Source: Casimicrobiaceae bacterium
Lineage (GTDB): Bacteria > Pseudomonadota > Gammaproteobacteria > Burkholderiales > Casimicrobiaceae
Direction of reading: 5' to 3'
Assembly: GCA_026646885.1 (NCBI GenBank)
Contig: JAPKHK010000006.1
Coordinates: forward strand, 62,001-126,000
Length of the DNA: 64,000 nt
Both the position numbers and the translations under genes were made by a program. Position 1 is the first letter of the stretch, and each line of letters opens with the position of its first letter. This document shows, piece by piece, positions 1 to 64,000 of this stretch. The notes under the pieces are model-generated. The model saw nothing but the letters and a program-made list of their open reading frames with translations, made no database searches and was not told the origin of the DNA.

Positions 1-763
1 CAGCTCCCGCCGCGGGCTCGGCGCGCCAGACTTTGCAAGGCTCGCCACGCAGACGAGTGACCGCGCCAGGCCCGGGGTCCAGCGCCCTGATCTTGCGATC
101 GAGCGCTTGGGCGGAATCAGTCCAGTCGATCCGACAGTCGGCCGCGCCCAGTTTCGCCGCGTAGCTGGCTCCTGTCGCGGCCTGAGCTATTCTGGGCAGC
201 GGCTCGGAATGGGATTCTCGCTCGAGCGCCATGACTATGAGTTTGGCCCCCAGCGCCGCCAACTTGTCGTGCAGACTTCCCCCCGTCTCGCGCGGCGCTA
301 TAGCGACGCTTTCGCGCATGAGCACCGGGCCAGTATCCAGTCCTTCATCCATCTGCATGATCGAGACCCCAGTCTCGGCATCCCCCTCGAGCAGGGCCCG
401 CTGCAGTGGCGCCGCACCACGCCAGCGCGGCAGCAAAGACGCGTGGATGTTGAGGCAGCCGCGACGAGGCCAGGCCAGGATTTCCCGGGGCAGAATCAAC
501 CCATAGGCGGCCACCACCAAGTGCTCGACCGGGTAGCGCAGAAGTTCAGCCTGGACCGCGGGGTCCTTCAGGCTTGCCGGCTGCATCACCGTGATGCCGG
601 CTGCTACTGCCGCCGACTTCACCGCGCTTGGGGTCAACCGCATGCCCCGCCCCGCCGGCCGATCCGGTTGGGTGAGGACGACGGGGATGTCGAACTGCGC
701 CGCTCGCAAGGCTTCGAGCGCCTGCGCCGCGAACGGCGGCGTTCCGGCGAACGCGACGCGCAT
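1..763 (-). CDS. fmt: Methionyl-tRNA formyltransferase, 3' end missing
   Basis: Transfers a formyl group from 10-formyl-THF to Met-tRNA(fMet) for translation initiation. The reverse strand reads [20 protein letters not shown] from an ATG at 763-761, followed by the hallmark NIHASLLPRWRGAAPL segment (about residues 107-122) and MDEGLDTGPVL, which carry the catalytic Asn, His and Asp of the family. About 254 codons are present; the C-terminal tRNA-binding domain runs off the window edge. The ATG overlaps the stop of def by one base (TGATG), so def-fmt is translationally coupled as in most bacteria. Confidence 0.96.
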   Translation of the reverse strand, partial: MRVAFAGTPPFAAQALEALRAAQFDIPVVLTQPDRPAGRGMRLTPSAVKSAAVAAGITVMQPASLKDPAVQAELLRYPVEHLVVAAYGLILPREILAWPRRGCLNIHASLLPRWRGAAPLQRALLEGDAETGVSIMQMDEGLDTGPVLMRESVAIAPRETGGSLHDKLAALGAKLIVMALERESHSEPLPRIAQAATGASYAAKLGAADCRIDWTDSAQALDRKIRALDPGPGAVTRLRGEPCKVWRAEPAAGA

Positions 764-1266
764 CAGCCGGCAAGCCGCTGGCGCTTGCGCAGGCGTGCCT
801 GCAGTCGGGCCTGCTTCAGGGCCGACAGATATTCGACAAAGACTCGCCCTTGCAGATGATCGAGTTCGTGCTGAATGCAGACCGCGAGGAGCCCCTCCGC
901 GCTCCGTTCAAAGGGCTTGCCCTGGGCATCGAGTGCCCGGACGGTGACGCACGTCGACCGCCGAACCTTCTCGTAGTACCCAGGGACCGAGAGGCAACCT
1001 TCTTCGCATTCAGTCTCCCCTTCACGGTAGGTGATTTCCGGGTTGATGAGCACCAACAAATCGTCCTTGGTTTCGCTACTGTCGATCACCACGACCCGCT
1101 TATGCACGTCCACCTGCGTCGCGGCAAGACCAATTCCCGGCGCCGCGTACATGGTTTCCGTCATGTCTCGCACCAATTTTCTGATCTCATCGTTTACCAC
1201 CGGAACCGGAGACGCAACTTTATGCAGCCTCGGGTCGGGATATTCGAGAATCTTGAGAATTGCCAT
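763..1266 (-). CDS. def: Peptide deformylase
   Basis: Removes the N-formyl group from nascent proteins. The 167-residue protein has all three metal-site motifs: GIGLAATQ (44-51), EGCLSVPG (89-96, Cys91 as metal ligand) and QHELDH (132-137, His133 and His137 as ligands, Glu134 as catalyst). Length is normal for a type I enzyme. It is the first gene of the leftward def-fmt operon and lies divergent from the LysM gene. Confidence 0.98.
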
Positions 1267-1383
1267 ATTTACTTGCCAAATGAATAATATGAATGCAGAA
1301 TCTCAAGCAATTCCTGATCTCCAGGTCCAGGCTGCCATCGATCTGGCTGATATGACCAGCCCCCATCGACGTAAGAGGCTCCT

Positions 1384-2475
1384 ATGGAAAGAAAGTTTAG
1401 CACACCGCTTAGTTTGCTCGCTGCCGCCGGCATGGCTTGCTTCCTGGCGCTTTCCCCCGCTCGCGCAGATGAAATACCGCTGGCCGATGAGGCACCCGAC
1501 CATTACGTGGTTCAAAAGGGCGACACGCTTTGGGCGATCTCCAAACGCTTCTTGAAGGATCCATGGCGCTGGCCAGAGATCTGGGGCATGAACAAGGATC
1601 AAATCAAGAACCCACATCTCATTTACCCCGGCAACATGGTCATTCTTGAGCGTGGCCCGGATGGCCCTCGGCTGCGGCTGGCCCAGGGCACCGCAGCCGT
1701 TCCGGCCGGCAGCGATGGCCGCCCGACGCTCAAGCTCTCACCCCAGGCGCGCGCAACGCCGATTGACCGCGGGGCGATACCGAGCATTCCTCCTCGCGAT
1801 CTCGAGCCTTTCCTGACCCGGCCCTTAGTCATTGCCCCTGGAGCCCTCGAAACCGCACCCAAGATCATCGGGGGTTCAGAGCGGCGCGTCGCCCTCACCG
1901 TGGGCAACACCGCGTACGCTTCCGGGATCCAGGAATCCATGGGTGAAGCCTGGTTGATCTACCGGCCCGGCCGCGCCCTCACGAGCCCGGGCAAAGAAGA
2001 GGTCCTCGGCTACGAGGCGATTTACCTAGGCGATGCGCGCGCCGTTGCTTTCGGAGAGGCCACCACGCTGAAGATCGTGAACGCCAAGGAAGAGATTCAA
2101 GTCGGCGATCGGCTGGTCCCGGCGCAAAAAGACGTCGTGATCAGTTACGCCCCGCACGCCCCGAGCTTCCCTGTCGAAGGCAACATCATAGGGCTGACCG
2201 GGGCGGTGGCTGAGGCAGGTACCGGGACGGTTGTCGCGCTCGATCGAGGTGAAAACGCGGCGCTTGAGATCGGGCATGTCCTCGGGGTATACCGGCCTGG
2301 CCTCAAGATTGACACCAAGAAGAGCTGGTTTGACTACAAGGCCAAGCCTTTGGTCGCACCGGACGAGCGGGTGGGACTGGCGTTCGTCTTCCGCGTTTTC
2401 GACAAAGTGGCTTACGCACTGCTCATGGACGTCCAGCGCCCGGTATTCATGGGCGACGCCATTCGCAACCCCTGA
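1384..2475 (+). CDS. LysM-domain envelope protein
   Basis: A 363-residue secreted protein. Residues 1-29 form a signal peptide (charged start, hydrophobic core, ending near SPARADE). One LysM domain lies at about 40-90 (YVVQKGDTLWAISKRFLKDP...YPGNMVIL), which binds peptidoglycan glycan chains. The rest is a beta-rich region without a motif I recognise. This gene commonly sits between def and dprA in betaproteobacteria. The ATG at 1384 is preceded by AAGAGG. Binding to the cell wall is known for the family; the exact role here is unknown. Confidence 0.9.
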   Translation: MERKFSTPLSLLAAAGMACFLALSPARADEIPLADEAPDHYVVQKGDTLWAISKRFLKDPWRWPEIWGMNKDQIKNPHLIYPGNMVILERGPDGPRLRLAQGTAAVPAGSDGRPTLKLSPQARATPIDRGAIPSIPPRDLEPFLTRPLVIAPGALETAPKIIGGSERRVALTVGNTAYASGIQESMGEAWLIYRPGRALTSPGKEEVLGYEAIYLGDARAVAFGEATTLKIVNAKEEIQVGDRLVPAQKDVVISYAPHAPSFPVEGNIIGLTGAVAEAGTGTVVALDRGENAALEIGHVLGVYRPGLKIDTKKSWFDYKAKPLVAPDERVGLAFVFRVFDKVAYALLMDVQRPVFMGDAIRNP

Positions 2476-2496
2476 CGCGAGCACGCTACCCCGCCG

Positions 2497-3591
2497 ATGC
2501 CTAGCTCGCGTCTCGCGGCTTGGGCCCGGTTGTCACTGCTTCCGGGCCTGGGACCGCGCAACGTCCACGCGCTGCTCCAGGCGTTAGGGTCACCTGAGGC
2601 TGTCCATGACGCCTCGATCGCTAGCCTGGCTCCCCTCGTGGGAGAAACACTCGCCCGCATGATCGGCCAAGGGCCCGATCCGCAGCGGCTCGACGCGCTT
2701 CTGGGCTGGATCGAGGCGCCTGGGCATCACTTTCTCTGCTGGGAGGACCCCGCCTATCCCCAGGCCCTACTGCAGATCGCCGATCCGCCACCTTGCTTGT
2801 ATTACCTCGGCCGCCTGGAGCTTTTGCAGGCGCCCGCCTTGGCCATCGTCGGCAGCCGAAATGCCAGCGCGCCGGGCCAAGAGAATGCTTTGGCCTTTGC
2901 CAAGGCGCTCTCTCAGGCGGGGTTGACGATCGTAAGCGGGTTGGCTCAAGGAATCGATACCGCCGCCCACCAAGGTGGCCTGGAAGGGGAGGGTTCCAGC
3001 ATTGCCGTCATCGGCACCGGCATCGACCGAGTCTATCCAGCGAAGAACCGCGCGCTTGCCCACCGCCTGGCCGAGCACGGTGGCATGCTTTCCGAATTCC
3101 CCTTGGGCACGCCACCACAGCGGGGACACTTCCCGCGCCGCAACCGCCTGATCAGTGGCTTGACGCGGGGCTGTTTGGTGATCGAAGCCACGCTCAGCAG
3201 CGGCTCGCTCATTACCGCGCGCTTCGCGCTGGAGCAAGGCCGGGAGGTTTTTGCTGTGCCCGGTTCGATCCATTCTCCCTTTTCGAAAGGCCCTCATCGC
3301 CTGATTCGAGAGGGGGCCAAGCTCGCCGAAACCGCACAGGATGTGCTCGAGGAGCTGGAACTTGCCGGCTCCACCCCCCTGGAGCCCGCCAAAACTGCGG
3401 CGAGCCCTTCGCCAGACCGCGAGATGCAGGGACTGCTTGATGCTTTGGGATTCGATCCCGGGACCCTCGACCAGATCGCGGACCGCACGGGCTTGCCGAT
3501 CGAGCACCTGGCGGCAGTCTTGCTCGATCTGGAGTTGGCTGGCTGGGTGCAGGCCCTTCCCGGTGGGCGTTTTGTGCAGCGCGCTCGCTAG
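2497..3591 (+). CDS. dprA: DNA-processing protein DprA
   Basis: Loads RecA on incoming single-stranded DNA during natural transformation. The Rossmann-like core is visible: AIVGSRNASAPG (116-127) and SGLAQGIDTAAHQG (147-160), followed by the GRE-VFAVPGS and G-N-LI type segments. The last 65 residues resemble the winged-helix DprA C-terminal domain (FDPGTLDQIADRTGLPIEHL). At 364 residues it is of normal length. It starts 21 nt after the LysM gene and is probably co-transcribed. No other competence gene is in the window. Confidence 0.96.
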   Translation: MPSSRLAAWARLSLLPGLGPRNVHALLQALGSPEAVHDASIASLAPLVGETLARMIGQGPDPQRLDALLGWIEAPGHHFLCWEDPAYPQALLQIADPPPCLYYLGRLELLQAPALAIVGSRNASAPGQENALAFAKALSQAGLTIVSGLAQGIDTAAHQGGLEGEGSSIAVIGTGIDRVYPAKNRALAHRLAEHGGMLSEFPLGTPPQRGHFPRRNRLISGLTRGCLVIEATLSSGSLITARFALEQGREVFAVPGSIHSPFSKGPHRLIREGAKLAETAQDVLEELELAGSTPLEPAKTAASPSPDREMQGLLDALGFDPGTLDQIADRTGLPIEHLAAVLLDLELAGWVQALPGGRFVQRAR

Positions 3592-3703
3592 GGCGCCCCG
3601 GCGGGCGTACGATTCCCCAACGAATCATTCGCTTAGCGCGCATGCGCGAGTCCTGCTGGGGCACGCCTTGAGGCATCGAGCGCCCAGCTCCGTTAGAGTT
3701 TGC

Positions 3704-3732
3704 TTGTCAGCAGGGGGGGAAGTTCTTATCAT
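3704..3732 (+). promoter_or_regulatory. Putative sigma70 promoter for topB
   Basis: TTGTCA (3704-3709), a 17-nt spacer containing a G7 tract, and TATCAT (3727-3732). It lies 36 nt before the chosen topB ATG. The 177-nt gap from dprA to topB holds nothing else; the smg gene often found here in relatives is absent. Confidence 0.5.
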
Positions 3733-3768
3733 CTGGCCTCACTTTTGCAGCCCTCCCTGCCCGCGCCC

Positions 3769-6264
3769 ATGGCCAAAGCCTTGATCATCGCCGAGAAACC
3801 TTCCGTCGCTGCGGATATATCCCGCGCCCTGGGGGGCTTCACCAAGCACGATGACTTCTATGAGAGCGAGCGCTATGTGCTGTCTTCGGCCATCGGCCAC
3901 TTGGTCGAAATCGGCATGCCCGAGGATCAAGAAGTCAAGCGCGGCAAGTGGACGTTCAATCACCTGCCAGCCATCCCGACCCATTTCGAGCTCAAGCCGA
4001 TAGAAAAGACCGAGGCGCGGCTCAAGCTGCTTGGCAGACTCATCAAGCGCAAAGACGTTGAAACGATCATCAACGCCTGTGACGCGGGGCGCGAGGGGGA
4101 GCTGATCTTTCGGTATATCGTGCAATTCACCAAGGCGGCCAAACCGATCGAACGACTCTGGCTGCAGTCGATGACCCCGGCGGCAATCCGCGACGGTTTT
4201 TCCAACCTGAAGACGGACGCCGCGTTGCGCCCTCTGGCCGACGCTGCGGTGTGTAGGTCCGAATCCGATTGGCTGGTTGGCATCAACGGCACCCGCGCCA
4301 TGACTGCTTTCAACTCCAAGAGCGGCGGGTTTCAGCTCACCACGGTCGGACGGGTGCAGACGCCCACTCTTGCCATTCTGGTAGAGCGCGAGGAGAAAAT
4401 TCGCAAGTTCGTCGCCCGGCCCTATTGGGAAGTCCTCGGCACTTTCGAAGCCGCGGCGGGGCAATATGCTGGCCGCTGGATCGACGAGAGCTTCCGCAAG
4501 TCCGATGGCGAACCGGACGGGCGCCCCGAGCGGCTCTGGGACGAGGCCAAGGCGCACGAGATCGTTGCCAAATGCCAGGGCCAGCAGGGTGAGGTCAGCG
4601 AGGAATCCAAGCCTTCCACTCAAGCGCCGCCTTTGCTGTACGACCTGACTAGCCTGCAGCGGGAAGCGAATGGCCGCTTCGGCTTCTCCGCCAAGACTAC
4701 GCTTGGCCTGGCCCAGGCTCTCTATGAAAAGCACAAGGTTCTCACCTATCCCCGCACCGACGCGCGAGCGCTACCGGAGGATTATCTTGGCACCGTGCAA
4801 GAAACCCTTGGCGTGCTCGGAGAAAGCAACGCCTACGGGGGTTTCGCGCGAGAAATTCTTAAGAAGAAGTGGGTAAAGCCCAACAAGCGAATATTCGACA
4901 ACTCCAAGATCTCCGACCACTTCGCCATCATTCCGACGCTGCAGGCACCCAAACATCTGAACGAGATCGAGGCCAAACTCTACGATCTGGTGGTCAAGCG
5001 CTTCCTCGCCGTCTTCTACCCAACTGCGGAATTCCTGGTCACGACGCGCATCACCCGCGTGGTTGGCGAGCCATTCAAGACCGAGGGAAAGGTTCTGGTG
5101 AACCCCGGCTGGCTCGCCGTCTATGGCCGTGAACTACCCACCGAAGAAACGGCGAGCCTGGTGCCCGTCGCGCCCGGCGAGCGTGTTCTCGCCGATGAGG
5201 TTGCTGCGCTGGCAAACCAGACCCGTCCCCCGGCGCGCCTTTCTGAAGCCACGTTGCTTTCTGCGATGGAAGGTGCAGGCAAGCTCATCGAAGACGAAGA
5301 GCTGCGTGCGGCGATGAGCGCCAAGGGGCTGGGCACGCCAGCGACCCGCGCGGCCATCATCGAAGGCCTCATTTCCGAGAAATACGTCTTGCGCGATGGC
5401 AAGGAGCTGCGACCGACAGCCAAGGCGTTTTCCCTGCTCACTTTGTTGCATGGTCTGGGTGTACCCGAGCTTTTTTCGCCCGAACTGACTGCGGACTGGG
5501 AATACAAGCTAGCCCGCATGGAACGCGGCGAGCTTTCGCGTACGGAATTCATGGCGGAAATCGTGACCATGACTCAGCACATCGTCGCCCAAGCAAAGAA
5601 CCACGAAAGCGATACCATCCCGGGCGACTATGCCACGCTCAAGGCGCGCTGTCCCAAATGCGGCGGAGAAATCAAAGAGAATTACAAGAAATTCCAGTGC
5701 CAGTCCTGCGACTTCTTCCTCTGGAAAATATTGGCCGGCCGGCTGCTCGCTGTCGAAGAAGTCGAGCGGCTTCTGACCGACCGGGCCCTGCCGCCGCTTG
5801 AGGGTTTTCGCAGCCGCCTCGGGCGCGCCTTTACCGCCGCCCTCAAGCTCAATACAGATCACGCAATTGAATTTGACTTCGGCAACGACAGTGCGAGCGA
5901 CTCTGCTGACGAGGCGCCCGATTTCAGTGAACAGCAATCATTGGGAGCCTGCCCGCAGTGTGGCGGTGCGGTCTTTGAACATGGCGCGGCTTATATTTGC
6001 GAAAAGGCAATCGGCCCAAAGAAGACATGCTCATTTCGCTCCGGGCGCGTCATCCTGCAACGGGCGATCGAGCGCAAGGAGATGCAGACGCTTCTCGCCG
6101 AGGGCCGTACGCCCCTGCTGCACAAGTTCGTTTCCAAGAAAGGGCGCCCATTTTCTGCGTTCTTAGTGCGTCAAGCTGACGGCAAGATCGGTTTCGAGTT
6201 TGAAAAGCGCGCCGCCGAGGTACCCAAAGCCGGTGCCAAAGCGCGCAAGAGCGCCCGCCCTTAG
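3769..6264 (+). CDS. topB: DNA topoisomerase III, long form with C-terminal zinc ribbons
   Basis: Type IA topoisomerase that decatenates and relaxes DNA through a 5'-phosphotyrosine link. The 831-residue protein starts MAKALIIAEKPSVAADIS (Toprim domain, Glu at 9), has DAGREGELIFRY from about 105 and the active-site segment TYPRTDARALPEDY with Tyr at about 327. The C-terminal part has zinc-ribbon cysteines at about 628 (CPKCGGE...CQSC) and 728 (CPQCGGA...C...C), then a terminal topoisomerase-associated domain. An upstream in-frame extension (from 3700) is possible, but ATG 3769 matches the family start exactly. E. coli TopB is about 650 residues, so this is the extended type. Confidence 0.95.
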   Translation: MAKALIIAEKPSVAADISRALGGFTKHDDFYESERYVLSSAIGHLVEIGMPEDQEVKRGKWTFNHLPAIPTHFELKPIEKTEARLKLLGRLIKRKDVETIINACDAGREGELIFRYIVQFTKAAKPIERLWLQSMTPAAIRDGFSNLKTDAALRPLADAAVCRSESDWLVGINGTRAMTAFNSKSGGFQLTTVGRVQTPTLAILVEREEKIRKFVARPYWEVLGTFEAAAGQYAGRWIDESFRKSDGEPDGRPERLWDEAKAHEIVAKCQGQQGEVSEESKPSTQAPPLLYDLTSLQREANGRFGFSAKTTLGLAQALYEKHKVLTYPRTDARALPEDYLGTVQETLGVLGESNAYGGFAREILKKKWVKPNKRIFDNSKISDHFAIIPTLQAPKHLNEIEAKLYDLVVKRFLAVFYPTAEFLVTTRITRVVGEPFKTEGKVLVNPGWLAVYGRELPTEETASLVPVAPGERVLADEVAALANQTRPPARLSEATLLSAMEGAGKLIEDEELRAAMSAKGLGTPATRAAIIEGLISEKYVLRDGKELRPTAKAFSLLTLLHGLGVPELFSPELTADWEYKLARMERGELSRTEFMAEIVTMTQHIVAQAKNHESDTIPGDYATLKARCPKCGGEIKENYKKFQCQSCDFFLWKILAGRLLAVEEVERLLTDRALPPLEGFRSRLGRAFTAALKLNTDHAIEFDFGNDSASDSADEAPDFSEQQSLGACPQCGGAVFEHGAAYICEKAIGPKKTCSFRSGRVILQRAIERKEMQTLLAEGRTPLLHKFVSKKGRPFSAFLVRQADGKIGFEFEKRAAEVPKAGAKARKSARP

Positions 6265-6268
6265 ATCT

Positions 6269-7444
6269 TCAGACGCGCGCAAGTCGCTCCAGAGCTTGCT
6301 GTAGTGTCGTATCCTGCTTGGCGAAGCACAAGCGGACGATCTTTCGATCAATCCCGTCGGCATGGAATACGGACAGCGGAATGCTCGCAACGCCGTGTTC
6401 TCGCGTGAGCCAGCGGGCAAACTCCTGATCGGGCAGATCACTGACGCGGTCGTATCGAGCTAGCAAGAAGTAGCTTCCTTGCGACTTCAAGGGTACAAAG
6501 CGCGTGCAGGCTAGACCCTCGTGCAGCAAGTCGCGCTTCTTCTGAAAGAACCCGGCCAAGCCCTCGTAGTGCTCTGGTCGCTCGAGTACTTGCGCGAGCG
6601 CGTGCTGCAAGGGAGCGGTCACACAGAAAACGTTGAACTGATGCACGCGCCTGAACTCCCGCATCAAGTCTCGTGGGCCGACGATGTAGCCTATCTTCCA
6701 GCCGGTCGCATGGAAAGTCTTGCCGAAAGAGCCCACGATCAAACTGCGCGGGGCGAGTGCCGCCGAACGCGCGAGGCTCTGGTGGTTTGCGCCGTCGTAC
6801 ACCATGTGCTCGTAGACTTCGTCCGAAAGCAGCACTATGTTGCTTTGGCGCACAACCGATTCGAGGGCGATTAGATCTTCTGGAGCAAAGACGCTAGTAC
6901 CCGGGTTGTTGGGCGAATTGAGAACGATCATGCGTGTGCGTGGGCTGATCGCCTGGCGCAAGCTCGGCCAGTCAATGGCGTATCTCGGAAAGCGCAGCTG
7001 TTGCCGCACCACGGTGGCTCCCTGCAGGCGAATGGCCGGCGCGTAGCTGTCATAAGCCGGCTCGAAGACGATCACTTCGTCTCCGGGTTGCACCAGCGCC
7101 GCGATCGCCGTGTAGAGGGCCTGGGTGGCACCCGCGGTGATCGTAATCTCCTCGCCGGGATCGTAGCGCCTCGCGTACAACCGCTCGTACTTGCTGGCCA
7201 ACGCCTCGCGCAGCACCGGCAGCCCTGCCATCGGAGCATACTGGTTGTGCCCTCCCCGCAGCGCCGCTTCGGCGAACGCGACCAGTTCTTCACTGATGGG
7301 GTAATCCGGAAAGCCTTGCGAAAGATTGATCGCCCCGTGCTGCTGGGCAAGCGCAGACATCACAGTGAAGATAGTCGTCCCTACGTCCGGCAGCTTGCTG
7401 TGGACGGTGAGACCCTTGTCGAGCGCCAAATACTCGGTTCCCAC
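6269..7444 (-). CDS. PLP-dependent aminotransferase class I/II, methionine-aminotransferase type
   Basis: Fold-type I aminotransferase of 391 residues. Visible: NLSQGFPDYP (substrate loop), NQYAPMAGLP, NSPNNPGTSVF, DEVYEHMVYDG and the PLP lysine in GSFGKTFHATGWKIGY. The SQGFPD and FGKTFHATGWK signatures match the YbdL/methionine aminotransferase and kynurenine aminotransferase-like group. It starts with GTG at 7444, 14 nt after gyrB, with GGAG about 8 nt upstream; a TTG a few codons later is an alternative. It is convergent with topB (4-nt gap). Substrate is inferred from family resemblance only. Confidence 0.85.
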   Translation of the reverse strand: MGTEYLALDKGLTVHSKLPDVGTTIFTVMSALAQQHGAINLSQGFPDYPISEELVAFAEAALRGGHNQYAPMAGLPVLREALASKYERLYARRYDPGEEITITAGATQALYTAIAALVQPGDEVIVFEPAYDSYAPAIRLQGATVVRQQLRFPRYAIDWPSLRQAISPRTRMIVLNSPNNPGTSVFAPEDLIALESVVRQSNIVLLSDEVYEHMVYDGANHQSLARSAALAPRSLIVGSFGKTFHATGWKIGYIVGPRDLMREFRRVHQFNVFCVTAPLQHALAQVLERPEHYEGLAGFFQKKRDLLHEGLACTRFVPLKSQGSYFLLARYDRVSDLPDQEFARWLTREHGVASIPLSVFHADGIDRKIVRLCFAKQDTTLQQALERLARV

Positions 7445-7458
7445 GGCGCGCTCCGGCG

Positions 7459-9882
<2,424 letters not shown>

Positions 9883-9944
9883 TCAAAAAAAGATGGGGCG
9901 GCGGTCATTGTTACGCCGCAAAACTATTCTATGGTCGATCGACA

Positions 9945-11048
9945 TCAGATACGCATTGGCATGACCACGTACTTGTAGTCGCTGCGCTCCGGTATGGTAA
10001 TGAGTGCGCTACTTCCAGAATCCCCGAAGGACAAGGTTATTTCCGTAGCGTCAAGGTGCGTGAGAACATCCTGGAGATAGGTGATATTGAAACCGACGTC
10101 GAGCTCGGTGCCTTGATAGTTAACTTCGATCTCTTCCTCGGCTTCTTCCTGCTCGGCATTGGTGCAAATGATCCGCAGCGACCCTGGTGCCAAAACCAAG
10201 CGCACACCTCGATACTTCTCATTCGCGAGAATCGAGGCGCGCTGCAGCGTCTGCAGAAATACGACGCGATTGAGTACTACGTGTCGCGTATACCCCACGG
10301 GGATCACGCGATTATAGTCGGGAAACTTTCCGTCGATGACTTTGCTCACCACTTCGATGTCATTGAAGCGCAAGCGAACTTGATTGGCGAGAATGTCGAG
10401 AGTCACTGGGGCTTCGGTATCTTCAAGAAGCTTGGAGAGTTCCTGCACGGTTTTGCGAGGAATGATCACTTCTTGGCGTTCATAACTCGCGTCTAATTCG
10501 GTGGCGGCGTAGCTCAACCGGTGACCGTCCGTGGCCACGGCGACGAGGCTTTTCCCCTCGATCACGAGCAGGAGGCCGTTGAGATAATAGCGCACGTCCT
10601 GCTGCGCCATGGCGAACTCCACCAACTGCAGGAGCCTCCGTACGGTCTTCTGTGCGAACGCGAGGCTCTGCTTGCGGTCTGTACTGGTTTCAATGCGTGG
10701 AAAACTCGACGCCGGCAGCGTCTGTAGATGGTAACGGCTGCGACCCGCTTTGATGTTGAGTTTGGCGTCAGTGGCCTCGATCCGCAGCACGGCGTCCTCG
10801 GGCAATGCGCGCAGCAAGTCCTGGAACTTCCTTGCGGCCACTGTTACCCCCTGCGGAGCTTCCCCCTCCAAGGGCGTCTTGGCGGTGATCTGGATTTCTA
10901 GATCGGTGGCGGTAAAGGAAAGAATCCCTGCCTGTTGTTCAACCAGCACATTCGAGAGGACGGGAAGCGTCTGGCGACGTTCGACAATGCCCGAGACCGC
11001 AGAAAGTGGTTTGAGCAAGGCGTCTCTGGGTACTGAATTTAATAGCAT
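9945..11048 (-). CDS. dnaN: DNA polymerase III beta sliding clamp
   Basis: Ring-shaped processivity clamp for replicative polymerase. 367 residues, normal length, with the three-domain repeat structure and the family ending YKYVVMPMRI. The start MLLNSVPRDALLKPLSAVSGIVERRQTLPVLSNV is typical. It follows dnaA after 240 nt of non-coding DNA that may hold the origin. Confidence 0.99.
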   Translation of the reverse strand: MLLNSVPRDALLKPLSAVSGIVERRQTLPVLSNVLVEQQAGILSFTATDLEIQITAKTPLEGEAPQGVTVAARKFQDLLRALPEDAVLRIEATDAKLNIKAGRSRYHLQTLPASSFPRIETSTDRKQSLAFAQKTVRRLLQLVEFAMAQQDVRYYLNGLLLVIEGKSLVAVATDGHRLSYAATELDASYERQEVIIPRKTVQELSKLLEDTEAPVTLDILANQVRLRFNDIEVVSKVIDGKFPDYNRVIPVGYTRHVVLNRVVFLQTLQRASILANEKYRGVRLVLAPGSLRIICTNAEQEEAEEEIEVNYQGTELDVGFNITYLQDVLTHLDATEITLSFGDSGSSALITIPERSDYKYVVMPMRI

Positions 11049-11288
11049 GATTCAAACCCTAAGGCTAATAATGAAGGAAGGAGCAAGCGGTGCAAAAGGG
11101 AGTTTTGTGTATTTGCACCAGTGCGTTGAGCTGGGGACAGGCCTGGGTATCACGGCGGAATATTTTGAGTACAGCTTGTGCATAAGTTGATGTTGCTGCC
11201 CTGGAAGCGCGGAAACCCACAGATTATAGCCCGGTTGTTCCATGCCGTGTCCTATGGGCTTGGGTATGGTAGGGAGGAGCCCTAACGC
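11049..11288. other. oriC: Candidate chromosomal origin (oriC) region between dnaA and dnaN
   Basis: This 240-nt gap is visibly more AT-rich than the genes around it. It carries one perfect DnaA box, TTATGCACA on the minus strand (11177-11185), and a weaker one with an intact TNCACA core (AAATACACA on the minus strand, 11106-11114). The flanking genes and the strand switch between dnaA and rpmH put the origin in this neighbourhood. The box count is low for an oriC, so the assignment is tentative. A 63-codon reading frame across it looks spurious. Confidence 0.4.
11177..11185 (-). promoter_or_regulatory. DnaA box
   Basis: TTATGCACA read on the minus strand, a full match to TTATNCACA. It lies between dnaA and dnaN and could act in origin function or in DnaA control of dnaN. 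Confidence 0.6.
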
Positions 11289-12653
11289 TCAGCTACGTAG
11301 TACCTGCAAGAGGAAGTTGACGTCATGGTTGAGCGCGGGGAGAGACTCGCGTAGTTTGGCAACTTGGCGGCAGGCATGAAGGACTGTGGTGTGGTCTCGC
11401 CCGCCGAAGCTGGCACCGATTTCTGGCAAGGACAAAGGGGTCAGTTCCTTGGCTAGCGCCATGGCAACCTGGCGAGGGCGAGCGATGATGCGCGAGCGCT
11501 TGCGTGAGTGCATTTCGGTGACTTTGATCTTGTAGTAGTCAGCGACCGTTTTTTGAATGTTCTCGATGGAAACCTGGCGATTCTGATGGGCCAAGAGATC
11601 GCGCAGGGCCTCTTTGGCCACGGCGAGGGAGATCTCTTGGATGTGATTGAAGCCGATATAGGCTACTAGCCGCTTGAGCGCTCCTTCTAATTCACGAACA
11701 TTGGAGCGGATATGCTTAGCAATGAAAAAGGCGATGTTTTCATCGAGGGAGAAGCCCAAGGCCTCGGCTTTGCTGAGAAGAATGGCGACGCGCATTTCGA
11801 GCTCCGGTGGCTCAAGCGCGACGGTGAGGCCCCAGCCAAAGCGTGAAATCAGTCGCTCCTCGAAGCCGGAGATTTCCTTTGGATAGGTATCGCAGGTGAT
11901 TACGACTTGCTTATGGGCGTCGAACAACGTATTGAATAGGTAAAAGAATTCCTCCTGGGTGCGGGTCTTACCGGTAATGAATTGAATATCGTCGATCAAC
12001 AGCAGGTCCAACGAGCGATAGAAGCGCTTGAACTCGTCGAAGGACTTGTGCTGATAGGCTCGCACTACGTCGGATACATAGCGTTCGGCATGAATGTAGA
12101 GAATATTGAAATTCGGATGGTGTTCGCGCACGCGGTTGCCGATGGCTTGGACAAGGTGTGTCTTTCCCAAACCAGAGCCTCCGTAAATAAACAGCGGGTT
12201 GTAGGCGTGACCAGGGTTCTCCGCGACTTGCAGCCCTGCCGCGCGGGCGAGTTGATTGGCTTTGCCGGTCACAAAATTGGCAAAGGTGAAGGTAGCGTTG
12301 GGTTGGCCCTGGTCTTGGCCGTTGGTACTGTTTGCGGGCGGCTGCACGGCCGCGGTGGCGCGCACTGGGCTTGGCGCGAGTGGCGGCTCGGCGGGGGGTA
12401 ACGGCTCGGCATTTTCCTGAACGCTGAGGACCACGGGGACGGCAAAGCCGAAGGCGCTGAGGGCTGTTTCTTCGATGCGGTGGAGGAAGCGGTCGCGGAT
12501 CCACTGCATGTGAAAGCGGTTTGGTGCATACAAACGCAGGCCTTCCGAACTGCCCTCGAGGCAGAGCGGGCGAATCCATGTGTTGAATTGCTGAGGGGTC
12601 AACTCCTGCTCAAACTGGGCGAGACAGTGTTGCCAAAAGGCGGTGCCATTCAT
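11289..12653 (-). CDS. dnaA: Chromosomal replication initiator DnaA
   Basis: AAA+ initiator of 454 residues. Domain I is at 1-80, a Pro/Ala-rich linker at about 81-115, Walker A GGSGLGKT (158-165), Walker [10 protein letters not shown] (217-225), and the domain IV DNA-binding helix pair includes [22 protein letters not shown] and [13 protein letters not shown]. Start and length are normal. It is divergent from rpmH. A TAGAAT hexamer at 12702-12707 (minus strand) could be its -10 box, but I see no good -35. Confidence 0.99.
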
Positions 12654-12753
12654 GGTGACGTCATTCGGGACGGCAGGAGGAAACGAGGGGGAAGGGACAA
12701 CATTCTAGTCGTCCGTCGGGGAGCTTGCAGACGGTGCGGAGAAAAATATTGCC

Positions 12754-12783
12754 TTGACGCTCGCGGCGGTTTCAAGGTCTAAT
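12754..12783 (+). promoter_or_regulatory. Putative rpmH promoter
   Basis: TTGACG (12754-12759), an 18-nt spacer and TCTAAT (12778-12783), about 40 nt before the rpmH ATG. It probably drives rpmH-rnpA-yidD-yidC-mnmE. Confidence 0.55.
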
Positions 12784-12821
12784 ATAAGGCTTTTTTCTCA
12801 CGCAAGTGATTGGGATATAAC

Positions 12822-12956
12822 ATGAAACGCACTTATCAGCCCTCCGTCGTCCGCCGCAAGCGCACGCACGGGTTTCGCGCCCGCATGAAGACCGTGGGTG
12901 GTCGCGCCGTTTTGCGCGCGCGTCGTGCCAAGGGTCGCGTCCGGTTGGCGGTCTGA
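12822..12956 (+). CDS. rpmH: 50S ribosomal protein bL34
   Basis: A 44-residue, very basic protein beginning [20 protein letters not shown], then [17 protein letters not shown]: an unmistakable bL34. It opens the conserved rpmH-rnpA-yidD-yidC-mnmE block and is divergent from dnaA. Confidence 0.98.
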
Positions 12957-13014
12957 GGCGAACGCGTTGATTGGCTAATCCGTAGCCACAGCCCCGCGCA
13001 GACGCAGCAGTGAA

Positions 13015-13329
13015 GTGGCACTACGAGCGGCGGATTTCGAGCGCGTCATGCGCGAAGGCCGGCGCCAGCAGTCGCCGATGCTGGACTTATGGATCGCTCC
13101 GGGGAATGCCGCCGAAGCCCGGCTCGGATTGGTGGTCGGAAAACGCTGGGGCCGGCGGGCTGTAGACCGAAATACCGTGAAACGCATCCTGAGAGAATCC
13201 TTCCGACATGAAGCTGCGCAGCTTCCTGTGCTTGATGTGGTTATCCGGCTGCGCCAAAGTTGGGATGCGGAACGGCGCACACAGCTTGCTGCCGAGACGC
13301 AGAGGCTGCTGCGAGGCCTTGCCAAGTGA
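13015..13329 (+). CDS. rnpA: Ribonuclease P protein component
   Basis: Protein subunit of RNase P, which matures tRNA 5' ends. The core is clear: [39 protein letters not shown] (RNR-type motif) and LDVVIRLR. The first usable start is GTG at 13015, giving 104 residues; a stop at 12976 limits any extension to 12 codons without an ATG, GTG or TTG. The usual N-terminal F-x-R-x-x-RL segment is not seen in any frame, so the protein is short at its N terminus. No clear ribosome site precedes the GTG. Confidence 0.93.
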
Positions 13330-13544
13330 GTCTTGGCGCAGACTTCCTGCGCTGCGCGCTGCGCGGCTATCAGCTTTTGTTCAGGCCGGTCTTGGGCCAA
13401 AACTGTCGTTTCTATCCAAGCTGTTCCGACTACGCCATCGAGGCCGTAGAGAAACATGGGGCTGCAAAAGGTGCTTGGCTGGCAAGCCAGCGGATTTGCC
13501 GCTGCCATCCTTGGCACCCTGGGGGCTTCGACCCCGTACCGTGA
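13326..13544 (+). CDS. yidD: Membrane protein insertion efficiency factor YidD
   Basis: Small 72-residue protein with the family core [29 protein letters not shown] and [15 protein letters not shown]. It is thought to assist YidC-mediated membrane insertion. It starts with GTG overlapping the rnpA stop (GTGA), which gives the typical coupling; longer upstream readings run through rnpA and were not chosen. Confidence 0.95.
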
Positions 13545-13597
13545 TGCCGCTCCGCGAAACCGCGCAACCCTGCACCAAGAAATAGCCCCCGCCAGCC

Positions 13598-15304
13598 ATG
13601 GATACGCAACGCCTGATTCTTTTTGTCGTCTTTTCGATGTCGCTCTTCTTCCTTTGGCAAGCTTGGGAAGACGAACGCAATCCTGCGCCGAGGAACCCCG
13701 TCGCCGCACCAGCGGGGTCGGTCGCTGGCCAGAGGGCTACCGCGCAGGTGCCTGACGCCCCCGTCCCCAGCCCGAGTGCCAATCAGAACATGGGCGTGCC
13801 TCAAGGCGAGGTGCCGGCGCCTACAGGAGCCATGCCTGTGACCAAAGGGGAGCGAATCAAGCTGGTCACGGATCTGATCGAAGTGACCGTGAATACCGAG
13901 GGTGGAGTTATCGAGCGGGTCGCCTTGCTCAAGCACAAGGACACCCTGGATCAAAGCCAAGCGTACAAGCTGCTGCAAAGTTCTGACGGGCGCGTGCATG
14001 TGGCTCAGTCGGGTTTGTTGGGCGAAGGTCTTCCCAATCACCGTGATAGCTACGTCGCCGAACCCGGCGTGCGCACCTTGGCCAGGGGAGCCGAACGCTT
14101 GGACTTGCGGCTCGTTGCGGATATGCCGGGGGGCGCCAAGGTCAGCAAGGTGCTTACCTTGCGCGCGGGAAGCTACCTAGTGGATGTCGCTTTCGAGATC
14201 GAGAATCGCGGGGACAAGGCCTTGGACGGCCATGCCTATTACCAGCTGTTGCGCGACGCCAAAGCCCCAGCGGGCGAGCAATCGATGGTGCCCACATACA
14301 CGGGTCCGGTGGTCTACAACGAGCGCGACAAGTTCACCAAGCTCGAATTTGCCGACATCGATAAGGGCAAGGCGCGCTTCACCAAGACCACAGACAATGG
14401 GTGGGTGGGGATGCTCGAGCATTATTTCGTAGCGGCTTGGTTGCCGCGCGATGGCGAGCCGAAGCTGAACCGCGAGTTTTACGCAAAGAAAAGCGGCGGC
14501 GATGCCGGGCAATACGTCGTCGGTGTGATCGTGCCAGTGAGCACAATCGCGCCGGGGGGCGTGGGCCGTATCGGCATGCCGCTTTATGCCGGCCCGCAGG
14601 AACAGGAAAAGCTGGGCGCGCTGGCAAAGGGCCTCGAGTTGACCACCGATTACGGGATCTTCACGGTCATCGCGGCCCCGCTGTTCATCGCGTTGCAGTG
14701 GCTGTACAAGCTTGTCGGCAATTGGGGGTGGGCGATTGTGCTGCTTACGATCCTGCTCAAACTCGTCTTCTACCCCCTCAATACCTCGGCCGCCCGCTCG
14801 ATGGGCAAAATGAAGCTCGTTGCTCCAAAGCTAAAGGCCTTGCAAGAGCAGTATGCCAACGACAAGCAGCAGCTCCAGATGAAAATGATGGAGCTCTACA
14901 AGACGGAGAAGATCAACCCCCTTGGCGGCTGCCTGCCGATTCTAGTGCAAATGCCCGTCTTCATTGCGCTGTATTGGGTGTTGCTCGCGGCCGTGGAGTT
15001 GCGGCATGCGCCCTGGCTGGGGTGGATAGGCGATCTGTCGAGTCCAGATCCCTTCTATGTCCTGCCGGTGGTTTACGCTATCACCGCCTATGTTCAGGTG
15101 AAGCTCTCACCGACACCGGTGACGGACCCAATGCAGGCGAGAATGATGCAAATTATGCCGATCGCGTTCTCGGTGATGTTCATCTTCTTTCCCTCCGGAC
15201 TCGTACTCTATTGGCTGGTGAACAACGTTCTGAGTATCGCGCAGCAGTGGCACGTCAATCGGCTGCTTGGCCGAGAACAGGCCGCTGCCAGCGCCAAGCG
15301 GTGA
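13598..15304 (+). CDS. yidC: Membrane protein insertase YidC
   Basis: Inserts proteins into the inner membrane with SecYEG or alone. The 568-residue proteobacterial form shows an N-terminal membrane segment (RLILFVVFSMSLFFLW), a large periplasmic beta domain (to about 350), and the conserved five-helix core with LYKTEKINPLGGCLPILVQMPVFIALYW and a late MQIMPIAFSVMFIFFPSGLVLYWLVNN. It ends 24 nt before mnmE. Confidence 0.99.
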   Translation: MDTQRLILFVVFSMSLFFLWQAWEDERNPAPRNPVAAPAGSVAGQRATAQVPDAPVPSPSANQNMGVPQGEVPAPTGAMPVTKGERIKLVTDLIEVTVNTEGGVIERVALLKHKDTLDQSQAYKLLQSSDGRVHVAQSGLLGEGLPNHRDSYVAEPGVRTLARGAERLDLRLVADMPGGAKVSKVLTLRAGSYLVDVAFEIENRGDKALDGHAYYQLLRDAKAPAGEQSMVPTYTGPVVYNERDKFTKLEFADIDKGKARFTKTTDNGWVGMLEHYFVAAWLPRDGEPKLNREFYAKKSGGDAGQYVVGVIVPVSTIAPGGVGRIGMPLYAGPQEQEKLGALAKGLELTTDYGIFTVIAAPLFIALQWLYKLVGNWGWAIVLLTILLKLVFYPLNTSAARSMGKMKLVAPKLKALQEQYANDKQQLQMKMMELYKTEKINPLGGCLPILVQMPVFIALYWVLLAAVELRHAPWLGWIGDLSSPDPFYVLPVVYAITAYVQVKLSPTPVTDPMQARMMQIMPIAFSVMFIFFPSGLVLYWLVNNVLSIAQQWHVNRLLGREQAAASAKR

Positions 15305-15328
15305 GTCCGAGCGCCCGGGGGGCAGGGG

Positions 15329-16690
15329 TTGGACACGGGATCCACTGGTGATTGCGGCGGCGATACTATCGCCGCGCTTGCCACACCGCCGGGCCGCGGC
15401 GGAATCGGCATCGTTCGCGTGTCCGGGCCACTTGCGGGGGCCATAGGGCGCAGTCTCGCAGGCAGGGAATTTCTCCCGCGGCTGGCAACCGTATGCCTCT
15501 TCCACGGAGAAGATGGCGCGCCGCTCGACCGGGGGCTCGCGCTGTACTTTGCCGGGCCGGCGTCCTTTACCGGTGAAGACGTGCTGGAGCTGCACGCGCA
15601 TGGCGGCCCGGCCCTGTTGCGTCTGCTGCTCGATCGTTGTCTCGCCGCGGGTGCTCGCTTGGCGCGTCCCGGAGAGTTCACGCAGCGCGCCTTCCTTAAC
15701 GGCAAGCTTGATCTCGCGCAAGCTGAAAGCGTCGCCGATCTGATCGAGGCGGCGACAGCGGCCGCGGTGCGCGCCGCGGCGCGCAACCTCGAAGGAGCGC
15801 TCTCGCAAGCGGTACGGGAGCTCGATGCCGGTTTGGTGAACCTGCGCGCTGAGCTAGAAGCGGCGATCGACTTTGCGGAGGAAGATGGCGTCGTACTCGT
15901 CCCCGAGGAACGGTTGCACGCACAGCTTGCCGGTTTGTTTAGGAGTTGTTCGCAGCTGCTCCTGCGGACCAAACAGGGTCGGCTGCTGGGGGATGGGCTG
16001 AACGTAGTGCTCGTCGGGGCGCCCAACGTGGGCAAGTCCAGCTTGTTCAATCGGATCGCCGGGCGCGACCTGGCAATCGTGACACCGGTACCAGGAACAA
16101 CCCGCGACGCCTTGCGCGAAGCTCTGGCTCTCCAGGGTGTGCCGCTACATCTCGTGGACACCGCCGGTTTGCGCGAGAGCCGCGATGAGGTGGAACTGCT
16201 GGGGATGGAGCGCACACGCCGTTCGATCTCACACGCGGACCTCGCGCTCGTGATCGTGGCCCCGCCGCAAGGCGTCGCCGAATTGCCACGATTACTGGAA
16301 GAACTGCCTGCGGATTTGCCGCGCATCATCGTGCACAACAAGGCGGATTTGAGCGGCGAGGCCGTTGGGATCAAGAAAGCCGGGCCAACCCCCGAGTTGG
16401 TGGTATCGGCGAAGACAGGTAGCGGAGTCGAGGTTCTATCCGAGCTGATGCTGGATCGAGTTGGTTGGAAGCCCGGTGCAGAAGAGGTGCTGCTCGCGCA
16501 TTCCCGGCACGTGGATGCGCTACGGGAAACTGCGGCGCGCCTCGAGGCGGCGCAAGCAATGTCGGGAAAGCGTGAGCTCTTGGCGGAAGAACTGCGGCTT
16601 GCTCATCGGGCGCTTGGACAAATCAGCGGAGAGTTCTTGCCCGATGATTTGCTGGGAGAGATCTTCAGGCGCTTTTGCATAGGAAAATAG
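15329..16690 (+). CDS. mnmE: tRNA modification GTPase MnmE
   Basis: With MnmG it makes the (c)mnm5 group on wobble U34 of tRNAs. 453 residues: N-terminal THF-binding domain (DTIAALATPPGRGGIGIVRVSG), G domain with GAPNVGKSS from about 229, DTAG, and NKAD, and the essential C-terminal FCIGK. The only start between the in-frame yidC stop and the conserved N terminus is TTG at 15329, preceded by AGGGG. Its partner mnmG lies 3 kb downstream after two unrelated genes. Confidence 0.97.
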   Translation: MDTGSTGDCGGDTIAALATPPGRGGIGIVRVSGPLAGAIGRSLAGREFLPRLATVCLFHGEDGAPLDRGLALYFAGPASFTGEDVLELHAHGGPALLRLLLDRCLAAGARLARPGEFTQRAFLNGKLDLAQAESVADLIEAATAAAVRAAARNLEGALSQAVRELDAGLVNLRAELEAAIDFAEEDGVVLVPEERLHAQLAGLFRSCSQLLLRTKQGRLLGDGLNVVLVGAPNVGKSSLFNRIAGRDLAIVTPVPGTTRDALREALALQGVPLHLVDTAGLRESRDEVELLGMERTRRSISHADLALVIVAPPQGVAELPRLLEELPADLPRIIVHNKADLSGEAVGIKKAGPTPELVVSAKTGSGVEVLSELMLDRVGWKPGAEEVLLAHSRHVDALRETAARLEAAQAMSGKRELLAEELRLAHRALGQISGEFLPDDLLGEIFRRFCIGK

Positions 16691-16718
16691 GGCAGCGTAG
16701 GGTCGCGGCCACGCGCTC

Positions 16719-16747
16719 TTGGGAGGCGCGGCAGATCATGCTAAAGT
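16719..16747 (+). promoter_or_regulatory. Putative pckG promoter
   Basis: TTGGGA (16719-16724), a 17-nt spacer and TAAAGT (16742-16747), with about 48 nt to the pckG ATG. Only partial matches to consensus. Confidence 0.35.
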
Positions 16748-16795
16748 GCGCGACGACAACACACCCTGTCATTCCTCCTTCCTTTATTTTCAGAG

Positions 16796-18640
16796 ATGAA
16801 CCAACCTAATGCCCTGGCGACGCTGGCCGCGGCGGTTTCCGCGCCAGCGTTCGTCAAACATGCAGGATTGCTCGGCTGGGTCCGAGAAATCGCCGAATTA
16901 ACCCTTCCCAACCGTATTCACTGGTGCGATGGCACCCAGGAGGAATATGAGGCGCTATGTGACCAGATGGTCACGAGCGGTACCCTTAAGAAGCTCAACC
17001 CGGACAAGCGGCCAGGGTGCTATCTGGCTTGGTCGGACCCTTCCGATGTGGCCCGAGTGGAGGATCGCACCTTCATTTGCAGCGAGCGCCCGGAGGACGC
17101 TGGGCCGACCAATAACTGGATGGCGCCAGCAGCAATGCGCGATACCCTGCAAGGGCTGTTTTCCGGGAGCATGAAGGGGCGCACGCTCTATGTGGTGCCC
17201 TTTTCCATGGGCCCTTTGGGCTCGCACATATCTCATGTTGGCATTGAGCTGACCGATTCGCCCTACGTAGTGGTTTCGATGCGGACCATGACGCGGATGG
17301 GCAAGGCCGTCTACGAAGTTTTGGGCGACAAAGGGGCGTTCGTTCCCTGCGTGCATTCGGTTGGCGCGCCCCTGTCCGCAGGGCAGGTGGAAGTGGCCTG
17401 GCCTTGCAACAAGGATACCAAGTACATCGTGCATTTCCCGGAAGCCCGGGAGATTTGGTCTTATGGATCGGGTTACGGCGGCAACGCTTTGTTAGGCAAA
17501 AAGTGTTTCGCCTTGCGCATCGCTTCGGTCATGGGCCGGGATCAAGGTTGGCTTGCAGAGCACATGTTGGTTCTCGGCGTGACGGCACCCGACGGCGAGA
17601 AGACCTATGTCACGGCCGCCTTTCCAAGCGCTTGTGGAAAGACCAATTTCGCCATGCTGATACCCCCCGAGGGCTTCGAGGGGTGGCGCGTGAGTACCAT
17701 CGGTGACGACATCGCTTGGATCAAGCCGGGCCCGGATGGCAGGTTTTACGCCATTAATCCCGAGGCGGGGTATTTCGGGGTTGCGCCAGGGACCTCCGAG
17801 GAGTCCAACCCCAATGCGATGGCCATGCTGCGCGAGAACACGATCTTCACCAACGTCGCCCTCACCGAAGATGGCGACGTGTGGTGGGAAGGGATGACCA
17901 AAACGCCACCAGCAAAGCTCACAGATTGGACGGGACAGGCGTGGGAGCCCGGTTGCGGCCGAAAAGCGGCGCATCCCAATGCGCGGTTCACGGTCCCATC
18001 GACCAATTGTCCGTCGCTCGACCCGGAGTGGGACAACCCCGACGGCGTGCCCATCAGTGCCTTTGTTTTCGGCGGTCGGCGCAGCGACACGACGCCACTG
18101 ATAGTGCAAGCCTTTAGCTGGGACGACGGCGTATACAAGGCCGCCACCATGGGTTCAGAGATGACTGCCGCGGCGGCGGGCAAGATCGGGGAAGTACGGC
18201 GGGATCCCTTTGCGATGTTGCCTTTCTGCGGGTACCACATTGGGGACTATTTCCAGCACTGGCTGGACATGGGGCGCAAGGTGAAGGAGTTGCCGCGGAT
18301 CTTCAATGTCAATTGGTTCCGTACGGACGAGCACGGCAAGTTTGCCTGGCCCGGTTTCGGGCAGAACATGCGGGTTCTGAAATGGGTCGTCGATCGGTGC
18401 CGCGGGCGTGGGCGGGCCGTGGAGACCGCACTGGGCTGGCAGCCGCAGTTCGATGAGATCGAGTGGCGAGGGCTTGAGCAGTTTAGCCACGGGCAGTTCT
18501 GGAGCATCATGTCCATTGATCGGGCGGCCTGGCAGAGAGAGCTTGCCTCGCACGACGAGTTCTTTGGCAAGATCGGTGAAAAGCTACCGAAGGCGGTGCG
18601 TTTGCAGCGCGAACTGCTGGAGCTGCGGTTGGGTGTTTAG
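16796..18640 (+). CDS. pckG: Phosphoenolpyruvate carboxykinase (GTP)
   Basis: Interconverts oxaloacetate plus GTP with PEP, CO2 and GDP for gluconeogenesis or anaplerosis. 614 residues is normal for the GTP class. Visible: the P-loop [12 protein letters not shown] (276-287, with the mobile Cys280), [20 protein letters not shown], and [28 protein letters not shown]. It has its own likely promoter and is closed by a strong terminator. It is not part of the ancestral rpmH-to-parB block in which it sits. Confidence 0.97.
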
Positions 18641-18658
18641 TCCCTGGCTTGAGTTGAA

Positions 18659-18687
18659 GGAAGGGGCGGCATTGCCGCCCCTTTTCC
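18659..18687 (+). terminator. Intrinsic terminator after pckG
   Basis: A 10-bp GC-rich stem (AAGGGGCGGC, 18661-18670, with GCCGCCCCTT, 18674-18683), a 3-nt ATT loop and a short TT tail, 18 nt after the pckG stop. Confidence 0.75.
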
Positions 18688-18703
18688 TTGGCGGGAGGGC
18701 GGG

Positions 18704-19462
18704 ATGGAATTTGTCCTTCTAATTGGCGCCGCCTTTTTTGCCGGCTGGGTCGACGCGGTCGTAGGGGGAGGGGGGCTGATCCAGGTCCCGGCGCTCTTTG
18801 CTGCTTACCCAAACGCGACCCCGGCGACGCTATTCGGAACAAACAAGCTTTCCTCTATCGCCGGAACCGGAGTGGCGACCGTCCGCTACCTGCGCCTCGT
18901 ACGGGTGCCGCTGCGGGTGCTCCTGGCGTCCTTCATGGCGGCGTTGCTGGCGTCTTATTTTGGCGCGAAGGCGGTGGCGCTGTTGCCGGTGACGTGGCTG
19001 CGCCCCGTGATTCTGGTCCTACTCGTTCTGGTGGCGGTGTATACCTTTTGGCATGGCGACTTGGGGAAGCAGCATGCACCTCGCCTAGGGGAGCGCGGTG
19101 AGGGTTTTTGGGCGATCGTGGTCGGCCTGACTTTGGGCTTCTACGACGGTTTTTTTGGCCCGGGCACAGGGACTTTCCTGGTCTTCATTTTTGTGCGCTG
19201 GTTCGGGTACGATTTCTTGAGCGCATCGGCTGCGGCGAAAGTCGTCAATTTTGGCACCAACCTCGCGGCGCTCGCTTATTTCGCCCCCAGCGGCAACGTT
19301 TTGTGGGCGCTGGGTCTCAGCATGGCACTCGCCAACATCGCGGGCTCCGTCCTTGGTACTCACTGGGCGATCAAGCACGGCAGCGGCTTCGTGCGCAAGG
19401 TCTTCCTGGGCGTAGTCTTGCTGTTGATCGGGAAATTCGCTTACGACACGGTTCTTCCTTAG
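18704..19462 (+). CDS. TSUP-family (TauE/SafE) permease
   Basis: A 252-residue membrane protein with about eight hydrophobic segments and two family repeats: GWVDAVVGGGGLIQVPAL near the start and GFYDGFFGPGTGTFLVFIFV in the middle, matching the paired TSUP motifs. Family members export sulfite, sulfoacetate or related anions; the substrate here cannot be told. It starts 63 nt after pckG, beyond the terminator. Confidence 0.88.
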   Translation: MEFVLLIGAAFFAGWVDAVVGGGGLIQVPALFAAYPNATPATLFGTNKLSSIAGTGVATVRYLRLVRVPLRVLLASFMAALLASYFGAKAVALLPVTWLRPVILVLLVLVAVYTFWHGDLGKQHAPRLGERGEGFWAIVVGLTLGFYDGFFGPGTGTFLVFIFVRWFGYDFLSASAAAKVVNFGTNLAALAYFAPSGNVLWALGLSMALANIAGSVLGTHWAIKHGSGFVRKVFLGVVLLLIGKFAYDTVLP

Positions 19463-19602
19463 CGTCTTGGCGGTGCCGCTGGCTCATGCCGCGCGGGGTG
19501 CCGGAGATGAGGACCGATTTCCCGGTGTTGCCATGGTTTTGTAAGGCGGGGCGCGACGATGGCCATAGCCCTGGCGTTCTTCGGTGGGGGGCTGAGGCGC
19601 GT

Positions 19603-19618
19603 TGTTTCACGTGAAACA
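19603..19618. promoter_or_regulatory. parS: parS site 1 (perfect)
   Basis: TGTTTCACGTGAAACA, an exact match to the bacterial parS palindrome, bound by ParB to start chromosome segregation. It lies 140 nt upstream of mnmG, about 3.5 kb from parB. Confidence 0.95.
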
Positions 19619-19637
19619 GAGTCGCTGCGCCGAGCCC

Positions 19638-19653
19638 AGTTTCACGTGAAACG
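19638..19653. promoter_or_regulatory. parS: parS site 2 (14 of 16)
   Basis: AGTTTCACGTGAAACG: the inner 14 bases are the full parS palindrome and only the outermost pair differs. It starts 35 bp from the start of site 1, so both sites sit on nearly the same turn-phase of the helix. Apart from these two sites the 295-nt gap between the TSUP gene and mnmG appears empty. Confidence 0.88.
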
Positions 19654-19757
19654 CGGTGCCCTTATGCGACAGCCTTGGCGGGCCTTGCGGCTTGGCGGCG
19701 CATTGCTCAGGGCGAGTCGCTCACGTATGATTCGCGCTCCTTTGCGAAAGATTGCTC

Positions 19758-21674
19758 ATGCGGTACCCGAAGCGCTTCGATATTATCGTCGTCGGGGGCG
19801 GCCACGCCGGCACCGAGGCCGCGCTTGCCGCCGCGCGCATGGGCTGTGTGACATTGCTTTTGACTCACAATGTCGAAACCCTCGGTCAGATGTCCTGCAA
19901 TCCGTCGATCGGCGGTATTGGCAAGGGCCATCTGGTCAAGGAAGTGGATGCGCTGGGCGGGGCCATGGCGATGGCCACCGACGAGGCGGGAATCCAGTTT
20001 CGGATTCTGAATTCCAGCAAGGGCCCAGCCGTGCGCGCCACTCGCGCCCAATCTGACCGGCTTCTATACAAACAAGCGATACGCAATCGCCTTGAGAATC
20101 AGCCCGATCTAGAGATCTTCCAGCAGGCGGTCGACGATCTCTGTCTCGAGGGTGGGCACGTTTCGGGGGTGGTGACCCAGAGCGGTGTCGAAGTTGCCGC
20201 CAAAGCGGTTGTGCTGACCACCGGGACCTTTCTCGCGGGCCTGATCCACATAGGCCTTGCGCACTATCCTGCGGGTCGCGCCGGTGACCCTCCCGCCACA
20301 CGCTTGGCGGCGCGCCTGCGCGAGCTTAATCTCCCCGCCGGGCGTCTCAAGACCGGCACACCACCACGACTGGATCGCCGCAGCATCGATTTCTCCGTGA
20401 TGCAAATTCAGCCCGGAGATGACCCGCCACCGGTCTTTTCTTTCTTGGGGAGCCGGGCGATGCATCCGCCCCAGCTCCCGTGTTGGATTACTCACACCAA
20501 CGCGCGAACGCATGACCTGATTCGCGCGTCGCTGGATCGGTCTCCGATGTACACTGGGGTCATCGAGGGCGTGGGGCCGCGCTATTGCCCTTCGGTCGAA
20601 GACAAAGTGATGCGGTTTGCGGGACGCGACGCCCACCAGGTTTTCCTCGAACCTGAAGGACTACATAGCAGCGAGATCTACCCGAACGGCATTTCGACCA
20701 GCCTGCCGTTTGACGTGCAGCAGGAAATCGTCCACTCCATACGCGGCCTGGAACGGGCCCACATCATCCGTCCCGGATACGCCATCGAGTATGATTATTT
20801 TGATCCCCGTGGCCTGCGCGCCAGTCTCGAGACGAAGGCGATCGGGGGGCTCTTCTTCGCCGGCCAGATCAACGGTACCACCGGCTACGAAGAGGCGGCT
20901 GCGCAGGGGCTGCTGGCCGGCGCTAATGCTGCCCTACAGGTCCAGGGACGAGAACCCTGGGCGCCGCGCCGAGACGTCGCCTACCTCGGGGTGCTAGTCG
21001 ACGATTTGGTCACGCGAGGGGTGACCGAGCCCTATCGAATGTTCACCAGCCGTGCCGAATACCGACTGCAGTTGCGCGAAGACAACGCCGATCTGCGTCT
21101 CACCGAGACCGGCCGTCGCCTCGGCCTTGTCGATGACGCGCGTTGGGGCGCCTATTGCCGCAAGCGCGACGCGGTGGAGCTGGAACTTGAGCGCCTCGGA
21201 GCAACTTGGGTGAACCCCAAGGTTCTCGATGGTGAGCAGGCGCACGCGCTGCTCGGCCAGCTCCCAGCCCAGTCTGCGACGCTCGATGAGCTGCTTCGGC
21301 GCCCGGGTGTCGGCTACGCGGACTTGATGCAGCTTTGCGCGACTTCGGCAGTCCAAGACCCCGCCGTGGCAGAGCAAGTCGAGGTTCAGGTCAAATACCG
21401 CGGCTACATCGATCGGCAGAAGGAAGAGATTGCGCGCAGCGCTCGCCTCGAAGAAACCCAACTTCCTGAGGGTCTCGACTACGCGAGCGTACGGGGGCTC
21501 TCCACTGAGGCTTGCCAGAAGCTTGCTCAGCAACGGCCGGAAACTCTAGGGCAGGCGAGCCGTATCTCAGGCATCACTCCCGCCGCCATCGCGCTGCTGC
21601 AGGTGCATCTGCGCCGCCTCCGCGAAGGGGGCGCCAAGAGTGCGAACGCGGCAGCCGGGCGGCGCAGCGCATGA
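19758..21674 (+). CDS. mnmG: tRNA uridine-5-carboxymethylaminomethyl modification enzyme MnmG (GidA)
   Basis: FAD-binding partner of MnmE in wobble-uridine modification. 638 residues from ATG 19758 ([20 protein letters not shown]); a TTG two codons earlier is less likely. FAD motif GGGHAG (13-18), [25 protein letters not shown] and [16 protein letters not shown] are all present. Stop overlaps the rsmG start (ATGA). Confidence 0.98.
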
Positions 21675-22312
21675 ATCTCGCGGCACAACTCGCTCAAGGG
21701 CTGGGCGCGCTTTCCGTCGATTCGAACGAAGCCCAGAGGCTCAATCTGATCAACTACCTCGCGCTGCTGCAGAAATGGAACAAAGTCTATAACTTGACCG
21801 CGGTGCGCGAGCCGGAGCGTATGCTGACCCACCACGTGCTCGACTCCTTGGCGGTCTTGCCGGCGCTTGGGGGGCTCGCCACGGGTTCGAGAATCCTCGA
21901 TGTGGGCAGCGGAGGCGGCCTTCCCGGAATTCCGCTCGCCATTGTTCGGCCGGACTGGGACGTGACTGTTCTCGAACCCAATCAGAAGAAAGCCTCGTTT
22001 CTTCGGCAGGCCGGGGCCGAATTAGCTTTGGGTAACCTTGTCATCGCCCAACAGCGGGTTGAGGATTTCCCTCCAAAAGGCGCCTTCGACCTCGTGATTT
22101 CCCGCGCTTTTGCCGAACTGGGTGATTTTTTGCGCGCCGCCGCACCATTCGTCGCCCCCAAGGGGAGGATTGCGGCAATGAAAGGGGTCTACCCTGACGA
22201 GGAAATTGCCCAACTCGGCCCCGAGTCGGCCGCCCGGTTGCGTGTAATCCGCCTTGAAGTGCCCGGCCTCGATGCCGAGCGACATCTCTTGATCTTTTCT
22301 GACCAGTCATGA
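21671..22312 (+). CDS. rsmG: 16S rRNA (guanine527-N7)-methyltransferase RsmG
   Basis: Methylates G527 of 16S rRNA; 213 residues. SAM motif [16 protein letters not shown] (75-90), [14 protein letters not shown], and [13 protein letters not shown]. The ATG at 21671 overlaps the mnmG stop, and its own stop overlaps the parA start, giving a tightly coupled mnmG-rsmG-parA-parB operon. Confidence 0.97.
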
Positions 22313-23127
22313 CCAAAATCATCGCCATCGCCAACCAGAAGGGCGGCGTCGGTAAGACGACGACCAGCGTCAACCTTGCCGCCAGCCTGTGCGCCATGAA
22401 GCGCCGCGTGCTCCTCGTCGATCTTGACCCGCAAGGCAATGCCACCATGGGCAGCGGCGTCGACAAGCGCAGCCTTGAAGCCACGGTCTACCACGTCCTG
22501 CTGGGCGAGAAGAAGATCCGCGACGTTCGTGTGCCCTCGCCTACCGGCCAGTTCGATTTGGTGCCGGCGAATCGGGAATTGGCGGGCGCGGAAGTCGAGC
22601 TCGTCGATCTGCCGGAGCGGGAGACGAGGTTGCGCGACGCATTGGCGGAGGCGCTGTCGCAGATCCGCGAGGCTTTGTCCGAAGTGGCCAAGGACTATGA
22701 TTTCGTGCTGCTCGATTGTCCGCCTGCGCTATCGCTCCTGACGCTCAACGGGCTCTGCGCCGCCGACAGCGTGCTGATTCCCATGCAATGCGAGTACTAC
22801 GCGCTCGAAGGCCTATCGGATCTCGTGCAAACGATCAAGCGGGTCCGTTCCCATCTCAATCCAAAGCTGGAAATCGAAGGGCTGCTGCGCACCATGTTTG
22901 ACCCGCGCAATACCCTGGCCCAGCAGGTAGCTGCGCAGCTGCAGCAGCATTTTGGCGACAAGCTCTACCGCACGGTCATTCCCCGCAATGTGCGCCTGGC
23001 GGAGGCACCCAGCTACGGTGTTCCGGCGCTACACCTGGACCGTGCCTCCAAAGGGGCTCAGGCCTATTTGGCGCTGGCTGGGGAGATGCTGCGTCGCGAC
23101 GACCCCGAACTGGCCGAACCCGCCTAA
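22309..23127 (+). CDS. parA: Chromosome-partitioning ATPase ParA (Soj)
   Basis: Deviant-Walker ATPase that moves ParB-parS complexes. 272 residues: KGGVGKTTT (11-19), DLDPQGNATMG, and LLDCPPALSLLTLN. ATGA overlap with rsmG; 13 nt from parB. Confidence 0.97.
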   Translation: MTKIIAIANQKGGVGKTTTSVNLAASLCAMKRRVLLVDLDPQGNATMGSGVDKRSLEATVYHVLLGEKKIRDVRVPSPTGQFDLVPANRELAGAEVELVDLPERETRLRDALAEALSQIREALSEVAKDYDFVLLDCPPALSLLTLNGLCAADSVLIPMQCEYYALEGLSDLVQTIKRVRSHLNPKLEIEGLLRTMFDPRNTLAQQVAAQLQQHFGDKLYRTVIPRNVRLAEAPSYGVPALHLDRASKGAQAYLALAGEMLRRDDPELAEPA

Positions 23128-23140
23128 TTGAGGAGCAAAC

Positions 23141-24010
23141 ATGGTCAAATTCAAAGGATTAGGACGCGGACTCGATGCATTGCTCGATGGCGACACGTCC
23201 CAGCCCGGCAAGGAAATGCTCAAGACCCTCAAAATCGAACTGCTGCGCCCCGGTAAATACCAGCCGCGCAGCCATATGGACCAGAACTCCCTGGCTGACC
23301 TGGCGGCGTCGATCAAAGAGCAGGGCGTCATGCAGCCGATTTTGGTGCGCCCGGTCGAAGGCCACAAGCACGAGATCATTGCCGGCGAGCGGCGGTGGCG
23401 GGCGGCACAGCTAGCGGGCTTGAGCGAGGTACCGGTGCTGGTGCGCGACGTGCCCGATCGCGCTGCGCTGGCATTGGCTTTGGTCGAGAACATTCAGCGC
23501 GAGGATCTCAATCCTCTGGAGGAAGCCCAAGGCCTACAGAGGCTCATCGACGAGTTTGGACTTACTCACGACGACGCCGCGCAGGCGGTAGGGCGTTCGC
23601 GCAGTGCCGTCAGCAACCTCCTACGTCTCTTGCAGCTGGCCAAGCCGGTTCAGGAAATGCTCCTCACCGCCCAGATCGACATGGGGCACGCTCGGGCCTT
23701 GCTTCCCTTGCCTACTGGACAGCAGGTTCTGCTGGCGGGACAGATCGCGCACAAAGGTCTTTCGGTTAGAGAAGCCGAGCGCTTGGCAGGAAAAGCCGCG
23801 CGAGAGGGCGCCGCAGGGAAATCAGGGAACGCGCCACGTGCCCGAACGATCGACCCCGATGTAGCACGGCTGGAAGAAGAGTTGGCCCAGACGCTGGGAG
23901 CTGAGGTGCAGGTGCAACACGGGCGCGGTGGCCGCGGCCGACTGGTGGTCAGCTACGCCAGCTTGGACCAGCTTGACGGCATTTTAGAGCGCTTGCGCGC
24001 ACCTGCCTGA
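23141..24010 (+). CDS. parB: Chromosome-partitioning protein ParB (Spo0J)
   Basis: CTP-dependent clamp that loads at parS. 289 residues: N-terminal GLGRGLDALL, the CTPase/arginine patch GERRWRAAQLAGL, VENIQREDLNPLEEA, and the helix-turn-helix HDDAAQAVGRSRSAVSNLLRL, then a short dimerisation tail. Preceded by GAGGAG. Two targets sit at 19603 and 19638. Confidence 0.97.
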   Translation: MVKFKGLGRGLDALLDGDTSQPGKEMLKTLKIELLRPGKYQPRSHMDQNSLADLAASIKEQGVMQPILVRPVEGHKHEIIAGERRWRAAQLAGLSEVPVLVRDVPDRAALALALVENIQREDLNPLEEAQGLQRLIDEFGLTHDDAAQAVGRSRSAVSNLLRLLQLAKPVQEMLLTAQIDMGHARALLPLPTGQQVLLAGQIAHKGLSVREAERLAGKAAREGAAGKSGNAPRARTIDPDVARLEEELAQTLGAEVQVQHGRGGRGRLVVSYASLDQLDGILERLRAPA

Positions 24011-24070
24011 ATCGCTCTGGGCACTTGCGCGCGACCCGCCCAAGGCGCGGCGCGCACGGAGCGAAAGGAA

Positions 24071-24577
24071 TCAGCTCAGCTCTTTGAGCATCACCTGCGC
24101 GCTCGAGACCTCGAGTTTCCCGCCTTCTTCAAGGTTGAGACGACGCACGACGCCATCTTCGACCAGCATGGAAAACCGCCGGCAGCGGATCCCTAAGCCC
24201 TTCTCGGTAAGATCCAGCGCGATGCCCAGCTTTTGGGTATAGACGGCGCTGCCGTCGGCCATCATGCGCACTTTGCCGGCTACGCCATTGGCTTTGCCCC
24301 AGGCGGCCATCACAAAAAAATCGTTGACCGCGAAACACCAAAGTTCGTCTATGCCCTTGGCGCGGAATTTTTCGTAGTTCTCCACATACCCGGGCAAATG
24401 CTGCTCGGAGCAGGTCGGCGTAAAAGCGCCAGGCACGCCGAAAATCACCACGCGTTTGCCTTTCAAGAGGTTCTGAATTTGATGCACGTTGGGTCCGAGG
24501 GCGCAGCCTTCGGTGGGGGATTCAACAAATTCGCTGATGACTCCTTCGGGCATGCGGTCGCCAAGCTGGATAGACAT
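24071..24577 (-). CDS. Peroxiredoxin, Prx5 type
   Basis: Thiol peroxidase of 168 residues. The peroxidatic cysteine is Cys56 in PGAFTPTCSEQHLPGY; further cysteines at 25, in ELWCFAV and in GIRCRRF could resolve it, which I cannot decide. Start ATG at 24577 has AGGAG at the right distance; the longer frame upstream is rejected. Convergent with parB, divergent from the atp operon. No fused glutaredoxin domain. Confidence 0.92.
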   Translation of the reverse strand: MSIQLGDRMPEGVISEFVESPTEGCALGPNVHQIQNLLKGKRVVIFGVPGAFTPTCSEQHLPGYVENYEKFRAKGIDELWCFAVNDFFVMAAWGKANGVAGKVRMMADGSAVYTQKLGIALDLTEKGLGIRCRRFSMLVEDGVVRRLNLEEGGKLEVSSAQVMLKELS

Positions 24578-24724
24578 CCTGTTCTCCTTTCTAGGGAAAT
24601 GACGCAGGTCAAGGATTAGGTCGCCAGTATAGCCCGATAATTGGCCCCGCAACGCAATTGCCGAAGGCTTGGGGAGCCGCGCAAAACGGGCGCAGGCGGG
24701 TTTGATGCGACGCAACAATTCGCC

Positions 24725-24754
24725 TTGACCCATAGGGTTTCCGCCAAGTATAAT
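24725..24754 (+). promoter_or_regulatory. ATP synthase operon promoter
   Basis: TTGACC (24725-24730), an 18-nt spacer and a perfect TATAAT (24749-24754). It lies 23 nt before the atpI ATG and is the best sigma70 match in the window. Confidence 0.75.
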
Positions 24755-24777
24755 CAGCAAGTTTGCTCCTTGGCACG

Positions 24778-26269
<1,492 letters not shown>

Positions 26270-26298
26270 TTCACCCTCTACCCTTCTAGGAGTCTAGC

Positions 26299-26769
26299 GT
26301 GAACATTAACGCTACTTTGATCGGCCAGGCGATTTGGTTCGCGCTGTTCATCTGGATCACGATGAAATATGTGTGGCCGCCGCTGCAGCGCGCCATGCAA
26401 GAGCGCCAGAAGCAGATCGCCGACGGTTTGGCCGCCGGCGAGCGCGCCAAAGCCGACCTCGTCCAGGCTGAGCATAAGGCCGCTGCTGCCTTGACCGAAG
26501 CGAAAGGCCGGGCAACCGAGATCATCGCGCAAAGCGAAAAGCGCGCCGCGCAATTGATCGAAGAAGCCAAGGTCGCCGCCAAAACCGAGGGCGAACGCAT
26601 CATCGCTGCGGCCAAAGCCGAAATCGAGCAGGAAGTCTTTCGCGCCAAAGAAGCGCTGCGCGATCAGGTCGCTGACCTCGCGGTGGCGGGTGCGGCCAAG
26701 ATTCTCACGCGCGAGGTCGACGCCAAGGCGCACACCGAGCTTCTGGCCCAGTTGAAGCGAGAGCTCTGA
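26299..26769 (+). CDS. atpF: F1Fo ATP synthase subunit b
   Basis: 156-residue peripheral stalk: one N-terminal membrane helix ([25 protein letters not shown]) then a long Ala/Glu/Lys-rich coiled coil. Starts with GTG at 26299, with TAGGAG upstream. Stop overlaps the atpH ATG by one base. Confidence 0.97.
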
Positions 26770-27305
26770 TGGCCGAACTCACCACCATCGCCCGGCCCTA
26801 CGCGGAAGCGGTCTTCGCCATCGCCCAAGAGGCCAATGCTCTGGACGGATGGTCCAAGATGCTGGGTTTTGCCGCGGCGGTCGCGGGCGACCCCGCCATG
26901 CAAGCGGTGGTCGACAACCCACGGCTGTCCGACGACCAGAAAGCGAAGCTCTTCTTCGATGTCTGCGGCGACCAGCTGGACGCTGCCGGCAAACGTTTCT
27001 TGCGGGTGCTGCTGGATGCCGGGCGGGCCAAACTCCTGCCGCAAATCCAAGCCCTGTTCGAAGCCCGCAAGAACGAAGCGCAGCGCGCCGCGAAGGCCGA
27101 AATCACTTCGGCGTTGCCGCTGTCCGAGTCTGAGCTGGCCGATCTCAAGGCAGCTTTGGAGCGTCGCTTCAAGCTCAAGATCGAGGCCTCGTTCACGGTC
27201 GACTCCAGCCTCATCGGCGGAGTGCGTGTGGTGGTCGGCGACCAGGTGGTCGATGCGTCGGTGCAAGGCAAACTCGCGGTGATGGCCAGGGAATTGCGCG
27301 CCTAA
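26769..27305 (+). CDS. atpH: F1Fo ATP synthase subunit delta
   Basis: Stator link between F1 and subunit b; 178 residues. N-terminal [15 protein letters not shown] and C-terminal [23 protein letters not shown] are family hallmarks. Confidence 0.97.
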
Positions 27306-27358
27306 AGCGACACCAGGAATTTAACGTCAGTCCGCGGCAAGCGGAGAGCGGAGAAATC

Positions 27359-28900
27359 ATGCAGTTGAATCCATCGGAAATCAGCGAACTGATCAAAAGC
27401 AAGATCCAAAGTTTGGATACTGCTTCGGAAGTGCGCACGCAAGGCACCGTCGTCTCCGTGACCGACGGCATCTGCCGCATTCACGGCCTGGCGGATGCGA
27501 TGCAAGGCGAAATGTTGGAGTTCCCCGGCGACACCTTCGGCCTCGCGCTCAACCTCGAGCGTGATTCGGTCGGCGCGGTGATCTTGGGCAAATACGAGCA
27601 CATTTCCGAAGGCGACACGGTCAAGTGCACCGGCCGCATTCTCGAAGTGCCGGTTGGTCCCGACCTGATCGGCCGCGTGGTCGACGCGCTGGGCGCACCC
27701 ATCGACGGCAAAGGCCCGATCAATGCCAAACAAACCGACGTGATCGAGAAAGTCGCGCCCGGCGTGGTGTGGCGTAAGTCCGTGTCGCAGCCCGTGCAGA
27801 CGGGCTTGAAGTCGGTGGACGCCATGGTGCCGGTCGGCCGCGGTCAGCGCGAGCTGATCATCGGCGACCGCCAAACCGGCAAGACCGCGGTGGCCATCGA
27901 CACCATCATCAATCAGAAGGGCAAAGACCTCTTCTGTATCTACGTCGCCATCGGCCAGAAGGCTTCGACGGTGATGAACGTGGTGAGGAAACTCGAAGAA
28001 ACCGGCGCCATGGCCTATACCATCGTGGTGGTGGCCACCGCTTCGGACTCCGCGGCCATGCAGTACCTCGCGCCTTACTCGGGTTGCACCATGGGCGAGT
28101 ACTTTCGCGATCGTGGCCAAGACGCGTTGATCATTTACGACGATTTGACCAAGCAGGCTTGGGCCTATCGCCAAATCTCCCTGCTGCTGCGGCGCCCGCC
28201 GGGCCGTGAAGCTTACCCCGGTGACGTTTTTTATTTGCACTCGCGTCTTTTGGAGCGCGCCGCGCGCGTCAACGAAGAGTATGTCGAGCGCTTCACCAAA
28301 GGCGAAGTCAAAGGCAAGACCGGTTCGCTCACCGCTCTGCCGGTGATCGAAACCCAGGCCGGTGACGTGACCGCCTTCGTGCCCACCAACGTGATTTCCA
28401 TTACCGACGGCCAGATCTTCCTGGAAACCGACCTCTTCAATGCCGGTATCCGTCCCGCCATCAACGCCGGTATCTCGGTGTCGCGGGTGGGTGGTGCGGC
28501 GCAGACCAAGGTCATCAAGAAGCTGGGCGGCGGCGTGCGTCTAGCGCTGGCGCAATACCGCGAACTGGCGGCCTTTGCGCAATTCGCCTCGGATTTGGAC
28601 GAAGCCACCCGCAAGCAGTTGGAGCGCGGCCGTATGGTCACCGAGCTCATGAAGCAGCCGCAATACCAGCCGCTGCAAGTGAGCGAAATGGCGCTGACGC
28701 TTTTCGCGGTAAACAACAACTACCTCGACGACGTCGATGTGAAGAAGGCGCTTTCCTTCGAGCGTGCGCTGCGCGACTACGCCAAGAGCAAAGCGGCCGA
28801 CGTGATGGCGCGCATCGAGTCGACCAAGGACCTGTCCAAGGAAGACGAAGCGAAGCTGCACGAACTCATCCAGGACTTCAAGAAGAACGGCGCCTACTGA
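27359..28900 (+). CDS. atpA: F1Fo ATP synthase subunit alpha
   Basis: Regulatory nucleotide-binding subunit, 513 residues as in E. coli. Begins [18 protein letters not shown]-loop GDRQTGKT at 169-176; [18 protein letters not shown] is the family signature. Confidence 0.99.
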
Positions 28901-28957
28901 GTGAATCGCGGCGCGCTATGACGCACGCCGCGGCGCACCCAGGGCTCGGAGATTACG

Positions 28958-29830
28958 ATGCCGGGTAGTAAAGAAATCCGCATGAAGATCCGAAGCGTGC
29001 AAAACACGCGGAAGATCACCAAGGCGATGGAAATGGTGGCCGCCTCGAAGATGCGCAAGGCGCAGGATCGCATGCGCGCAGCGCGTCCCTATGGCGACAA
29101 GATCCGCAACATCGCCGCGCATCTGGCCAACGCCAATCCGGAGTACAAGCACCCGTTCGTCGTCAAGCGCGAGCAGGTCAAAGGGGTGGGCATCATCGTC
29201 GTCACCTCGGACAAGGGCTTGTGCGGCGGTCTCAACACCAACGTGCTGCGGCTTGCGCTGCAACGCATGAAGCAGTGGGAATCCGGCGGTGCCGCGCCGC
29301 AAATCACCGCCATCGGCAACAAGGGCTACGGCTTCTCGCAGCGTATGGGTGCCAAGGTGGTCTCGCACCTCATTGGCATCGGCGATACGCCCCACCTCGA
29401 TCGCCTGATCGGCCCGGTGAAAGTGCAGCTCGATGCCTACAGCAAAGGCGAAATCGACGAGCTCTACATTTGCTACACCCGCTTCATCAACACCATGAAG
29501 CAGGAGCCGGTGCTGGAGCGCCTGCTGCCCCTGCCCGCCGAGCGCTTGCAAGAAGACGCCAGCGAAAAAGCCGCTTGGGACTACATCTACGAACCCGACC
29601 CCAAGGTCGTGCTCGATCAGCTCCTGGTGCGCTACGTCGAACACCTCATCTATCAGTCGGTGGCCGAAAACATCGCCTCCGAGCAGTCGGCGCGTATGGT
29701 GGCCATGAAGGCCGCCAGCGACAACGCCGGCGAGGTGATCGACCAATTGACCCTGGTCTACAACAAGGCGCGCCAAGCGGCGATCACCAAGGAATTGTCG
29801 GAAATCGTCGGCGGCGCGGCGGCGGTTTGA
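28958..29830 (+). CDS. atpG: F1Fo ATP synthase subunit gamma
   Basis: Central rotor shaft, 290 residues. N-terminal [23 protein letters not shown] and C-terminal [32 protein letters not shown] are the two coiled-coil halves. Starts 57 nt after atpA. Confidence 0.98.
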
Positions 29831-29834
29831 TTAG

Positions 29835-31268
<1,434 letters not shown>

Positions 31269-31317
31269 GCGTGAGGGCGCCAGCCGGCGCCCTCTAGCCA
31301 AGCCCAAAGGATTAGGC

Positions 31318-31737
31318 ATGACAGCAACGATCCATGTCGACGTGGTGAGCTCCGAGGCGGAACTTTTCTCGGGCGACGCCGAGTTCGTGGTGGCACCGGG
31401 CGAGTCCGGGGAGCTGGGTATTTACCCCAAACATACCCCGCTCCTGACCCGCTTGAAGCCCGGTTCGGTGCGCCTCAAAGTTGCCGGCAAGAACGAAGAA
31501 GAGCTGATCTACGTTTCTGGCGGCATGCTCGAAGTGCAGCCCAACCGCATCACCATCCTCTCCGACACCGCTATCCGCGGTCATGACCTCGACGAAGCGC
31601 GTGCCCAGGAAGCCATGCGCGCGGCCGAAGAGGCGTTGAAAAACCGCACCGGCAAAATCGAATACGCCCAAGCCCAGGCCGAACTGGCGCAAGCGGCGGC
31701 CCAGCTGGCGGCTATCCGCAAGCTGCGCAAGAACTGA
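31318..31737 (+). CDS. atpC: F1Fo ATP synthase subunit epsilon
   Basis: 139-residue rotor subunit and intrinsic inhibitor. N-terminal beta sandwich ([39 protein letters not shown]) and C-terminal helical pair ([15 protein letters not shown]). Last gene of the operon. Confidence 0.98.
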
Positions 31738-31755
31738 GGCCTTACGCTTCGAAAG

Positions 31756-31782
31756 AAAGGCGGCTACGGCCGCCTTTTTTTT
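31756..31782 (+). terminator. Intrinsic terminator of the atp operon
   Basis: GGCGGC (31759-31764), TACG tetraloop, GCCGCC (31769-31774), flanked by AAA/TTT pairs and a run of eight T. 18 nt after the atpC stop. Confidence 0.92.
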
Positions 31783-31867
31783 GCGTCCAGCCGCTGCCGC
31801 ACTCAGGCGCGGGCTTTCAAGGCATAATCTCCTTCGGCAGTCCAGCACTCAATCATCGGAGGAGACC

Positions 31868-32815
31868 ATGATCGTTCGCATTTCGCGCGCCCTCGGCGTG
31901 GGCGCAGTCGCCCTTTTGTTGGCGCCACCGGCGCAGGCCCAGCAGTTCATCAACGTGCTCACCGGCGGCACCAGCGGCATCTACTACCCGCTCGGCGTTT
32001 CGCTGACGCAAATTTACGGCAAGACCATTCCTGAGGCGAAGGCCACGGTGCAGGCCACCAAGGCTTCGGCCGAAAACCTCAATTTGCTCCAAGCCGGCCG
32101 CGGCGAAATCGCCCTGACGCTGGGCGATGCGCTCTCCATGGCCTGGGTGGGGAATGCGGATGCGGGCTTCAAAACCCCCCTCGACAAGCTACGCGGGGTC
32201 TCGGCAACTTACAACAACTACATCCAGATCGTTGCTTCGGCCGAGTCGGGCGTGAAGAGCATGGCCGATCTGAAGGGCAAGCGCATCTCGGTCGGTGCAC
32301 CCAAGTCGGGGACTGAATTGAACGCCCGCGCCATTCTCAAGGCGGCTGGGCTCTCGTATAGCGATTTCGCCAAGGTGGAGTATTTGCCCTTTGGGGAATC
32401 CGTCGAACTGATCAAGAATCGCCAGCTCGATGTCACTTTGCAATCGGCCGGCCTAGGGGTCGCGTCCATTCGCGACCTGGCCACATCGGTGAAGATTGTG
32501 GTGGTGCCCATTCCTGCCGACCTGGTCGCCAAGGTCGGTGATGCCGCCTATCAGCCGGCGGTCATTCCCGCGAATACCTATCAGGGGCAGGGTGACGACG
32601 TGCCCACGGCCGTCATCCCCAATTTTCTGGTCTCGCACGCGGGTGTACCGACCGACCTGATCTGCAAGATGACCAAGGCCATGTACGACAACCTCGACAT
32701 GATGGTCGCCGCCCACGCGGCTGCCAAGGCCATCAAGCGCGAAAACGCGACGAAGGGCATGCCACTGCCGCTGCATCCAGGCGCGGAGAAGTATTACAAG
32801 AGCGGTTCCTGCTGA
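31868..32815 (+). CDS. TAXI-family TRAP transporter solute-binding protein
   Basis: Periplasmic receptor of 315 residues with a signal peptide ending near APPAQAQ (about residue 24). The body matches the TAXI family: FINVLTGGTSGIYYPLGVSLTQIY, KGKRISVGAPKSGTELNARAILKAAGL, and NFLVSHAGVP. It captures a small organic acid or amino acid for the fused permease downstream; the ligand is unknown. Preceded by GGAGGAG. Starts after the atp terminator, so it begins a new unit. Confidence 0.95.
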   Translation: MIVRISRALGVGAVALLLAPPAQAQQFINVLTGGTSGIYYPLGVSLTQIYGKTIPEAKATVQATKASAENLNLLQAGRGEIALTLGDALSMAWVGNADAGFKTPLDKLRGVSATYNNYIQIVASAESGVKSMADLKGKRISVGAPKSGTELNARAILKAAGLSYSDFAKVEYLPFGESVELIKNRQLDVTLQSAGLGVASIRDLATSVKIVVVPIPADLVAKVGDAAYQPAVIPANTYQGQGDDVPTAVIPNFLVSHAGVPTDLICKMTKAMYDNLDMMVAAHAAAKAIKRENATKGMPLPLHPGAEKYYKSGSC

Positions 32816-32834
32816 ACCCTGATTGCGCCGATTT

Positions 32835-32880
32835 CGGGCTGAGGCCCGGCTTGCGATTCTGCGGGCCGGGCGTCGGCCCG
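32835..32880 (+). repeat. Two tandem GC-rich hairpins between TRAP receptor and permease genes
   Basis: CGGGC-TGAG-GCCCG (32835-32848) followed by CGGGCCG-GGCGT-CGGCCCG (32862-32880). Neither has a T run, so they are not ordinary terminators. Such structures often stabilise the 5' message or trim read-through so that the receptor is made in excess; that role is inference. Confidence 0.5.
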
Positions 32881-32903
32881 ATCTGCGTTTGCGGTCACCC
32901 GAA

Positions 32904-34954
<2,051 letters not shown>

Positions 34955-34955
<1 letters not shown>

Positions 34956-35371
34956 TGGGATTGTGCCTGGCTGCGGGTGCCCTGATGGCGACCCTGGCGG
35001 CTGAATCTTTCACTTTGGCCTGGACGCACTCCATCGAGAAGATTCGGTGGGAAGAGGATTGGCGCGCTGTAGGTAGTACGCTCGAAATCGTGGAAGCGCG
35101 GATTCGGGGTTCTGGGGCGGGCATGGAACCGCCCGAGAGCGCGGTGCTTAGAGCGGGTGTTTGGCACTACCAACCCCAGCGCGGACCCCAAACCCAATTG
35201 CTGCTCGCCCATTCGCCCTATGTCGCGCCCTATGAACTGTGTTCCGGCGGTACATGTCGGCCACTTGCGGCCTGGCTTCCGGGCTTGCCGGAGAGCGCCA
35301 CGGTAGCGCTTAGCGCCTGCCCGATGTCCGAAGTTTCGCCCCATCCCAACGCTCCTGGAGGACGCCAATGA
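34955..35371 (+). CDS. DUF1850 protein of TRAP-TAXI loci
   Basis: 138 residues with an N-terminal hydrophobic segment (signal or anchor), then EDWRAVGSTLEIVEARIRGSGAGMEPPESA, typical for DUF1850. Genes of this family almost always follow TAXI permeases; function unknown. Overlaps the permease stop (TGATG) and the next start (ATGA). Confidence 0.85.
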
Positions 35372-35943
35372 TACTACTCCTCGCCGGCCTGATTCTTTTC
35401 CTCGGCACGCATTCGCTGCGCATCTTCGCCGAAGATTGGCGCGCCCGACAGATTGGCGTGCGGGGACTCAACCCCTACAAAGGCATCTATTCACTGGCCT
35501 CGGCTACCGGCCTGGCGCTGATCGTCTGGGGTTACGCCTTGGCGCGCGCTGAACCGGTGGTGCTTTGGGTGCCGCCGCTATGGACCCGCCATCTGGCAGC
35601 GACGCTGATGTTGCCCGCGTTCATCTTCCTCACCGCCGCCTACCTGCCCGGCACCCACATCAAAGCGCGCCTCGGGCACCCCATGCTGCTGGGCATCAAA
35701 GTCTGGGCCTTCTCGCACCTCTTGGCCAACGGCAACCTCGCCGACCTGTTGTTGTTCGGGAGTTTCCTCGCCTGGGCCATTCTCGATTTTCGCAGTGCGC
35801 GGCAAAGGGATCGCGCCGCAAACAAGACCTACTCCCCTGCAGGCTGGGGGCGGGATCTTGCGGCTGTCGCAGCGGGTTCCGGGGTTTGGGCCTTCTTTTT
35901 GTTTTACGCGCATCTCTGGTTGATGGGGGTGAGGCCGTATTGA
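35368..35943 (+). CDS. NnrU-family membrane protein
   Basis: 191 residues, about six hydrophobic segments, with FLGTHSLRIFAEDWR at the N terminus and PGTHIKARLGHPMLLGIKVWAFSHLLANGNLADLLLFGSFLAWA, the NnrU signature. First named from a nitric-oxide-linked cluster, but no denitrification gene is nearby. ATGA coupling to the DUF1850 gene suggests one transcript with the TRAP system; a functional link is only inferred. Confidence 0.88.
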   Translation: MILLLAGLILFLGTHSLRIFAEDWRARQIGVRGLNPYKGIYSLASATGLALIVWGYALARAEPVVLWVPPLWTRHLAATLMLPAFIFLTAAYLPGTHIKARLGHPMLLGIKVWAFSHLLANGNLADLLLFGSFLAWAILDFRSARQRDRAANKTYSPAGWGRDLAAVAAGSGVWAFFLFYAHLWLMGVRPY

Positions 35944-35959
35944 GGGAACTGGAAATGCA

Positions 35960-35979
35960 ACGGGGGCCGCAGCCCCCGT
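35960..35979. terminator. Hairpin between convergent nnrU-like gene and efp
   Basis: An 8-bp perfect stem ACGGGGGC / GCCCCCGT with a CGCA loop; tail CTCTT on the plus strand. Could end transcripts from both sides, though the T run is poor. Confidence 0.5.
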
Positions 35980-36003
35980 CTCTTGGAAGTCCCGCAACGC
36001 TGC

Positions 36004-36564
36004 TCAGGCGCTCACGCGCTTCCGATACTCAGCCGTGCGGGTGTCGATTTCGATCTTGTCGCCGGTGGCGCAGAAGAGCGGCACCTGGATTTCGAAGCCG
36101 GTGGAAATTTTGGCGGGTTTCAAGACTTTGCCGGAAGTGTCGCCGCGCACTGCGGGCTCGGTGTAAGTGATTTCGCGCACGACGCTATTGGGCAGCTCTA
36201 CGGAAAGGGGGCGGCCCTGGTAGAACACCACTTCGCAGGCCAGACCGTCTTCGAGGTAATTCAAAGCATCGCCCATACTCTCGGCATCGATTTCGTACTG
36301 GTTGTATTCACCATCCATGAACACGTAGGAAGGGTCAGCGAAATACGAATAGCTCACTTCCTTGCGATCGAGGATGATGTCGTCGAATTTGTCATCGGCG
36401 CGATAGACCTGTTCAGTGACCGAGCCGGTGAGGATGTTTTTCAACTTCATCTTCACGACGGCGGCGTTGCGGCCGGATTTGTTGTATTCGGCCTTGAGCA
36501 CGACCAGGGGGTCATTGCCCATCTGGACGACGTTGCCGGTGCGGAGTTCCTGGGCGAGTTTCAT
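36004..36564 (-). CDS. efp: Elongation factor P, arginine-rhamnosylated type
   Basis: Rescues ribosomes stalled at polyproline. 186 residues. The tip of domain I reads [11 protein letters not shown] with Arg at position 32, where E. coli has the modified lysine; Arg32 is the target of EarP, encoded immediately upstream. So both enzyme and substrate are in place. Confidence 0.98.
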
Positions 36565-36580
36565 GGCGAATCCTGGGTAT

Positions 36581-37741
36581 TCAGAGACGAGGGGAACCGC
36601 GCATTATAGCGGTTTTTGCGGCAAAATCAACCAGTTGTCGGCACAGATCGGGCTGGCTGGCGAGGTGTGATGCCCAGGCCTTGGCGCCCCCCACATACGC
36701 CTGCCCTTGGGCTGCAAATCGCGACCAGGCCACCTGCACGCCGCCCTCGCCAGACCAAGCGCGCGAGAGATCTGCCAGCGCCTGCCCTGCCGAATCCGGT
36801 AGATACGCCCCCTGCCGCCGCAAGAAAGCAGCGAGCTTGGCGAGGTGTGCGCTTTCGTCCTGCCGGTAGGGTTGCCAAACCATGGGCCGCGCCGCCCACT
36901 GGGCGCGAACGAAAGAATCCTCCCCGCGCACGAAATTGAGGTCGCAGGCCCAAAGCAGCGTGTCGAAGACCTCCTGCGGGAGGAAGGGGAACACGCGGAG
37001 TGTCAATGTGCCGCGCTGCTCCTGCGCCCCACTGGGCAGCGTCGTCCGACCCCAAAACGAGGCGCAGGCCGCAGCCACCGGCCCCTCGGGAACGAGGCAA
37101 AAAATCTCCTCGGTACCGGCAGCCCAAGCCTGCAAGAGCTCGAGCACCGGGCTGTCGGGATAACAAAACAGCGACACCTTACGCCCCGAGGGTTCAAGCG
37201 CCAGCCCGAGCGTCTCCCAGAATCGCCTGCGCGCCGCGGGGTCATGTTGAAAGGCGTCGCGCCGCGCCAAGAGATCGCGCTCGCGCAGAAGTCCACCGGT
37301 GGCGGGTGTGAAGCCCGGAAAGAAGAAATGTTTGGTGAGCGGCAACCGCGGGTGGCGCGAGGGCAAACCGTGGTGGCCCTCGACCCAATCTTCAGCCGAG
37401 AGGTATTCGAGGTTGATCCATACCGGCGCTGGAGTGCACCGTGCCATCGCGTCCACCAGCGCATCGGGCAGCGCGCAACCGAAGGCTTCGATCACTACCC
37501 CGCCGGGTTGAACCTCGGCCCAGGGCTGCGGCCAGCGGTGCACTTCAACACCCGCATGCTGCTGCACCATCGCCTTGGGGTCAAAATCGGACACCAAAGG
37601 CGCGAGCGCGGCGGGGTCGTCGATCCAAAGGCGCACGGCAACCCGGTATTCCGCGGCGAGCTGGCGCGCCAAGCGCCAGCAAACTCCAGCATCGCCGAAG
37701 TTGTCGATGACTTTGCAAAAGATGTCCCAGGCTTGGCTCAT
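36581..37741 (-). CDS. earP: EF-P arginine-32 rhamnosyltransferase EarP
   Basis: Inverting glycosyltransferase (family formerly DUF2331) that transfers rhamnose from dTDP-L-rhamnose to EF-P Arg32. 386 residues from ATG 37741: [29 protein letters not shown], with the conserved DNFGD; C-terminal part has [30 protein letters not shown], containing the nucleotide-sugar-binding and catalytic motifs. The upstream in-frame extension to 37930 lacks family similarity. The genes for dTDP-rhamnose synthesis are not in the window. Confidence 0.96.
36603..36630 (-). promoter_or_regulatory. efp promoter inside the 3' end of earP
   Basis: On the minus strand: TTGATT (36625-36630), 16-nt spacer, perfect TATAAT (36603-36608). 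It lies inside the last codons of earP and 39 nt before the efp ATG, allowing efp to be made independently of the upstream gene. Confidence 0.65.
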
Positions 37742-37837
37742 GCGCCGACGATTCCTGCGGTGATCAGCCATCATGCCATACCTCGTATAATCCACGCATT
37801 TGCCCCTGGCCCAGGAGCAAAACCACCCCGCACGGCC

Positions 37838-38833
37838 ATGTCCATTTACCCTCTTCCTGTGATCGCAGTCACCTCCGGCGAGCCGGCCGGCGTCGGCCCG
37901 GAACTGTGTGCGCGGCTGGCTGAGGCGCACGCCGAACGCGCCTGGCCGGTGCGTCTGGTGATCTTGGGCGACGAAGACCTATTGCAGGAACGCGCCGCGC
38001 CCAACGCAGCGATCTTCGCGCCTTATGACGAAGCGCGTGGCGGCGAAGTGGTGGAACTGCTGCACTGCCCGCTGGCCAGGGCCGCTGTGCCAGGCCGACT
38101 CGACCCCGGCAACAGCCGCTACGTTCTCTCTTTGTTGCAGCGCTCGCTTTCGGGTTGTCTCAACGGCGAGTTCGCGGCGGTGGTGACCGCGCCGGTGCAC
38201 AAGGGCATCATCAACGACGCGGGCGTGCCTTTTACCGGGCACACCGAGTTTTTCGCCGAGGGCTCGCGCACACCCCGAGTGGTGATGATGTTGGTGGGCG
38301 GCGGCCTGCGCGTGGCGCTGGCCACGACTCACCTGCCGCTGGCCGAAGTGCCGCGCGCCGTTACCCGGGAGAGCCTGGGCGCGACACTCGATATCTTGGT
38401 CCACGATCTCCAAGAGAAATGGGCCATCGCGCGGCCGCGCATCGCCGTATGCGGCCTCAATCCCCACGCGGGCGAGGGCGGCCATCTGGGGCGCGAGGAG
38501 ATCGAGGTCATCGAGCCGGTGCTGGCCGCGCAACGCGCTTTGGGGCGTGATCTGGTCGGTCCGGTGCCGGCCGATACCCTGTTCGTGCCCGCGCATCTCG
38601 AAGGCATCGATGCGGTTCTGGCCATGTATCACGACCAGGGTTTGCCGGTGTTGAAGCGCGCGAGCTTCGGGCACGGCGTCAACGTGACGCTGGGCCTGCC
38701 TTTCGTGAGGACCTCGGTCGATCACGGCACGGCGCTCGATCTGGCGGGCAGCGGCCAAGCCGGTCCCGGCAGCCTTTTTGCCGCAGTGGAGCTGGCGATA
38801 GCCATGGTTGCGCGGAAGTCCGCAAAGCGATGA
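37838..38833 (+). CDS. pdxA: 4-hydroxythreonine-4-phosphate dehydrogenase
   Basis: NAD-dependent step of the DXP-independent start of PLP synthesis in proteobacteria. 331 residues: VIAVTSGEPAGVGPEL, TAPVHKGIINDAGVPFTGHTEFFAE, AVCGLNPHAGEGG and AMYHDQGLPVLK with metal-binding histidines. It is divergent from earP. A TATAAT at 37786-37791 may be its -10 box, without a convincing -35. Confidence 0.97.
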   Translation: MSIYPLPVIAVTSGEPAGVGPELCARLAEAHAERAWPVRLVILGDEDLLQERAAPNAAIFAPYDEARGGEVVELLHCPLARAAVPGRLDPGNSRYVLSLLQRSLSGCLNGEFAAVVTAPVHKGIINDAGVPFTGHTEFFAEGSRTPRVVMMLVGGGLRVALATTHLPLAEVPRAVTRESLGATLDILVHDLQEKWAIARPRIAVCGLNPHAGEGGHLGREEIEVIEPVLAAQRALGRDLVGPVPADTLFVPAHLEGIDAVLAMYHDQGLPVLKRASFGHGVNVTLGLPFVRTSVDHGTALDLAGSGQAGPGSLFAAVELAIAMVARKSAKR

Positions 38834-38939
38834 AGGCGCGTCGTCGCGGCGACCCGGCGCGCTTCGCCCACTCGCGGTGGGCATTCGTCCGCGCGTGCCG
38901 CCTGCCTGCTTTCAAAGCGGCGGGTTTGAGGGCCGCGAA

Positions 38940-39722
38940 GTGAAACACGTTCCGCGCCGCCGCTTTGGGCAGAATTTTCTTGTTGATGGGCATTATCTCG
39001 ATCGTATCGTCGCGGCCGTTGCGCCGAAAGCCGGAGAGCATCTGGTCGAAATCGGGCCGGGGATGGCCGCACTCACCCGGCGCTTGATCGCGCGCTGCGG
39101 GCGTATGACTGCGGTGGAGATCGATCGGGATCTGGTGGCGCATTTGCGCGCCGAGTTTTCACCCGAAGCGCTCGACCTGTTTGAAGCCGACGCGCTGGCT
39201 TTTGACTTTGCGCGCCTGGGCGAAGATCTGCGCATCGTCGGCAATTTGCCCTACAACATTTCAACCCCCATTCTGTTTCATTTGGCGGGTTTCGCGCCGC
39301 GCTTGCGCGACCTGCACTTGATGCTGCAAAAGGAAGTGGTGCTGCGCATGGCGGCCGCGCCGGGTACCGCGGACTATGGGCGGCTCTCGGTGATGCTGCA
39401 GGCGGGCTTCGCCGTGGAGAAACTTTTTACCGTGCCACCGGGGGCGTTTCGGCCGGCACCGAAAGTCGACTCCATGGTGGTGCGCCTCCAGCCGCTCGCG
39501 GAACGCGCCCCGCATATCGCCGACCCCCAGTTGTTTGCCGCGCTGGTGGCCGCGGCCTTCGGGCAAAGGCGCAAAACTCTGCGCAACGCCTTGGCGTCCT
39601 GGTTCGACGCGGCCGGTCTGGAGAGACTGGGCGTGAATCCGGGTGCGCGAGGCGAGACGCTTTGCGTGGCCGATTACGTGCGCCTGGCCAACGCGGTGGC
39701 GGTCAAGCCGCCGGTTCTTTAG
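38940..39722 (+). CDS. rsmA: 16S rRNA (adenine1518/1519-N6) dimethyltransferase RsmA (KsgA)
   Basis: Dimethylates two adenines in the 3' loop of 16S rRNA. 260 residues from GTG 38940: KHVPRRRFGQNFLVDGHYLDRI, EIGPGMAALTRRLI, NLPYNISTPILFHL and FRPAPKVDSMVV. The start was placed by family comparison, as longer frames upstream lack similarity. pdxA-rsmA is a widely conserved pair; here it is detached from surA-lptD. Its last 20 nt overlap the convergent permease gene. Confidence 0.95.
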   Translation: MKHVPRRRFGQNFLVDGHYLDRIVAAVAPKAGEHLVEIGPGMAALTRRLIARCGRMTAVEIDRDLVAHLRAEFSPEALDLFEADALAFDFARLGEDLRIVGNLPYNISTPILFHLAGFAPRLRDLHLMLQKEVVLRMAAAPGTADYGRLSVMLQAGFAVEKLFTVPPGAFRPAPKVDSMVVRLQPLAERAPHIADPQLFAALVAAAFGQRRKTLRNALASWFDAAGLERLGVNPGARGETLCVADYVRLANAVAVKPPVL

Positions 39723-40968
39723 GCTGCGACGCATCTTCGCGCCAGGGCGCGACTTTCAGCAGCAGCAGCATGCCGGGCACGGCCAGCAAGGTGCAGAGCA
39801 GGAAGAAATTGAACCATCCCATTTGTTCGACGATCCAGCCGGTGGTGGCATTGATCAGCGTTCGGGGGATGGCCATGAAGCTCGTGAACAAAGCAAACTG
39901 CGTGGCGGTATAGGGCGGGTGGGTGGCTCGGGCGATGAAGGCCACGAACGCGGCCGTCCCCAAACCCACGCCCAGGTATTCCGCACCGATCACCAGACCT
40001 AAGTCCCAGCCGTTGGGCTGAGGCAGCGCAGCAAGCCAGCCGAAACCCAAAATGGTCACCAGCTGCACCACGCCGAACACCCACAGGGCCCGGTTGATGC
40101 CCAGTTTCAACATCCACACCCCGCCCAGCAGACCGCCCACTACGGTCGCCCAGAGGCCGACGTTTTTGGCGATCAAGCCGATGTCGGTTTTGCTGAAACC
40201 CTTCTCGAGATAAAAAGGCGTGGATAGAGCCGTGGCCATGCTGTCGCCCAGCTTGTAGAGAAAAATGAAGGCGAGGATGGTGAACGCAGCCCCCCAGCCC
40301 GAGCGCTGAATGAACTCGCGGAAAGGTTCGACCACCGCTTCGCGCAGCGTCTTGGGGCCTTCCTTGGCGAGCTGCGGTTCGCTCACCCAGAGCGTCATGG
40401 CGATGCCGGGCAACATGAACAAAGCGGTGAAGAAAAACACCGACGACCAGGGCAGATGGTCGGCGAGGATCAGCGATAGAGCGCCAGGCACTAGCCCCGC
40501 GACGCGATAGGCGTTGATGTGCAGCGCATTGCCCAGGCCCAGTTCGGCGTCAGGCAAAATCTCGCGACGAAAGGCATCGAGCGCGATGTCTTGGGTGGCG
40601 CTGAAAAATGCGACCGCGGCGGCAAGGTACGCGATGGTCCACAAATCCTGGCCAGGCGAGAAAACGCCCAGCGCGGCGATGGAAGCCAGTAGTGCGATTT
40701 GGGTGGCGAGCATCCAGCCGCGACGGCGTCCCAGCGGCAGGGCATAACGATCGATAAAAGGCGACCAGAGGAACTTCCAGGTGTAGGGTAGTTGCACCAG
40801 AGCGAAAAGACCGATGGCCTTGAGATCGATCTGTTCGGTCTTCAACCAAGCCGGTACCAGGTTGATGAGGAGATACAGCGGCAGTCCGGAGCTAAAGCCC
40901 GTAAATAGGCAAATCAACATGCGGCGGTTGAACAACGCCTCACGCAGTGTCTGGCCCCAAGCGCTCAT
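39703..40968 (-). CDS. ampG: AmpG-type MFS permease (muropeptide transporter)
   Basis: 421 residues with 12 predicted hydrophobic segments. FTGFSSGLPLYLLINLVPAWL, LPYTWKFLWSPFIDRYALPLGRRRGWM and FFSATQDIALDAFRREIL match AmpG, which imports anhydro-muropeptides for recycling. Overlaps metW (ATGA), so it is the third gene of the metX-metW operon. Related acetyl-CoA transporters share part of the fold, so substrate is inferred. Confidence 0.85.
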   Translation of the reverse strand: MSAWGQTLREALFNRRMLICLFTGFSSGLPLYLLINLVPAWLKTEQIDLKAIGLFALVQLPYTWKFLWSPFIDRYALPLGRRRGWMLATQIALLASIAALGVFSPGQDLWTIAYLAAAVAFFSATQDIALDAFRREILPDAELGLGNALHINAYRVAGLVPGALSLILADHLPWSSVFFFTALFMLPGIAMTLWVSEPQLAKEGPKTLREAVVEPFREFIQRSGWGAAFTILAFIFLYKLGDSMATALSTPFYLEKGFSKTDIGLIAKNVGLWATVVGGLLGGVWMLKLGINRALWVFGVVQLVTILGFGWLAALPQPNGWDLGLVIGAEYLGVGLGTAAFVAFIARATHPPYTATQFALFTSFMAIPRTLINATTGWIVEQMGWFNFFLLCTLLAVPGMLLLLKVAPWREDASQPKEPAA

Positions 40969-41558
40969 CGACCAAGCGCCCGGCGGATGCGATAAACGGC
41001 CAAAGTGCCCAAGCAGTTGGGCAGCAGCTTAACTTCCTGTCCGTCATGCAACACGCGCCTATCCAAAACCTCGAGTTGACGCTGGGCACAGAAATCGTCG
41101 AAGTCGTGCACGGTGCACAGGTGGATGTTCGGCGTGTCGTACCATTGGTACGGCAGATCCTTGGAAACCGGCATATGCCCGCGAAGAATTTGCCAACGGT
41201 GTTTCCAATGCCCGAAATTGGGGAAGCTGACGATGGCCTCGCGGCCCACGCGCAGCATCTCCAGTACGATCTCTTCGGTGTGGCGCATCGCCTGCAAAGT
41301 CTGCGAAAGAATCACGTAATCGAAGGATGAGTCTTCAAACCCGGAAAGGCCGGCCTCGAGGTTGCTTTGCACCACCGAAACGCCGTTCTTCACGCAAGCG
41401 AGCACCGAGGCGTCGTCGATTTCCACGCCATAACCGGCAACCTGCCGGTGCTCGCGCAAGTAGGCCAGTAAGCCGCCATCGCCGCAGCCCAAGTCCAACA
41501 CCTGCGCTTGGGGGCGAATCCATTCGGCGATCAAGGAATAATCGGGGCGGATGTTCAT
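40965..41558 (-). CDS. metW: Methionine biosynthesis protein MetW
   Basis: SAM-dependent methyltransferase-like protein of 197 residues, with [26 protein letters not shown] and [12 protein letters not shown]. MetW works with MetX in homoserine acylation in proteobacteria. Overlaps both metX and ampG by four bases. Confidence 0.96.
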
Positions 41559-42706
41559 GACGATAGCTCCGCCGCGATGCGGTCGAAATAGGCCCGCACC
41601 AGGGCGTGGTAGCGCGCGTCGTCTAATAGAAACGCATCGTGGCCGTGCGGCGCATCGATTTCGGCGTAGCTCACTTCCCGCCGATTATCGATGAGCGCCT
41701 TGACGATTTCTCGCGAGCGCTGCGGAGAAAAGCGCCAGTCGGTAGTGAAAGAAACCACCAGAAAGCGCGCTCGCGCAGGTTCCAGCGCGCGCCGCAAATC
41801 GCCGCCAGAAGCCGCGGCGGGGTCGAAGTAGTCCAGCGCTTTGGTGATGCGCAAGTAGGTATTGGCATCGAAGTATTCGGAAAACTTGTCACCTTGATAG
41901 CGCAAATAAGATTCGATTTGGAACTCCGGCTCGAAGCTGTAGCGCAGGCCGTTGCGCAACTGGCGCCCGAATTTTTCGGCCATCTGATCATCGGAAAGAT
42001 AGGTGATGTGGCCGATCATGCGTGCGACGCGCAAGCCGCGGCGGGGCTTGACGGCGGCCTCATAAAAGTGCCCGGCATGAAACTCCGGGTCGGTCATAAT
42101 GGCGGCGCGCGCCACCTCATTGAAGGCGATGTTCTGGGCCGACAAATTGGGTGCCGCGGCGATCACCAGCGCATGCGCCACGCGCTGCGGGTGACGGATG
42201 GTCCAGGCCAGCGCTTGCATGCCCCCGAGGCTCCCGCCCATCACCGCGGCAAAACTGGCGATGCCCAGATGATCGGCGACGCGCACCTGGGCATCGACCC
42301 AGTCTTCCACCGTCACCACGGGAAAGTCCGCGCCGTAGGGCTTGCCGGTCGCCGGGTCGAGATCCATCGGTCCGGTGGAGCCAAAACACGAGCCGAGGTT
42401 GTTCACCCCGACGACGAAAAAGCGACTCGTATCCACCGGCTTGCCGGGCCCTACCATGTTGTCCCACCAACCCTCGCTGTTGGCTTGATCGGCATACACC
42501 CCGGCGACGTGATGCGAGGCGTTGAGCGCATGGCAAATCAGAACCGCGTTGTCGCGCGCGGCATTCAGTTCGCCATAGGTCTCGATCATCAGATGATAAG
42601 GTCCGAAGGCGCGCCCGCAGGCGAGCGGCAGCGGCTCTGCAAATTCGACGCGCTGCGGCGTGACGACACCGACAGCCCCGTTCGGAAAGGGTGGAGCAGG
42701 GGGCAT
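41555..42706 (-). CDS. metX: Homoserine O-acyltransferase MetX
   Basis: First committed step of methionine synthesis. 383 residues, alpha/beta hydrolase fold: [14 protein letters not shown], nucleophile in [12 protein letters not shown], late Asp in FTTDWRFSP and His in [11 protein letters not shown]. Start ATG 42706 follows a GGGATC stretch just after the leader terminator; the longer frame would read through that terminator. In MetW-linked forms the acyl donor is often succinyl-CoA, which the sequence alone cannot settle. Confidence 0.97.
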
Positions 42707-42718
42707 GGAGATCCCAAC

Positions 42719-42752
42719 AAAAAAAGCCCGACCAGCTTGGCTAATCGGGCTT
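42719..42752 (-). terminator. Intrinsic terminator in the metX leader
   Basis: On the minus strand: AAGCCCGA, a 13-nt loop TTAGCCAAGCTGG, TCGGGCTT and a run of T, ending 13 nt before the metX ATG. Its location in a leader rather than after a gene implies conditional attenuation. Confidence 0.9.
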
Positions 42753-42753
42753 C

Positions 42754-42831
42754 TCACCTCGCTTTAGCAGTTTTTGCGGCGACCCGATCTTCGGCCGCTG
42801 CGCGCCCGCAAGCTGATCTCAAATCGGCGCC
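42754..42831 (-). promoter_or_regulatory. SAM-II-type riboswitch upstream of metX
   Basis: Minus-strand leader RNA with the SAM-II layout. P1: GCGCC (42826-42830) with GGCGC (42802-42806). Loop 1 carries GATTTG and then TCAGCTTGC (42808-42816), which pairs 8 of 9 with GCGAGGTGA (42754-42762) after the conserved GCTAAAG (42762-42768), forming the pseudoknot P2. Between P1 and GCTAAAG an extra hairpin is possible (GCGGC 42794-42798 with GCCGC 42776-42780), longer than usual. Gene context (metX), promoter and terminator all agree with SAM repression of methionine synthesis. Confidence 0.82.
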
Positions 42832-42836
42832 CCGCA

Positions 42837-42865
42837 AAGTTACCGGGAGGGGGGGCGCTTGTCAA
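42837..42865 (-). promoter_or_regulatory. metX operon promoter
   Basis: Minus strand: perfect TTGACA (42860-42865), 17-nt spacer with a C7 tract, TAACTT (42837-42842). Transcription would begin near 42830, exactly where the riboswitch P1 starts. Confidence 0.75.
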
Positions 42866-42923
42866 TCGCGACAGGCCTTGATTGCATAGACCAGGTCTCC
42901 AAGCCCGAGTCCGAGCGTGAGTA

Positions 42924-42952
42924 TTGACGCCTTGCAGAACGGCGCATAGACT
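42924..42952 (+). promoter_or_regulatory. Putative promoter for the IPTL-CTERM gene
   Basis: TTGACG (42924-42929), 17-nt spacer, TAGACT (42947-42952); about 77 nt of 5' leader to the ATG. With the metX leader this explains the 329-nt gap; I see nothing else in it. Confidence 0.55.
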
Positions 42953-43035
42953 GCAATGGCACGGGCAGGAGACGAGGTATCTGAAAAAAACCACCGAACC
43001 GAAACCGATAGCCGGTTTCCACGAGAGGAGAAATC

Positions 43036-43788
43036 ATGCGTGCTAAGACCTATTGGTTACTGCTGGTTGTCGTGCTGATTTCCGCTGGGGCAAAAGTGGC
43101 GCAAGCGCAGTCGAGCTGGGCCACCTTCGCTTATAGCATTGCTTCCAGTTGTGGCGGCAGTTGTGACACCCAACTCCAGCTCGCCACCAACACGGGCCCG
43201 GTTACCCTGACCGCCACCAACCGCGGTTGGGTCAGTTCCACGGGTCTCAATAACGGCGCCAGCGCAACCAACAATTACATCGCCGGTTTCTGCAGCAGCG
43301 CCGACACCTGTAGCGGCGGAAACTCGCTCTGGCGAAACTGGTTTGCGTTTGCCTTGCCGGTGGGGGGGTTCTCGACGATTTCATCCGCCACTCTGCTGCT
43401 CGATGTGCCGGCGCCGGCGGCTCCAGCTCAAGGGGTCTATAACTTTGGCGGTACGCTCACCTATACCGTGTGGGACGTGAGCAGCGCACCCGCCACGTTT
43501 ACCGGCAGCGCCGCCGGGCTCGCCGAATATAACGATCTGGGGACGGGGATTGTCTACGGTTCGCGCGTTTACCTGCGCAGCGATGAGGGAACGGTGAGCT
43601 CGGTGCCGCTCAATGCCGCGGCGGTCGCTTGGCTCAATACGCAGATCGGCCAGACGGTCGTGCTGGGCGGTGCTGCTGACCTTCTCCCCTATGGCGCCAT
43701 CCCGACGCTTTCGCCTGCGGGCCTTGCATTGCTTGCTTTGCTGGTGCTGATTGCCGCGAATCTGACGCGACGCCGCAGAAAAGCGTGA
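43036..43788 (+). CDS. IPTL-CTERM sorted surface protein, function unknown
   Basis: 250 residues. Signal peptide 1-24 (ending KVAQAQ). The body is Ser/Thr/Gly/Ala-rich, with four cysteines in two near pairs (SSCGGSCD and FCSSADTC) and beta-rich stretches. The C-terminus IPTLSPAGLALLALLVLIAANLTRRRRKA is the tripartite IPTL-CTERM signal: IPTL motif, membrane helix, basic tail. Such tails direct proteins to an exosortase-like surface-sorting system; no sorting enzyme is in the window. Strong GAGGAG site upstream. The body resembles no family I can name. Confidence 0.88.
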   Translation: MRAKTYWLLLVVVLISAGAKVAQAQSSWATFAYSIASSCGGSCDTQLQLATNTGPVTLTATNRGWVSSTGLNNGASATNNYIAGFCSSADTCSGGNSLWRNWFAFALPVGGFSTISSATLLLDVPAPAAPAQGVYNFGGTLTYTVWDVSSAPATFTGSAAGLAEYNDLGTGIVYGSRVYLRSDEGTVSSVPLNAAAVAWLNTQIGQTVVLGGAADLLPYGAIPTLSPAGLALLALLVLIAANLTRRRRKA

Positions 43789-43850
43789 GCCAATCGGTAT
43801 CGGCTGTGGAGATTCGATAGGCGAGCGGCCCCTGCTTCGTCGGCCACTTC

Positions 43851-43879
43851 TTTCTCGCGCACCAAGCGCGCGCGAGAAA
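43851..43879. terminator. Convergent-gene hairpin
   Basis: A 10-bp perfect inverted repeat, TTTCTCGCGC (43851-43860) and GCGCGAGAAA (43870-43879), between the convergent IPTL-CTERM and ptsI genes. Position fits a two-way terminator; there is no long T run. Confidence 0.5.
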
Positions 43880-43921
43880 TCGCTCGTGCGCGCGCCGATC
43901 CACCACAGAACTGGCGCCAAT

Positions 43922-45658
43922 TCAGCCGGCGTTTATCTTTTCCATCAGCACCTGGATGCGCAGGCTGTCGTCGGTTTTCAGCAGACGGTTGACGAGTTCT
44001 TCGAGCTGAGGTGCGTTGGCGGTCAGCACGCGCTGCTTCACCGTCAGGACATGCGAGGGGTGCATGGAAAAACTGCGCAGGCCCATGCCCAGCAAGAGCC
44101 TGGTAAAGGCGTGGTCGCCGGCCATTTCCCCGCAGATCGAGATCGGCACCTGCGCCTTTTGCGCGCCGCGTATGGCCATGGCGAGAAGCTTAATGATGGC
44201 CGGGTGCAGCGGATCATAAAGATGTGAGACGGCATCATCGGCGCGATCCACCGCCAGCGTGTATTGGATCAAGTCGTTGGTGCCGATGGAAAGAAAATCG
44301 AGCTTGCGGGTGAACATGGACATCGCCAGCACCGCGGCGGGAATTTCGATCATGCCGCCCACTTCGATTTCCGAGTCGAAGGGCAGGCCTTGTTCGCGCA
44401 AGCTGTCCTTGGCTTGGTCGATGGCCGCCAACGATTGCTCCATCTCCTGCGCGTTGGCGAGCATCGGAATGAGGATTTTCACTTTGCCGTAATGCGAAGC
44501 GCGCAGGAGGGCGCGCAGCTGGGTGTGAAACAGCCGCGGCTCGGCCAGGCAGAAGCGCACCGCGCGAAGCCCCAGCGCGGGATTCTGTGCCACACGGTTG
44601 AGGCCGCCCAAGCCTTCTTTGTGCTTGTCGGCACCCAAATCGAAAGTGCGTATTACCACCGGCAGGCCCGCCATGCCTTCGGCTACGGTGCGGTAGGCTT
44701 CGAACTGCTCGTCTTCACTGGGCAGCCCCTGGCGGTTGAGAAACAGGAATTCGCTGCGGAAGAGGCCGACGCCGGTCGCGCCGCTTTCCAGAACGTCGTC
44801 GAGATCCTGCGGCAGCTCGATGTTGGCGTGAAGCTCCACGTGCTGACCATCGAGCGTGCTTGCGGGGGTGTAGCGCAAGCGTTTGAGCTTCTGTTTTTCG
44901 AGCTCCAGTTCGTGCTGCCTGAGGCGATACTCTTGCAGCACCGAGCGGTCGGGATCGACGATAACGAGGTGGTTGCTGCCATCGACGATCAGGGTTTCGT
45001 TCTCCCGAATGAGGTTGCGCCCCTCATGAAGCGCCACCACCGAGGGGATGCCCAAGCTGCGCGCGACGATGGCGGTGTGCGAGGTGGTGCCGCCCAGGTC
45101 GGTGAGAAAACCGGCATAGTGATGCCGCTTCAGCTGGATCACGTCCGCCGGGCTCAAGTCGTAGGCCACCAAAATGGTTTTCTGCTCCGGGTTCGCCGGG
45201 CGCACTTCTCCAGGCCGTCCCATGAGCATCTTGAGCACTCGCTCGACCACTTGCACCACGTCGGTCTTGCGCTCGCGCAGGTAGGGATCTTCGATCTGCT
45301 CGAACTGCTCGATGAGCACGTTCATTTGCTGGGTGAGCGCCCATTCGGCGTTGCAGTGCTGCGCTTCGATGATCTCTTTGGGCACTTCGGCCAAAGTGGG
45401 ATCGTTCAAGATCAGCCAGTGGACGTCTAGAAACGCCCCAAACTCGGCAGGAGCGTCGCCGCTGGTCATGCTCGCGTGCAAATGTTCGAGTTCTTTCTGC
45501 ACCCCCTTGATGGCAGAGGTGAAACGCGCCACTTCGCTGGCCACATGGGCCGCGGGAATCCGGTAATGCGCCACTTCCAGGGTGGCGTGGGAGATTAACT
45601 GCGCCCGGCCGATGGCGATGCCTCCGGCGACGCCGACGCCATGCAGGACGAAGCTCAC
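43922..45658 (-). CDS. ptsI: PTS phosphoenolpyruvate-protein phosphotransferase (enzyme I)
   Basis: Transfers phosphate from PEP to HPr. 578 residues; phospho-histidine in LGGTTSHTAIVARS at about residue 195, GVGLFRSEFLFLNR, and SIGTNDLIQYTLAVDR of the PEP-binding domain. Last gene of gshB-apbE-EIIA-HPr-EI. Confidence 0.98.
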   Translation of the reverse strand: MSFVLHGVGVAGGIAIGRAQLISHATLEVAHYRIPAAHVASEVARFTSAIKGVQKELEHLHASMTSGDAPAEFGAFLDVHWLILNDPTLAEVPKEIIEAQHCNAEWALTQQMNVLIEQFEQIEDPYLRERKTDVVQVVERVLKMLMGRPGEVRPANPEQKTILVAYDLSPADVIQLKRHHYAGFLTDLGGTTSHTAIVARSLGIPSVVALHEGRNLIRENETLIVDGSNHLVIVDPDRSVLQEYRLRQHELELEKQKLKRLRYTPASTLDGQHVELHANIELPQDLDDVLESGATGVGLFRSEFLFLNRQGLPSEDEQFEAYRTVAEGMAGLPVVIRTFDLGADKHKEGLGGLNRVAQNPALGLRAVRFCLAEPRLFHTQLRALLRASHYGKVKILIPMLANAQEMEQSLAAIDQAKDSLREQGLPFDSEIEVGGMIEIPAAVLAMSMFTRKLDFLSIGTNDLIQYTLAVDRADDAVSHLYDPLHPAIIKLLAMAIRGAQKAQVPISICGEMAGDHAFTRLLLGMGLRSFSMHPSHVLTVKQRVLTANAPQLEELVNRLLKTDDSLRIQVLMEKINAG

Positions 45659-45689
45659 CTAGCCCCCCGGCGCGTCCGTTGCATGCGGG

Positions 45690-45959
45690 TCATCCCCCTT
45701 CGCCGAAACAATCGGCGATCAAAGCCACCAGCGCATCCAAGGCTTCCACTTCATCGCTGCCCGCGGTTTCGATCTCCACCAGGGTGCCCTTGCCGGCGGC
45801 CAACATCATTACCCCCATGATGCTCTTGGCGTTGATGCGCCGCCCTTTGCGCGACATCCATACCTCGCACTGAAAGCGGCTGGCGAGCTGGGTGAGCTTG
45901 GCTGCCGCGCGGGCGTGCATTCCAAGCTTGTTGACGATCTCAACTTCCCGTTTTTGCAT
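45690..45959 (-). CDS. ptsH: PTS phosphocarrier protein HPr
   Basis: 89 residues from ATG 45959. Active-site His15 in NKLGMHARAAAKL and a serine at 45 in NAKSIMGVMML, where HPr kinase acts in species that have it. Overlaps the EIIA gene end by 20 nt. Confidence 0.97.
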   Translation of the reverse strand: MQKREVEIVNKLGMHARAAAKLTQLASRFQCEVWMSRKGRRINAKSIMGVMMLAAGKGTLVEIETAGSDEVEALDALVALIADCFGEGG

Positions 45960-46353
45960 GTTGCGGCTCCGCCTCGATATGCAGCACACCCTCGCAGCCG
46001 CCGCTTACCGCCTTCTTGACCATCACGGCCAAACCTTTGTTCCGGTAGGTGAAGGCGCGAATCAACATGGGAAGGCTCACGCCCGAGATGCCCTCGACGC
46101 GGCCGGGGATCAAGAGTTTGCAGCCGAGGTTGCAGGGCGTTGCGCCGAAGAGGTCACTCACCACCAGCACGCCGTCGCCATCGTCCAGCGCTTGCACCAT
46201 GGCTTGGGCTCGCGGCAGCAAATCGCGCGGGTCATCTCCGGGTTGCACGGCGAGCGCCTCGAACTTGGGCGGGCGCGCCCCAAGCACATGAGTGACGCAG
46301 CGGATCAGGCTTTCGCCGAAATCCTCGTGCGCGATGATCAATACGCCGATCAC
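45940..46353 (-). CDS. PTS EIIA component, mannose/fructose family
   Basis: 137 residues from GTG 46353: VIGVLIIAHEDFGESLIRC with the phosphorylated His9, then VLVVSDLFGATPCNLGCKLL, the EIIA-Man (ManX-like) signature. No EIIB, EIIC or EIID is present, so this EIIA most likely serves regulation instead of sugar uptake. An AAGGGA stretch precedes the start; a longer ATG frame from 46410 is less like the family. Confidence 0.9.
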   Translation of the reverse strand: MIGVLIIAHEDFGESLIRCVTHVLGARPPKFEALAVQPGDDPRDLLPRAQAMVQALDDGDGVLVVSDLFGATPCNLGCKLLIPGRVEGISGVSLPMLIRAFTYRNKGLAVMVKKAVSGGCEGVLHIEAEPQHAKTGS

Positions 46354-46370
46354 GGAGGAATCCCTTGTGC

Positions 46371-47450
46371 TCAGGGCACCACGCGCAGCGGGCCGTTTTT
46401 GTCGTCCCAAACGAGACGTCCGCGCATTGCCTCGGTAGCCACCGCCGCGCCGTTGATGGGCAATACCAGGGCGTGCGTGACATCAAGCTTCTTGGCCATG
46501 GCCGGCCACTCGGACCGCCCGGCCACGAAAAGCGGCTTGCTGGTCCAATCGGAAAGGGTTCCGGCACCAGTGCGCGGCGGAATCAGCACGGTGACGCTGG
46601 CCAGATCCGCCGCGGGCTCTCCGGTGCGCGGGTCGATGAGATGTGAGTAGCGCCGCCCGCCGATCTCGAAATAGCGCTGGTAGTCTCCCGAAGTGCCCAC
46701 CGCTTCGCCATCGCGCAGCTCCAAAGTGGCCATCGACGCGGCGCGGCGCGGATGCTGCAAGCCGATGCGCCATGGCTCGCCGCCCTTCGTGCCGATGGCG
46801 AGGACATTGCCGCCGATGTTGATCAGTGCGCCCTTGACCCCGGCTTCGCGCAGCATTTGCGCCGCGCGGTCGAGGGCATAGCCCTTGACGTAGCCGCCCA
46901 AGTCGATCTGCACCGCGCGGTTGGCGCTCGTTACCCGGTTGTCGACGATACTCAGGTCGCTCATGCGCGGGCGCGCTTGGACGAGGGCATCCACGGCCTC
47001 TTTGGCGGGGATCTTCTTGGCAGGTTCGTCGGCGTGGAAACCCCATAGTGCGACCAACTTGCCAATGGCCGGGTTGAAAAGCTGCTCGCTCTGCGCTGCC
47101 GCCGCGCTGGCGGCGATCAGGACGCCGGCAATCTCCGGATCGACCGGAACGGCGGCCGCGCCGGCGGCGATGGCGGCGTTGAGATCGGCCAGCGGGCCAG
47201 GTTGCCAGGGGTGAAACAAACGATGCTGGCGTTCGAGCTCCGTGAAGACCCTGGCGGATAGTTCGCGGCCTCGCGCCGGCTCTTCCCCCCAGATACTGAT
47301 TTCCACCATGGTGCCGAAGATGAACGCCATTTGCTGCGTATAGGGCGATTTCTTCTTGCAGGCCGACAGGCCGAAGGCAAACACAAGGATGGCGAAAAGC
47401 GCGAGTAGCCTGGGGAGCGATGCGGACAGACGCGGATAGGTGCAGGACAT
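46371..47450 (-). CDS. apbE: FAD:protein FMN transferase ApbE (lipoprotein)
   Basis: Attaches FMN to Thr/Ser of target flavoproteins such as NqrB/C or RnfG. 359 residues with a lipoprotein signal (LFAILVFAFGLSAC, lipidated Cys31). Motifs: MAFIFGTMVEISIWG, IDLGGYVKGYALDRAAQML, GALINIGGNVLAIG and GTSGDYQRYFEIGGRRYSHLIDPRTG. No target flavoprotein is in the window. 17 nt before the EIIA gene. Confidence 0.95.
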   Translation of the reverse strand: MSCTYPRLSASLPRLLALFAILVFAFGLSACKKKSPYTQQMAFIFGTMVEISIWGEEPARGRELSARVFTELERQHRLFHPWQPGPLADLNAAIAAGAAAVPVDPEIAGVLIAASAAAAQSEQLFNPAIGKLVALWGFHADEPAKKIPAKEAVDALVQARPRMSDLSIVDNRVTSANRAVQIDLGGYVKGYALDRAAQMLREAGVKGALINIGGNVLAIGTKGGEPWRIGLQHPRRAASMATLELRDGEAVGTSGDYQRYFEIGGRRYSHLIDPRTGEPAADLASVTVLIPPRTGAGTLSDWTSKPLFVAGRSEWPAMAKKLDVTHALVLPINGAAVATEAMRGRLVWDDKNGPLRVVP

Positions 47451-47476
47451 GGGCGAGAGTTTCGCAGAAAAATGCT

Positions 47477-48418
47477 TCAGTGGCAGGCGGCTTCGAGGGC
47501 GTCGAGAAACATGCCGGCCACGTTGAAACCGGTTTGTTCGGTGATTTCCACGAAACAGGTGGGGCTCGTGACGTTGATTTCGGTGAGGGAGTCACCGATG
47601 ACATCGAGTCCGACGAGAAAGAGGCCCTTTTCCCAGAGCCGCGGCCCGAGAGTTTCGGCGATTTGTGCATCGCGCGCCGATAGCGGCTGGGCGACGCCGC
47701 GGCCGCCAGCGGCGAGATTGCCGCGGCTCTCCCCGGCGCGGGGGATGCGCGCCAGGGCGTAGGGAACCGCCTCTCCGGCGATCAGCAGGATGCGCTTGTC
47801 GCCCAGGGCGATCTCCGGCAGGTAGCGCTGCGCCATGATCATGCGCGTGCCCCGGCGCGTGAGCGTTTCGACGATGACATTGAGGTTGGGGTCGGCCGGC
47901 GAGACGCGAAAGATCGACTCACCGCCCATGCCGTCGAGCGGCTTCAACACCACTTCGCGCTGTTCATGAATGAACTCATGCAGCAAATCCTCGCGCCGCG
48001 CCACCAAGGTCGGTGCGATGAATTCCGGGTAGCGCGCGAGCGCGAGCTTCTCGTTGTGGTCGCGAATCGCGCGCGGGTCGTTGAAAACCCTTGCCCCCTG
48101 GGCAATGGCCGCTTCCAGCAAATAGGTGCTGTAGACGTACTCCATGTCGAAGGGGGGGTCCTTGCGCATGAGCACCGCGGCAAATGATTCCGGGGCCCGC
48201 AGCTGCGATTCAGCCGGCAAATACCAGGCATCGCTGTGGTCCAGGAGTTCGATCGGGGTCGCGCGCAGGTCGAGGCGGCGGTTGCGCCATACCAGGTCAT
48301 CCTGCTGCAGGGCGTGCAAAGTGTGCCCACGCCGCGCGGCCTCGCGCATCATGGCGACGGAAGAGTCCTTATGGGTCTTGAGCGTGTCCAGCGGGTCGAC
48401 GATAAAGGCGAAGTCCAT
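47477..48418 (-). CDS. gshB: Glutathione synthetase
   Basis: ATP-grasp ligase joining gamma-Glu-Cys and Gly. 313 residues: FAFIVDPLDTLKTHKDSSVAMMREA, RKDPPFDMEYVYSTYLLE, VLKPLDGMGGESIFRV, and FVGLDVIGDSLTEINVTSPT. Head of the leftward gshB-apbE-PTS operon, an arrangement common in betaproteobacteria. Confidence 0.98.
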   Translation of the reverse strand: MDFAFIVDPLDTLKTHKDSSVAMMREAARRGHTLHALQQDDLVWRNRRLDLRATPIELLDHSDAWYLPAESQLRAPESFAAVLMRKDPPFDMEYVYSTYLLEAAIAQGARVFNDPRAIRDHNEKLALARYPEFIAPTLVARREDLLHEFIHEQREVVLKPLDGMGGESIFRVSPADPNLNVIVETLTRRGTRMIMAQRYLPEIALGDKRILLIAGEAVPYALARIPRAGESRGNLAAGGRGVAQPLSARDAQIAETLGPRLWEKGLFLVGLDVIGDSLTEINVTSPTCFVEITEQTGFNVAGMFLDALEAACH

Positions 48419-48525
48419 GGTGCTTGGCCTAAGCAGCGGGTGCCGCCATTTTACCCCGCCGGGCCCGGTCTGCGCCCCTATCGAGGGCGGGGCGGCCGCG
48501 CGCGCGTGACCTAATAAGGCCGCTT

Positions 48526-48552
48526 GTGGGAGCGACCGCGGCGTCGCCCCCC
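48526..48552. repeat. REP-like palindrome
   Basis: GTGGGAGCGAC - CGCGGC - GTCGCCCCC: a nine-pair imperfect stem with one A-C mismatch, resembling the GTGGGAGCG family of extragenic palindromes. I found only one copy in this window. The surrounding 156-nt gap holds nothing else that I recognise. Confidence 0.35.
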
Positions 48553-48574
48553 ATCAGAACGTGGCAACGCCTCA

Positions 48575-49417
48575 TCAAGCGCATCCCCGAAGCACTTCGA
48601 ACAGCGCGCGGATCTTGCGAAACATGGGGCCGGGTCGTCCCTCACCAACCGCCTGGCCGTCGAGTTGCGTCACCGCCAGAATTTCCCGCCCCGAGGACAG
48701 GAGCCAAATCTCCTCGGCCCCGCGCAACTGCGCCTCCGGGAGGTCGCGGTGCACGAAAGGCAGCCCGATTTTCCGAGCGAGTTCTTCCACGACTTGGCAG
48801 GTGATGCCCGGGAGGACGCGCCAGTCCTTCTTGGGGGAAAGAATCACGCCACCGTGCACCAGCAAGACGTTGGCCGCGGCGCCTTCGCTGAGCATGCCGG
48901 CGCGAATCAGAATGGTCTCGGCGGCACCCGCCTCGACGGCGCGCTGCCGATGCAGAACATTACCCAGCAGTGCGGTGGACTTGAGGTCGCAATGCTGCCA
49001 GCGATCGTCGCGCGCGGTGATCGCCGCCACGCCGCTTTCCACGGCGGCGCGCGTGGGAAGCACCAGCGGGTTGCTCATCAAGAAGACCGTGGGGGGCGTG
49101 TCCGCTGGAAAAGCGTGGTCGCGGCGGGCGACGCCGCGGGTAATCTGCAGATAAACCGCCTGGTTTTCGAAGTCTTGATTGGCAATCAGCGCCGCGATGA
49201 GCGCGCGCCACTGCGCGGTGGTGTGGGGGTTGGCGAGACGGACGCCCGCGAGGCTGTGTTCCAATCGGGCCAGATGAGCCTCTAGGCGAAAAGGCCGGCG
49301 CTGGTAGACGGGAATCACTTCGTATACGCCGTCGCCGAAAATGAAGCCGCGATCCAGCACGGAGATGCGCGCGTTCTCGAGCGCGAGCCAAGAGCCGTTG
49401 AGGTATACCGTGGTCAT
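48575..49417 (-). CDS. dat: D-amino-acid aminotransferase (fold-type IV PLP enzyme)
   Basis: 280 residues. Fold-type IV pattern: VLDRGFIFGDGVYEVIPVY, PLP lysine Lys146 in CDLKSTALLGNVL, ETILIRAGMLSEGAAANVLLV and TRGVARRDHAFP. It most likely makes D-Ala or D-Glu for the cell wall, which fits its place behind a D,D-carboxypeptidase. Branched-chain aminotransferases share the fold, but the DAAT-type RGVARRDHAFP favours this call. Confidence 0.9.
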   Translation of the reverse strand: MTTVYLNGSWLALENARISVLDRGFIFGDGVYEVIPVYQRRPFRLEAHLARLEHSLAGVRLANPHTTAQWRALIAALIANQDFENQAVYLQITRGVARRDHAFPADTPPTVFLMSNPLVLPTRAAVESGVAAITARDDRWQHCDLKSTALLGNVLHRQRAVEAGAAETILIRAGMLSEGAAANVLLVHGGVILSPKKDWRVLPGITCQVVEELARKIGLPFVHRDLPEAQLRGAEEIWLLSSGREILAVTQLDGQAVGEGRPGPMFRKIRALFEVLRGCA

Positions 49418-49505
49418 GCGGAAACTGGCCTCGATGCGGTGGAAGATTCAGCGGCGACGCCCAATTGAAGTGCGCCGGATTTGCGCCTCGCCTTGGGTAG
49501 CGCCC

Positions 49506-50648
49506 TTAGCGAAAGCGCAGGCGCAGGGCGTCCCATTGGCGGCTCAACCAGTGACCGAGCGGTGCGTCTTCCAGCGCCAGCACCGGGAATTCGGCGAGGG
49601 ACTTGCCTTCGAGCGCAATTCTTACGGTTCCTAGGCGCTGGCCGGCGACGATCGGTGCCACGATCGGCTGGGCGTTTTCCATTGTGATCTTGAGCTTGTC
49701 GCGCGCGCCCCGGGGAAAGGTGAGGAACACATCGCCGAGAAAGCCTACGCGGACTGAGGGCTGAGCTCCTTTCCAGACCTGGAGGATGGCGACTTGCTGT
49801 CCCTTCTGATAGAGCTTCGCGGTTTCGAACAGCTGATAGCCGGCTTGGAGCAGCTTCTGGCTTTCCACCGCGCGCGCCTTTTCCGAGGCCGTGCCCAGCA
49901 CTACGCTCAGCAGCCTCCGGCCCTCACGCTTGGCCGAGCTGATCAGGCAATACCCCGCGTTCTCGGTGAAGCCCGTCTTCATGCCGTCAACGGTGCGATC
50001 AACCCAGAGCAGGCGGTTGCGATTGTATTGCGAGACATTGTTGTAGCGGTATTCGCGCAATGAATACAGCGGGTAATACTCGGGAAAGTCGCGAATGATT
50101 GCCGCAGCGAGTCGCGCCAGATCGCTCGCCGTCGAGAAGTGCTCGGGATGGGAAAGCCCGGTGGGGTTGGCGAAGCGAGTGGCCCGCATGCCGAGCTTGG
50201 CTGCTTGCTCGTTCATCATCGTCGCGAACGCCCCCTCGCTTCCCGCGAGCATTTCGGCCAGCGCGATCGAAGCATCGTTGCCAGACTGTACGATCATGCC
50301 GTGCAAGAGTTCGTCCACGCTCACCGCGAGTTTGGGTTCGAGGAACATACGCGAGCCTTCGGCACGCCAGGCCCGGTCCGAGACCTTCACCATTTGGTTA
50401 GGAGTAATGCGCTTATCGCGCAAGGCAGTGAACGCGAGATACGCCGTCATCAACTTGGTTAGGGAGGCCGGGTCGCGGCGCTCGTCGGCGTTGACGCTGG
50501 CCAGGGTTTGGCCGCTCGTCAGATCGAGCAGCACATAAGAATGGGCGGCGATCGGCGGTAGCGGGACGGATAGGGCGGCAGGGCTGCCTTGAGCCAAGAC
50601 CGGGGCTGTGAATAGCCCGCCAAGGAGGAGTGTGAAAACGGGGAGCAT
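49506..50648 (-). CDS. dacC: Serine-type D-Ala-D-Ala carboxypeptidase (PBP5/6-like)
   Basis: Trims the terminal D-Ala of peptidoglycan stems. 380 residues from ATG 50648 with a signal peptide (MLPVFTLLLGGLFTAPVLAQ). Active-site triad of motifs: SLTK (62-65), SGN (122-124), KTG (224-226); a C-terminal PBP5-type beta domain and a weakly amphipathic basic tail (WDALRLRFR) for membrane attachment. A TTG four codons earlier is possible. Which dac paralogue it is cannot be told. Confidence 0.95.
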   Translation of the reverse strand: MLPVFTLLLGGLFTAPVLAQGSPAALSVPLPPIAAHSYVLLDLTSGQTLASVNADERRDPASLTKLMTAYLAFTALRDKRITPNQMVKVSDRAWRAEGSRMFLEPKLAVSVDELLHGMIVQSGNDASIALAEMLAGSEGAFATMMNEQAAKLGMRATRFANPTGLSHPEHFSTASDLARLAAAIIRDFPEYYPLYSLREYRYNNVSQYNRNRLLWVDRTVDGMKTGFTENAGYCLISSAKREGRRLLSVVLGTASEKARAVESQKLLQAGYQLFETAKLYQKGQQVAILQVWKGAQPSVRVGFLGDVFLTFPRGARDKLKITMENAQPIVAPIVAGQRLGTVRIALEGKSLAEFPVLALEDAPLGHWLSRQWDALRLRFR

Positions 50649-50698
50649 GGTTTTATGCAAGTCGCGCAGGCGAGATTATACGGTGAAGTGCATGGGGG

Positions 50699-51166
50699 TC
50701 AGGTCAGCGGGTGGCTGTGCCGATGGGGGTCGCCATGATCGTGATGCCGGTGCGGCGTGTCGATCGCCACCGGAATCATGTGCAGATTGCCGTGCCGCAC
50801 ACCACGTTCGGCGATTGTGGCGTCGGCGAAATGGCGCACCTCGTCCACGGCTCCACGCAAGAGCACCGCCTCCAGGCAGTTCTCATGATCGAGGTGCACA
50901 TGCTGTGTCGCGAGCGTCAAGTCGTGGTGCTCGTGGTGATGGTGCGCCAGCCGGCTGGCGAGGCCGAGTTGATGGTGGTTGTAGACGTAGGAGAGCGTGG
51001 CGACACAGAATCCGCCGCTGTCCTGGGCGAGGCGGTCCTTTTCCAAGGCGGCGCGGATAAGGTCGCGCACGGCCTCGGAGCGCGTGCCATAGCCGCGGCT
51101 GGCGACCCATTGCTCGAACTGGTGGGCGAGATCTTCATCGAGGGACACCGTGAATCTTTCGGTCAT
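50699..51166 (-). CDS. nikR: Nickel-responsive regulator NikR with histidine-rich tail
   Basis: 155 residues. Ribbon-helix-helix at 1-45 (RFTVSLDEDLAHQFEQWVASRGY), ACT-like metal domain with HVHLDHENCLE: ligands His78, His89, His91 and Cys97. The C-terminal tail 138-155 holds seven histidines, beyond the usual NikR end. Represses nickel uptake genes when nickel is bound. ATGA overlap with the ABC-F gene; no nickel transporter or nickel enzyme is in the window. Confidence 0.93.
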   Translation of the reverse strand: MTERFTVSLDEDLAHQFEQWVASRGYGTRSEAVRDLIRAALEKDRLAQDSGGFCVATLSYVYNHHQLGLASRLAHHHHEHHDLTLATQHVHLDHENCLEAVLLRGAVDEVRHFADATIAERGVRHGNLHMIPVAIDTPHRHHDHGDPHRHSHPLT

Positions 51167-53127
51167 GACTTAGGCTCCAGGAGGTGCAAACGGTTGGGGT
51201 CGTCGTGCGATGCCGCCACCACCAAGCGGTCAATTTCGGCATGGGCTTCGAGCCACTTCTCCTCGGCGGCGGCCAAGGCGTGACCGAGTTCGCCCTGACG
51301 CTTCACCATTGCGGCCAAACGCACTCGGCCGGCGTCCGAATACGCCTCGGGCGAAGCGAGCCAGGCTTCATTCTGCACCTTTTCTTGGGTCAGGCTTTCC
51401 ATGGCGCGTTCGGCGTCCTGCAGGCGTTCACGCCAGGGCCTGAGCTGCGCCGCGTGCCGCGCTCGCGCCTGGGCCTCGAGGCGGCGCTGAGTGCGCCGAT
51501 CGGGGACGGAAGTGGACGGTTTGTTGTCCACAGGGGCGCGGGCCGCAATGCGGCGCGCCGTCGCCCAGGCGCGATAGTCCTCCAGATCCCCGTCGAAAGG
51601 CGACAAGCGCCCATCGGCGACCAACCAGAAGCGATCCGCGGTTGCCCGCAAGAGATGCCGATCATGCGCCACTATGACAAGGCCGCCGCGGAAATCCTGT
51701 AGTGCTTCGGTGAGCGCCTGGCGCATCTCCAAGTCGAGGTGGTTGGTCGGCTCGTCCAGGAGCAGGAGGTTTGGGCGCTGCCAGACCAGCACTGCCAGGG
51801 TGAGTCGTGCCTTCTCGCCGCCCGAGAACTGCTCTACCGTGGCCAGGACGCGATCCCCGCGAAAATCGAATCCACCCAAGAAGTCGCGCAGCTCTTGTTC
51901 CCGAGCTTCGGGCGCCAAGCGTTGCAGGTGCCACAAGGGCGTTTGGTCCAGACGCAGCTGTTCGACTTGGTGCTGGGCGAAATAGCCGACCTTTAGGCCC
52001 TGGCCCAAATGAAGCTGCCCGCGCAGAGGTGCAAGCAGGCCCGCGATCGCCTTGAGCAGAGTCGACTTGCCCGCGCCATTGGGACCAAGCAAGCCCACCC
52101 GCTCCGCGGCAAGCAGGCTCCAGGATACGCCGCGCACAATCGGCGCCTCTGCCTCATAGCCCAGATCGGCGTCCGCGAAACTCAAGAGCTGGCGCGGCGC
52201 CTGTTCCGGGGTGCGAAAAGCGAAAGTGAAAGGCGAATCGACATGGGCGGCGGCAATCCGCTCCATGCGTTCGAGCGCGTGCAGCCTGCTCTGCGCTTGC
52301 CGGGCCTTGGTTGCCTTCGCGCGAAAACGATCGACGAAAGCATGGAGGTGCGCGATTTGGCGTTGCTGCCGAAGGAACAGTGCCTGCTGCAGGGCGAGCT
52401 GCTGCGCGCGCAAGGACTCGAAGGCATCGTAGCTGCCGGGGTAAACCTTGAGCCGGCCCTGGTCGATGTGCACGATGGTATCCACCACCGCGTCGAGAAA
52501 GTCGCGGTCGTGGCTGATCAGCAGCAGCGTGCCCGGATAGGCCCTCAGCCAGTCTTCTAGCCACAATACGGCATCGAGATCGAGGTGATTGGTAGGCTCA
52601 TCGAGCAGCAGCAAGTCGGAAGGGCACATCAGCGCCTGGGCGAGGTTGAGGCGCATGCGCCACCCGCCCGAGAAACTCGCTACCGGCCGCAGCTGTTCGG
52701 TCTCGCTGAACCCCAGGCCGGCCAGGAGAGCCGCGGCGCGCGCGGGTGCGGCGTAACCTCCCGCGGCGGCGAAGGCTTGATGCAGTTCGGCGAGCGCTTC
52801 GCCGCAGTGTGTCGGGTCCTCTTCGGCAGCGGCCAGCCGCCTTTCCAAGGCGCGCAACTGCTGGTCACCGTCGCGTACATAGTCGACCGCGGCGGCGCTC
52901 GATGCCGGCGTCTCTTGCGCAACGGCGGCCTGGACCCAGCCGCTGGGGACGAAAATGTCCCCGGCATCGGGCAGCAGCTCGCCCTGCAGCGCTGCAAACA
53001 GACTCGATTTGCCGCTTCCGTTGGCGCCGATGAGGCCAAGCTTCACCTTTGGCGGCACCGCGAGCGAGGCATCCGCGAGCAGCACCCGCGTGCCGCGCCG
53101 CAACGTGAGCTTGTTGATGCGGATCAT
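51163..53127 (-). CDS. ABC-F family ATPase (Uup/YheS-like)
   Basis: 654 residues, two ATPase domains and no membrane segments: GLIGANGSGKSSLF and GLLGPNGAGKSTLL (Walker A), SGGWRMRLNLAQAL and SGGEKARLTLAVL (signature), two LLLLDEPTNHLDL, and a charged C-terminal coiled coil (about 540-640). ABC-F proteins act on the ribosome. The length and the C-terminal coil fit the YheS group. Start ATG 53127 overlaps the xth stop; the longer frame runs through xth. Confidence 0.93.
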   Translation of the reverse strand: MIRINKLTLRRGTRVLLADASLAVPPKVKLGLIGANGSGKSSLFAALQGELLPDAGDIFVPSGWVQAAVAQETPASSAAAVDYVRDGDQQLRALERRLAAAEEDPTHCGEALAELHQAFAAAGGYAAPARAAALLAGLGFSETEQLRPVASFSGGWRMRLNLAQALMCPSDLLLLDEPTNHLDLDAVLWLEDWLRAYPGTLLLISHDRDFLDAVVDTIVHIDQGRLKVYPGSYDAFESLRAQQLALQQALFLRQQRQIAHLHAFVDRFRAKATKARQAQSRLHALERMERIAAAHVDSPFTFAFRTPEQAPRQLLSFADADLGYEAEAPIVRGVSWSLLAAERVGLLGPNGAGKSTLLKAIAGLLAPLRGQLHLGQGLKVGYFAQHQVEQLRLDQTPLWHLQRLAPEAREQELRDFLGGFDFRGDRVLATVEQFSGGEKARLTLAVLVWQRPNLLLLDEPTNHLDLEMRQALTEALQDFRGGLVIVAHDRHLLRATADRFWLVADGRLSPFDGDLEDYRAWATARRIAARAPVDNKPSTSVPDRRTQRRLEAQARARHAAQLRPWRERLQDAERAMESLTQEKVQNEAWLASPEAYSDAGRVRLAAMVKRQGELGHALAAAEEKWLEAHAEIDRLVVAASHDDPNRLHLLEPKS

Positions 53128-53900
53128 GCGCGGTAGTCCACGATCAGCGGCGCATGATCGGAGAAACGCTGCGCCTTGAAGACCTGCGCGCGGTGGGCGC
53201 GTGCGGCGAGTTGCGGCGTGGCCACCTGGTAGTCGATGCGCCAGCCGACATTTTTGTCCCAGGCGGCGCCGCGGTTCGACCACCAAGTGTAGGCCTCACT
53301 CGTCGTCTGGGGGTGCAGGCGGCGGTAGACGTCTACCCAGCCTTGCTCGTCGAACACGCGGCTCAGCCAAGCGCGCTCTTGTGGCAGGAAGCCCGAATTC
53401 TTCTGGTTGCTTCGCCAGTTCTTGAGGTCGATCTCGCGGTGGGCGATATTCCAGTCCCCGCAGAGCAGGATTTCACGGCCCTCGGCGCGCAGGCCGGCGA
53501 GCTGGGAGTAGAAGAGATCCAGAAAGCGCAATTTCGCCTCCTGGCGCAGCGGCGAGCTGGCACCCGAGGGAAAATAGACGCTCACCACGCTCAGCGCCCC
53601 GAAATCGGCGCGTAGGTAACGCCCCTCGGGGTCGAACTCGGTGCTGCCGAAGCCCTGTTGTACGCGGTCGGGGCGCTTGCGGCTATAGATCGCTACACCG
53701 CTGTAGCCTTTTTTCTCGGCGAGGTGGAAATGCCCCTTGGCACGACCGAGGGAAAGCAGTTCCGGGCCGAGATCGAGCTCCTGCGCTTTGATCTCCTGCA
53801 GACAGAGTAGCTCCCAACGGCCGACGGCATCGAGCCATTCGGCGAGCCCTTTGCGGGCGGCGGAACGCAGGCCGTTGACGTTGAGGGTGATGATGCGCAT
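53124..53900 (-). CDS. xth: Exodeoxyribonuclease III
   Basis: AP endonuclease and 3' exonuclease of base excision repair. 258 residues: ITLNVNGLRSAARKGL, LLCLQEIKAQ (catalytic Glu), GDWNIAHREIDLKN, YTWWSNRG and SDHAPLIVDY (catalytic Asp-His). Head of the leftward xth-ABCF-nikR-dac-dat run; divergent from pyrE. Confidence 0.97.
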   Translation of the reverse strand: MRIITLNVNGLRSAARKGLAEWLDAVGRWELLCLQEIKAQELDLGPELLSLGRAKGHFHLAEKKGYSGVAIYSRKRPDRVQQGFGSTEFDPEGRYLRADFGALSVVSVYFPSGASSPLRQEAKLRFLDLFYSQLAGLRAEGREILLCGDWNIAHREIDLKNWRSNQKNSGFLPQERAWLSRVFDEQGWVDVYRRLHPQTTSEAYTWWSNRGAAWDKNVGWRIDYQVATPQLAARAHRAQVFKAQRFSDHAPLIVDYRA

Positions 53901-54023
53901 GGCGCCGGGAGGCCGGAAAAAGCGCGAAGCTTAGCACCATTCGCAGTTCGGCGCGGCGGCCGCGCCCCGTTCCAAGGTATCGCGCTGCGCTATACTTGAC
54001 CAGTTGTATCAAAGAGCTGGGCC

Positions 54024-54665
54024 ATGAGCGACTTTCGTCAGGAGTTCCTTGCCTTCGCCCTGGCACGAGATGTGCTGAGGTTCGGCGAATTCGTCACCAA
54101 AGCGGGGCGCAAGTCACCCTATTTCTTTAATGCGGGCCTGTTCTACGACGGCGAGAGCCTGCGGCGGCTGGGCGAGTACTACGCGCAAGCATGCTTGGCT
54201 TCCGGCTTAGCCTTCGATCAGCTGTTCGGACCCGCCTACAAGGGCATCACCTTGGCTGCGGCTACGGCTGTGGCACTTGCCGAAAAAGGGCACAATCTGC
54301 CCTTCAGCTACAACCGCAAGGAGGCCAAAGACCATGGCGAAGGCGGCACTATCGTCGGTGCGCCGCTCAAAGGGCGGGTCCTGATCGTGGATGACGTCAT
54401 CAGCGCCGGCACTTCGGTGCGCGAATCGGTTGCCCTGATCGAAGGGCAAGGCGCGCGGGTGGCTGGTGTGTTGATCGCCTTGGATCGAATGGAACGTGGG
54501 AGCGGCGAACTGTCGGCCGTGCAGGAGGTTCAGGAGCGTTGGCGCATCCCGGTGGTGGCGATCGCCACTTTGCGCGATCTGCTGAGCTTTTTGCAGGGGC
54601 GGCCGGATCTGGCCGAGCACGAGGCTGCGGTGCAAGCGTACCGTGCGCAGTTTGGCGTTGGATAG
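54024..54665 (+). CDS. pyrE: Orotate phosphoribosyltransferase
   Basis: Makes OMP from orotate and PRPP. 213 residues: [42 protein letters not shown] and the PRPP motif [25 protein letters not shown] at 53990-53995 may be the -10 box; the 123-nt gap to xth shows nothing else. Confidence 0.98.
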
Positions 54666-54692
54666 ATAACAACAGGGGCTGAGGAGCTTCTC

Positions 54693-55313
54693 ATGAAGAC
54701 CACCACGTGGATCATCGCCTTTGGCGCCTTCGCCGCAGTGGCACTGGCCGTACCTGCTCGCGGCAACATGTACAAGTGGGTGGACGAAAAAGGCGTTACT
54801 CATTACGGTGACAACATCCCGCCGGAGTATGTCCGGGGCGGGACCGTCGAACTCAACCGACAAGGCCGCGCGGTCAAGCGTACCGCGCCGGCGCTGACTC
54901 CAGAGCAGATTCGCGCTCAAGAAGAAGAGCGGGCGCGAAGTCTCGAAGAAGAAAAGGCCGCGCGCGAGCAGAAGCGCAAGGACGACGCGCTGCTTGCCAC
55001 CTACACGAGCCTCAAGGAAATCGACCAGGTGCGGGCGCGCAGCGTCGCCGCGATTGAATCAGTGATGAAGGGTGCCCAGAACCGCTTGGCCGAACTCAAG
55101 AAGCGCAAGACTGAAATCGATGCCTTGGATGCGGCAAAGAAACCGGTCGGCCCGCAAGTGCGCCGGGAACAAAAGAGTATTGAGCAGGAGCTGCCGGTGC
55201 AACAGGGCCTGGTGGAGCAGAAAAGCAAGGAGCTCCAAGCGGTCAACGCCAAATTCGACGCCGAGCGCCGGCGTTTCGAGGAGCTAAAGCTGCGCGAGAC
55301 TGCCGCCCGATGA
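54693..55313 (+). CDS. DUF4124 periplasmic protein with coiled coil
   Basis: 206 residues: signal peptide (1-24, ending VPARG), DUF4124 motif [21 protein letters not shown] at about 26-46, then a long charged helical region rich in Glu, Lys and Arg (about 70-206) that should form a coiled coil. Family function is unknown. Stop overlaps the ubiD start (ATGA). Confidence 0.85.
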
Positions 55314-56779
55314 GCTATCGCGACCTGCGCGAGTTTCTCGCCCAGCTCGAAACGGAAGGCGACCTCAAGCGCATCGGCTGCGAAGTCGATCCGCGGTTCG
55401 AGATCACCGAGATCTGCGACCGTGTACTGCGAGCGGGCGGCCCGGCTTTGCTGTTCGAGCGTCCCAAGGGTCACGCACTGCCCCTGCTGGGCAACCTCTT
55501 CGGTTCCTCGCTGCGAGTCGCCCGTGCCATGGGCCAGGAGTCGATCGCAGCCTTGCGCGAGGTGGGGCAGGCACTCGCGGCGCTCAGGGAGCCCGAGCCG
55601 CCGCGAGGCCTCAAGCATGCCTGGGAGCACACCTTGCCCATGGTTCGGCGCGTCTTTGACATGGCACCCAAGACCGTCCAAGGCGGGCCCTGTCAGGAGA
55701 TCGTTTGGGAAGGCAAGGACGTCGATCTTGCGCGCCTGCCCATCCAGACCTGCTGGCCCGAGGACGCCGGGCCGCTGATCACTTGGGGCCTGGTAGTGAC
55801 GCGAGGTCCGCACCGGCGCCGGCAAAATCTGGGTATTTACCGGCAGCAAGTGCTCGGCCGCAACCGCTTGACCATGCGCTGGCTTGCCCACCGCGGGGGT
55901 GCCCTGGACTTTCGCGAGCATCAAGAGCGGCAGCGAGGCGTGCCCTTTCCGCTGGCGGTGGTGCTGGGCGCGGACCCGGCCACGCTGCTGGCGGCGGTCA
56001 CGCCCGTGCCGGACACCCTAGGCGAGTACCAATTCGCCGGCTTGTTGCGCGGTGCCCGCAGCGAGGTGACACGTTGCCTCGGGGTCGACTTGGAGGTCCC
56101 GGCGCGCGCGGAGATCGTGCTCGAAGGGCACATCGCCCCCGGAGAGACGGCGCCCGAAGGCCCGTTTGGGGATCACACTGGCTATTACAACGAAGTCGAG
56201 CAATTCCCCGTTTTTACCGTCGAGCGCATCACCATGCGGCGCGCGGCAATCTACCACAGCACCTACACGGGCAAGCCGCCGGATGAACCGGCGGTGCTTG
56301 GCGTTGCCCTCAACGAAGTGTTCGTGCCGATCCTCCAGAAGCAATTTCCCGAGATCGCCGATTTCTACCTCCCTCCAGAAGGCTGCTCTTACCGCCTCGC
56401 CGTAGTGAGCATCAAGAAGCAGTACCCCGGCCATGCCAAACGGGTGATGTTCGGCATCTGGAGCTTTTTGCGCCAGTTCATGTACACCAAGCTGATCCTG
56501 GTGGTGGACGAGGACATCGACATCCGCGACTGGAAAGAGGTGGTTTGGGCCTGGACCACGCGCACTGACCCGGCACGCGACACGCTGATCGTCGCGAACA
56601 CACCCATCGATTACCTTGATTTCGCGTCACCTGTGGCGGGCTTGGGTTCGAAGATGGGGATCGACGCCACCAACAAGTGGCCGGGCGAAACCCGCCGCGA
56701 GTGGGGCCGCCCCATCTGCATGAGCGAGCCGGTCAAGGCGCGGGTCGATGCGCTGTGGGGTGAGCTAGGTTTGACCTGA
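55310..56779 (+). CDS. ubiD: 4-hydroxy-3-polyprenylbenzoate decarboxylase UbiD
   Basis: Decarboxylates the ubiquinone precursor with prenylated FMN. 489 residues, close to E. coli Ubi[30 protein letters not shown], the [13 protein letters not shown] segment with catalytic Glu and Asp, and [20 protein letters not shown] are near-identical to true UbiD. The prenyl-FMN maker ubiX is not in the window. Confidence 0.96.
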
Positions 56780-56833
56780 AGTGTTTCCTCGCGGAGCGTT
56801 CGTTGAGACCGCAGAGTCGATTGGTGCCGGAAA

Positions 56834-57880
56834 TCAAGCGACCGCGATCCGTGCTTCGCCAGGCTGCAAGTCACCGATTACCGTGGGCTGAAAGCCTTCT
56901 TCCCGAAAAACCGCCAGCACTTCGTCCGCGCCCGAAGGCGCACAGGCGATGAGCAAGCCGCCGCTCGTTTGCGGATCGGTAAGCAAGGTTCGGGCAGCGT
57001 CCTCGAGATCGAGCGCGAGGTCGACGGCGTTGCCGTAACTCGCCCAGTTGCGCGCGGAGGCGCCGGTGCAAAGCCCGCCGCGGGCCAGCTCAAGGGCCCG
57101 CGCCAGCAAGGGCACGCGTGTCCACTCTAGCCGCGCGGAAAGTCGCGAGCCGCGACAGATCTCCAGCAGGTGGCCGAGCAGGCCGAAGCCGGTCACGTCG
57201 GTGAGGGCGTGGACGGCGGGCATAGCCGCGAAACGTCGACCGGGTGTGTTGAGTTGGGTCGCGGTTGCAATCATTGCAGCATAGGCCGACGCGTCCAGTC
57301 GGCCCTTCTTCAGGGCTGCGCTGTAGATACCCACACCCAGGGGTTTGCCCAGAATGAGCTGGTCGCCAGGCTGGGCCGTGCTGTTCTTCTTCACCTGGCG
57401 GGGGTCGACCAAGCCAAGGGCGACCAGACCGTAGATCGGTTCGATCGAGTCGATGGTGTGCCCCCCGGCCACCGGAATGCCCGCCTCGCGACACACCGCG
57501 GCGCCACCCTCGAGGATGCGCCGAATCAACTCACGCGGCAGCTTATCGATGGGCATGCCGACGAGGGCCAAGGCAAGGATGGGCTGCCCGCCCATGGCGT
57601 AGACATCGGAGATCGCGTTGGTCGCGGCAATGCGCCCAAAGTCGTAGGGATCGTCGACGATGGGGGTGAAAAAATCTGTTGTGGCGATGAGTGCCTGCGT
57701 TTCGCTGAGCTGGTAGACGGCGGCGTCGTCCGAGGTTTCGGTACCCACCAACAGCTCCGGAGGAATGATCCCGCCGGCGCTTCCGGCAAGGAGATCCTGC
57801 AAGACGCCGGGGGCAATCTTGCAGCCGCAACCCCCTCCGTGGGCCAGCGCGGTGAGCCGCGGCGCCTGGCCGGCGTTCAT
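56834..57880 (-). CDS. selD: Selenide, water dikinase SelD
   Basis: Makes selenophosphate for selenocysteine or 2-selenouridine. 348 residues: catalytic Cys/Lys in HGGGCGCKIAPGVL (Cys, not Sec), TSDDAAVYQL, TTDFFTPIVDDPYDFGRIAATNAISDVYAMGG and GGHTIDSIEPIYGL. ATGA overlap with surA. No selA, selB, selC or mnmH in the window, so the product's use is unknown. Confidence 0.97.
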   Translation of the reverse strand: MNAGQAPRLTALAHGGGCGCKIAPGVLQDLLAGSAGGIIPPELLVGTETSDDAAVYQLSETQALIATTDFFTPIVDDPYDFGRIAATNAISDVYAMGGQPILALALVGMPIDKLPRELIRRILEGGAAVCREAGIPVAGGHTIDSIEPIYGLVALGLVDPRQVKKNSTAQPGDQLILGKPLGVGIYSAALKKGRLDASAYAAMIATATQLNTPGRRFAAMPAVHALTDVTGFGLLGHLLEICRGSRLSARLEWTRVPLLARALELARGGLCTGASARNWASYGNAVDLALDLEDAARTLLTDPQTSGGLLIACAPSGADEVLAVFREEGFQPTVIGDLQPGEARIAVA

Positions 57881-59181
57881 TTCTCTTCGTGGCGGTATTC
57901 TACGAAGGCGCGGTCGCGGACCTGGCGCACCCAGTCTTCGTAGCCTTCCTCCGCCTTGCGCGCCCGCACCGCGACACGCGCGAGATCGCGGTTCTTGCTT
58001 TCGGTTACATCCTGGCGGCGCCGCTCCAGCGGCTCGATGAGGTGCCAGCCGAAGGGTGTGCGCACCGCTTCTGACACCTCATTGATTTTGAGCGCGTTCA
58101 TGGCGCGCTCAAACTCCGGAACGGTGTCGCCCGGAGACACCCAACCCACTTCTCCGCCTTTGCTGGAGCTGGGATCCTCGGAATTCAGCTTGGCGACTTC
58201 GGCAAAGTCCTCGCCGGCGATGATTCGGCCGCGCAGGCGCTCGATCTTCGCTTTCGCTTCGCTCTCGGCAACGGTCTCGCTCACGCGCAGCAGGATGTGG
58301 CGCACGCGCGTTTGGTCGACCACGGTTTGCTTGTCCTTGCCGCGTTTGTCGAGCACTTTGAGGATATGGAAGCCGTTGGCGCTTTTCAGCACCTTGCTGA
58401 CTTCGCCCGGCTGGAGCGTCTTCACCGCGTCGGCAAAGACCGAGGGAATGCGTCCGGTTGGCCGCCAGCCGAGGTCACCGCCCTTGAGCGCGTCGCCGGC
58501 GTCGGAATACCCCGCGGCGATTTGGGCGAAGTCGGCTCCGGATTTGAGCTGCCGCAGCGCGTCCTCGGCCCGGCCTTGCTTGGCGGCAATCTGCTCCGGC
58601 GAGGCCTGCTCGGGTACGAGTACCAGAATGTGGGCGAGGCGGTATTCGTCCTGCCGGCCGGCCTGAGCTTCGTTGGTGGCTAGATAATGGTCCACTTCGG
58701 CTTCACTCACCATGATCCGGCTCTCGACTTCGCGCTCGCGCAGGCGTGAGAGAATGATTTCGGCACGAATATCCTCGCGGTACTTGGTGTAGGGAATGCC
58801 GTCCTTGGCAAGCAGCTCCCGCAGTTGCGACAGAGTGATCTTGTTGTCTTCGGCAATGCGGGCGATGGCGCGCTCGACGAAGGCTTCATCGACCCGAATG
58901 CCGTTCTCCTTGGCGAAATGCAATTGGGCGCGCTCGTTGATCATGCGCTCAAGCACCTGCTTCTCCAACACATCCGGTGCGGGCAGCGGTGTGCCTTGCT
59001 TTTCGAGCTGGCGGAGCACTACACGCCTGCGCGCGTCAAGTTCATTGCGGGTGATGACCTCGTCGTTGACTACCGCCACGATGCGATCGAGAACGGCGAT
59101 GCGGGGCGCCGCCGGAACCTGCGCCAGTGCCGCACCGGCCGTGATTGCCAGCGTGATCAAACCCAAACTCGTCTTCTTCAT
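57877..59181 (-). CDS. surA: Periplasmic chaperone and peptidyl-prolyl isomerase SurA
   Basis: Escorts outer-membrane proteins. 434 residues: signal peptide 1-20, N-terminal chaperone domain (RIVAVVNDEVITRNELDARR), two parvulin domains (about 178-280 and 290-390, with GGDLGWRPTGRIPSVFADAV and GGEVGWVSPGDTVPEFERAM), and a C-terminal helix. 57 nt after lptD. Confidence 0.97.
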   Translation of the reverse strand: MKKTSLGLITLAITAGAALAQVPAAPRIAVLDRIVAVVNDEVITRNELDARRRVVLRQLEKQGTPLPAPDVLEKQVLERMINERAQLHFAKENGIRVDEAFVERAIARIAEDNKITLSQLRELLAKDGIPYTKYREDIRAEIILSRLREREVESRIMVSEAEVDHYLATNEAQAGRQDEYRLAHILVLVPEQASPEQIAAKQGRAEDALRQLKSGADFAQIAAGYSDAGDALKGGDLGWRPTGRIPSVFADAVKTLQPGEVSKVLKSANGFHILKVLDKRGKDKQTVVDQTRVRHILLRVSETVAESEAKAKIERLRGRIIAGEDFAEVAKLNSEDPSSSKGGEVGWVSPGDTVPEFERAMNALKINEVSEAVRTPFGWHLIEPLERRRQDVTESKNRDLARVAVRARKAEEGYEDWVRQVRDRAFVEYRHEEK

Positions 59182-59238
59182 GCTGCACCTATGTTCAATT
59201 GCAGAGCCGCGTGCGGCGCCTGGGCCCCAGCCGGGCGC

Positions 59239-61632
59239 TCAGTCTTCGGGGTTGTACCAGGGCGGCCGCTCCGCCGTCTCGTCCTTGCCCCGCAGTTCGC
59301 TGCTACGCTGATAGCCGGGAATGTTCCGGCGCAATACTTCGAGGGGATTCGTGCCGATGCGCGACAGGCCGGTCAAATCGAGCTGCAGGAACACCGCGTT
59401 GGTGGCGCTCTTGGTGGCGGTGGCGATGCGCTGGCCGACGACGCGGAATGCCCAGCAGCCGCCATTGTACTCAACCCCAGCCACTGCCTCCAGGACTTTG
59501 TGGTCATAGAGGGAGAAGTTCCACCGTCCCTGCACCGACCAGTTGGCGCCGATCGGCCATTGGGCAACCAGGTCGATCTGGCGCAGCTGCGTGGTGAGGC
59601 CCTGCGCGTCGATCATCTGCCGCAGGTAGCGGTACCCGCCCTGGAGCATTTTGCCTGGCTCCGGGTTGTAGCGCAGGTTCAGGTTCAGGCGTTCGGCGTG
59701 GCGCTCGTTGGGGTCGACCTGCACGCCGCCATCGACCAACCAGCGGTGATTGAGCCGGCCGGTGCCGAAGAGCACCAGGTCGGAATGCTTGGCGGTGGAA
59801 AGGGTTTCATTGAGCACGACACGCTGCGCCTCGAAGTAGTAGCGCTGCGCCAGGCCGACGCGCAAGCGCTCATCGCCGGTGGTGGCGTCAAGAAAGCGCG
59901 TCGCTGCGCCGACGGCCAGCAGGTTGGCGTCGTTTATGCGGTCGTGGCCGAAATATTTGTTCTCGGTGAATATCTGTTCGTAGCTCAAGTCTGCAAGGGC
60001 CGAATCGAACACTGGGATCTGGGTTTGAGCGCGGTAGGGGATCTTCACGTAGAAGAGCCGAGGCTCCAGAGTTTGCACAAACGAGCGATCGAAGATCTTG
60101 AGTTCGCGCTCCAAAGTGGCACCTGCGTCCAGGCTGAAAATCGGTAGCCGCCGGCGGGTGTCGGCATAAACCGGAATGTCCGACCCTTGATTGAGCCCGG
60201 TGTCAGGATCCAGGTGGTAGGCGGTCCAGTGATACTGCAGACGCGGCGTGAGAAACAGCCCACCACGGCGCAACGGGGCGGCTACACTGGGGTTGAGCAG
60301 CGCGCGCTGGCCGGTGACCAGCGTGGGATGGCGAAAGCGAACGTATTCCGTGGTCAGGCGCAGATCCAGGCCGTACCAATCCAGCTTGGCGAGGTTTGCC
60401 ACGACCTGGGGGGCGCGCTCATAAGGGGGCAGAATCGGCGCCTCCGGATCCTGCAGGGTCTGGAAGCGCTGCACTCGTGCCAGCATGCCGCCCCAGGGCA
60501 ACTGGTAAGTGAGCGAGGCCTCGCGCGGCAAGGTGGTTTGCGAGGTGGCACTGATGCGATCGGCGAAGTCGACGAAATAGTTGTCGTCGGAAACCTTATT
60601 GAGGTTGAGATTCGCCGTAAGCCCCGGCATCAGCCTCTGCCCATGGCGCCAGGCGAGGCCATAACGGTCGCGGTTGGTCGGGCGATCGCGCAGTATCCCC
60701 TCGGCGTCGAATTCGCCGGCGTAGTTGGGCTGAAGGTAGCGAAACTGGCCGTTCGCCATCAGCCCGCGCTTGGTCATCAGTCGCCCGGTGACGGTTGCGT
60801 CCATGTTCGGCGCGATATTCCAATACCATGGCAAGCTCATCTCCAGTCCGCGCTTGCCGGTACTGCCGAAGCTGGGCGTGAGGAAGCCGCTCTTGCGCTC
60901 GCTGGACAGCGGGAAATCGAGCCAGGGAGTGTAGAGGATGGGCACGCCCTGGAAGACGATGGTGGCATGATGGGCGGTACCCACCTGCCGCTTCTGGTCG
61001 ATTTCCAAGTCGCCCAGGCGCAAATACCAATCCGGCCGCTCGGCGCGGCAGGTGGTATAGGTACCTTCGTTCATAAGATACCGTTCGGGGCCGGCGATTT
61101 CGATCCGTTTGGCCTCCCCGAAGGACGCCATGCGCCCGAAGGCCTCGGCCGGCGTGCGCGAACGCACCTGAGCCTGTGCCATGGCCGCGTCGGGCATCTG
61201 CGCGGCTGCGGCGGGGGGTGCCAGCGGGCGCTGCCCGCGGGGAGCGAGCTGGAACTTCGCATCGCGGGCAAAGCCGGTTTCCGTGTCGCGGCGATAGCGA
61301 ATCTCCGGTGCGAGAAGCACGTCCCGGTCGTGGCGCATGCGCACGCCGCCGGTCGCCCAGAGCTCGTTGGCCTCCAGATCGAAGCGCAGCCAATCGGCGA
61401 ACAGTGTCTCGCGGCGCGTGCGCATCTCCACCGCGCCTTCGGCAATCACTTCCTCGCCGCCCTTGCCGCTCAAGTGCTCGGCGTAGATGAAAGCGGCGGT
61501 GTTTTCGCCGGCCACGGGAGGGCGCAAAACCCGCTCCGGCTTGAGAGGCAGCGCCTGCGGCTGGGCCTGAGTTCCTGCCGCCCCGAACAGGGGCAGAAGG
61601 GCGGCGAGCAGGGTGCAGCGAGGCGCGGGCAT
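59239..61632 (-). CDS. lptD: LPS-assembly protein LptD
   Basis: Outer-membrane translocon for LPS. 797 residues: signal peptide 1-24, OstA/jellyroll region (about 45-135), then a large beta barrel with LMNEGTYTTCRAERPDWYL and PWYWNIAPNMDATVTGRLM. The mature protein has only two cysteines that I can see, Cys195 and Cys726, so a single long-range disulfide is possible, against four cysteines in E. coli. Head of lptD-surA-selD; divergent from amgK. Confidence 0.96.
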   Translation of the reverse strand: MPAPRCTLLAALLPLFGAAGTQAQPQALPLKPERVLRPPVAGENTAAFIYAEHLSGKGGEEVIAEGAVEMRTRRETLFADWLRFDLEANELWATGGVRMRHDRDVLLAPEIRYRRDTETGFARDAKFQLAPRGQRPLAPPAAAAQMPDAAMAQAQVRSRTPAEAFGRMASFGEAKRIEIAGPERYLMNEGTYTTCRAERPDWYLRLGDLEIDQKRQVGTAHHATIVFQGVPILYTPWLDFPLSSERKSGFLTPSFGSTGKRGLEMSLPWYWNIAPNMDATVTGRLMTKRGLMANGQFRYLQPNYAGEFDAEGILRDRPTNRDRYGLAWRHGQRLMPGLTANLNLNKVSDDNYFVDFADRISATSQTTLPREASLTYQLPWGGMLARVQRFQTLQDPEAPILPPYERAPQVVANLAKLDWYGLDLRLTTEYVRFRHPTLVTGQRALLNPSVAAPLRRGGLFLTPRLQYHWTAYHLDPDTGLNQGSDIPVYADTRRRLPIFSLDAGATLERELKIFDRSFVQTLEPRLFYVKIPYRAQTQIPVFDSALADLSYEQIFTENKYFGHDRINDANLLAVGAATRFLDATTGDERLRVGLAQRYYFEAQRVVLNETLSTAKHSDLVLFGTGRLNHRWLVDGGVQVDPNERHAERLNLNLRYNPEPGKMLQGGYRYLRQMIDAQGLTTQLRQIDLVAQWPIGANWSVQGRWNFSLYDHKVLEAVAGVEYNGGCWAFRVVGQRIATATKSATNAVFLQLDLTGLSRIGTNPLEVLRRNIPGYQRSSELRGKDETAERPPWYNPED

Positions 61633-61705
61633 GCGGAGGACGAATGCTAAAATGCGCTAGTTTACCCGTTTCCCTTGCCGCCCTTTCGCGCGACCCCTGC
61701 TTCCC

Positions 61706-62716
61706 GTGAACCTAGACCCCTCCGACCGGCGCCTGACGGAACTTTCCGGCTGGCTCGCCGAGGTGCTTGGGCACCGCGAGTTCAGGCTCGCCCAGGCCTC
61801 CGCCGACGCGAGCTTCCGGCGGTACTTTCGCATCACCTTGGCCGGCGGCACGCGCATCGTCATGGATGCGCCGCCCGCGCACGAAGACTGCCGCCCCTTC
61901 GTGAAAGTGGCGGGGCTCCTGCACGCCGCCGGAGTGCATGCGCCGAAAGTGCTGGCCGAGGACTTGCAGCGAGGGTTCTTGCTGCTCAGCGACCTAGGGC
62001 AATCGACTTACTTGGAGGCGCTCGACCAGACCAATGCCGACCGCCTCTTCGCGGACGCCGTTGCGGCACTGTTGCGCTGGCAGGCGGCCAGCCGCGAGGG
62101 GGTGCTGCCGCCCTATGACGAGGCCTTGCTGCGCCGGGAACTCGCGCTCTTTCCGGAGTGGTATGTCGGCCGTCACCGGCAGCTCACCCTGAGCGAAGCG
62201 CAGCGTGCCACTTTGGAGGCGGCTTTTCAGCTCATCGTGGACAATAACCTCGCCCAGCCCAAGGTCTACGTGCATCGCGACTACATGCCGCGCAATTTGC
62301 TGTTGAGCGACCCCAATCCCGGGGTGATCGATTTCCAAGACGCGGTTTTCGGCCCCATCAGCTATGACCTCGCCTCGCTCTACAGGGACGCCTTTTGCAG
62401 CTGGGAAGAAGAGCGGGTGCTCGATGGGTGCGTGCGCTATTGGGAACAGGCCCGCCGCTTGGGACTGCCGGTGCGGGCGGACTTCGCTGATTTCTACCGC
62501 GACGTGGAATGGATGGGGCTGCAGCGCCACCTCAAGGTCCTGGGCATCTTCGCCCGGCTCAAATATCGCGACGGCAAAGCGAGCTACCTCGCTGATACAC
62601 CACGATTTGTCGGTTACGTGCGCCACACCGCCGGGCGCTATCGCGAACTGGCACCGCTTCTGCGCCTCTTCGACGAGATCGAGGGCGCGCCGCCGCGTGC
62701 CGTCTACAGCTTCTGA
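61706..62716 (+). CDS. amgK: N-acetylmuramate/N-acetylglucosamine kinase AmgK
   Basis: Aminoglycoside-phosphotransferase-fold sugar kinase of the cell-wall recycling shunt: phosphorylates the anomeric position of MurNAc and GlcNAc. 336 residues from GTG 61706; KVYVHRDYMPRNLLL (catalytic Asp) and GVIDFQDAVFGPISYDLASL (Mg-binding Asp). Position before murU and divergent from lptD repeats the arrangement known from pseudomonads. A TAAAAT at about 61646 may be the -10 box. Confidence 0.92.
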   Translation: MNLDPSDRRLTELSGWLAEVLGHREFRLAQASADASFRRYFRITLAGGTRIVMDAPPAHEDCRPFVKVAGLLHAAGVHAPKVLAEDLQRGFLLLSDLGQSTYLEALDQTNADRLFADAVAALLRWQAASREGVLPPYDEALLRRELALFPEWYVGRHRQLTLSEAQRATLEAAFQLIVDNNLAQPKVYVHRDYMPRNLLLSDPNPGVIDFQDAVFGPISYDLASLYRDAFCSWEEERVLDGCVRYWEQARRLGLPVRADFADFYRDVEWMGLQRHLKVLGIFARLKYRDGKASYLADTPRFVGYVRHTAGRYRELAPLLRLFDEIEGAPPRAVYSF

Positions 62717-62785
62717 GCCGCGCGCATCTGTCCGCATGAAGGCTAACCACATTTGCCCGCGCCAAGCGGCCCGCGCGAGGACACC

Positions 62786-63481
62786 TTGAGAGCGATGCTA
62801 CTGGCGGCCGGGCGCGGCGAGCGTATGCGCCCTCTGACCGACTTCAGCCCCAAGCCGCTACTTTCTGTGGGGGGCAAGGCGCTGCTCGATTGGCACTTGG
62901 AGAAGCTCGCTGCCGCGGGGGTGCGCGAGGTGGTGATCAACGTCGCCCATCTCGGCGAAGCGATCGTCGCGCACTGTGCTGAGGGCCATCGCTGGGGACT
63001 GGCGCTGCGTTATTCGCGCGAACCCCGGCCCCTGGAGACCGCCGGCGGCATCGCCACGGCGCTGCCGCTGCTGGGCGAGGGCTGCGTGCCGATCATCAGC
63101 GCCGACGTCTTCTGTGGCTACGACTATGCCGCCCTGGTCGATCAGGCCCGCCGGATCGCTGCGTCGAGCGCGGGGCCGCGGCTGCACCTGGTGATGGTGA
63201 AAAACCCGGACTTCCACGGTGGCGGCGATTTTGCCCTCGAACAAGGGCGCCTCACCCTGGCGGAGGATGAACGCCTCACCTACGCGAGCCTGGGGGTGTA
63301 TGATTTGGCGCTTTTCCGCCCCCTGCCGCGAGGCACGAGGATGAAGCTCACCCCTTTCTACCGCGAATGGGTCGCGCGGGGCCTCGTCTCTGGCGAGCGC
63401 TTCGACGGCACTTGGCACAACTTGGGGACGCCAGAACAACTGGCGGCCCTGAACGCCCAATTCTCTTCACAAAAGAGCTGA
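62786..63481 (+). CDS. murU: N-acetylmuramate-1-phosphate uridylyltransferase MurU
   Basis: Makes UDP-MurNAc from MurNAc-1-P, closing the recycling path that bypasses MurA. 231 residues: AMLLAAGRGERMRPLTDFSPKPLL, VINVAHLGEAI, ETAGGIATALPLLG and a late GTWHNLGTPEQL. TTG 62786 is chosen because it gives MRAMLLAAGRG and has GCGAGG at the right distance; ATG 62795 would cut the first beta strand. Confidence 0.93.
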   Translation: MRAMLLAAGRGERMRPLTDFSPKPLLSVGGKALLDWHLEKLAAAGVREVVINVAHLGEAIVAHCAEGHRWGLALRYSREPRPLETAGGIATALPLLGEGCVPIISADVFCGYDYAALVDQARRIAASSAGPRLHLVMVKNPDFHGGGDFALEQGRLTLAEDERLTYASLGVYDLALFRPLPRGTRMKLTPFYREWVARGLVSGERFDGTWHNLGTPEQLAALNAQFSSQKS

Positions 63482-63492
63482 GAGCCCGAGAC

Positions 63493-64000
63493 ATGGACAA
63501 CCCCTTGCTGGATTTCCGCGGCTTGCCGCATTTCGACCGATTCACCGTTGCTTGCGTCACCCCCGCGATCGAAGCGCTCATTGCGGAAAACCGTGCCGTG
63601 ATCGCGCAAGTTGCGGCCGACACCGCCGCCCCGACCTGGGAGAACTTCGTGGCGCCCTTGGAAAACGCGGCCGAGAAGCTCGACCGGGCTTGGAGTCAAG
63701 TGGCGCACCTCAACGCTGTGCGCAATTCGCCGGAATTGCGAGAGGTGTACAACGCGCTTTTGCCCAAGCTCACCGAGTTTCACTCCGAGGTGGCGCAAAA
63801 CGAAAGGCTCTACCTGCGCTTCAAGACCTTGGTCGGTTCCGCGGCCTACGCTCGCCTCAGCGGCACTCAGCAGCGTATCGTTGACAATGAACTGCGCGAC
63901 TTCAAGCTCGGCGGCGCCGAACTCGACGCCGCCGCCAAGCTGCGCTTCAAGGCGGTGCAAGAAGAACTGGCGAGCCTTGCGGCCAACTTCGAGCAGAATG
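63493..64000 (+). CDS. prlC: Oligopeptidase A (M3 family), 5' part only
   Basis: Reads MDNPLLDFRGLPHFDRFTVA from ATG 63493, then VTPAIEALIAENRAVIAQVA and PTWENFVAPLENAAEKLDRAWSQVAHLNAV, the N-terminal domain of PrlC/OpdA. 169 codons are present; the HEXXH zinc site lies beyond the window. 11 nt after murU. Confidence 0.93.
   Translation, partial: MDNPLLDFRGLPHFDRFTVACVTPAIEALIAENRAVIAQVAADTAAPTWENFVAPLENAAEKLDRAWSQVAHLNAVRNSPELREVYNALLPKLTEFHSEVAQNERLYLRFKTLVGSAAYARLSGTQQRIVDNELRDFKLGGAELDAAAKLRFKAVQEELASLAANFEQN

Follow-up and report, generated by a model that had tools for sequence, protein, structure and literature searches.

The window (the whole stretch of 64,000 nucleotides that was analysed) carries on its minus strand, before metX, a metX–metW leader with a SAM-II-like aptamer and a terminator, which raises the question of what part of the RNA would hold that terminator open without SAM. 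A sequence-only reading had assigned this role to an insert in the third loop of the aptamer; its letters and coordinates proved correct. The parts of the leader and the genes behind it are as follows.

42837 to 42865, minus strand: promoter-like TTGACA, 17-nt spacer, TAACTT (sequence; 9 of 12 consensus matches)
42826 to 42830, minus strand: 5′ strand of P1, GCGCC (pattern match at 42802-42830; match of model R1 at 42757-42830, 51.9 bits)
42808 to 42825, minus strand: loop 1, GATTTGAGATCAGCTTGC, 18 nt, with the conserved GATTT and the P2-5′ strand (sequence, alignment)
42809 to 42818, minus strand: GATCAGCTTG, candidate antiterminator strand overlapping the P2-5′ strand (10 contiguous pairs with 42730-42739)
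42802 to 42806, minus strand: 3′ strand of P1, GGCGC (sequence, pattern match)
42769 to 42801, minus strand: loop 3, 33 nt, with the inserted hairpin (length, fold)
42782 to 42789, minus strand: GATCGGGT, antiterminator strand of the sequence-only reading (8 pairs with 42743-42750; little conservation)
42761 to 42768, minus strand: GCTAAAGC, P2-3′ strand of the aptamer (sequence; P2 role by homology with SAM-II)
42724 to 42752, minus strand: terminator hairpin AAGCCCGATTAGC-CAA-GCTGGTCGGGCTT, 13 pairs (−20.3 kcal/mol)
42730 to 42739, minus strand: CAAGCTGGTC, terminator loop and inner right arm, candidate partner of the P2-5′ strand (pairing, folding)
42719 to 42725, minus strand: seven-T run ending the terminator, two positions shared with the stem (sequence)
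41555 to 42706, minus strand: metX, ATG at 42706 (NCBIfam NF047916 MetX, homoserine O-succinyltransferase, 663.4 bits, cut-off 560)
40965 to 41558, minus strand: metW, the next gene (NCBIfam TIGR02081, 277.1 bits, cut-off 189.5)

The promoter-like site ends 6 nt 5′ of P1, and sites with at least 8 of 12 matches lie upstream in 105 of 170 leaders compared with 10 in shuffles; a stricter promoter scan did not list TTGACA-17-TAACTT, whose second hexamer has three of six matches. Between the aptamer and the start codon lie a GC-rich hairpin and a T run, the arrangement of a Rho-independent terminator switch, and 17 bases separate the end of the hairpin from the metX ATG. The long open reading frame opens with a GTG farther upstream, within the leader; we place the start of metX at the ATG (42706), since, counted from there, the match to the MetX profile begins at residue 12. 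With metX–metW downstream, the leader has a methionine/SAM target gene of the SAM-II kind. On the plus strand, a divergent promoter-like TTGACG-17-TAGACT (window 42924-42952) stands before an open reading frame at 43036-43788 (plus), the C-terminus of which, IPTLSPAGLALLALLVL...RRRRKA, resembles a protein-sorting signal.

A SAM-II-type aptamer precedes metX

At gathering thresholds, Rfam found no family in the window. At a relaxed threshold, SAM_alpha (RF00521) reached 15 bits against a cut-off of 36 on the P1 hairpin only, aligning positions 11-41 of 79; the inserted loop would interrupt the model there. We built a covariance model, R1, from 29 leaders of other genera, leaving out the genus of the window. 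R1 found the window element at 51.9 bits (E = 2e-14) across all 53 model positions, and nothing else in the window scored above 10.2 bits with it. The conserved P1 and loop sequences of SAM-II (GATTT, CTTGC, GCTAAA) are present, as judged by R1 and the invariant columns, and GCTAAA is invariant in the 29-row alignment A1. The same motif was evident in most of 80 metX loci from named genomes; the first form of the motif was absent from 10 of the 80, some of which were recovered by later finders. The pattern GCGCYGATTTG-N3-25-TTGCGGGCGC occurred in 44 of 64 genomes of the family and 62 of 120 genomes of the order, with no reversed control pattern among the matches listed for these family and order genomes.

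Across 120 genomes of the order, SAM_alpha itself matched at E ≤0.001 in 52 and exceeded its cut-off in 20; the 14 control genomes gave none. In a set of 20 sources, two sibling loci passed the cut-off, L052 (39.2) and L113 (39.0). We file the window element as SAM-II for its homology to copies above the cut-off and not for its own Rfam score; a new riboswitch class was ruled out, as other copies exceed the SAM_alpha cut-off. Taken by its sequence, the element is a SAM-II riboswitch with a transcription terminator and a common loop insert.

P1 reads GCGCC/GGCGC in 220 of 236 leaders; the other pairs are TCGCC/GGCGA (4), GGGGG/CCCCC (3), ACGCC/GGCGT (2), GCGTC/GACGC (1) and others, a selected sample, since the leader finder demanded a paired P1. 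The P2 pairing of GCTTGC with GCTAAAGC can be drawn. Simple pair counts across leaders gave no P2 covariation: loop-1 positions −1 to −4, set against the four bases that follow GCTAAA, showed no clear excess, and the core is invariant. The P2 assignment leans on the general P2 layout of SAM-II crystal structures, which we take to apply here.

The likeness to SAM-II (RF00521) comprises the P1 hairpin, GATTT in loop 1, CTTGC, GCTAAA, methionine genes and, as often in that class, a terminator; the window differs in its 33-nt third loop with a hairpin. In the accessible text of Corbino 2005 (PMC1273637), many SAM-II elements have terminators and promoters just before P1, and Bordetella bronchiseptica is listed; SAM-II elements with terminators also appear in beta-proteobacteria in that of Barrick and Breaker 2007 (PMC2258182). 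A beta-proteobacterial metXZ element resembles the leader as well: in the accessible text of Leyn 2014 (PMC4239095), which called it novel, it lies upstream of metXW or metZ, forms a pseudoknot and an alternative fold and is followed by a terminator, with a speculative antiterminator in GC-rich regions 3 and 4. The same text places SAM_alpha only in Rhizobiales and Rhodobacterales, whereas here SAM_alpha scored above its cut-off in 20 of the 120 genomes from the window's order. The metXZ element is most likely the same RNA as the window element. The metZ SAM-II of Sinorhizobium meliloti differs from the window in its alpha-proteobacterial host; according to the accessible text of PMC9373788, its control by a terminator is predicted and a terminated RNA of ∼100 nt rises at high SAM. 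For the metA terminator of S. meliloti, the accessible text of Scheuer 2022, which treats metZ and metA, describes no SAM-II-driven antiterminator as predictable.

RF02424 matches the strand opposite the aptamer

The DNA of the window element is also covered by RF02424 (sRNA Bp2_287), which models the opposite strand and scored 24.9 bits (E = 0.0013) on the plus strand (42721-42862), below its cut-off of 70. An antisense small RNA transcribed from the plus strand would account for this match, and the accessible text of Khoo (PMC3521395) reports that Bp2_Cand287 was detected by RT-PCR in Burkholderia pseudomallei and calls it cis-acting. However, the window score is well under the cut-off, which 1 of the 19 RF02424 matches in the 120 genomes exceeded, and all 19 (L214-L219, L280 and L281 among them) lie on the strand opposite a SAM-II aptamer, 16 by coordinates and L214, L280 and L281 by sequence or model match. 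Moreover, promoter-like sites stand just 5′ of P1 on the metX strand, and it is the metX strand that the T-run hairpin fits. On this comparison RF02424 is, in 19 of 19 matches, the reverse complement of the SAM-II aptamer and terminator, modeled on the wrong strand, and these matches led us to reject the antisense reading as extremely improbable. The annotation of Burkholderiales would be cleaner if RF02424 and, most likely, the metXZ element were merged into SAM-II.

The third-loop insert is a common add-on

The stretch between P1 and GCTAAA, put at about 33 nt by the sequence-only reading, is 33 nt long (42769-42801, minus strand) and folds as a hairpin at −14.6 kcal/mol. Among 236 distinct leaders, which are the output of a motif-plus-P1 finder and leave out metX leaders lacking the motif, the third loop measures 12–13 nt in 146 and at least 20 nt in 82. 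All but one of these 82 long loops (81/82) fold at ≤−5 kcal/mol, with a mean z of −2.5 against mononucleotide shuffles, and long loops are commoner without a terminator (44 of 65 leaders) than with one (38 of 171). Because such folds are widespread and commoner without a terminator, we regard the third-loop hairpin as real, common and not tied to termination; it is an optional insert. The proposal of a transcriptional SAM-II switch with an inserted loop hairpin stands, since the leader combines a SAM-II-type aptamer with an intrinsic terminator and the insert and lies before metX, and these features together make a transcriptional OFF switch most likely.

The insert had further been proposed as the antiterminator, with GATCGGGT (42789..42782) keeping GCCCGATT (42750..42743) in the left arm of the terminator open without SAM. 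The pairing over 8 positions (6 Watson-Crick, 2 G-U) is possible and is kept in both members of the genus; as the main switch it did not hold up, having a chance-level energy and little conservation. Among 21 leaders with a CCCGAT left arm, loop–left-arm pairing extends over 8 bp in the window and 7 bp in the sister species (L082), but over at most 6 bp in the other 19 (6 in L030 and L144). Dinucleotide shuffling of the loop (3000 shuffles) gave a helix of at least 8 with the left arm in 2.2%, a point in favour of the insert, and with any terminator part in 13%. In duplex energy, loop 3 and the terminator (row L081) match no better than shuffled sequences do (p = 0.26 and 0.31). When 70 length-matched intrinsic terminators were drawn from other places in the loci analysed, 74% of them matched the window loop equally well or better. 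In addition, GGGT of GATCGGGT is used in the right arm of the best fold of the isolated insert, so that GATCGGGT would not be free while the insert hairpin holds.

The relatives showed no excess of complementarity between loop 3 and the terminator. Own and foreign SAM-II terminators did not differ for loop 3 (p = 0.68 in 75 leaders, 0.95 in 16 long loops), the larger set gave p = 0.35 (110 leaders) and 0.45 (24 long loops), the energy was −4.99 kcal/mol with its own terminator and −5.27 with 70 length-matched other terminators, and loop 3 passed both shuffles in 1 of 87 leaders. In the folding model, a ban on all loop–terminator pairs makes the antiterminator of the window 1.2 kcal/mol less stable and leaves that of the sister species unchanged (0.0). 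Although the helix lies nested inside the best antiterminator fold, with P1 as its only companion it falls behind P1 plus a partial terminator by 1.3 kcal/mol at 3′ end 105 and behind P1 plus terminator by 13 kcal/mol at full length; it also offers no explanation for the 146 leaders (of 236) whose loop is 12–13 nt long. Shuffles, foreign terminators, relatives and constrained folding thus demote the loop-3 antiterminator from main switch to possible helper. The GATCGGGT:GCCCGATT pairing may at most be a lineage-specific helper in the window's genus, and the insert as the antiterminator seems to us quite improbable.

The P2-5′ strand is a better antiterminator candidate

A longer helix is available to the 5′ strand of P2. 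GATCAGCTTG (42818-42809) can pair with CAAGCTGGTC (42739-42730) over 10 contiguous bp, 9 Watson-Crick and 1 G-U. The duplex of the P2-5′ strand with the terminator has an energy of −16.9 kcal/mol in the window, lower than in two kinds of shuffle (p = 0.005 and 0.035). For the 10-bp helix of the window by itself, shuffling gave 4.0–5.8%, and 1 of 70 length-matched other terminators paired as well with the window's P2-5′ strand. The right arm GCTGGTC can pair with the left arm GATTAGC or with GATCAGC of the aptamer, and the latter pairing continues across the CAA loop and so reaches 10 bp. Because GATCAGCTTG overlaps the P2-5′ strand, GATCAGCTTG:CAAGCTGGTC would exclude the SAM-bound pseudoknot.

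In the growing RNA, modeled as a 113-nt segment, the antiterminator fold is the unconstrained minimum at 3′ ends 102 and 104-107 and lies 0.2 kcal/mol off it at 103; the terminator overtakes it from 3′ end 109. At full length, in a folding model without SAM, with most folds and duplexes pseudoknot-free and P2 absent from the antiterminator comparison, the terminator fold reaches −47.7 kcal/mol with P1 and −51.1 kcal/mol unconstrained, and the antiterminator −42.1 kcal/mol. Since the full-length RNA favours the terminator fold, switching has to be kinetic.

In the window's antiterminator fold of lowest energy, GATCGGGT:GCCCGATT and GATCAGCTTG:CAAGCTGGTC occur together, nested. The two helices could thus act jointly as a reinforced antiterminator, the P2-5′ strand taking the right arm and the insert the left, and the window's loop-1 helix of 10 bp, compared with 12–13 bp in L084, L085, L143 and L144, could favour a second helix. 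We consider such joint action unlikely, however, as the loop-3–terminator pairs are worth only the 1.2 kcal/mol given above in the window and 0.0 in the sister species. Another candidate, after the idea of regions 3 and 4 in Leyn 2014, is that P1-3′/GCGGGC pairs with the left arm GCCCG and so opens the terminator. GGGC:GCCC is possible, and the left arm also contributes its CCC to the best duplex formed by the P2-5′ segment; yet by eye this pairing has four contiguous pairs and the 10-bp helix with the loop and right arm is longer, and we judge it very improbable. The on-state helix probably uses the P2-5′ strand rather than the insert.

Terminators of relatives tend to be complementary to one or the other P2 strand

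Both shuffles were passed by the P2-5′ strand in 27 and by the P2-3′ strand in 10 of 87 leaders (from 91 terminator leaders, after offset and length limits, redundancy retained). For both P2 strands, own exceeded foreign SAM-II terminators, with 0 of 5000 permutations as extreme in 75 leaders (of 113, <80% terminator identity) and 0 of 10000 in the larger set; three control stretches in the same comparison gave p = 0.50, 0.83 and 0.52. The largest set held 110 of 121 leaders (24–42 nt), the 121 being the non-redundant ones of 171 terminator leaders after energy and offset limits. Here the energy of the P2-5′ strand was −13.36 kcal/mol with its own terminator versus −11.79 kcal/mol with 70 length-matched other terminators (p = 5e-4), and that of the P2-3′ strand −11.11 versus −8.79 kcal/mol (p = 1e-10). 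The 70 came from the first 200 non-redundant of 539 other terminators found, lengths being matched and duplex energies capped at zero. Their GC content was 0.72 (24–42 nt), and 0.67 in all 200, versus 0.62 in the SAM-II terminators, so that the comparison is biased against a role of the P2 strands, for both strands. The window leader was merged with L002 in the reduced sets and was tested separately against the other terminators.

When each distinct 6-nt loop-1 tail was represented by a single leader, the P2-3′ strand gave p = 0.002 (n = 26) and 0.001 (n = 34), and the P2-5′ strand p = 0.13 (n = 26) and 0.097 (n = 34); the count of paired variable loop-1 positions gave p = 0.14. Relatedness may inflate the larger P2-5′ tests, because their signal drops to p ∼0.1 under this control. 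Terminators in the relatives are therefore enriched in complementarity to one or the other P2 strand, and under the strictest control this is significant for the 3′ strand and suggestive for the 5′ strand. At a best-tenth (10%) threshold, the 110 leaders divide into 24 of the 5′ kind, 32 of the 3′ kind, 9 of both and 45 of neither, with ∼11 leaders per kind expected by chance. Among the same-arm leaders, 10 of 21 have a loop-1 helix of at least 8 bp, and up to 13 bp, with the terminator loop and right arm (L002, L030, L081, L082, L084, L085, L119, L143, L144 and L216); in some leaders, L119 for one, the antiterminator is not favoured even at its helix end (−20.3 vs −25.5).

A likely mechanism of control

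We think it likely that the leader is a SAM-II riboswitch acting by transcription termination, with the P2-5′ strand as its antiterminator. RNA polymerase would start just before P1. With SAM bound, GCTTGC of loop 1 and GCTAAAGC would form the P2 pseudoknot, the terminator would fold and metX–metW would be off. Without SAM, GATCAGCTTG would capture the emerging terminator loop and inner right arm, CAAGCTGGTC, the terminator could not close and read-through would follow. GATTAGC of the terminator left arm and GATCAGC of the aptamer would be rivals for one right arm; the third-loop hairpin would be optional, its left-arm pairing at most a helper in the window's genus. Beside the observed sequence parts, homology and complementarity with its comparative statistics, we infer SAM binding, the P2 pseudoknot in the window RNA, the two states and the direction of control.

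SAM-II is a model pseudoknot riboswitch, in the accessible literature studied mostly as a translational switch and with little experimental support for terminator control. The window adds a compact transcriptional example, in which the proposed competitor helix is specific and can be tested. Among the open-access papers searched, none described a P2-strand antiterminator in SAM-II, which is weak evidence of absence, as subscription papers and supplements lay outside this scope.

Strand use in other lineages

In leaders of the Comamonadaceae type, GCTAAAGAC pairs with terminator loops, for example GTTTTTAGC (L065, L070, L078). A terminator-like hairpin is lacking in 65 leaders; in 31 of these the P2-3′ strand has a helix of at least 8 bp with downstream sequence, versus 5 in mononucleotide shuffles; TTTAGCCGC accounts for 22 of the 31, few independent events because many of the 22 are close relatives. 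In 29 leaders, a TTTAGC-like element can also pair over at least 5 bp with the next 50 nt, the part that holds the Shine-Dalgarno sequence, a count without a control. The terminator-less Burkholderia leaders, judged from these pairings, suggest a translational version of the switch.

It is about an even call whether the expression platforms of beta-proteobacterial SAM-II compete for one P2 strand, with the strand, 5′ or 3′, swapped by lineage in an interchangeable wiring. Under this joint reading, the 5′ strand would pair with the terminator loop and right arm in the window and Cupriavidus, and the 3′ strand with the terminator in Variovorax, Vandammella and Simplicispira and with an anti-Shine-Dalgarno, TTTAGCCGCC, in Burkholderia and relatives. 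If true, it would show one aptamer rewired in evolution. As a separate observation, L010, L013, L016, L021, L023 and other Burkholderia and Undibacterium loci have no terminator-like hairpin, and TTTAGCCGC or TTTTAGCC downstream can pair there with the P2-3′ strand, a sign of possible translational control.

Other SAM-II copies in the genome and the order

The genome of the window holds four SAM-II copies: the metX leader and those on C12, C34 and C3. The C12 copy (L116/L182, G000:C12:194172-194225, minus strand) scores 31.8 bits with SAM_alpha, has a terminator and precedes a threonine ammonia-lyase-like gene (fragment match), an unusual SAM-II target; the C34 copy precedes a gene of the cystathionine gamma-synthase family (fragment match). 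The C3 copy (L181, G000:C3:59301-59359, minus strand; 24.1 bits, E = 4e-4) has the P1 GGGGG/CCCCC and AGGAG directly after GCTAAA, followed by an 86-aa protein without a Pfam match, and is probably a translational switch on that gene.

Tandem SAM-II elements with mixed platforms number 44 cases in the accessible text of PMC9481103. Here, at least two SAM-II matches lie close together at each of the loci L113, L114, L169, L177, L195-L199 and L280. At L114 and L177, the first copy has a terminator and the second is directly followed by GAGGAG. The genes downstream of such tandems encode an HD-domain protein (L113), an AAA ATPase (L114) and a protein of ∼110 aa without a Pfam match (L195), none of them an obvious SAM gene. 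Loop 1 carries hairpin-like insertions between GATTTG and CAGCTTGC at L109, L117, L118 and L166.
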